DNA of 20,971 bases from IMG/VR virus record IMGVR_UViG_3300020197_003163, positions 1-20,971 of that record. The stretch is one strand, 5' to 3'. Source of the DNA: a virus. How positions within the stretch are numbered: position 1 is the first letter of the stretch; each line of letters opens with the position of its first letter. The position numbers were made by a program, and so were the translations under genes. Shown here piece after piece: positions 1 through 20,971 of the stretch. The notes beneath the pieces were generated by a model, which did no database searches, was not told the DNA's origin, and saw only the letters and a list, made by a program, of their open reading frames with translations.

Positions 1-396
1 GACGCACCAGAGATTCCAACGACGATTAATTTTGGTCCAGCACCGACTTTCCCAGAGACGATTGAGTTCGGTGACGCACCAGAGATTCCAACGACGATTA
101 CGTTCGGTCCAGCACCAACGATCCCAGAGACGATTGAGTTCGGTGACGCACCAGAGATTCCAACGACGATTACGTTCGGTCCAGCACCGACTTTTCCAAC
201 GACGATTAATTTTGGTCCAGCACCGACTTTTCCAACGACGATTAATTTTGGTCCAGCACCAACGATTCCAACGACGATTAATTTTGGTCCAGCACCGACT
301 TTTTCAACGACGATTAATTTTGGTCCAGCACCGACTTTTTCAACGACGATTGAGTTCGGTCCAGCACCGACTTTTCCAACAATTGACTTTAGCGAT
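1..396 (+). repeat. Eleven tandem 36-bp coding repeats
   Basis: Unit starts fall at 1, 37, 73, 109, 145, 181, 217, 253, 289, 325 and 361. Units at 181-360 are nearly identical. Units 1-180 alternate between a GGTCCAGCACC-type and a GGTGACGCACC-type start, and the last unit is diverged. Each unit encodes 12 residues in the frame of the surrounding gene. The array probably continues left of the window. Confidence 0.9.
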
Positions 397-1065
397 CCAC
401 CAGAAGTAACAGTCAATTGGGGCGAGCCACCTTCATGTAGCTGTACGGTTAGCATACAGTGTCCGGGTAGTAGTGGATCATTTGCTTCAAGATTTAGAGC
501 AGCAGATCACAACGACGATCAAAACATTGAAGTTAGCATGGGTGATATAGGGATACCTTCCATTATCAAAGTATTGGCACCTGATATGCCAGATATTCGT
601 GTAATTCATGATATTCCGACTCTTGTGAGAATAGAACCAGTAAATTTGCCAAAGTCAATTAGCATTGATGCGGTATCAATACCAAAACAAATCAAGGTAA
701 TCAACGAGAATGTCCCAACGGAAATCAAATTGATTGCCGAGAATTTGCCAAAGTCGATTCCAATTGATGCGTCGAGTATTCCTCGATCTATTATGTTGGA
801 AGTGGCACCAGATTTTCCCAAATCCATCAGATTGGATGCATCAGAAATACCTGACAAGATTCAGGTTGTGGGAATTCCCAAAAATATCAGTTTGGTTGGA
901 GAAATTCCATCAGAAATTAAACTTGTTATGCCAGATAAACCGGAAGTGGAATTGGTCTACAAGGGCGCTCCTATTGAAGTAAAAATTCAATTAGATGTTA
1001 ATCGTTTAACAGGAGAGGGCGAGAAGCTGCAATGTGTGGCTATCGTACCATGCAACCCTCAATAG
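1..1065 (+). CDS. Repeat-rich fibre-like virion protein (5' end outside window)
   Basis: One frame is open from the first base of the window to the TAG at 1063-1065, giving 354 visible residues; the true start lies upstream, and the ATG at 538 is internal. Residues 1-132 are eleven 12-residue units of the type PTTINFGPAPTF. A Cys-containing linker follows (about residues 140-180, with CSC and C-P-G-S-S-G). Then comes a more diverged series of about 11-residue units, [IVL]P-x-x-I-x-[IVL]-x4, to near residue 340. Each unit has one short beta-prone strand and one Pro turn, the pattern expected of a beta-solenoid or fibre shaft. A role as a tail fibre or other elongated virion protein is inferred from repeat architecture and phage context; I recognise no named family. 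A DUF115-like gene begins 9 bp downstream. Confidence 0.7.
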   Translation, partial: DAPEIPTTINFGPAPTFPETIEFGDAPEIPTTITFGPAPTIPETIEFGDAPEIPTTITFGPAPTFPTTINFGPAPTFPTTINFGPAPTIPTTINFGPAPTFSTTINFGPAPTFSTTIEFGPAPTFPTIDFSDPPEVTVNWGEPPSCSCTVSIQCPGSSGSFASRFRAADHNDDQNIEVSMGDIGIPSIIKVLAPDMPDIRVIHDIPTLVRIEPVNLPKSISIDAVSIPKQIKVINENVPTEIKLIAENLPKSIPIDASSIPRSIMLEVAPDFPKSIRLDASEIPDKIQVVGIPKNISLVGEIPSEIKLVMPDKPEVELVYKGAPIEVKIQLDVNRLTGEGEKLQCVAIVPCNPQ

Positions 1066-1074
1066 CGAGAAAAT

Positions 1075-1926
1075 ATGAGAATTAAAAAGCACAACAACGG
1101 GAATGAGTTCTTGTTGACAAAAGAAAATATGTGGGTAAGGAACTTTACCAAAAATGGGGTGCCTTATATCGACATAAACAAAACCTACAACAAAAACGAT
1201 TATTTTGTATTTCTTAAAAATGAAATACAAAATTCATTGGGAAGGTATACTTGGGTAGACACCGAGAATTTTTATCATGATAAAGTAGTGATTATTTCTG
1301 ACGGATACAATTTTGCAGAAAAACACTTGAAGTTGGTGAAGATGCTTCCAAATGATGTGGCCATTATCGGAGTTAATCAATCCTTGAAAATGTGGAAAGC
1401 GCCTGAGAAAAACATGACATACTACTTGACGAACAATCCTTATGATGAGTGCATGAAATTTATGCCTCGCAAAAACAGGGGATTACCCAAGTGCATAGCA
1501 TCCACCAGAACCAACTATGAGTTCTTATTTAACTACAAAGAAAAAGGCAACATCTATAAATATTGTCCAGTGAATGAAGATGGTTATACTGGAAGAATAT
1601 ATGAGAAAATAAAGTATCAAATAGACGATTATCGCAACCCTGTTTGTGCAGCACTTCAACTGTGTTATCATTTTGGGACAGAAAAAGTTCTTTTATTTTG
1701 CTGCGATGACAGTTTCGATCAGGAACGACCCGGAGCAGAAAAATTACATAACGGCCTCTGGCAGTATCCACAACAAGACATTGCTCATGGGTTAATTGAT
1801 GCGACAGCATATTGGCTCAAATCTATGAAATACAGCGAAACAGACGTAAAAGATCATTCTAGTGGTCCGTTATATGAAAATACAGCATATATAAATGAGG
1901 ACGAGATACAGTCCTTTTTCAACTAA
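1075..1926 (+). CDS. DUF115/MAF-like (MptE-like) Rossmann protein
   Basis: This 283-aa protein has a Rossmann-like core: a strand VVIISDGYNF near residue 70, a second strand VAIIGVNQSLKMW near residue 95, and a later segment NPVCAALQLCYHFGTEKVLLFCCDD near residues 190-212. That order (a VG-type first strand, a strand ending in N-x-S, then an A-x-Q-x-A-x-x-x-G helix and an I-x-L-x-x-x-D strand) is how I recognise DUF115 / motility-accessory-factor proteins, which relate to MptE and sialyltransferase folds and act in glycan or nonulosonate transfer. The match is from memory of the pattern, so the family is tentative and the substrate unknown. It begins 9 bp after the fibre-like gene with only a weak purine stretch (GCGAGAAA) as ribosome site. 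It could modify virion glycans. Confidence 0.5.
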   Translation: MRIKKHNNGNEFLLTKENMWVRNFTKNGVPYIDINKTYNKNDYFVFLKNEIQNSLGRYTWVDTENFYHDKVVIISDGYNFAEKHLKLVKMLPNDVAIIGVNQSLKMWKAPEKNMTYYLTNNPYDECMKFMPRKNRGLPKCIASTRTNYEFLFNYKEKGNIYKYCPVNEDGYTGRIYEKIKYQIDDYRNPVCAALQLCYHFGTEKVLLFCCDDSFDQERPGAEKLHNGLWQYPQQDIAHGLIDATAYWLKSMKYSETDVKDHSSGPLYENTAYINEDEIQSFFN

Positions 1927-1937
1927 GGGGGTTGAAT

Positions 1938-2249
1938 ATGAGTAAAAGAAATCATGAAGATAACTTTGGACAATTCAATTTAGCTGATTTCAAAAAGTGG
2001 ATGGAAGATCAACAAGAAGAATTTCCATACCGCAAAAATCTAGTCGGCATGTATGTTGAATCCAAAGTTTCTATCAAGAAACTCATGAACCGCATAGAAG
2101 CGGAAAACGAAGAAGAGATTAAAGAAGTAGCCAAAGAATTCCAAGAAAACGGTGGTGTTATCAAGGAAGTAGACGGCCACTATTTCAAAATAGGCGTTGA
2201 AACTGGCGAGTTTTTAATCCACCGAATGTTCGTGAAAAGACCAGACTAA
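1938..2249 (+). CDS. Small acidic protein of unknown function
   Basis: This 103-aa protein is charged and largely helical, with a run of Glu between about residues 54 and 70 and a short C-terminal beta-type segment (HYFKIGVETGEFLIHRMF). I do not recognise a family. ATG 1938 is chosen because AAGGGGG at 1925-1931 is a strong Shine-Dalgarno about 6 bases upstream; an in-frame TTG at 1932 would leave no room for the ribosome. The site overlaps the stop of the preceding gene, so the two are probably co-translated. Its TAA overlaps the end of the convergent minus-strand gene by 4 bp. Confidence 0.75.
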   Translation: MSKRNHEDNFGQFNLADFKKWMEDQQEEFPYRKNLVGMYVESKVSIKKLMNRIEAENEEEIKEVAKEFQENGGVIKEVDGHYFKIGVETGEFLIHRMFVKRPD

Positions 2250-2620
2250 ACCTGCCGCCTCGTCATGATTTTTGTTTTGTTGAGATTTGAAGTATAAACT
2301 TCTGGCGTTAGAGTGATATTGTTGCTACCAACCTCTGGGATAAAAGAAATCGGAAGGTTGGAATATCCTCTCTTCTTTATTTTATCCTTGATATTATCAA
2401 AGGAATCCGCAGATTCTATCCACGGTTCCCAATCCAATCTCAATTCGTAGACAATTTCAGTCAATTTTTGATTATTTGCGAAAGGCAAATTCAGGGTTGC
2501 AAAGTCTTTAAGTCGTGTGGGGGGTACTTTCTCTTTGCCTCTGAATTGCGATAAAAATCTAACTCCGCTCTTGTCCCGTTTCGTCAGATAAATCCAAACC
2601 TTGGTTTCTTTCTGTGGCAT
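2246..2620 (-). CDS. Hypothetical 124-aa protein
   Basis: I do not recognise this protein. It has a beta-rich N-terminus (TKVWIYLTKRDKSGVRFLSQF), a central basic helix (about residues 78-86) and a Lys/Arg-rich C-terminus. AAAGGAACAAA directly precedes the ATG at good spacing. It begins inside the preceding minus-strand gene and overlaps it by 62 bp in another frame; both starts carry the same AAAGGAACA-type ribosome site, so both are probably translated. Its stop overlaps the convergent plus-strand gene by 4 bp. Confidence 0.65.
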   Translation of the reverse strand: MPQKETKVWIYLTKRDKSGVRFLSQFRGKEKVPPTRLKDFATLNLPFANNQKLTEIVYELRLDWEPWIESADSFDNIKDKIKKRGYSNLPISFIPEVGSNNITLTPEVYTSNLNKTKIMTRRQV

Positions 2621-2759
2621 TTTGTTCCTTTGTGAGTTTGAGTTCTTCTAGGAAAACCTCGAATAAAATACTCTTATAAATATCGTCGGTGCCGAATTGA
2701 TCGGAAAAAATCTGGCCTGCTTCTTTAGCCAATTTAATTTTGTCAGAATCATTTTCCAT
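2559..2759 (-). CDS. Hypothetical 66-aa protein
   Basis: This short, acidic, helical protein has no motif I recognise. Its ATG follows AAAGGAACACTC, a convincing Shine-Dalgarno. Its start codon shares a CATG palindrome (2757-2760) with the ATG of the divergent plus-strand gene, leaving no intergenic space. The downstream 124-aa gene starts inside it. I infer that it is real from the ribosome site and gene packing rather than from homology. Confidence 0.6.
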   Translation of the reverse strand: MENDSDKIKLAKEAGQIFSDQFGTDDIYKSILFEVFLEELKLTKEQNATERNQGLDLSDETGQERS

Positions 2760-3195
2760 GAGTGTTCCTTTAACAGCTTACGCAAAAGTCAAGAATCGCT
2801 ACTGTATTATGTATGTCGGTAATTGCAATGAATACTTGGTGCAACTCAAACTTATAAGACCGAGCATTGAGAAAATTTATCCCGGCATAGAAATATATTT
2901 AGTTTGCAAAGACGACGCTTATTATTTACTCGAAGACTCACCGAAAACACTCAAAGCAAATGAATATGTCAAAGAAAGATATGGCTACACCAGAGAACTT
3001 TTTTGCGACATGCAAAATCATCCCGTCGAAGAATTACTCAAAGAATCACATATCCCAAAATTGCTCTTGAAAACAAAACAAAACAAAGGCGGCAACCTTT
3101 GCTCTATCTACCCTTTCGGTGCCTCACCCACCAGATCGTTAAGTAGAGAACAAATAGAAAAGGTTGAAAAATACGTTATTTCAAAAAACATGTAA
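2758..3195 (+). CDS. Glycosyltransferase-like protein, truncated by an in-frame stop
   Basis: The first 145 residues open with a Rossmann-type strand (RYCIMYVGN) and a second strand pair (GIEIYLVCKDD), then a later IYPFGASPTRSL segment resembling the P-G-A-S nucleotide-sugar region of GT-B enzymes such as family 9. The frame stops at TAA 3193-3195, yet the same frame continues with coding-quality sequence to 3336, so this looks like an interrupted gene. I see no Shine-Dalgarno before ATG 2758; an in-frame TTG at 2740 is no better. The start overlaps the divergent 66-aa gene. Family assignment is tentative; the interruption itself is plain in the sequence. Confidence 0.5.
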   Translation: MSVPLTAYAKVKNRYCIMYVGNCNEYLVQLKLIRPSIEKIYPGIEIYLVCKDDAYYLLEDSPKTLKANEYVKERYGYTRELFCDMQNHPVEELLKESHIPKLLLKTKQNKGGNLCSIYPFGASPTRSLSREQIEKVEKYVISKNM

Positions 3196-3336
3196 CCAGC
3201 AATCAACGGCGGTTTAGAGTCCGCAGCATGGGTAATTGGTGTCGAAAACGAATTTACAGCCCTCGCACCAACGCAAGGAATTGGTGGAAATTTATACAAA
3301 AGCCTTTATTACAACCTAGATGTTTTCAAAATATAA
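3196..3336 (+). pseudogene. C-terminal remnant of the interrupted glycosyltransferase-like gene
   Basis: Directly after the TAA at 3193-3195 the same frame encodes 46 residues including AINGGLESAAWVIGVENEF and ending in LYYNLDVFKI before TAA 3334-3336. The Gly-rich helix start (NGGLESAAWVIG) looks like the late nucleotide-sugar-binding part of a GT-B fold and has no start codon or ribosome site of its own. A single nonsense substitution in an otherwise intact gene of about 192 codons is the simplest reading. Stop-codon readthrough or an assembly error are alternatives. Confidence 0.55.
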
Positions 3337-3337
3337 T
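3309..3337 (+). promoter_or_regulatory. Candidate sigma-70-type promoter for the 195-aa structural-type gene
   Basis: TATAAT at 3332-3337 matches the -10 consensus exactly. TTACAA at 3309-3314 (3 of 6 to TTGACA) lies 17 bp upstream. A start near 3344 would give a leader of about 50 bases before ATG 3395. The -10 overlaps the end of the broken glycosyltransferase-like gene. Confidence 0.4.
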
Positions 3338-3394
3338 AGCAACACAATATATAAAGGCAGAGATAAGGTCAATAAATTCAAAGGAACAATAGCA

Positions 3395-3982
3395 ATGAGT
3401 GTATTTAAAGTAAAATTAAACAACACAGCCCAAGGCTTGCTTGACAAGCGTTTTGACGCAGGTGTTGAAGGCGCTCAAGGAAGCCAATTCACAACATCCA
3501 TTCAGCGTACAATTTATGTAGCTGGTCCAGGCAAGAAATACAGAAAGTTATTTGACGGCGACACTTTCACGGATTGCAACTACTGGAAGCGTTTTGCCTA
3601 TCCACAAGTTCCACTCAGCGAAGCCTTCATTGAAGTTGTAACCGACGACGGTTCGGTTTACAGTGACGTGTCGGAAGAGAACACCTTCCCACGGGTCTAT
3701 AACATAGTTGTAGCTTCAGGTAGTGAATTTGATAATAACGAGGCCGATATTCTTGGCGACAATGGTGGTTACGCTACATTCGTACAGATTACCAACAAGG
3801 GAGCTAACGACGTTGATTGCCGCATCAATGACGTAGGAGATGCTGTAATTACAATTGGTAGTGGCGAAACACAAGTATTCAACTCTGGCGACCTATTGAT
3901 TTCAAAGTTAAATTTTGAAGAAACCGATGGAGCAACAACTGTTCAAGTTCTTGTCTCTGTCAAGAGTGCTTGCAACAGCTAA
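3395..3982 (+). CDS. Probable virion structural protein, unknown family (195 aa)
   Basis: The protein is beta-rich and acidic with short strands and Gly/Asp turns. Its C-terminal half (about residues 115-195, with TFVQITNKGANDVDCRIND and later TTVQVLVSVK) looks like a small beta-sandwich. I do not recognise the family. ATG 3395 is preferred over an in-frame ATG at 3320 because AAAGGA lies about 9 bases before it and the extra 25 residues would overlap the upstream remnant. The gene is insulated by a candidate promoter upstream and a near-ideal terminator 25 bp downstream, as expected for an abundantly made virion protein such as a decoration, tube or head protein. That role is inference. Confidence 0.65.
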   Translation: MSVFKVKLNNTAQGLLDKRFDAGVEGAQGSQFTTSIQRTIYVAGPGKKYRKLFDGDTFTDCNYWKRFAYPQVPLSEAFIEVVTDDGSVYSDVSEENTFPRVYNIVVASGSEFDNNEADILGDNGGYATFVQITNKGANDVDCRINDVGDAVITIGSGETQVFNSGDLLISKLNFEETDGATTVQVLVSVKSACNS

Positions 3983-4007
3983 GCAAGTTTAAACGGTGAA
4001 TAATCTG

Positions 4008-4042
4008 GAGCCATCGTAGAAATACGATGGCTCTTTTCTTTT
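4008..4042 (+). terminator. Rho-independent terminator
   Basis: A perfect 11-bp stem (GAGCCATCGTA at 4008-4018 paired with 4023-4033) closes a GAAA tetraloop and is followed by the U-rich tract TTTTCTTTT. It sits 25 bp after the stop of the 195-aa gene. It is strong only in the plus direction, as no U tract follows on the other strand. Confidence 0.92.
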
Positions 4043-4049
4043 ATAGGGT

Positions 4050-4214
4050 ATGCCTTCTTTAAACAAAAAAGTCTATAAACCGAAACCTTTGAGCATTAAG
4101 GAGTTTCACGCAAAAAGAAACCGAGTCCTGATTTGGCACGATAATGGCGGACTTGGCGACATATACATGCACCGCATGGTTTTAGTGCGATTTCAGAAAA
4201 TTTCAACACTATGA
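4050..4214 (+). pseudogene. N-terminal fragment of a Rossmann/glycosyltransferase-like gene
   Basis: ATG 4050 opens a 54-residue frame ending at TGA 4212-4214. Residues 24-45 (RVLIWHDNGGLGDIYMHRM) form a first beta-strand plus a Gly-rich loop of the G-G-L-G-D type typical of GT-B glycosyltransferases such as family 9. After this motif the frame decays (VLVRFQKISTL) and stops, so only the first strand-loop-helix of a fold normally over 250 aa remains. No good Shine-Dalgarno precedes the ATG. The stop overlaps the ATG of the next gene as ATGA. I read it as the remnant left by a deletion, though a functional short peptide is possible. Confidence 0.45.
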
Positions 4215-4546
4215 TTTGGGATTGCGGGAAAGAAGTGGCCGTTGGAAAAATAAGCCAAAATTCTATTATAGAGTATAACTATAGGTGTAGCAGCAACATT
4301 ATTGTGAATTGGGAGAAAAAATTGCCACAACTCATAAAACCTAACGAAGTAAAGGTTATCACTAAGAACGGCGAATGCCAAGTTTCCATTGTATTGGAGC
4401 TTAATATCAACCTGAACGGTGATAGTACGGTTGTTTCTGCGCAATCAGTTAAACAAGAGAAAGAAAAGTCCAAATCAAGTGGCTTCAATTGGGAAGTGCC
4501 GGATTTTGAGGCTTCGCCGAAAATTCAATTTGGAAAAAAGGAGTAA
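4211..4546 (+). CDS. Hypothetical 111-aa beta-rich protein
   Basis: The first 75 residues look like a small beta-sandwich: IWDCGKEVAVGKISQNS followed by alternating strands, vaguely reminiscent of DUF1573-type immunoglobulin-like domains (a D-x-G-x-V-x-x-G start), but the usual CGC motif is absent, so no family is assigned. The C-terminus is a Lys/Ser-rich tail ending in QFGKKE. No ribosome site precedes ATG 4211; it overlaps the stop of the preceding fragment as ATGA. The same frame is open upstream to about 4145 with plausible residues (AISENFNT) but no start codon, so the true 5' end may have been lost in the rearrangement. The actin-like gene starts 2 bp after its stop. Confidence 0.55.
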   Translation: MIWDCGKEVAVGKISQNSIIEYNYRCSSNIIVNWEKKLPQLIKPNEVKVITKNGECQVSIVLELNINLNGDSTVVSAQSVKQEKEKSKSSGFNWEVPDFEASPKIQFGKKE

Positions 4547-4548
4547 TT

Positions 4549-5553
4549 ATGGCATTAGGTTTTGACGCAGGTACATATAACCTTGTCTGTTGCAGCAGAG
4601 ACGACAAAGGCAATTTTGCGAACAAGCGAGAAGTAAATGCCTTTTTAGAGCTTCCTCTTGAAAATCGCTTTGTTTTTAATATGATGAAAAATGCTGGTGT
4701 TCCGCTTATTGAGCGTGAAAACGTCGCTTATGCCCTTGGCGAAGCTGCTGTCAATATGGCTTATACAATGAGCCAACTGGAACTCAAGCGACCTATGGCT
4801 CATGGATGCGTTAATCCCAAGGAAAAAGACGCTTTCCAAATCCTGAGCATTATGGTTCACAGCCTATTAGATGATGTAAAACAAGACAACGAAACACTCT
4901 ATTACTGTATACCGGCCAATGCCATTAACGAAGATACGGATGCCGACTACCACCAAAAGGTGTTAGAAGCCATCTTCAAGGCTTACAAGTCCGACAAGGG
5001 CTTTAAAGTAAATGCCAATCCAATCAACGAGGCATTGGCTCTGGTTTATGCCGAGTTAGGCAAAAAGGCATACACAGGTATTGGTATCAGCTTTGGTGCC
5101 GGTATGGTAAACATCTGCTATGCAATGTATGGAACGCCAGTATTCACCTTCGCCATTGTGAATAGCGGCGACTGGATTGACAAGCAGGCTGCGAAAGCAA
5201 CTGGTGAGACACCAACTTTCATCAACAAAGAAAAAACTAAGATTGACTTATCTAAACCACCAACCAACTTGGTAGAACGTGCAATACAAACTCAATATCG
5301 ACTAATGATTGAACATACTATCGCTGGTATCAAGAAGGGTTTGGCCGATGCGAACAAAGCTGTTCATACCGAAGCCCCTGTTGACATAGTGATAGCGGGA
5401 GGAACATCTTCTCCCTATGGTTTTGCAACATTGTTTAAAGATACACTGGTGCAAGCAAACTTATCAATTAAAGTGGGAGAAGTCGTAAAACCAAACGATC
5501 CACTTTATAGCGTAGCTCGTGGTTGCTTAATTGCCGCAGAAGCTGCGAAATAG
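4549..5553 (+). CDS. Actin-like ATPase (ParM/MreB/Hsp70 superfold)
   Basis: The 334-aa protein carries the actin-superfamily nucleotide motifs in order: phosphate-1 GFDAGTYNLV (residues 4-13), a connect-1-like INEALALVYAEL (159-170), phosphate-2 GISFGAGMVN (179-188), the adenosine motif VIAGGTSSPYG (281-291) and a connect-2-like SVARGCLIAA (321-330). The length is close to ParM (about 320 aa), so both lobes are complete. Such proteins bind ATP and often form filaments that segregate plasmids or position replicating phage DNA in the cytoplasm; that role here is inferred. A strong AAGGAG precedes ATG 4549 at ideal spacing. It could also be a non-filament-forming relative. No obvious ParR-like DNA-binding partner or centromere repeat array is visible next to it. 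Confidence 0.8.
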   Translation: MALGFDAGTYNLVCCSRDDKGNFANKREVNAFLELPLENRFVFNMMKNAGVPLIERENVAYALGEAAVNMAYTMSQLELKRPMAHGCVNPKEKDAFQILSIMVHSLLDDVKQDNETLYYCIPANAINEDTDADYHQKVLEAIFKAYKSDKGFKVNANPINEALALVYAELGKKAYTGIGISFGAGMVNICYAMYGTPVFTFAIVNSGDWIDKQAAKATGETPTFINKEKTKIDLSKPPTNLVERAIQTQYRLMIEHTIAGIKKGLADANKAVHTEAPVDIVIAGGTSSPYGFATLFKDTLVQANLSIKVGEVVKPNDPLYSVARGCLIAAEAAK

Positions 5554-5635
5554 CATTAAATTGACTAAGATAACAGTATGAAAGCGAGAACGGGGAATGG
5601 CAATTGTTATATCCCCATGAATTTGAAAGGCAAAA

Positions 5636-6097
5636 ATGAAAAATAATAAGAAGAGTGTAAGCGACTTGGGCGCAGCCGCTTATATTTTAATGCACGAATA
5701 TAAAGTGATTGGTCGTCAAGGGAAAGAAATCTTCTTTCTGCTTACAGCCGATGAACAAACAGCCGAGAAGTTTGACCAACTTACTTTGGATTATCTGTCT
5801 AGTGAGTTCCATCGCTTTGACGCATGTATTATGTCCCTAAAGAAGATTGGGGAATACCCATTTGCTTCAAAATCCCATAGATTTGTCACGGACTTAGGGG
5901 CCGCAGCATTTATCTTAATGCACAAATATAAGGTTTTAGGCAAAAAGGGTAAAGCCATCTATTTTGAGGTAGAAGGCGATGATTCTGCCCGCTTTGATGA
6001 GTTGGCTCTGGAATACCTTTCCAGTGACTTCCACCGATTTGACTCCTGCCTTATGTCTCTAAAGAAAATTGGCGAGTATATAAGCGAACAACATTGA
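5636..6097 (+). CDS. Tandem DUF5659-like protein
   Basis: The 153-aa protein is an internal duplication: about residues 8-74 and 83-149 align closely. Each half begins SDLGAAAYILMH or TDLGAAAFILMH and ends in LSS[ED]FHRFD[AS]C[IL]MSLKKIGEY. The layout (T/S-D-L, Ala-rich helix, a strand with K-V-[IL]-G, a strand with I-[FY]-F, then a C-terminal helix) fits the DUF5659 family as I remember it, a small domain common in phages and usually single. Function is unknown. AAAGG precedes the ATG at proper spacing. The 82-bp gap before it holds a weak GGGGA/TCCCC hairpin but no convincing promoter. Confidence 0.65.
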   Translation: MKNNKKSVSDLGAAAYILMHEYKVIGRQGKEIFFLLTADEQTAEKFDQLTLDYLSSEFHRFDACIMSLKKIGEYPFASKSHRFVTDLGAAAFILMHKYKVLGKKGKAIYFEVEGDDSARFDELALEYLSSDFHRFDSCLMSLKKIGEYISEQH

Positions 6098-6131
6098 TTT
6101 TGCCGTGACTATATATGGCAAGGAGAATGCC

Positions 6132-8249
6132 ATGCAAATAATTAAAGACACTGCTTTGGACCAGAAAATTCAAGCCCTTTTGGACCGAATTCCACAAGAA
6201 GTGGATAAGATGATTGGGCAGTTGAAATCTTCTCTCATTAACCCCATGACACGCCCACAGGCTAGACGTGGGCTATGGGACAGATTTAAGAACACCATGT
6301 CCAATTTGTGGTGGGGAAGGTATAATCAAGATAATCCCTATTTCTGGAACAACAAACTTGGTGACGATCTGGGACAAGTCCACCCAGAACACGTCATGCT
6401 GCGCACTATTCCTATAGAGGAATATCGTCTTTTTCGTGAACATTGCAGACTGCTAGAAACTCAGCTTGATACTCTGCTTGAAGACACAATTCCGGGCACC
6501 GAAAATCTCGCAATAATTCGGCTCATCAATCAGTGGGGCGAGCAACTTAAAACAATGCTCGTCAAAACTGTAAAAGATCATATTTATGGTGCTGGCGGTT
6601 CTGCTCCTGCAACACCAGCGGCAACGCCACCGGCCCCAGCGCCAAAGCCAAAACGAAAGCCTGCTGATGAACCAGTTTGGGATGGAAAAGACCCAGAGGG
6701 TGCCCGCAAGGGAGCCGAGGAAATGGCCAAGCAAATGAAAGTGAGTGGCATTATTGATGAAGAAGAATATCAGCAAATTCTTGGTTTTGCAAAAACCAAT
6801 CCTGAATTAGCCCTCAAGAGAATTAAAGAAATTCAAAAGAGAAAAAGCACAGGAGATGAGGTTGCTGATTCTAAACAACAACTAAGAGACAGATTAGGCG
6901 CTTTAGCCCCCTTCATTGAAGACGAAGAATACAACAAAATCAAAGAGTTAATTGACAATGACGATTTGGAACAAGCAGAAACCAAGATAGCAAAGTTTGA
7001 ATCTGAGAAGCGAGAACCCACCGAAGATGGTGGAATAGATGCCAAGCGTGCGACAGCAATGGAAGACCTCGATAAAGCCAAAGAAAGAGGATTGCCAAGC
7101 GACAAATATGAAGCCTACAAAAAGTACATTACTAGTGCTACAGACCCGGACACCCTTGATCGTATAGTGGGTGACCTGAATCGTACAGCCGTAATTGACG
7201 ATGAATCGCCCCCAGAAAGCGGCACAGTCCCACCGGAAGAAGATGGCGAAGCAGGACCAAGTTATTCATCATATTGGGATAAAAAACCTAATACTGGTGA
7301 TCGTGCATGGGATAATTTAAGCCCAAGTGAAAAAGCGGCTTGGAATAACTACGGTGGTGGGCACGAAAGAAGAATTGCCAAAAAAGGACTTAAAGGCTTA
7401 TTCCTCCCGTGGATATTGAGGCTTGGTGATCCTCGTACTAAACTTCTTTACAATAGGGATCGTCACCATGTTTGGAATGAACTTAGACGGGAAGAAAGAA
7501 TCGAACTTGATAGTGATCCAATAAAAGACCGTCAAGATTTTGAACAAAGAATCGAAAGAGCTAAAAAATTACGACAAGAATATGTTACAAAATTGTCCCG
7601 TAGCCGCAAATCTAGAGTAGAAATAGAAAGAGATAAGCTGGCAGACGGTGCGGGCGAGACTCGTACAGAACCCGTGGCAGACGATGCGGGCGAGACTCGT
7701 ACAGAACCCGTGACTCCAAGTAGGACAACAGAAATTCCAGACGATTCTATGCCGCCAAATACACCAAAAGATCAAGATGGCGACAAGGGAAGCATCGGCA
7801 AAAGACCTGGCGGACCATATCGTACAAGCATGTTAGACGATGATAAAGTTAGCCCACATGACGCCAATGATGTTAGCCCACATGACGCCAATGATGTTAG
7901 CCCACATGACGCCAATGATGTTAGCCCACATGACGCCAATGATGTTAGCCCACATGACGCCAATGATGTTAGCCCACATGACGCCTTAGAGCAAATTGGC
8001 AAAGCAAGAGAAGAAGGAATTATTGACGATGAAACAATGGAAAAACTGACAGATATGGTAATGAACGACAAAATCAAAGATGCCATTACAGACCTTACAC
8101 GATTGCGATATAGACACGGAATAGAAGATGACGACGAAATAGAAACTTGGGCGAAGATGCTCGATTGGGTTGCCCCTCGCAATGTTCTCCGTGAAAAGGT
8201 AGAATACTATAAGAAACTCCTTAGAGAAGGCAGTAAATGTGTTCGATAA
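6132..8249 (+). CDS. Large modular repeat protein, unknown function (705 aa)
   Basis: Modules in order: a Trp-rich N-terminus (residues 45-75); a Pro/Ala linker (157-177); three related helical hairpins of about 45 residues (190-236, 247-292, 304-351), each with a SHOCT-like helix, G-[IL]-[IP]-x-[DS]-[EK]-x-[YE] turn and helix; a basic Trp-containing middle domain (380-495); two 12-residue repeats (504-527); six VSPHDA(ND) repeats (573-618); and a fourth hairpin (619-661) with GIIDDETMEKL. ATG 6132 is chosen over GTG 6105 because AAGGAG lies 6 bases upstream. The 3' end overlaps glmS by 13 bp. Linkers joining repeated hairpins suggest a scaffold or virion-internal protein, but I assign no function. 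Confidence 0.75.
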   Translation: MQIIKDTALDQKIQALLDRIPQEVDKMIGQLKSSLINPMTRPQARRGLWDRFKNTMSNLWWGRYNQDNPYFWNNKLGDDLGQVHPEHVMLRTIPIEEYRLFREHCRLLETQLDTLLEDTIPGTENLAIIRLINQWGEQLKTMLVKTVKDHIYGAGGSAPATPAATPPAPAPKPKRKPADEPVWDGKDPEGARKGAEEMAKQMKVSGIIDEEEYQQILGFAKTNPELALKRIKEIQKRKSTGDEVADSKQQLRDRLGALAPFIEDEEYNKIKELIDNDDLEQAETKIAKFESEKREPTEDGGIDAKRATAMEDLDKAKERGLPSDKYEAYKKYITSATDPDTLDRIVGDLNRTAVIDDESPPESGTVPPEEDGEAGPSYSSYWDKKPNTGDRAWDNLSPSEKAAWNNYGGGHERRIAKKGLKGLFLPWILRLGDPRTKLLYNRDRHHVWNELRREERIELDSDPIKDRQDFEQRIERAKKLRQEYVTKLSRSRKSRVEIERDKLADGAGETRTEPVADDAGETRTEPVTPSRTTEIPDDSMPPNTPKDQDGDKGSIGKRPGGPYRTSMLDDDKVSPHDANDVSPHDANDVSPHDANDVSPHDANDVSPHDANDVSPHDALEQIGKAREEGIIDDETMEKLTDMVMNDKIKDAITDLTRLRYRHGIEDDDEIETWAKMLDWVAPRNVLREKVEYYKKLLREGSKCVR
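7641..7712 (+). repeat. Two 36-bp in-frame repeats
   Basis: Two adjacent copies (7641-7676 and 7677-7712), almost identical, encode ADGAGETRTEPV and ADDAGETRTEPV within the 705-aa protein. Confidence 0.9.
7848..7985 (+). repeat. Six 24-bp in-frame repeats
   Basis: Copies start at 7848, 7872, 7896, 7920, 7944 and 7968; the last is 18 bp. They appear identical at base level and encode VSPHDAND, forming a hydrophilic linker before the last helical hairpin of the 705-aa protein. Base-level identity points to recent slippage or recombination, so copy number may vary between relatives. Confidence 0.95.
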
Positions 8250-9994
8250 TTGGTTGCTCTTTTCAGAGCGATGTAGCTCCTACTATCGTGCGTGGACTTC
8301 AAAAAATGGAGTACCGTGGTTACGATAGTGTTGGAGCTTGTACATTTGATAAACAACTGAATCTTGCACGAGGCGTGGGTAAAGTGCAAGATGTTAATCG
8401 GAAACAAAATCTTGATAAACTGCCCGGTAATGTGGGAATTGGCCATACTCGCTGGGCAACTCATGGGGAAATAAGTGAAAGCAATGCTCATCCTCATGTT
8501 GACACTTTGCTTGGCAAGATTGCTATCGTTCACAACGGGATTATAGAAAATCACGAAGAATTAAAATCTGAATTTGGGTTTGCCCACAATAGCGATACCG
8601 ACAGTGAAATAATTGCCAATCTTTTGGCACATTTATATGTCAAAAGACAAGACCCAAAGAAAGCAGTCCTTGAAGTCGTAAAGCACTTAAAGGGACATTA
8701 TGCTTTTTTGGCCATATTTGACGACGAAACGCTGGTGGCAGTAAGAAACCATGAACCAATTATTGTGGGTCTAGCTCCACTAGGATACATCGTAGCAAGT
8801 GATGTATTGGGATTCATTGAAAACACAAATCAAGCCATTTACCTTGAAAACAAAGAGTTTGCCGTAATAGAACCGCCCAAAGTTCGAGGAATGACAATTT
8901 ACAACTTTGAAGGCAAAGAAGTAAAACACAAGACGGTAGAACTCTCAAGGGAAGTGGCCGATGCTTACAAAGAAGACTACGCCCACTTTACCATCAAAGA
9001 AATTCACGAGCAAATTCATACGGTCAAAAAGATTCAATGCAATACGCCGGAATGCAACACCTTCGATGCTGCCAGAATGCTTTGTGCAGCCAAAAACATA
9101 TATTTCACGGGCAGTGGTACAAGCTATAATGCTTGTTTGATAGGCAAATATCTTCTGAATAAACATAAGATAAAAGTAGAGCCTATCATTTCAAGTGAAT
9201 GCCCATTTTTGAATCACGACTTCGATGAAAAGTCTGTGTTATTGGCAATATCGCAAAGTGGTGAAAGTGCCGATGTATTAGAAACGGTTTTGATGGCAAA
9301 ACATAACGGGGCCAAAATCATCGCCGTTGTCAACAAAACAGCTTCAACTTTGGCAGGCATTTCGGACTTGGTGTTACCAATCAATTGTGGTCCTGAGATT
9401 GGCGTTGCTGCAACCAAAAGTTTTACATCACAAATTCTCTTATTGGCAGGAATTGCTTCCCACATTCAGTTTAGCGACATAAATTTTGGGGCTATATCAA
9501 ATTTAGTCAAACAATCTCTCAGGCAAGAAAACAAGGTTAAGGCAATTGCCTACGAAATCAAAGATGTAAGCGACATTTACATTCTGGGTCGAGGAATACA
9601 CCACCCAATTGCGTCCGAGGCTTCTTTGAAAATAAAAGAACTTGCTTATATCCATGCAGAAGGTTTGGCGGGCGGCGAATTAAAGCATGGCCCACTAGCT
9701 CTCATTGACGAAAGTTCCTATGTGATTCTGCTACATCCAAGTGATGAAACTTATTCAGACATGGAAATCAGTGGGAGGCAAGTCAAAAGTCGGGGAGCCA
9801 AAATCATCGGAATTGCCGAGAAGTACAATTATTTGTACGATCATTGGATAGAAGTGCCAGCAGGCAGCACAGAAATAGAAAGAATTGTATCAGAAATTAT
9901 TCCAATACAACTCTTGGCTTACTACATTGCTTTGGCAAAGAATTATGATCCAGATTATCCCAGAAATCTTGCCAAGTCGGTCACAACCAAATAA
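8237..9994 (+). CDS. glmS: Glutamine--fructose-6-phosphate aminotransferase (isomerizing)
   Basis: GlmS converts fructose-6-phosphate and glutamine to glucosamine-6-phosphate and glutamate, the first step to UDP-GlcNAc. All 585 residues are present (E. coli about 609). The class-II glutaminase domain starts MCSIIGC with Cys2 as N-terminal nucleophile and includes GHTRWATHG and HNGIIENH. Two SIS sugar-isomerase domains follow, with GSGTSYNA, SQSGESADVLE and GVAATKSFTSQ, then GRGIHHPIASEASLKIKEL and EGLAGGELKHGPLALI, ending in the characteristic PRNLAKSVT tail. No key residue seems missing, so the enzyme is probably active. It is the last gene of the plus-strand run, overlaps the 705-aa gene by 13 bp, and its TAA directly abuts the stop of convergent glpX, which supplies its substrate. 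It is unusual for a phage, though chlorella virus PBCV-1 has an equivalent enzyme. Confidence 0.97.
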   Translation: MCSIIGCSFQSDVAPTIVRGLQKMEYRGYDSVGACTFDKQLNLARGVGKVQDVNRKQNLDKLPGNVGIGHTRWATHGEISESNAHPHVDTLLGKIAIVHNGIIENHEELKSEFGFAHNSDTDSEIIANLLAHLYVKRQDPKKAVLEVVKHLKGHYAFLAIFDDETLVAVRNHEPIIVGLAPLGYIVASDVLGFIENTNQAIYLENKEFAVIEPPKVRGMTIYNFEGKEVKHKTVELSREVADAYKEDYAHFTIKEIHEQIHTVKKIQCNTPECNTFDAARMLCAAKNIYFTGSGTSYNACLIGKYLLNKHKIKVEPIISSECPFLNHDFDEKSVLLAISQSGESADVLETVLMAKHNGAKIIAVVNKTASTLAGISDLVLPINCGPEIGVAATKSFTSQILLLAGIASHIQFSDINFGAISNLVKQSLRQENKVKAIAYEIKDVSDIYILGRGIHHPIASEASLKIKELAYIHAEGLAGGELKHGPLALIDESSYVILLHPSDETYSDMEISGRQVKSRGAKIIGIAEKYNYLYDHWIEVPAGSTEIERIVSEIIPIQLLAYYIALAKNYDPDYPRNLAKSVTTK

Positions 9995-10930
9995 TCAGTT
10001 GCCATGATTCGTTGTGAGCCATCGAACAGTTCTGCTTTCAGAACGCATAAACACACTATTTGTTACTGGCCCCCGTGTAGTCCAACGCACGCCCTTCAAT
10101 AAACTTCCGTCTGTAATCCCGGTTGCTGCAAAAGCACATGGGCCTTGAACAAGTTGATCCTGATTCATTTCTGGGCCAAATAGATTCTGATTCCAAAGTT
10201 GTGCAAGGAAGAAACCGCCAAGACATTTCATGGCTGCTGCTGTTATTGCCGCTTCGGGGGCACCACCTACGCCAAATTGCATATCAATGCCGCCATCTGG
10301 TAGACAGGTCGCAATAGCTCCACTTATATCACAGTCTTGAATCAATTTCATTCGCACACCCAAGTCACGCATTTGTTTAATCCACAATTCGTGACGTGAA
10401 CGATTGAGAATACAAACCATCAATTTGTCAACAGGCTTATTAAGAGCATCTGCTACAAAATTACAAATGTCTGGAAGAGGCATAGAAAAGTTCAATTGTC
10501 GGGCTTTCCACGGTGGAATAATGGGGCCAACAGCCAACTTGAGCATATAATGCTCTTCCGTATCAAACATTGAGTCCTTTTCAGAAATAGCAATTACGCT
10601 TGTGGCTTCCGGGCCAGAAGTTACCGTGGGAGTTGTGCCGTCAATAGGATCAACACCAATATCGTAAATTTTGGGCGGGGAAGATAGATGGTGAAAATAT
10701 TCGGCAGGAAGATTCCCCACTTCTTCGCCTTTAAAAAGACCATAACTTTGGTCCTTTTTGCCTTCGCCAATACGGATTACACCTTTGAAATCCATGTTGT
10801 TTAGGCGTCTTCGCATAGAATCAGTGGCATCTCTATCGGCCAAGAGCTTATTGCCGCTTCCTACCCAAGCAGAAGCGGCAATAGCAGCACCTTCTGTGAC
10901 ACGAACCAAATCTAAACCAATATGCTTCAT
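9995..10930 (-). CDS. glpX: Class II fructose-1,6-bisphosphatase
   Basis: GlpX hydrolyses fructose-1,6-bisphosphate to fructose-6-phosphate in a metal-dependent reaction. The 311-aa sequence follows E. coli GlpX (336 aa) throughout: LVRVTEGAAIAA near the N-terminus, LLADRDATDSMR with Asp32, RIGEGKKDQ with Glu56, the metal motif VDPIDGTT with Asp94 and Asp97 (E. coli has Glu at the latter), CDISGAIATCLPD, VGGAPEAAITAAA with Glu226, and ATGITDG near the C-terminus. It is shorter mainly between the GGAPE block and ATGITDG. AAGGA precedes the ATG. It is the last gene of the minus-strand operon, 9 bp after the Gly-Lys-tract membrane protein, and converges on glmS with no spacer. A sedoheptulose-bisphosphatase side activity is possible, as in some class II enzymes. 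Confidence 0.94.
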   Translation of the reverse strand: MKHIGLDLVRVTEGAAIAASAWVGSGNKLLADRDATDSMRRRLNNMDFKGVIRIGEGKKDQSYGLFKGEEVGNLPAEYFHHLSSPPKIYDIGVDPIDGTTPTVTSGPEATSVIAISEKDSMFDTEEHYMLKLAVGPIIPPWKARQLNFSMPLPDICNFVADALNKPVDKLMVCILNRSRHELWIKQMRDLGVRMKLIQDCDISGAIATCLPDGGIDMQFGVGGAPEAAITAAAMKCLGGFFLAQLWNQNLFGPEMNQDQLVQGPCAFAATGITDGSLLKGVRWTTRGPVTNSVFMRSESRTVRWLTTNHGN

Positions 10931-10939
10931 ATTGCTTCC

Positions 10940-11578
10940 TTATTTGTCTGGGAACTTTGGAGGGGGCAACTCATAGAACATAAAATCTTGTTCCTGACTC
11001 ATTGAGCCGCCATTGCTGTTGCCTTCTTTGCCTTTGCCTTTGCCTTTGCCTTTGCCTTTGCCTTTGCCTTTGCCTTTGCCGTTATCCTCACCATCGCCTT
11101 CGCCACTTAAATTATTGCGTTGGCCAACAACGGGCTTTCCAGCTTTCATCATTTTTGAAACCTGAGCCAATTGTTCTTTCATTTTCTCTGAGTAAGGCAA
11201 ACGATAAGCTCTGGGTTCTGAGGGACGCTTCTTGGAAACAAAAGGCGATAACCAAGAAGAAACTTCTGTTTTCTTGGCCCTGAAATCATTGTCCAACTCT
11301 GTAGTCCAAATGTAAATATTTCCTTTGTCTCTTGAGTCAGTCAACGAGGGTTCTTGAACAGCGATCCCATTGATTAAAAATATTTCAGGCATCTCGGAAT
11401 TGCTGGGCCAGCCGCTAAGTTGACTAAGCGACAACCATACCGCAAGACTAAAGTAAATACAAAGGCTCGTGAAGATAATTTTAAGAACCCACCAACCTTT
11501 TGCAAAGATTAGTAGCCACAAGCCAATTGCTGCGAGCAAAATGAAGGCAATAGGAATACCGATAGCATTAAAGTCCAT
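10940..11578 (-). CDS. Two-TM membrane protein with Gly-Lys tract
   Basis: This 212-aa protein starts with two hydrophobic segments (about residues 6-25 and 31-52), then a soluble region of about 160 residues. The soluble part has an acidic GEGDGED stretch, nine consecutive Gly-Lys pairs (about residues 166-183), and a short tail FMFYELPPPKFPDK. I know no family for it. Its position 2 bp after the ExbD-like gene and 9 bp before glpX, on the same strand, suggests a third subunit or regulator of the ExbB/ExbD-like complex. The basic tract could contact phospholipid head groups, nucleic acid or acidic partners; this is speculation. Confidence 0.65.
   Translation of the reverse strand: MDFNAIGIPIAFILLAAIGLWLLIFAKGWWVLKIIFTSLCIYFSLAVWLSLSQLSGWPSNSEMPEIFLINGIAVQEPSLTDSRDKGNIYIWTTELDNDFRAKKTEVSSWLSPFVSKKRPSEPRAYRLPYSEKMKEQLAQVSKMMKAGKPVVGQRNNLSGEGDGEDNGKGKGKGKGKGKGKGKGKEGNSNGGSMSQEQDFMFYELPPPKFPDK
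11027..11080 (-). repeat. Nine 6-bp tandem repeats (GGCAAA)
   Basis: On the minus strand nine exact GGCAAA units encode nine Gly-Lys pairs in the two-TM protein. The unit is a multiple of three, so copy-number change alters tract length without a frameshift. Confidence 0.95.
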
Positions 11579-11580
11579 TG

Positions 11581-12270
11581 TTACTCATCCTCTGGTGGAA
11601 TATTTGGATCGAAATTTATGGGATTTTCGGGATTACCGTTCCCCAAATCGGGATCGACAGGGAGGTTTTGCCCCTGAGCGGCATTAGCCAAAGGCTTATA
11701 ATAGAAGGAAGTCGATGTGACTTCGCCTTTGTCATTAACCACAAATCTGAATCCCGTCTTTTCTTCCCCGTTATTCACAAGGATTACTTTATTTTGAACA
11801 ATAGGGGTATAGGCAGGAGATATTTTGTCGAGTTGAATTGTGACTTCGATAGGCTTTAAGTTTGCCGGGTCATTCCTTCTATACAGATGGACGTTAACGA
11901 CGTATTCTCCCCGTGATGTGCCTCTCAAAGTAACTATTTCTCGATTTTCTTTGTATTCAATTCTTCCGAATTGAGTATTCACTATGTCATTTCTTTTACC
12001 AAGATCGTCTCGGTCTAAGTGCATTAGGCCGTCTTCACGTCTTTGGAAAAACACCAATTTGTTATCGGGGGCCAAAACGTATGTGTCAACATCATCGTCA
12101 AATTCTTCACCCCAAGTGACGGTGATGATATACGCACCTTTTACGTCCGGCGTTTTCTTGTTTTGGTTCATCAGGGCGAAAGCCAAAACGAAGAGAGCGG
12201 TAAAAGCAATTAACGTATTAAAAAGCAAGTCCAAGAAAGACGTATTACAGCTATAACTCCTAGTTCTCAT
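11581..12270 (-). CDS. ExbD/TolR-like membrane protein with YfaP/DUF2135-like domain
   Basis: The 229-aa protein has one N-terminal membrane helix (about residues 15-34) starting NTSFLDLLFNTL. Asp14 sits where ExbD/TolR/MotB proteins hold the proton-carrying Asp (the F-x-D-x-x-x-x-L-L pattern). Instead of the usual ExbD domain, residues 46-150 form a beta-rich region, ITVTWGEEFDDDVDTYVLAPDN through GEYVVNVHLYRR, resembling the YfaP/DUF2135 fold (T-W-G, D-V-D-x-x-V-x-x-P-D, G-x-Y-x-V). The C-terminus is Pro/Asn-rich and acidic. It overlaps the ExbB-like gene by 11 bp, implying coupled translation and a 1:1 complex. The membrane-helix assignment is fairly secure; the C-terminal fold is from pattern memory. 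Confidence 0.7.
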   Translation of the reverse strand: MRTRSYSCNTSFLDLLFNTLIAFTALFVLAFALMNQNKKTPDVKGAYIITVTWGEEFDDDVDTYVLAPDNKLVFFQRREDGLMHLDRDDLGKRNDIVNTQFGRIEYKENREIVTLRGTSRGEYVVNVHLYRRNDPANLKPIEVTIQLDKISPAYTPIVQNKVILVNNGEEKTGFRFVVNDKGEVTSTSFYYKPLANAAQGQNLPVDPDLGNGNPENPINFDPNIPPEDE

Positions 12271-12937
12271 TTTTCACCTGTGAATTTTCGGATTCCGAAT
12301 ATAATGCTTTCAGGGCCACTTCTTCTGCAAGGATCGCCAATTCTTTTTCTTCGCTCAAAAGAGTTCCCTTGAAAATCTCAGCCTCTGTTTTTTGCGGATT
12401 TTCCGAAATGAGGGATGGAGAAGAAACCAAAGTATTCTTCTTTGGTTTACCAATTCTTTGAAGCTCCAAACTCAAAATGAAGTATTGTATTTTCAGCAAA
12501 ACACCGCAGACAAGACCTACCAAAGTGGTGTACAGGGCCGTAGACATGCTCTTGCCAAGATCAGACAATAGTGATTGAACGGTTTGCGGCTTGTTCATAT
12601 CAATGCCTTCAAACCCTGAAAGCATGAATATGAATCCGACAATCGTTCCAATCATGCCTAGAGTCAAACAGAATTCACTAAAGAACCAGCCCACTTCTTC
12701 CTGACGCAGATAGTCTTCAAAAGATGCTTTATCTTTGGGTGGTGACGCACACACACGAAGTATGTAACCCCCACAAAGAAGGGAGAAAAAAACAAAAATG
12801 CCAAGAATTGCCCAGCTTAAATAACTACTGTCCTTTTTCCAAAGTACGGCATAAAAGCCAGCGTATTGAACAAATATTGCGGCGACACATATCACCGTAA
12901 AAAAAAGCCACCATTTAAGAAAAGGGACATATTTCAT
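12260..12937 (-). CDS. MotA/TolQ/ExbB-family proton channel protein
   Basis: The 225-aa protein has four predicted membrane segments (about residues 9-30, 40-62, 90-108 and 130-155). The family signature lies in the last two: LGMIGTIVGFIFMLSGF (93-109) and LGKSMSTALYTTLVGLVCGV (127-146), matching the ExbB/TolQ L-G-L-L-G-T-V-x-G-M and A-L-x-T-T-x-x-G-L patterns. ExbB-type pentamers surround two ExbD-type helices and couple proton flow to mechanical work. The partner gene follows with an 11-bp overlap. A cytoplasmic helical tail (about 180-225) extends past the channel core but is far shorter than the tail of the Zorya protein ZorA. AAGGA precedes the ATG with 7-base spacing. Confidence 0.85.
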   Translation of the reverse strand: MKYVPFLKWWLFFTVICVAAIFVQYAGFYAVLWKKDSSYLSWAILGIFVFFSLLCGGYILRVCASPPKDKASFEDYLRQEEVGWFFSEFCLTLGMIGTIVGFIFMLSGFEGIDMNKPQTVQSLLSDLGKSMSTALYTTLVGLVCGVLLKIQYFILSLELQRIGKPKKNTLVSSPSLISENPQKTEAEIFKGTLLSEEKELAILAEEVALKALYSESENSQVKNEN

Positions 12938-12973
12938 TTTTGATTCCTTGTCGCAGAACTACAGAGTATAAGT

Positions 12974-12994
12974 GGTGCATCCAGAGTCTGCACC
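12974..12994 (-). promoter_or_regulatory. Hairpin in the leader of the ExbB/ExbD-like operon
   Basis: GGTGCA at 12974-12979 pairs with TGCACC at 12989-12994 around a 9-base loop, in the 123-bp space before the ExbB-like gene. It is not followed by a U tract in either direction, so it is more likely a leader structure than a terminator. On the minus strand an AT-rich stretch just upstream (13000-13025, with TTGAAT and TATATT) could hold a promoter, but spacing is poor. Confidence 0.25.
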
Positions 12995-13060
12995 CACAAC
13001 ATTTTAATATAGTGATAAAAAGAAATTCAATACCACCAAATAGGATAAATTTCTTATCCC

Positions 13061-13432
13061 CTAATTGGAACTATCCTGCTTTTGGGCTAGTTTTGCCATC
13101 AAATCAATATTTGCAAAATCATTGGGGTTCGGCTTAGGTGTTTTTGGAAGATCACGAACCTTGGCAATTATTGCTGCGTGTTCTGGGTTATCTTCATAGA
13201 AGACTTGCTCTTCAACAATGCCCAATACATTGGTCAGGTTATAAAAGTTTTTACACCCGGTTGTTGGGTGAGTTGCAAAAATCCCATCTTCATCGAGAGA
13301 GTCAATAACGCAGGTAAAAAAATCCGAGAACTGCGTGTCGGAAAAGTTTTGTTTGGGAATTGGAGAAGTAAGTATTGTGCAGACCTTGCCAACAAACCTG
13401 TCTTGCAACTTCTTAATCGTAGTGAGTTTCAT
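13061..13432 (-). CDS. Hypothetical 123-aa protein, coupled to the primase gene
   Basis: I do not recognise a family. Residues 10-75 look like a small beta-barrel (RFVGKVCTILTSPI, then FTCVIDSLDEDGIFATHP and NFYNLTNVLGIVEEQVFYED), followed by a Pro/Asn-rich C-terminal tail. The ATG overlaps the primase stop as ATGA, so it is probably translated by re-initiation and may work with the primase. A 6-bp inverted repeat (13043-13059, GGATAA/TTATCC) follows closely but lacks a U tract. Confidence 0.6.
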   Translation of the reverse strand: MKLTTIKKLQDRFVGKVCTILTSPIPKQNFSDTQFSDFFTCVIDSLDEDGIFATHPTTGCKNFYNLTNVLGIVEEQVFYEDNPEHAAIIAKVRDLPKTPKPNPNDFANIDLMAKLAQKQDSSN

Positions 13433-14466
13433 AAGAAAATATCCGCTCCCGTTCCATACGGGGAATTATGGGTAATTGGTTTTTGCGACCGCAAAACATA
13501 ACTGTGCAGAACTGCGGGGCCGAGAGAAACGAACATTTCGTTCCAATCCTTGAACCCGTTGGCGGGTCGCACATAAAGTAAATTGGTACCAGTAGCTATT
13601 TTGAGAGATAAAGAATTATAAATTTCTGTCATTCTCTTTGTGCCACTTTTACCGGCCTTATCACGGTCTAAGCACAAGACAATCTTGTACCTAGATAATA
13701 TAGTAACTTGTTTTTCACCTATGTTTTTCCCGCCACACGCCGCTGCGTTTAATTCAGATAAGAAAAGGCTTTTGGCGTTAAATTCGCCTTCGCATAGATA
13801 TAGGTAGAAATCTTCTGGTGGCCACGGGCCAGCCATGTAAATTACATCTTCTTTGCCCACACCAACTTCTTTGGGTGGACCCAAATAACGCAGTTTGGCC
13901 TTATCGCTGATGTGTCGCCCATTCCAATAAATCAATTTTCCAGTTTGATCGTAGTAAGGGATAATTATTCTGGCTTTGTACGGAGCTTCCGTGCAAACGT
14001 AATATCCGTCGATGGGGATGTGCCGTCCCTGCAAATATTCTTCCGCTTTTTTTCTCCACCAGTTATTGAGTGGCAAGTTGGATATAAGTAAACTACCACT
14101 TGGCAATTGCAGGTCGGGTTTTGGTGGTTCCGCTTTTATTCCGTCCTGTTCAGCAAAATATTCTTCGAGTCGGCGTTCGAGGTCCGAGATGGTACTTTGG
14201 CCGGTCAGAATAGATAAAGCTGTATCTCGGTCGCACTTTTCTACAAGTTGGACGAGTCTGACCAAACTGCCTTTTTTGTCGGTCTTAAAACAATGGAATA
14301 CACCGAGTTTTCTTTTCTTTTTGCCGCCAGACGGAGAACACCAAAGGTGAAAATTATCGTCATCAGGTTCAAAAACAGAGTTGATACGGATTTCTTTATT
14401 TTTGACGACAACCTCGCCAAATTTCCGCTCAGCCCATTCTTTGAATCTTTCAAAATTGATTGCCAT
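13429..14466 (-). CDS. DNA primase (CHC2-like finger plus Toprim)
   Basis: The 345-aa protein starts with a zinc-finger-like region: His40 and Cys43 in FHLWCSP, then GVFHCFKTDKKGS (His58, Cys59), which matches the second half of a CHC2 finger except that the last Cys is replaced. A core follows with ARIIIPYYDQTGKLIYW (165-181), then the Toprim motifs LCEGEFNA (224-231, Glu226) and VLCLDRDKAG (263-272, Asp267 and Asp269), and FKDWNEM (305-311). These residues bind the metals for RNA primer synthesis. No helicase domain is present, unlike T7 gp4, so it is a stand-alone primase of DnaG/T4 gp61 type. The last codons overlap the 123-aa gene, and it diverges from the Cas4-like nuclease with a 41-bp gap. 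Its own ribosome site is weak (AAGGT, distant). Confidence 0.82.
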   Translation of the reverse strand: MAINFERFKEWAERKFGEVVVKNKEIRINSVFEPDDDNFHLWCSPSGGKKKRKLGVFHCFKTDKKGSLVRLVQLVEKCDRDTALSILTGQSTISDLERRLEEYFAEQDGIKAEPPKPDLQLPSGSLLISNLPLNNWWRKKAEEYLQGRHIPIDGYYVCTEAPYKARIIIPYYDQTGKLIYWNGRHISDKAKLRYLGPPKEVGVGKEDVIYMAGPWPPEDFYLYLCEGEFNAKSLFLSELNAAACGGKNIGEKQVTILSRYKIVLCLDRDKAGKSGTKRMTEIYNSLSLKIATGTNLLYVRPANGFKDWNEMFVSLGPAVLHSYVLRSQKPITHNSPYGTGADIFL

Positions 14467-14507
14467 GACGACTTATTTACCTTAGAATAAATGAACCGGA
14501 GGAAATC

Positions 14508-15269
14508 ATGAATATAGAACACATTTCAGTTTCAAGAAAGCAAACTTTTGACGAGTGCCCTGCGAAATACAATTACAAATACCATCAGAAGATTGTAACA
14601 TTTGAACCTACCCCGGACTACCTCATTTATGGAAAAATAGTCCACAAAGTCGCAGAATATTATGTCAAGGAACAAGGCAAAAAAGATATTGCTCTGATTG
14701 CCAACGATGTTTTGGGCGGGAAGATTCTGCTGGAATTCAACAAGCCCTCGTCACCACTGCCCGATGCCTACAAAAACAAATTCCCCCAGCACTTGAAAAA
14801 TATCAAGGCGTTAAGTGACCGTATTGGTTACGATGGCGAATTGGAATACGAATTCGTTCACGATTTCGACCCGCCGAATAACTGTCTCGTAAAAGGCGTG
14901 ATCGACCGACTAATTATTCGGAACGGAAAATATTTCATTCTGGATTATAAAACCACAAAGAAAGGATTTTTCCGCAAGAACTCTAACACGATCCGAAAAG
15001 ATTTGCAATTGCGATCTTATGCTAGAGTTTTACAAAAATTATTCAACGTGAAGGCCGAGTATATACGGGCGGCTTTATATTATGTCGAGGGACCAGAACT
15101 TGTGCCCACGAAGTTTACGGAAGAGTCTTTAGAAACAGCGGAACAAGAACTAGTTGGCTCGTATAAAACAATAAAGGACATGCATCCAGATGAGGCCCAC
15201 GGCAGAGTGGGGGATCAATGTAGAAAATGCGAATGGCGAAAAATTTGTCCTTTTTATTCATTGACATGA
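14508..15269 (+). CDS. Cas4/RecB-like PD-(D/E)XK nuclease with Fe-S cysteines
   Basis: The 253-aa protein begins HISVSRKQTFDECPAKYNY, the typical opening of Cas4/AddB/RecB-type nucleases with Cys17. GKIVHKVAEYY holds His46. The catalytic core is KGVIDRLIIRNGKYFILDYKTT with Asp133, Asp146 and Lys148. QLRSYARVL (167-175) is the Q-x-x-x-Y motif. The C-terminus has Cys238, Cys241 and Cys247 (QCRKCEWRKIC). The four cysteines should hold a 4Fe-4S cluster. Such enzymes are single-strand exonucleases or endonucleases in recombination and end processing; many phages carry Cas4-like versions. No cas genes or CRISPR array lie nearby. GGAGG precedes the ATG with good spacing. It diverges from the primase gene, which supports a replication or recombination role. 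Confidence 0.85.
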   Translation: MNIEHISVSRKQTFDECPAKYNYKYHQKIVTFEPTPDYLIYGKIVHKVAEYYVKEQGKKDIALIANDVLGGKILLEFNKPSSPLPDAYKNKFPQHLKNIKALSDRIGYDGELEYEFVHDFDPPNNCLVKGVIDRLIIRNGKYFILDYKTTKKGFFRKNSNTIRKDLQLRSYARVLQKLFNVKAEYIRAALYYVEGPELVPTKFTEESLETAEQELVGSYKTIKDMHPDEAHGRVGDQCRKCEWRKICPFYSLT

Positions 15270-15280
15270 TCGATCATTGT

Positions 15281-16189
15281 TTAACGACCGGGTAAAAGAA
15301 TATATTCCTCTGAGTAAGTGCCTTGAGAGCCATTACGGTCAACAATAGGCAATTCTCTAGCGGCGGAACCACCCGGAGGAATATTCAGCAAAAAATTGTA
15401 GCCGTTTTTCGAGAATACTCTGTGAATAGCACTTAAAGGCGTAAAATATCCTTTGCCGGTGCCGCTATAACTTTCAGTGCCCCAGCATGTGGCGATGTAA
15501 TATTGATCGTCCATTAAACCGCCGCCAGAACGACCCGGACGAGGGCTGTTTCTGAAGGTAATTAAATCGTTATTTTGGATACCAATGATTTCAACATCAT
15601 AATGAGCCACTTCTCTTCCGCCGTCACAACCGCAAGAGTGTACACGTTGGCCGTTTTTATATTTGTAGTTTTTAGGGGCAATTGGAAAATAAGTTGGAAC
15701 CCAATCAGGCTGGAATGTGACTAAAGCTGAGTCGGCACCACTAACATTGCTGTAAAAGATTACTTTGGCGTTATAAACCTTGGTAGATTTGAGTTTTTTC
15801 TCGTTTTGATACCATATGACAATCTTACAAGTTAAATTACGAAGCTTGCCTTCTTCAGCCGACATTATTCCTTCATCCCATAAATGGCCGCAAGTTGCTA
15901 CATATGCTGTGTTAGAGGAAGAGTTGTAATAAACGATTGTGCCTGAGCCTGAAGCGTTAGATACTGAAATCTTGACAGAGGACGACAGCCACTTTCTATA
16001 AGCCTCTCCTCTTTGTTCAATAGGAGGTTCGCTTGACTTGTGTAAAGTCCGGCTTCCCTTAACAAGAGGCATATTATCGAATGAGTGAATACGCTCGATT
16101 GGCGGCGATAGGCGGTCTGGAGATTTATCTTGAACTCCCAAAAAACCCAGACATAGAATTAAGGACAGGGCTGGTAGAAATCTTTTCAC
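15281..16189 (-). CDS. Secreted trypsin-like serine protease
   Basis: The 302-aa protein has a signal peptide (MKRFLPALSLILCLGFLG), a linker of about 45 residues, then a chymotrypsin/HtrA-type domain. The triad is His102 in VATCGHLWD, Asp153 in SGADSALVTF and Ser221 in PGRSGGGLMD. SGSGTIVYY (80-88) is the first strand of the barrel. No PDZ domain is present. The start is the GTG at 16187-16189, preceded by AAAGGAG at 5-base spacing; the longer reading from ATG 16231 adds 14 residues in front of the signal and lacks a ribosome site. Export suggests a target in the periplasm, at the cell surface or in the virion. It converges on the Fe-S nuclease gene, with an ATGATCGATCAT palindrome at 15266-15277 between them. 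Confidence 0.85.
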   Translation of the reverse strand: MKRFLPALSLILCLGFLGVQDKSPDRLSPPIERIHSFDNMPLVKGSRTLHKSSEPPIEQRGEAYRKWLSSSVKISVSNASGSGTIVYYNSSSNTAYVATCGHLWDEGIMSAEEGKLRNLTCKIVIWYQNEKKLKSTKVYNAKVIFYSNVSGADSALVTFQPDWVPTYFPIAPKNYKYKNGQRVHSCGCDGGREVAHYDVEIIGIQNNDLITFRNSPRPGRSGGGLMDDQYYIATCWGTESYSGTGKGYFTPLSAIHRVFSKNGYNFLLNIPPGGSAARELPIVDRNGSQGTYSEEYILLPGR

Positions 16190-16229
16190 GACCACTCCTT
16201 TAATATATAATCTATATAGGTTCCATCCC

Positions 16230-16286
16230 ATGTTAACTCTTACAATTAGTCAAAATATATTTTCATGGTCCAATCTTTTGATATAA
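16230..16286 (+). pseudogene. Duplicated 5' fragment of the 133-aa gene
   Basis: ATG 16230 opens an 18-residue frame starting MLTLTISQNIF, nearly matching the MLTLTISHNIF start of the gene at 16306, then diverging to SWSNLLI and a TAA. It is a leftover of the direct duplication. Translation as a leader peptide is possible but unsupported. Confidence 0.5.
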
Positions 16287-16287
16287 A
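16260..16287 (+). promoter_or_regulatory. Candidate promoter before the 133-aa gene (second of a duplicated pair)
   Basis: TTTTCA (16260-16265) and TATAAA (16282-16287) are 16 bp apart. The upstream copy has the same arrangement, TTTTCA (16183-16188), 17 bp, TATAAT (16206-16211). A start about 7 bases after the -10 would leave a leader of only about 12 bases. The -35 elements are weak. Confidence 0.3.
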
Positions 16288-16305
16288 CTATATAGGTTCC
16301 ATCCC

Positions 16306-16707
16306 ATGTTAACTCTTACAATTAGTCACAATATTTTTCTAACCAGAGAAGAGAGATACAAAGTCACCAATGGTGAACCGATAGAAATTTTGGGAATATC
16401 AGTGCCGGTCTGGTTCTTTAAAGGAAATACCTCCGAGCCAGCGAAAGAGATATTCTGTAAATATATTGTTACCAACGATGGGAAAAATACGCCGATTATT
16501 GCCACCAAAACGGGCTTTCAGCTAAATTTGCCAAAAATAATAGATGGCCAAAATTCGGAGAAAAAACTTCTTGATGCAGATGACGGCGGGGCAGAATGCC
16601 TATTTTACAGAGAATTCAACAAGGTTCATAAGCCGATTTATTATGACATAATACATTACATTCAAATTGTGCCATATGAAATGATGCTTAAAACATTAGC
16701 CGCTTAA
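16306..16707 (+). CDS. Hypothetical 133-aa protein
   Basis: I recognise no family. The protein is mixed alpha/beta, with an N-terminal beta region (EPIEILGISVPVWFF) and a C-terminal YYDIIHYIQIVPYEMMLK helix/strand. It has no signal or membrane segment. Only a weak AGG lies about 9 bases before ATG 16306, inside the duplicated 5' block, so the start region is unusual. It diverges from the protease gene and converges on the 177-aa gene 9 bp downstream. Confidence 0.6.
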   Translation: MLTLTISHNIFLTREERYKVTNGEPIEILGISVPVWFFKGNTSEPAKEIFCKYIVTNDGKNTPIIATKTGFQLNLPKIIDGQNSEKKLLDADDGGAECLFYREFNKVHKPIYYDIIHYIQIVPYEMMLKTLAA

Positions 16708-16716
16708 TAACGAGAT

Positions 16717-17250
16717 TTATGGAAGTGGACAATCCCTCAAAGTCATAGCCATTTTAACATTGATAGCATCGCCGCTATCTAGGTAGGCTTCTTCGGATAG
16801 CGAAACACTTGATATTAAAACTCCATCGTTATTATTCTGAGTTGTCAAGAACAACGTCGATACTGGCCCCCAAGAACCACCGGCAGCACTAAAGGTCACA
16901 ATTGAACCAAGAGCTTTGCTGTATCCTTCATTGGCAGTAATATACCATCCGGTAGGTTGATCTGGCTTAGAACTTACGGCTTGTCTGAAATAACCATTTG
17001 AATTAGGTTCATCCAAAAGAGAAGTCATTGTATCAGAAATATCTAATGAGATTCTAGCATCCAATCCTAAGTAGTAAAATTGGGGAGGTATGCTTCCGTC
17101 GCCGGGGTTTCTGAAAAGCGCCTTTAAGAAATACGCTTCGCCTTCTGCATGGAGAGTATTGTAGAGGTTTTTCTTGGACCAAAGAACCTTACCATTGCGG
17201 ACTTGTTCTATTTCCAAAACCTTCATTATGCCATTCCAATCTTTACGCAT
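16717..17250 (-). CDS. Probable phage structural protein, unknown family (177 aa)
   Basis: The protein is beta-rich and Gly/Ser/Asn-rich, with segments such as FYYLGLDARISLDIS (58-72) and VTFSAAGGSWGPVSTLFLTT (118-137). It reads like a phage tail- or capsid-associated beta-sandwich, but I cannot name a family. The start is ATG 17250: AGGAG lies 6 bases before it, inside the 2H gene, and the start overlaps the end of that gene by 8 bp (ATGCGTAA). An internal ATG at 17226 is possible, since the domain-like sequence begins there. It is the last gene of the terminase-side minus-strand cluster. Confidence 0.6.
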   Translation of the reverse strand: MRKDWNGIMKVLEIEQVRNGKVLWSKKNLYNTLHAEGEAYFLKALFRNPGDGSIPPQFYYLGLDARISLDISDTMTSLLDEPNSNGYFRQAVSSKPDQPTGWYITANEGYSKALGSIVTFSAAGGSWGPVSTLFLTTQNNNDGVLISSVSLSEEAYLDSGDAINVKMAMTLRDCPLP

Positions 17251-17809
17251 TGCTTGCTCCTAATTTAATTTCGTGTTTCGTGCCATCTTTAGAAGAGAAT
17301 ATCAGGTTATTTATTTGGAATTTTTCACCATTAAATTCTTCAAGCCCTTTGTATGTTCCGCCTTTGTTTTTGTTTAAATAGGCTATTGTCACATGCGGGA
17401 TATATTTTGGGTATGTCTGGACAACATCTAAGTTCTTAGTTAAGATGGAATTGATGTAATGTAGATCGGGACTATCAACATCTATTTTCAAAACATCAAA
17501 TACGTCGTTAGAAAATAAAGACATTTTGCCAAGCCGCACTGTGAATGGTTTGATATTTTTCAACAAATCAACAACAATTGTTTTATATCTGTCTAAAATC
17601 CCGTAAAGTACGGTTATGTGAATGTTGTCTTCACGACCGAACGACGGCCTGTCTGGATTAGAAAACACATATTTCTCAGGTATGTTGTCATATCCCCAAG
17701 AAATAATTTCATCAGCAAGTCTATCTGGCACATTAAGTTGGACAGAAGAATAATCTCTCTTTATTTTGCCGCTTTCAACCAAAAAGTGCCTGAATATCTT
17801 CGTCTCCAT
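17243..17809 (-). CDS. 2H phosphoesterase (LigT/CPDase-like)
   Basis: The 188-aa protein has the two H-x-[TS] motifs that define the 2H superfamily: NIHITVLYG (His64, Thr66) and IPHVTIAYL (His139, Thr141), about 75 residues apart, each followed by a hydrophobic strand. The family opens cyclic phosphates or 2'-5'/3'-5' bonds in RNA or cyclic nucleotides; some phage members (Acb1) cleave the CBASS second messenger. Substrate here is unknown. ATG 17809 is preferred over ATG 17860 because the longer form adds 17 basic residues read from the preceding gene's coding sequence; neither has a strong ribosome site. It overlaps the 112-aa gene by 35 bp and the 177-aa gene by 8 bp. Confidence 0.82.
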   Translation of the reverse strand: METKIFRHFLVESGKIKRDYSSVQLNVPDRLADEIISWGYDNIPEKYVFSNPDRPSFGREDNIHITVLYGILDRYKTIVVDLLKNIKPFTVRLGKMSLFSNDVFDVLKIDVDSPDLHYINSILTKNLDVVQTYPKYIPHVTIAYLNKNKGGTYKGLEEFNGEKFQINNLIFSSKDGTKHEIKLGASNA

Positions 17810-18110
17810 CTTTAGGTTCTTTCTTTTTTCGGTATTCTTCGAGTCGCAACTTTTCGGCACCTATCATGGCATCCAATTGAGAAATTACTTTCTTGGCAAT
17901 CTCTGGATGCATCAATTCGTTATTGACCATGACCCAATTATTGCCGGTTGTTTGTTGTGCTTCTCGATTGGCACGTTTGGCTTCCACCGATTCAAGTTTG
18001 CTCAAAGCGGTTTTAAGGTGAAATCGCACGTCACTTAGGGCGAAATCGTTTGGTAAATTCTTTATAGCGTTGACCAGATATTCTTTGGATTCATTTGTGT
18101 TATTTTTCAT
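17775..18110 (-). CDS. Hypothetical 111-aa helical protein
   Basis: The protein is mostly helical and charged, with a central helix of Lys/Glu/Arg around residues 33-55 and an acidic-basic C-terminus (KKKEPKDGDEDIQALFG). I do not recognise a family. Two ATGs are adjacent (18113 and 18110); the second fits the TAGG ribosome site better. The start overlaps the stop of the 311-aa gene by about a dozen bases, and its 3' end overlaps the 2H gene, so the cluster is translationally coupled. Position after the terminase is compatible with a head or packaging accessory, but nothing in the sequence shows it. Confidence 0.6.
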   Translation of the reverse strand: MKNNTNESKEYLVNAIKNLPNDFALSDVRFHLKTALSKLESVEAKRANREAQQTTGNNWVMVNNELMHPEIAKKVISQLDAMIGAEKLRLEEYRKKKEPKDGDEDIQALFG

Positions 18111-19035
18111 CATTGCCTACCATTTCTAGCCAGCGGAATGGAACATCGTCCCCCAAAACTTCGTAGTTATTTGAGTTCTCAGCCAAATATTTTCTTTCCA
18201 TTTTAACTTTCCATAAATCTTCTTTTTCATCAGCTTCCGGTCTATTTTCGTAAAGAGTGATGTGGGCAGGGAAAGATACAGGTCGCCCTAGAGCTAAATC
18301 TTTTTTCATTTGTTCAAAAATAGCTCTCTTTTTCTTTGGTTGAAGAAAATACAACTTTACGAATTCCTTAAAGACCCCTTTATTCATTTTATTTTGCAAC
18401 CAAAGTAGCTTTTGAGATTCAATAACCTGCGATTCATTTATTTCCAAATTTTTAATCTCATGTCCAGTCGTGGTCTTTGCATAAACAAAATGGTTGTCGC
18501 CTACGCAGACTTTAAATTCGTCTGCTACCAGATCGCCGGAACCTTCAAATATTGGTTCCACGACAATATCCATGTGTCCCCAATCAGATAATCTGATTAT
18601 GGAATCTATGTTTTGCAACACAGCCTTGGCCTCAAATTCCGTCTCTTTCAGTTTAGATTCAATTATTGATTTGGCATCGTCTATCCCCAACTCTTTGTCA
18701 AAATAAAGGAAGGATTTCAATCTCGCCAAATAATTTTGTAATTCATTAATGCTTTTGGAAGTACGCTGTTTGGACCAATCATTGAACTCCAAGGATATTT
18801 TGCGAATTTTAGTGGTATTCCCAGTAGTAATAGAAACAAGAAATCTCTCCTTGTCTGGGTAATTGATTTCATGCAACAAGCGTTCAATTTTCGGAAGATT
18901 TAGAAAGTGTCTAGATAAGCCTCCAGTTTTTTGCAAAGAAAATACATGCTCAGACAACTTTTCTTTGTAATTATCCAGAGATAAACCCGGAGGCTTATAG
19001 CTAGTTTTCTTTTCTACGAAGTTCGCAAATGACAT
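18100..19035 (-). CDS. Hypothetical 311-aa protein next to terminase
   Basis: I cannot place this protein. The first 150 residues are helical and basic. Residues 152-205 form a beta-rich patch (WGHMDIVVEPIFEGSGDLVADEF and FKVCVGDNHFVYAKT). Residues 206-245 are a long basic helix, and a later segment has FPAHITLYENRP. One H-x-T alone does not make a 2H enzyme. AAGGA sits 5 bases before ATG 19035. It starts 40 bp after the terminase stop on the same strand and leads into three further coupled genes. Confidence 0.65.
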   Translation of the reverse strand: MSFANFVEKKTSYKPPGLSLDNYKEKLSEHVFSLQKTGGLSRHFLNLPKIERLLHEINYPDKERFLVSITTGNTTKIRKISLEFNDWSKQRTSKSINELQNYLARLKSFLYFDKELGIDDAKSIIESKLKETEFEAKAVLQNIDSIIRLSDWGHMDIVVEPIFEGSGDLVADEFKVCVGDNHFVYAKTTTGHEIKNLEINESQVIESQKLLWLQNKMNKGVFKEFVKLYFLQPKKKRAIFEQMKKDLALGRPVSFPAHITLYENRPEADEKEDLWKVKMERKYLAENSNNYEVLGDDVPFRWLEMVGNDEK

Positions 19036-19075
19036 TTCATTCCTTTTTTCTGAAAAGTAAAAATCAGATAGAGAT

Positions 19076-20971
19076 TCAATTAGTAAATGATTCTAAAATT
19101 TGACATAAGTTGTTTTCTAAAAACAAGATAGGAGGAATTATAGCCCATCCAAATTCTCTGAGCAATTTGTCTCCTCTTCTTCTTGTGTCAAAGACAACAC
19201 CCGGAAGTATTGTTTCTTTATCTACGCCAAGAAGGTCTACATCTTCATCTTCGGCAAGCAAATCCTCTGGCTTTCCTTCCAGCAATTCTCGCTTAATCTC
19301 TTCATATACTTGAGTTTTGACGCTCGACAAAATTTCTTTTGGAATTTCGGCCCCGATAGGTATATCTCGAAGCATAGAATCACGAACCAACAGGGCTATG
19401 CACATAGCCATGATGGAATCATCGTGTTTACCCTTTTGGGCTTGCGCCTTCTTTGTGATTGGATTGTATTCAAACGTACCTAATTCATTAGTAAATCGAA
19501 TGCTGTTGACTCGGATAGTTTCGTTGGTCAATCTATTTTGCAAGGATTCCAAGAAAATAGGTCTATTCGTTTGATTTATCTTAATGCCCGGCTTCGTTGA
19601 TTTGCCTTTCGTGTCTTCGTAATATAAATTTTCGTAGAACAACGTATGTTGTAAATTGCTCAGGACGGCACCGCCCGGACCCATATTTTCTACGGCCACA
19701 ATTGCATTATTGTAATAAACGCCAAGCTCATTCAAAATTTGGGCAAAAACGTGTGGCTCGACAGTATTTGAATAGAATTCGGCAACCTGTTCTAGCGTGG
19801 CAGTATCAATGATCTGGAATGCGCTATTGTCGTTATTTTCGCCCTGACCTTCGGCACAGTCCGCACCGATGACATACTCATGACCGTCAACGGGTTCCTT
19901 CCACATCCACAACGCACCCCGGTTGTCATCCTTTTCGATATGTGAAACAAAACCTGTTTTGTTGGCCCATTTTGGGAATAATTTACGGCTGGGATTGTTG
20001 TTGAGCGTTTGCTCCATAAGTTGACGAATAATCTTGGTCGAGAAATAAGTATCGCCTGTACCAAGGAACTCACGCAAAACTTCCTGCAAGAAGCCCTTTT
20101 CGCCAAGCTGGGCTTTTTGTTCCGCAACCCAATCGGTATTGTTGTAATCTGGGTGTTCCCAATAATCCAAATCAATGATGTGAAACCTATTGAGACTTTC
20201 TTTTGCTTCAACGTAAACTTGATGATACCAGTTGCCGATACCATTAACCGTGGAAATAAGCGTACAAGAACCACCAGTAGAAAGTACTGGCCACATAGCT
20301 TTCCAATGAGTTTCCATGTCTGGAATAAAGGCCGCTTCGTCAACGATCAAAAATGTAACGGCTTTACCACGGGCAGAAACCGGGGAGTGGAACTTAATTG
20401 CTGAACCAGTTTCGGTAAACATTTTCAAGTGGTCATTCCATTTACCAGCCTTTTTATCGGGTGCCAACCATGCCGGTAAGTGTTCCACGGCACGGTCAAT
20501 AATCATGCCAATATCCGTAGCTTCTTTATCAGCCTTGGAAAGCAACATGATCTGCTGGTCTAGCTGGAACAAACACCGCCATAGACCCCACAAAAGAGTT
20601 ACGGTGGTCAATCCACCTTGACGGAACTTGCTAATTATGTTAAATCTGTGGTTGTTGTAGTCATTGATAACTTTGTGCTGGTACTTGTACAAAATAAAAG
20701 GAATCAACCCCTTCATCGGGTGTAGAATCTTTACATATTTGTGGCAAAAGTACGCAAAGCTATTACAACACTTGATAATTTCTTTCTGGCGTCGTATCTC
20801 GTCATAAGTATCGGCATGTTCCTTCGGCTCGTCGGGGTCGATTTCCAATTGGTACTTGTCGAAAGAAAAATACTTTGGGTCATATTCACATTCGTAGTAT
20901 TCTTTGAGCGATTTATACTGACCTCGCCAAACAGAGTCCTCTTTGGACTTGGGAAAAATGGGTTCTCCCAT
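19076..20971 (-). CDS. Terminase large subunit (T4-like packaging ATPase/nuclease)
   Basis: The motor that cuts and pumps concatemeric DNA into the capsid. The 631 visible residues contain Walker A KFRQGGLTT (115-123), Walker B TFLIVDEAAF (206-215) with the catalytic Glu, and coupling motif ISTVNG (239-244). The RNase H-like nuclease follows with acidic residues Asp371 (VIGADCAEG), Glu428 (AIVAVENMG) and Asp517/Asp518 (KHDDSIMAM). The spacing is that of T4 gp17 and both enzymatic domains are complete. The ATG lies exactly at the window edge, so an earlier start is possible. Residues after about 540 form an acidic tail (LLAEDEDVDLLGVD) and a hydrophobic end beyond the nuclease. No small terminase subunit is recognisable in the window. 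Confidence 0.95.
   Translation of the reverse strand: MGEPIFPKSKEDSVWRGQYKSLKEYYECEYDPKYFSFDKYQLEIDPDEPKEHADTYDEIRRQKEIIKCCNSFAYFCHKYVKILHPMKGLIPFILYKYQHKVINDYNNHRFNIISKFRQGGLTTVTLLWGLWRCLFQLDQQIMLLSKADKEATDIGMIIDRAVEHLPAWLAPDKKAGKWNDHLKMFTETGSAIKFHSPVSARGKAVTFLIVDEAAFIPDMETHWKAMWPVLSTGGSCTLISTVNGIGNWYHQVYVEAKESLNRFHIIDLDYWEHPDYNNTDWVAEQKAQLGEKGFLQEVLREFLGTGDTYFSTKIIRQLMEQTLNNNPSRKLFPKWANKTGFVSHIEKDDNRGALWMWKEPVDGHEYVIGADCAEGQGENNDNSAFQIIDTATLEQVAEFYSNTVEPHVFAQILNELGVYYNNAIVAVENMGPGGAVLSNLQHTLFYENLYYEDTKGKSTKPGIKINQTNRPIFLESLQNRLTNETIRVNSIRFTNELGTFEYNPITKKAQAQKGKHDDSIMAMCIALLVRDSMLRDIPIGAEIPKEILSSVKTQVYEEIKRELLEGKPEDLLAEDEDVDLLGVDKETILPGVVFDTRRRGDKLLREFGWAIIPPILFLENNLCQILESFTN

Follow-up and report, generated by a model that had tools for sequence, protein, structure and literature searches.

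A convergent glmS-glpX pair in a locus of huge phages

The window, by which we mean the whole stretch of DNA analyzed (IMG/VR record IMGVR_UViG_3300020197_003163; 20,971 bases), is a virus fragment, and the genome of its source virus is known only as this ~21-kb piece. It carries two full-length genes, glmS (8237-9994, plus strand) and glpX (9995-10930, minus strand), which converge so that their stop codons touch; at the junction, CAAATAATCAG, the TAA of glmS occupies positions 9992-9994 and the TGA of glpX, read on the minus strand, positions 9995-9997. Both the open reading frames and the junction sequence agree with the original prediction of a full-length convergent pair with abutting stops (9994/9995). 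The abutment varies among relatives: a homing-endonuclease-like gene intervenes between the two genes in L003, a gene of the same kind lies just 3' of glmS in L012, at the end of that contig, and ~190 bp separate glmS from glpX in L260. Searches of the window against Rfam and, by megablast, against phages returned no match, and no earlier description of the glmS/glpX locus was found in the literature searched.

The contig was assigned to phage DNA, as originally proposed, because it encodes a terminase and is syntenic with huge phages, which rules out a host chromosome as the source of the locus. The terminase large subunit (19076..20971, minus strand) has 55% identity with its counterpart in LR756511 (an uncultured huge phage of 595 kb), a Toprim DNA primase (13429..14466, minus strand) belongs to the conserved block, and a PD-(D/E)XK nuclease is also encoded. 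Approximately 21 window genes occur in the same order in the 532,729-base contig L005 (also designated G002) and in shorter relatives. A volactin-family actin homologue (PF25216; 4549..5553, plus strand), part of the strand run that includes glmS, is a further marker of this block.

The upstream neighbor of glmS, designated g6105 (6105..8249, plus strand), encodes a 714-aa protein with DVSPHDAN repeats and no known family, and it is kept at the same place in relatives both with and without glmS. Since the start of glmS overlaps the 3' end of this gene by 13 nt, glmS is probably translationally coupled to it. On the other strand, three co-directional genes (10940..12937, minus strand) lie upstream of glpX and encode a MotA/TolQ/ExbB-like channel (12260-12937), a single-TM protein (11581-12270) and a membrane protein (10940-11578). 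The MotA-like trio is also found within ~4 kb of glpX in L051, L052 and L056, and the trio and glpX form a probable operon. The nearby glycosyltransferase-like genes that had been cited in favor of a hexosamine pathway proved to be degraded in the window: a GT9 heptosyltransferase-like gene (4050..4214, plus strand) is a remnant of 54 codons with an intact counterpart in L012 and other relatives, and a gene of unknown family (2740..3195, plus strand), first read as glycosyltransferase-like, is truncated by an in-frame TAA compared to L012. Recoding of TAG was ruled out as the cause of the latter break, the stop being TAA.

GlmS is of the Nitrososphaerota type

The 585-aa product of glmS (8237..9994) was identified by family, PDB and equivalog matches as an isomerising glutamine--fructose-6-phosphate transaminase of the Nitrososphaerota (archaeal) type. 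It scored 551.3 bits against the equivalog TIGR01135, for which the curated cut-off is 418.05, matched the SIS domain of Pfam with an E-value of 4e-40, and gave a full-length alignment to the E. coli enzyme (4amv; E 1.6e-104). Invariant alignment columns and the alignment with 4amv showed the N-terminal catalytic residue Cys2 (Cys1 of the mature enzyme), the motifs RWATHG, HNG, TD, SQSGE and KHGPLAL of the amidotransferase and SIS parts, and the C-terminal tail PRNLAKSVT, so that the statement that catalytic residues are in place held for this enzyme in every motif checked. The homology scores exclude chance resemblance for GlmS as well as for GlpX, and by the Pfam, NCBIfam and PDB matches each of the two proteins is beyond doubt a real member of its family. 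The window GlmS was then set beside its known counterparts. It shares with the E. coli enzyme (TIGR01135; 4amv/1jxa) the class II glutamine amidotransferase and two SIS domains, the catalytic residues and the length; in contrast, it is ~37% identical to enterobacterial GlmS, as against 53-55% to archaeal GlmS, is phage-encoded and is of the Nitrososphaerota type. Other phages likewise carry full-length GlmS on their contigs (phrog_13807), but those copies are ~30-37% identical to the window copy and often neighbor sugar genes of the SDR/RmlB, Ugd or WecE-like kinds, whereas the window glmS is set in a conserved terminase-primase-volactin block.

Copies within the window group are 83-100% identical, the next viral copy, in L260, stands at 55%, and other viral copies at ~37% or less. 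The closest cellular copies came from Nitrososphaerota (53-57% identical to the window copy, depending on the aligner; genomes of the order holding a Nitrososphaerales MAG). Bacterial GlmS peaked at ~40% to the phage copy among the 590 genome contigs listed, where only L180, an archaeon, was higher; none exceeded ~40% in 807 plasmid records, and a search of 99 genomes from the phylum to which G036 belongs gave none at E <= 1e-130. A bacterial host as the donor was rejected, since no bacterial copy rose above ~40% in the samples searched. In the GlmS tree, the window group and L260 formed a clade (support 100/99) inside the Nitrososphaerota clade (100/100), and in a smaller tree archaeal monophyly without the phages was rejected (AU p = 0.011); the exact archaeal sister of the phage copies was poorly supported (81/10). 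In the archaeal neighborhoods inspected, glmS is chromosomal and follows a pair of ribosomal-protein-like genes (judged by eye to be S13- and S4-like), directly so in four of five cases, a setting that indicates that the gene is native to the archaea.

In the phage backbone tree, L260, which carries glmS, was sister to L005, which does not (100/100). In L260 the gene likewise follows g6105, at the position it has in the window, and the contig breaks off in a convergent glpX of which only the C-terminal TIRWLTTNHGN is encoded. L005 has glpX, and no GlmS was found anywhere in its 532 kb, the one weak match being to a stand-alone amidotransferase ORF. Because L260 is sister to L005, glmS would either have been gained early and then lost in L005 or have been transferred between phages. 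The absence of glmS from L005, the homing-endonuclease-like insertion next to the gene in L003 and L012 and the decayed genes nearby could suggest that GlmS is transient cargo that matters little and is heading for loss; however, the protein is full-length with intact catalytic residues across group members at 83-100% and in L260 at 55%, and we consider this idea quite improbable.

The phage host is most likely a bacterium

Two relatives, G002 and G004, carry a tRNA-Tyr with a long variable arm, which is a bacterial trait. In G002, G004, W01 and the window, 39-53% of ATG starts had a Shine-Dalgarno-like (SD) motif before them (47% in the window), and the same script gave 18-19% for two archaeal genomes and 49% for regions of E. 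coli, the tRNA and most of the SD evidence being drawn from relatives of the glmS-bearing subgroup. None of 61 genomes from the archaeal order that holds the GlmS relatives had volactin, while the control picked up the Haloferax volcanii rings. The translation features of an archaeal virus were thus not found, which makes a bacterial host the most likely; an archaeal host as the default was disfavored by the tRNA-Tyr, the SD use and the absence of volactin from the archaeal order. The nesting of GlmS in Nitrososphaerota, together with an actin gene family (PF25216) named from haloarchaea, would fit glmS-bearing viruses that infect ammonia-oxidising archaea and took GlmS straight from their host. 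This is very improbable in our estimation, given the bacterial-type tRNA-Tyr of close relatives, an SD use unlike that of the archaeal samples in the window as well, the GT9 heptosyltransferase of relatives and the missing volactin. Since the phage relatives look bacterial, GlmS is most likely an inter-domain acquisition, from ammonia-oxidising archaea to a bacteriophage.

A phage-specific GlpX subfamily with an altered substrate loop

The product of glpX (9995..10930; 311 aa) is a class II fructose-1,6-bisphosphatase (FBPase)-like protein that matched PF03320 over residues 3-309 (E 8e-90; 301 bits against a gathering cut-off of 27). It shares with class II FBPases (PF03320/TIGR00330; 6ayy, 7js3, 3d1r) the family, the metal ligands, the Thr nucleophile and the RxR phosphate motif, retaining D32, E56, D60, D94-P-I-D97, T99, Y128, R177/R179 and E226, with D32, E56, D94, T99 and E226 as the metal ligands and nucleophile. 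The roles of these ligands and of the Thr nucleophile are in part general knowledge of the family. These roles, and the contact of the DGD segment with the furanose hydroxyls of the fructose ring, have been described for class II FBPases (PMC10289334). The window GlpX lacks the IxDGD loop that makes this contact: residues 199-201 read DCD in 39/39 phage-type loci, as against DGD or DGE in 16/16 cellular copies, and position 64 (Met65 of cellular enzymes), which adjoins the metal-ordered loop, is Gly in all 39 loci and Met or another non-Gly residue in all 16 cellular copies. For GlpX, the claim of intact catalytic residues could therefore be upheld for the metal ligands and the nucleophile, whereas the substrate pocket is not fully conserved. 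The patterns used in the wider IMG/VR scan covered neither of the two altered positions. A change of E59 to K was rejected as diagnostic, because loci had been sought with the pattern IGEGKKD, and E or I also occurs at this position in the wider scan.

Three IMG/VR scans yielded 40 viral GlpX loci, 39 of which belong to a single type, with contigs as long as 532,729 bp; the other, the 2.7-kb contig L415, encodes a bacterial-type GlpX, is likely contamination and was left aside. In a tree built on the loci of the first two scans, phage GlpX was monophyletic with respect to the sampled cellular copies (100/100; stem length 0.95), to which it is 38-46% identical. A recent transfer from a bacterium was rejected, since the cellular copies reach at most 45-46% and fall outside the phage clade. 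In every relative covering the spot except LR756511, glpX occupies the same place, between g13061 and g6105/g5636. The 595-kb LR756511 has neither glpX nor glmS, and the backbone phylogeny indicates that it has lost glpX. GlpX is, as judged from these sequences, a long-standing gene of this phage lineage. The original prediction had posed the choice for both proteins as virus clade or recent host transfer; GlpX fell into an old virus clade, and the archaeal source of GlmS had not been foreseen. Viral glpX has been listed as an auxiliary metabolic gene in surveys of soil and trench sediment (PMC12615777, PMC12448302), which likewise call glpX in viral contigs, but the parts of these sources consulted are annotation lists in which subfamily, synteny and active-site analysis were not seen.

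Whether this protein acts as an FBPase is likely but not certain, because the window copy falls under the cut-off of the equivalog TIGR00330 (232.2 bits against 259.3) while the related phage copy L046 passes it (291.1 bits), and because of the changes in the pocket. Compared to known class II FBPases, phage GlpX is distinguished by a phage-only clade, the DGD to DCD and Met65 to Gly changes and a conserved C-terminus ending in HGN. These differences, the furanose contact of the replaced segment, the score of the window copy and the retention of glpX without GlmS in most phages would be consistent with a subfamily shifted in substrate or regulation, such as another sugar-bisphosphate phosphatase or a redox-sensitive enzyme, that need not feed GlmS. 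The retained Thr nucleophile and metal ligands, the strong PF03320 match and the score of L046 argue against such a shift, which is possible, at well under even odds. A broader proposal, that huge phages share a 'DCD' class of GlpX phosphatase changed in its substrate or its redox control, and that one branch coupled it to an archaeal amino-sugar synthase, is rather doubtful.

Relationship between the two genes

The textbook reactions of GlpX and GlmS are consecutive, fructose-6-phosphate being the product of the first and the substrate of the second, and together the two enzymes could plausibly carry fructose-1,6-bisphosphate through to glucosamine-6-phosphate. The idea first put forward was that of a dedicated hexosamine feed module in which the pair is selected as a unit. 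Besides the consecutive reactions, it draws on the convergent neighborhood in the window group and, with the ~190-bp gap, in L260, and on G028, an unrelated 164-kb phage that encodes full-length GlmS and GlpX ~34 kb apart. However, G028 was the exception among 36 other viral GlpX contigs outside this locus type, the remaining 35 having GlpX without GlmS, and GlpX was registered in none of 50 other GlmS-bearing viral contigs, a count in which L260 is a known miss with only the last 11 glpX codons on its contig; because many contigs are fragments, absence of the partner gene is weak evidence for the short ones. Moreover, the two genes belong to opposite transcription units, glpX with the MotA-like trio and glmS with g6105, and, being convergent, share no transcript.

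The six large relatives (532, 595, 343, 254, 223 and 164 kb) were searched by tblastn with E. coli queries, from which remote homologues could escape. The suggested search for GlmM and GlmU found neither in them, and tal, tkt, zwf, gnd, pgi, pfk and fba had no match. A role of GlpX in pentose-phosphate supply was rejected, since tal, tkt, zwf and gnd were unmatched in these six. An RmlA-type nucleotidyltransferase was found at 43-46% in four of the six, RmlC in two and WecE-like proteins in two. What remained of the feed module were two real enzymes with consecutive reactions; with the pair not conserved, the units opposed, GlmM and GlmU unseen in the relatives and the adjacent glycosyltransferase degraded, selection of the pair as a unit is unlikely.

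A comparison had also been drawn with PBCV-1. This eukaryotic algal virus carries GFAT, UDP-glucose dehydrogenase and hyaluronan synthase, and the likeness lies in a virus-encoded GlmS-type enzyme. The parallel is otherwise thematic, as PBCV-1 has a UDP-glucose dehydrogenase whereas tblastn found no Ugd in the six large relatives.

The reading we prefer, with a probability of about one half, is that two auxiliary sugar-phosphate enzymes in a huge-phage locus, an old GlpX and an archaeal GlmS, became neighbors by accretion. GlpX would dephosphorylate fructose-1,6-bisphosphate or a close relative, and the fructose-6-phosphate may serve phage-directed sugar-nucleotide synthesis, the relatives carrying RmlA-type nucleotidyltransferases. 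An ancestor of the phage group would have captured glmS from a Nitrososphaerota archaeon, the gene being inserted behind the 714-aa gene and converging on glpX. GlmS would then be a later, dispensable branch that converts fructose-6-phosphate and glutamine to glucosamine-6-phosphate, with GlmM and GlmU of the host presumably completing the path to UDP-GlcNAc.

Counted against this reading as a whole were the convergence of the genes, the failure to see GlmM and GlmU in relatives, and the GlpX pocket changes with the sub-cut-off score. The same holds for LR756511 with neither gene, the 532-kb G002 without GlmS, and a source genome represented by a 21-kb fragment.

Implications

Overall, the locus holds a real, somewhat surprising auxiliary pair, composed of a phage-specific branch of GlpX and an archaeal GlmS. 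GlpX is a conserved gene across a broad set of large phages and bears a diagnostic change in its substrate loop. A phage lineage whose features are bacterial appears to have acquired an amino-sugar enzyme from ammonia-oxidising archaea and to have retained it at a single site while diverging deeply. The path usually discussed for cyanophages is the pentose-phosphate route to nucleotides. If both enzymes are active, these huge phages would instead steer host hexose phosphates to glycan precursors.

In some near-identical relatives, a homing-endonuclease-like ORF was found to sit between, or to adjoin, glmS and glpX, as at two glmS-bearing loci of the window's group (L003, 4655-5843; L012, 11769-12668). 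Upstream of glpX, the window carries a three-gene MotA/TolQ/ExbB-like cassette (10940-12937) with weak similarity to ZorA. The cassette is missing in the closest relatives without glmS; it lies at most ~4 kb from glpX in distant phages and at most ~8 kb from glmS in two further phages. Besides the window, it was noted at three other viral glpX loci (L051, L052 and L056) and at L315 and L316.

On the other side of the gene pair, a large gene of no known family (6105-8249) encodes six tandem DVSPHDAN-type repeats and is diverging fast, with ~30% identity to its counterpart at L005, the syntenic glmS-less locus of the 532-kb huge-phage relative G002; its neighbours hold 80%. A short-repeat array was noted at 32-1065 of the window and at L005 19795-20820; in relatives this array reads as a long protein of ITPITIPDIN repeats, which may be a fibre or an adhesin. 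The 2'-5' RNA ligase/LigT-like protein encoded at 17243-17860 weakly resembles Acb1, an anti-CBASS protein (PF23474; E 1e-4, under the cut-off). The product of 4549-5553 is an actin homologue of the volactin family (PF25216, E 3e-72), 68-100% conserved throughout the window's huge-phage lineage, and may be a cytoskeletal protein of the phage; volactin was found in none of 61 genomes from the order of the Nitrososphaerales MAG.

G002 also has an ORF for a class II glutamine amidotransferase that stands alone and lacks SIS domains (L028, 784-1956); in searches it weakly mimics GlmS. At L060-L086 of this genome, 55 tRNAs were called. Three of them have a CUA anticodon (ARAGORN 'Pyl') and one has UCA, a hint that stop codons may be suppressed or recoded in G002.

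Follow-up and report, generated by a model that had tools for sequence, protein, structure and literature searches.

The window, that is, the whole stretch of DNA analyzed here, corresponds to a viral record in IMG/VR with a length of 20,971 bp. On its minus strand lie three consecutive genes, herein named A, B, and C, together with two further genes that recur in the discussion below.

12260..12937, minus strand: gene A, a 225-aa channel subunit of the MotA/TolQ/ExbB family by its Pfam match (MotA_ExbB, 7e-8)
11581..12270, minus strand: gene B, 229 aa, with one predicted transmembrane (TM) helix and a predicted periplasmic β-sandwich (conservation, AlphaFold model)
10940..11578, minus strand: gene C, 212 aa, with two predicted TMs and a predicted periplasmic domain (98/98 non-redundant viral loci, topology, AlphaFold model of the homologue L107)
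9995..10930, minus strand: glpX-type fructose-1,6-bisphosphatase (Pfam FBPase_glpX, 8e-90)
15281..16231, minus strand: trypsin-like peptidase with an N-terminal hydrophobic segment (Pfam Trypsin_2, 1.9e-7)

Gene A (12937-12260) and gene B (12270-11581) share positions 12260-12270 and, thus, overlap by 11 bp, as described in an earlier sequence-only reading of this DNA. That reading overlooked gene C (11578-10940), which starts 2 bp past the end of B. The glpX gene follows 9 bp downstream of C, an order that is kept in close relatives (L009, L010); it is probably cotranscribed with the trio in the lineage of the window and lies outside the conserved unit. A glmS-like aminotransferase gene with GATase and SIS domains (8237-9994, plus strand) converges with glpX and touches it, which places two genes for the supply of sugar phosphates next to an envelope cassette. 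Trypsin-like genes are found near A-B-C in several separate phage lineages (L002, L004, L005, L006, L012, L045, L149, and L242), and the peptidase of the window may act with the trio as an envelope or maturation protease. Elsewhere in the window, an actin-like gene of the Volactin family (4549-5553, plus strand; 2.8e-72) recurs in relatives of this phage, and a 714-aa ORF (6105-8249, plus strand) for a large low-complexity protein contains tandem repeats coding for VSPHDAND at 7700-7900. A 2'-5' RNA ligase-like gene (17243-17860, minus strand) with a weak match to the anti-CBASS protein Acb1 (1.1e-4, under the cut-off) is a candidate counterdefense gene. No recognizable hydrolase, spanin, or other lysis gene is present in the 20,971 bp of the window, and in its lineage, none adjoins the trio.

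The A protein matches the Pfam family MotA_ExbB (PF01618) at 7e-8, scoring 32.7 bits where the cut-off is 22.9, and the family is detected in 94 of 95 A homologues (E ≤ 0.01). Hydropathy yields four membrane segments for the window protein, one of them long and called twice, in agreement with the four-TM protein of TolQ/ExbB type first described. TM3 carries the motif GxxGTxxG (Gly94, Gly97, Thr98, and Gly101) and TM4 the motif TTLxGL (Thr138 and Gly141). Asp36, Gly94, Gly97, Thr138, and Gly141 are invariant in an alignment of 95 rows; in a set of 73 sequences, Thr138 and Gly141 are conserved to 100% and Thr98 to 95%. A profile of A searched against the PDB, a comparison with MotA and TolQ that the sequence-only reading had suggested, finds MotA (8gqy, 3.4e-5) as best match and TolQ (8odt, 5.2e-5), followed by weaker matches to PomA, ExbB, and ZorA; these alignments span the last two membrane helices. 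By its profile matches and conserved residues, A is a member of the MotA/TolQ/ExbB channel family, and the proposal of a stator-type proton channel in a phage stands, with the conserved Thr and Gly of A joined by an Asp of B. The cytoplasmic loop of A is small, the C-terminal tail is short, unlike that of ZorA, and little cytoplasmic mass is left. Hence, A has neither the ZorA tail, whose absence had been noted correctly, nor the torque domain of MotA.

The B protein consists of a short N terminus, a TM helix (residues 9-36) that holds Asp14, and a β-sandwich (residues 47-188). The AlphaFold model, with a mean pLDDT of 85.7, shows this one helix followed by the β-sandwich. One TM is predicted in 74 of 76 B proteins and likewise in that of the window, where hydropathy gives one segment. 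Asp14 does not vary among 76 homologues, nor in an alignment of 90 rows, which confirms the single-TM protein with a membrane Asp that had been described. An invariant Asp14 in B and an invariant Thr138 in A are what is expected of an ion-driven 5:2 motor. Further invariant acidic positions lie in the β-sandwich (Asp60, Asp62, Asp88, Asp89, Asp95, and Glu111), and a metal site in this cluster is a guess. A Foldseek search of B against the PDB returns nonsignificant β-sandwich matches only, calcium-bound proteins among them, and its 50 best matches include neither ExbD nor TolR. The window protein matches no Pfam family; DUF2135 appears weakly in 10 of 90 B members (best 0.0039) and not in the window B, so that the predicted periplasmic domain may be called weakly DUF2135-like.

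The assignment of B to ExbD/TolR was rejected because it lacks a PF02472 profile match and has a β-sandwich in place of the small α/β domain. PF02472 is absent among the 25 families listed for 90 B members, and no ExbD, TolR, or MotB profile match was obtained. An hhalign comparison of the B profile with 19 ExbD proteins from carrier bacteria aligned 16 columns around the Asp, with a P value of 0.038 and an unconvincing probability of 1.3%. Within these columns, Asp14 of B falls on the Asp of ExbD, and the earlier placement of this residue at the ExbD proton-relay position is, thus, retained as a positional likeness. The description of an ExbB/ExbD pair holds for A as a family member; the sequence of B is not that of an ExbD, and three genes rather than two make up the unit.

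Two TMs are predicted in 65 of 74 C proteins. The AlphaFold model of the homologue L107 (pLDDT 85.9) shows two TM helices and a small α/β domain, for which Foldseek finds no significant fold match in the PDB. The loop between the helices is positive in 84 of 93 sequences, which suggests that both ends of C are periplasmic (predicted N-out/C-out). The tail consists of a Gly/Lys-rich linker and a conserved LPPPxxPxK end. C was considered as a TonB/TolA-type transducer and set aside, as it has two TMs, a small α/β domain, and no TonB domain.

When IMG/VR was scanned with the profile of B, 256 relatives were obtained; with a second scan, centered on a distant member, the loci totaled 159, or 98 once near-copies were removed. 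All three genes are encoded in 97 of these 98 non-redundant viral loci, the remaining one being truncated by its contig end, and C is found in 98/98. The recurrence of A with B, which the sequence-only reading had wished to see sought in other phages, is therefore far beyond chance. The order is A-B-C across relatives, with junctions that are mostly overlaps or gaps of a few bases, and the trio behaves as an obligate unit. PHROGs recognizes none of the three proteins. Among cultured phages, tblastn with B as query matched 26 Rhizobium and Sinorhizobium phage records, none functionally annotated, and with A as query gave no match; in all seven of the Rhizobium/Sinorhizobium loci that were read, an A-like gene lies upstream and a C-like gene downstream of B.

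A GTDB scan with 483 relatives, the best 80 of which were read, extends the system to bacteria. These 80 loci are mostly chromosomal, from Gamma-, Beta-, and Alphaproteobacteria, and 79 of them hold the whole trio. The trio is found in some hundred further phage lineages, often next to wall-cutting phage enzymes or fused to one, and on numerous bacterial chromosomes. Among the best 80 of 483, a YkuD L,D-transpeptidase lies upstream in 16, and other neighbors are a DUF302 lipoprotein (13), a VWA-FHA protein (11), and a lipoprotein of ~240 aa (12). Since each of 12 carrier genomes checked has 2-10 ordinary ExbD/TolR genes, the trio is an additional system there. A quick tree of B unites 21 bacterial rows in a single clade (SH-aLRT 99) apart from the viral rows; a few phage-looking contigs in bacterial bins and one SAR11-like group are the exceptions. 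Hence, the phage version looks old in phages rather than recently acquired. On bacterial contigs of SAR11-like and other marine Alphaproteobacteria (L165-L168), the trio stands beside SufC-like genes; the B row of L165 lies inside the viral part of the tree, which suggests phage-host transfer.

The phage relatives provide the lysis context that is missing from the window. In eight non-redundant loci (L069, L075, L091, L092, L093, L097, L098, and L100), C runs in frame into a GH24 phage lysozyme (PF00959, 8.5e-49 in L069). At the fusion junction, an ATG or GTG is kept in 8/8, after a purine-rich GAAGGAGAT or GAGGAT, so that both tethered and free endolysin may be made; the free form may be the main product of these loci. 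In another lineage (L065, L068, L134, and L137), A-B-C is preceded, in this order, by genes for a GH108 endolysin, an i-spanin, and an o-spanin. In a third (L123, L124, L126, L128, and L133), an M15 endolysin adjoins A, from which it is separated by 2 bp in L124; M15 endolysins lie within 1.2 kb of B in four contigs. A GH24 gene is found two places past C in L084. The siphophages 16-3, TM3_3_14B, and X2_25 of Rhizobium and NV1.1.1 of Sinorhizobium have an endolysin gene a few positions ahead of trypsin-A-B-C within one gene run, and in TM3_3_14B, an Rz-like spanin also belongs to the run ahead of these genes. Across 50 contigs, and with the fusion lineage and the Rhizobium phages excluded, 7 of 16 endolysin-type matches lie within 2.5 kb of B versus 1.3 expected (P about 8e-5); counted per lineage, the figures are 3 of 10 versus 0.8 (P about 0.04). 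One GH24 match in an 855-aa frame, likely a tail protein, was omitted from the count.

Endolysin linkage of the trio is not general. SleB-type hydrolases lie within 2.5 kb of it in none of five cases, several A-B-C phages have endolysin and spanins at least 14 kb away, and T4-like Rhizobium phages hold the trio among replication and transcription genes. Some carriers possess a normal spanin pair. The idea that the trio generally replaces spanins was abandoned, since such a pair is kept by several carriers and also by P10VF, for which a spanin survey gives a two-component spanin (PMC6139136). Rhizobium phage 16-3 is among the phages without identified spanins in the same survey. Two further kinds of neighbor were observed. 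ClpP-like proteases lie near the cassette (L084:7199-7834 and L069:2399-2980; one with an N-terminal TM), from a family found in 18 non-redundant loci. In large phages (L114, L116, and relatives), a ClpS-like adaptor and, by eye, a lookalike of SbmA/BacA-type peptide transporters stand two to three genes past C.

From these data, a mechanism can be proposed in which A, B, and C would together constitute an ion-driven motor in the inner membrane, of the same type as MotA/TolQ/ExbB. The channel would be built from five A subunits, and two B subunits would insert their single TM helices into it, Asp14 serving as proton relay. The β-sandwich of B and the soluble part of C would reside in the periplasm, and proton flow would move B, which would act on C and, via C, on the peptidoglycan or outer membrane. 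We infer the 5:2 behavior of A and B from the family of A and the conserved residues; proton flow and the direction of action are inferred as well. In phages, the trio may act in step with the membrane potential and position, energize, or gate a peptidoglycan hydrolase, which in one lineage is fused to C, or alternatively help to open the envelope. That the trio is a motor of the peptidoglycan or envelope, driven by the proton-motive force and in phages most likely serving lysis, is in our estimate about evenly balanced. Among the functions first suggested, lysis has gained the most support from context, through the fusions of C to endolysin and the adjacent endolysins and spanins, although the linkage is not general; it is the best supported reading and not proven. 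The copy of the window presumably acts as those of its relatives do, and its role is read from them because no lysis gene lies beside it. Bacterial chromosomes carry this system as well, so that lysis is not necessarily its basic function. We tentatively put forward a more specific reading, namely, a new class of three-component ion-driven motors in phages and Proteobacteria in which a peptidoglycan hydrolase is coupled to the flow of protons: C, either by itself or as an endolysin fusion, would in phages be held and driven or gated by the A-B channel, and attack on the wall would be powered or switched by the membrane potential.

A somewhat doubtful alternative starts from the bacterial loci. 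The chromosomal trio of many Gamma-, Beta-, and Alphaproteobacteria beside an L,D-transpeptidase, DUF302 lipoprotein, VWA-FHA protein, or lipoprotein would fit a host-type, Tol-Pal-like motor that maintains the peptidoglycan and outer membrane, the phage version of which preserves the integrity of the infected cell during host gene shut-off; the metabolic genes often present in the phage loci, e.g., glpX and glmS, agree with this. However, it leaves the C-endolysin fusion and the several endolysin classes among the neighbors unexplained, and the viral copies form an old lineage apart from the well-supported bacterial clade. It is improbable that the complex acts in superinfection exclusion or control of DNA entry by altering the inner membrane or periplasm such that a second phage cannot inject. 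Exclusion systems typically consist of small membrane and periplasmic proteins, and the T4-like relatives do hold the trio away from lysis genes; yet, the association with endolysins is not accounted for, and the exclusion proteins known to us are single, small, and have no need for a conserved proton channel. Poisoning of a host ZorAB, or of TolQR or ExbBD, by mixing in of A or B had been suggested and is now very improbable: the weak match of A to ZorA models (9.6e-6) covers just the channel helices common to both, PADLOC gives no defense family for B or C, and all lineages and bacteria keep the full trio with intact channel residues, whereas for a poison, a single subunit would suffice and a functional Asp or Thr would be dispensable. 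Scarcely credible is the nutrient uptake also suggested, a phage ExbBD powering TonB-dependent transport, for which only the family of A speaks, while B is not ExbD, C with its two TMs lacks a TonB domain, the cassette contains no TonB-like protein or receptor, and the 12 carrier bacteria checked already own ExbD/TolR genes.

If phage motors of this kind are widespread and old, an energy-using step would be added to the attack of phages on the envelope. The motor reading with a role in lysis also bears on how the outer membrane is breached by phages without recognized spanins, such as 16-3 (PMC6139136). In addition, it points to an uncharacterized envelope motor of Proteobacteria, for which Thiothrix, Comamonas, and the Rhizobium phages offer genetic entry points.

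The trio appears to be undescribed so far. Two recent surveys of 5:2 motors name those of flagella and gliding, Ton and Tol, SiiAB, and Zorya; word searches in them revealed neither a phage-encoded motor of the A-B-C kind nor a DUF2135 partner (PMC12505986, PMC12204202). In the open-access papers searched on ExbB, MotA, TolQ, ZorA, and DUF2135, no account of the A-B-C trio was found. The likeness to DUF2135 (YfaP-type) proteins lies in the periplasmic domain of B, with its weak match in some members and none in the window. To our knowledge, DUF2135 has no motor role with a TM Asp. With the phage lysis cassette of endolysin, Rz/Rz1 spanins, and SAR endolysins, the trio shares its place in an endolysin/spanin gene run in several lineages, as well as the ability of C to carry an endolysin domain as a membrane-tethered protein; unlike it, some carriers of the trio have a normal cassette elsewhere. 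We know of no lysis system that includes an ion-driven motor.

Compared with ZorAB of Zorya, the likeness is a weak match of A across the channel helices, whereas A lacks the long ZorA tail, no ZorB, ZorC, or ZorD was found, and B is unrelated by profile. MotAB and PomAB resemble the trio in the four predicted TMs of A, the best PDB profile match (MotA 8gqy), and the TM Asp of B; they differ in the large cytoplasmic torque domain and flagellar context, both absent here, and in the OmpA-like peptidoglycan-binding domain, which was not found in B. With respect to TolQRA and ExbBD-TonB, the cytoplasmic part of A is condensed relative to TolQ/ExbB, B has a periplasmic β-sandwich and no PF02472 match unlike ExbD/TolR, and C, with two TMs and a small α/β domain, is not extended as TolA/TonB are. 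The trio is, thus, not ExbBD-TonB, TolQRA, MotAB, or ZorAB, since neither B nor C conforms to the counterparts in these systems. What it has in common with TolQRA and ExbBD-TonB is the general plan: a PF01618 protein with the Thr/Gly motifs of the channel, a single-TM partner with an Asp in the matching place, and a third membrane protein that completes the unit.
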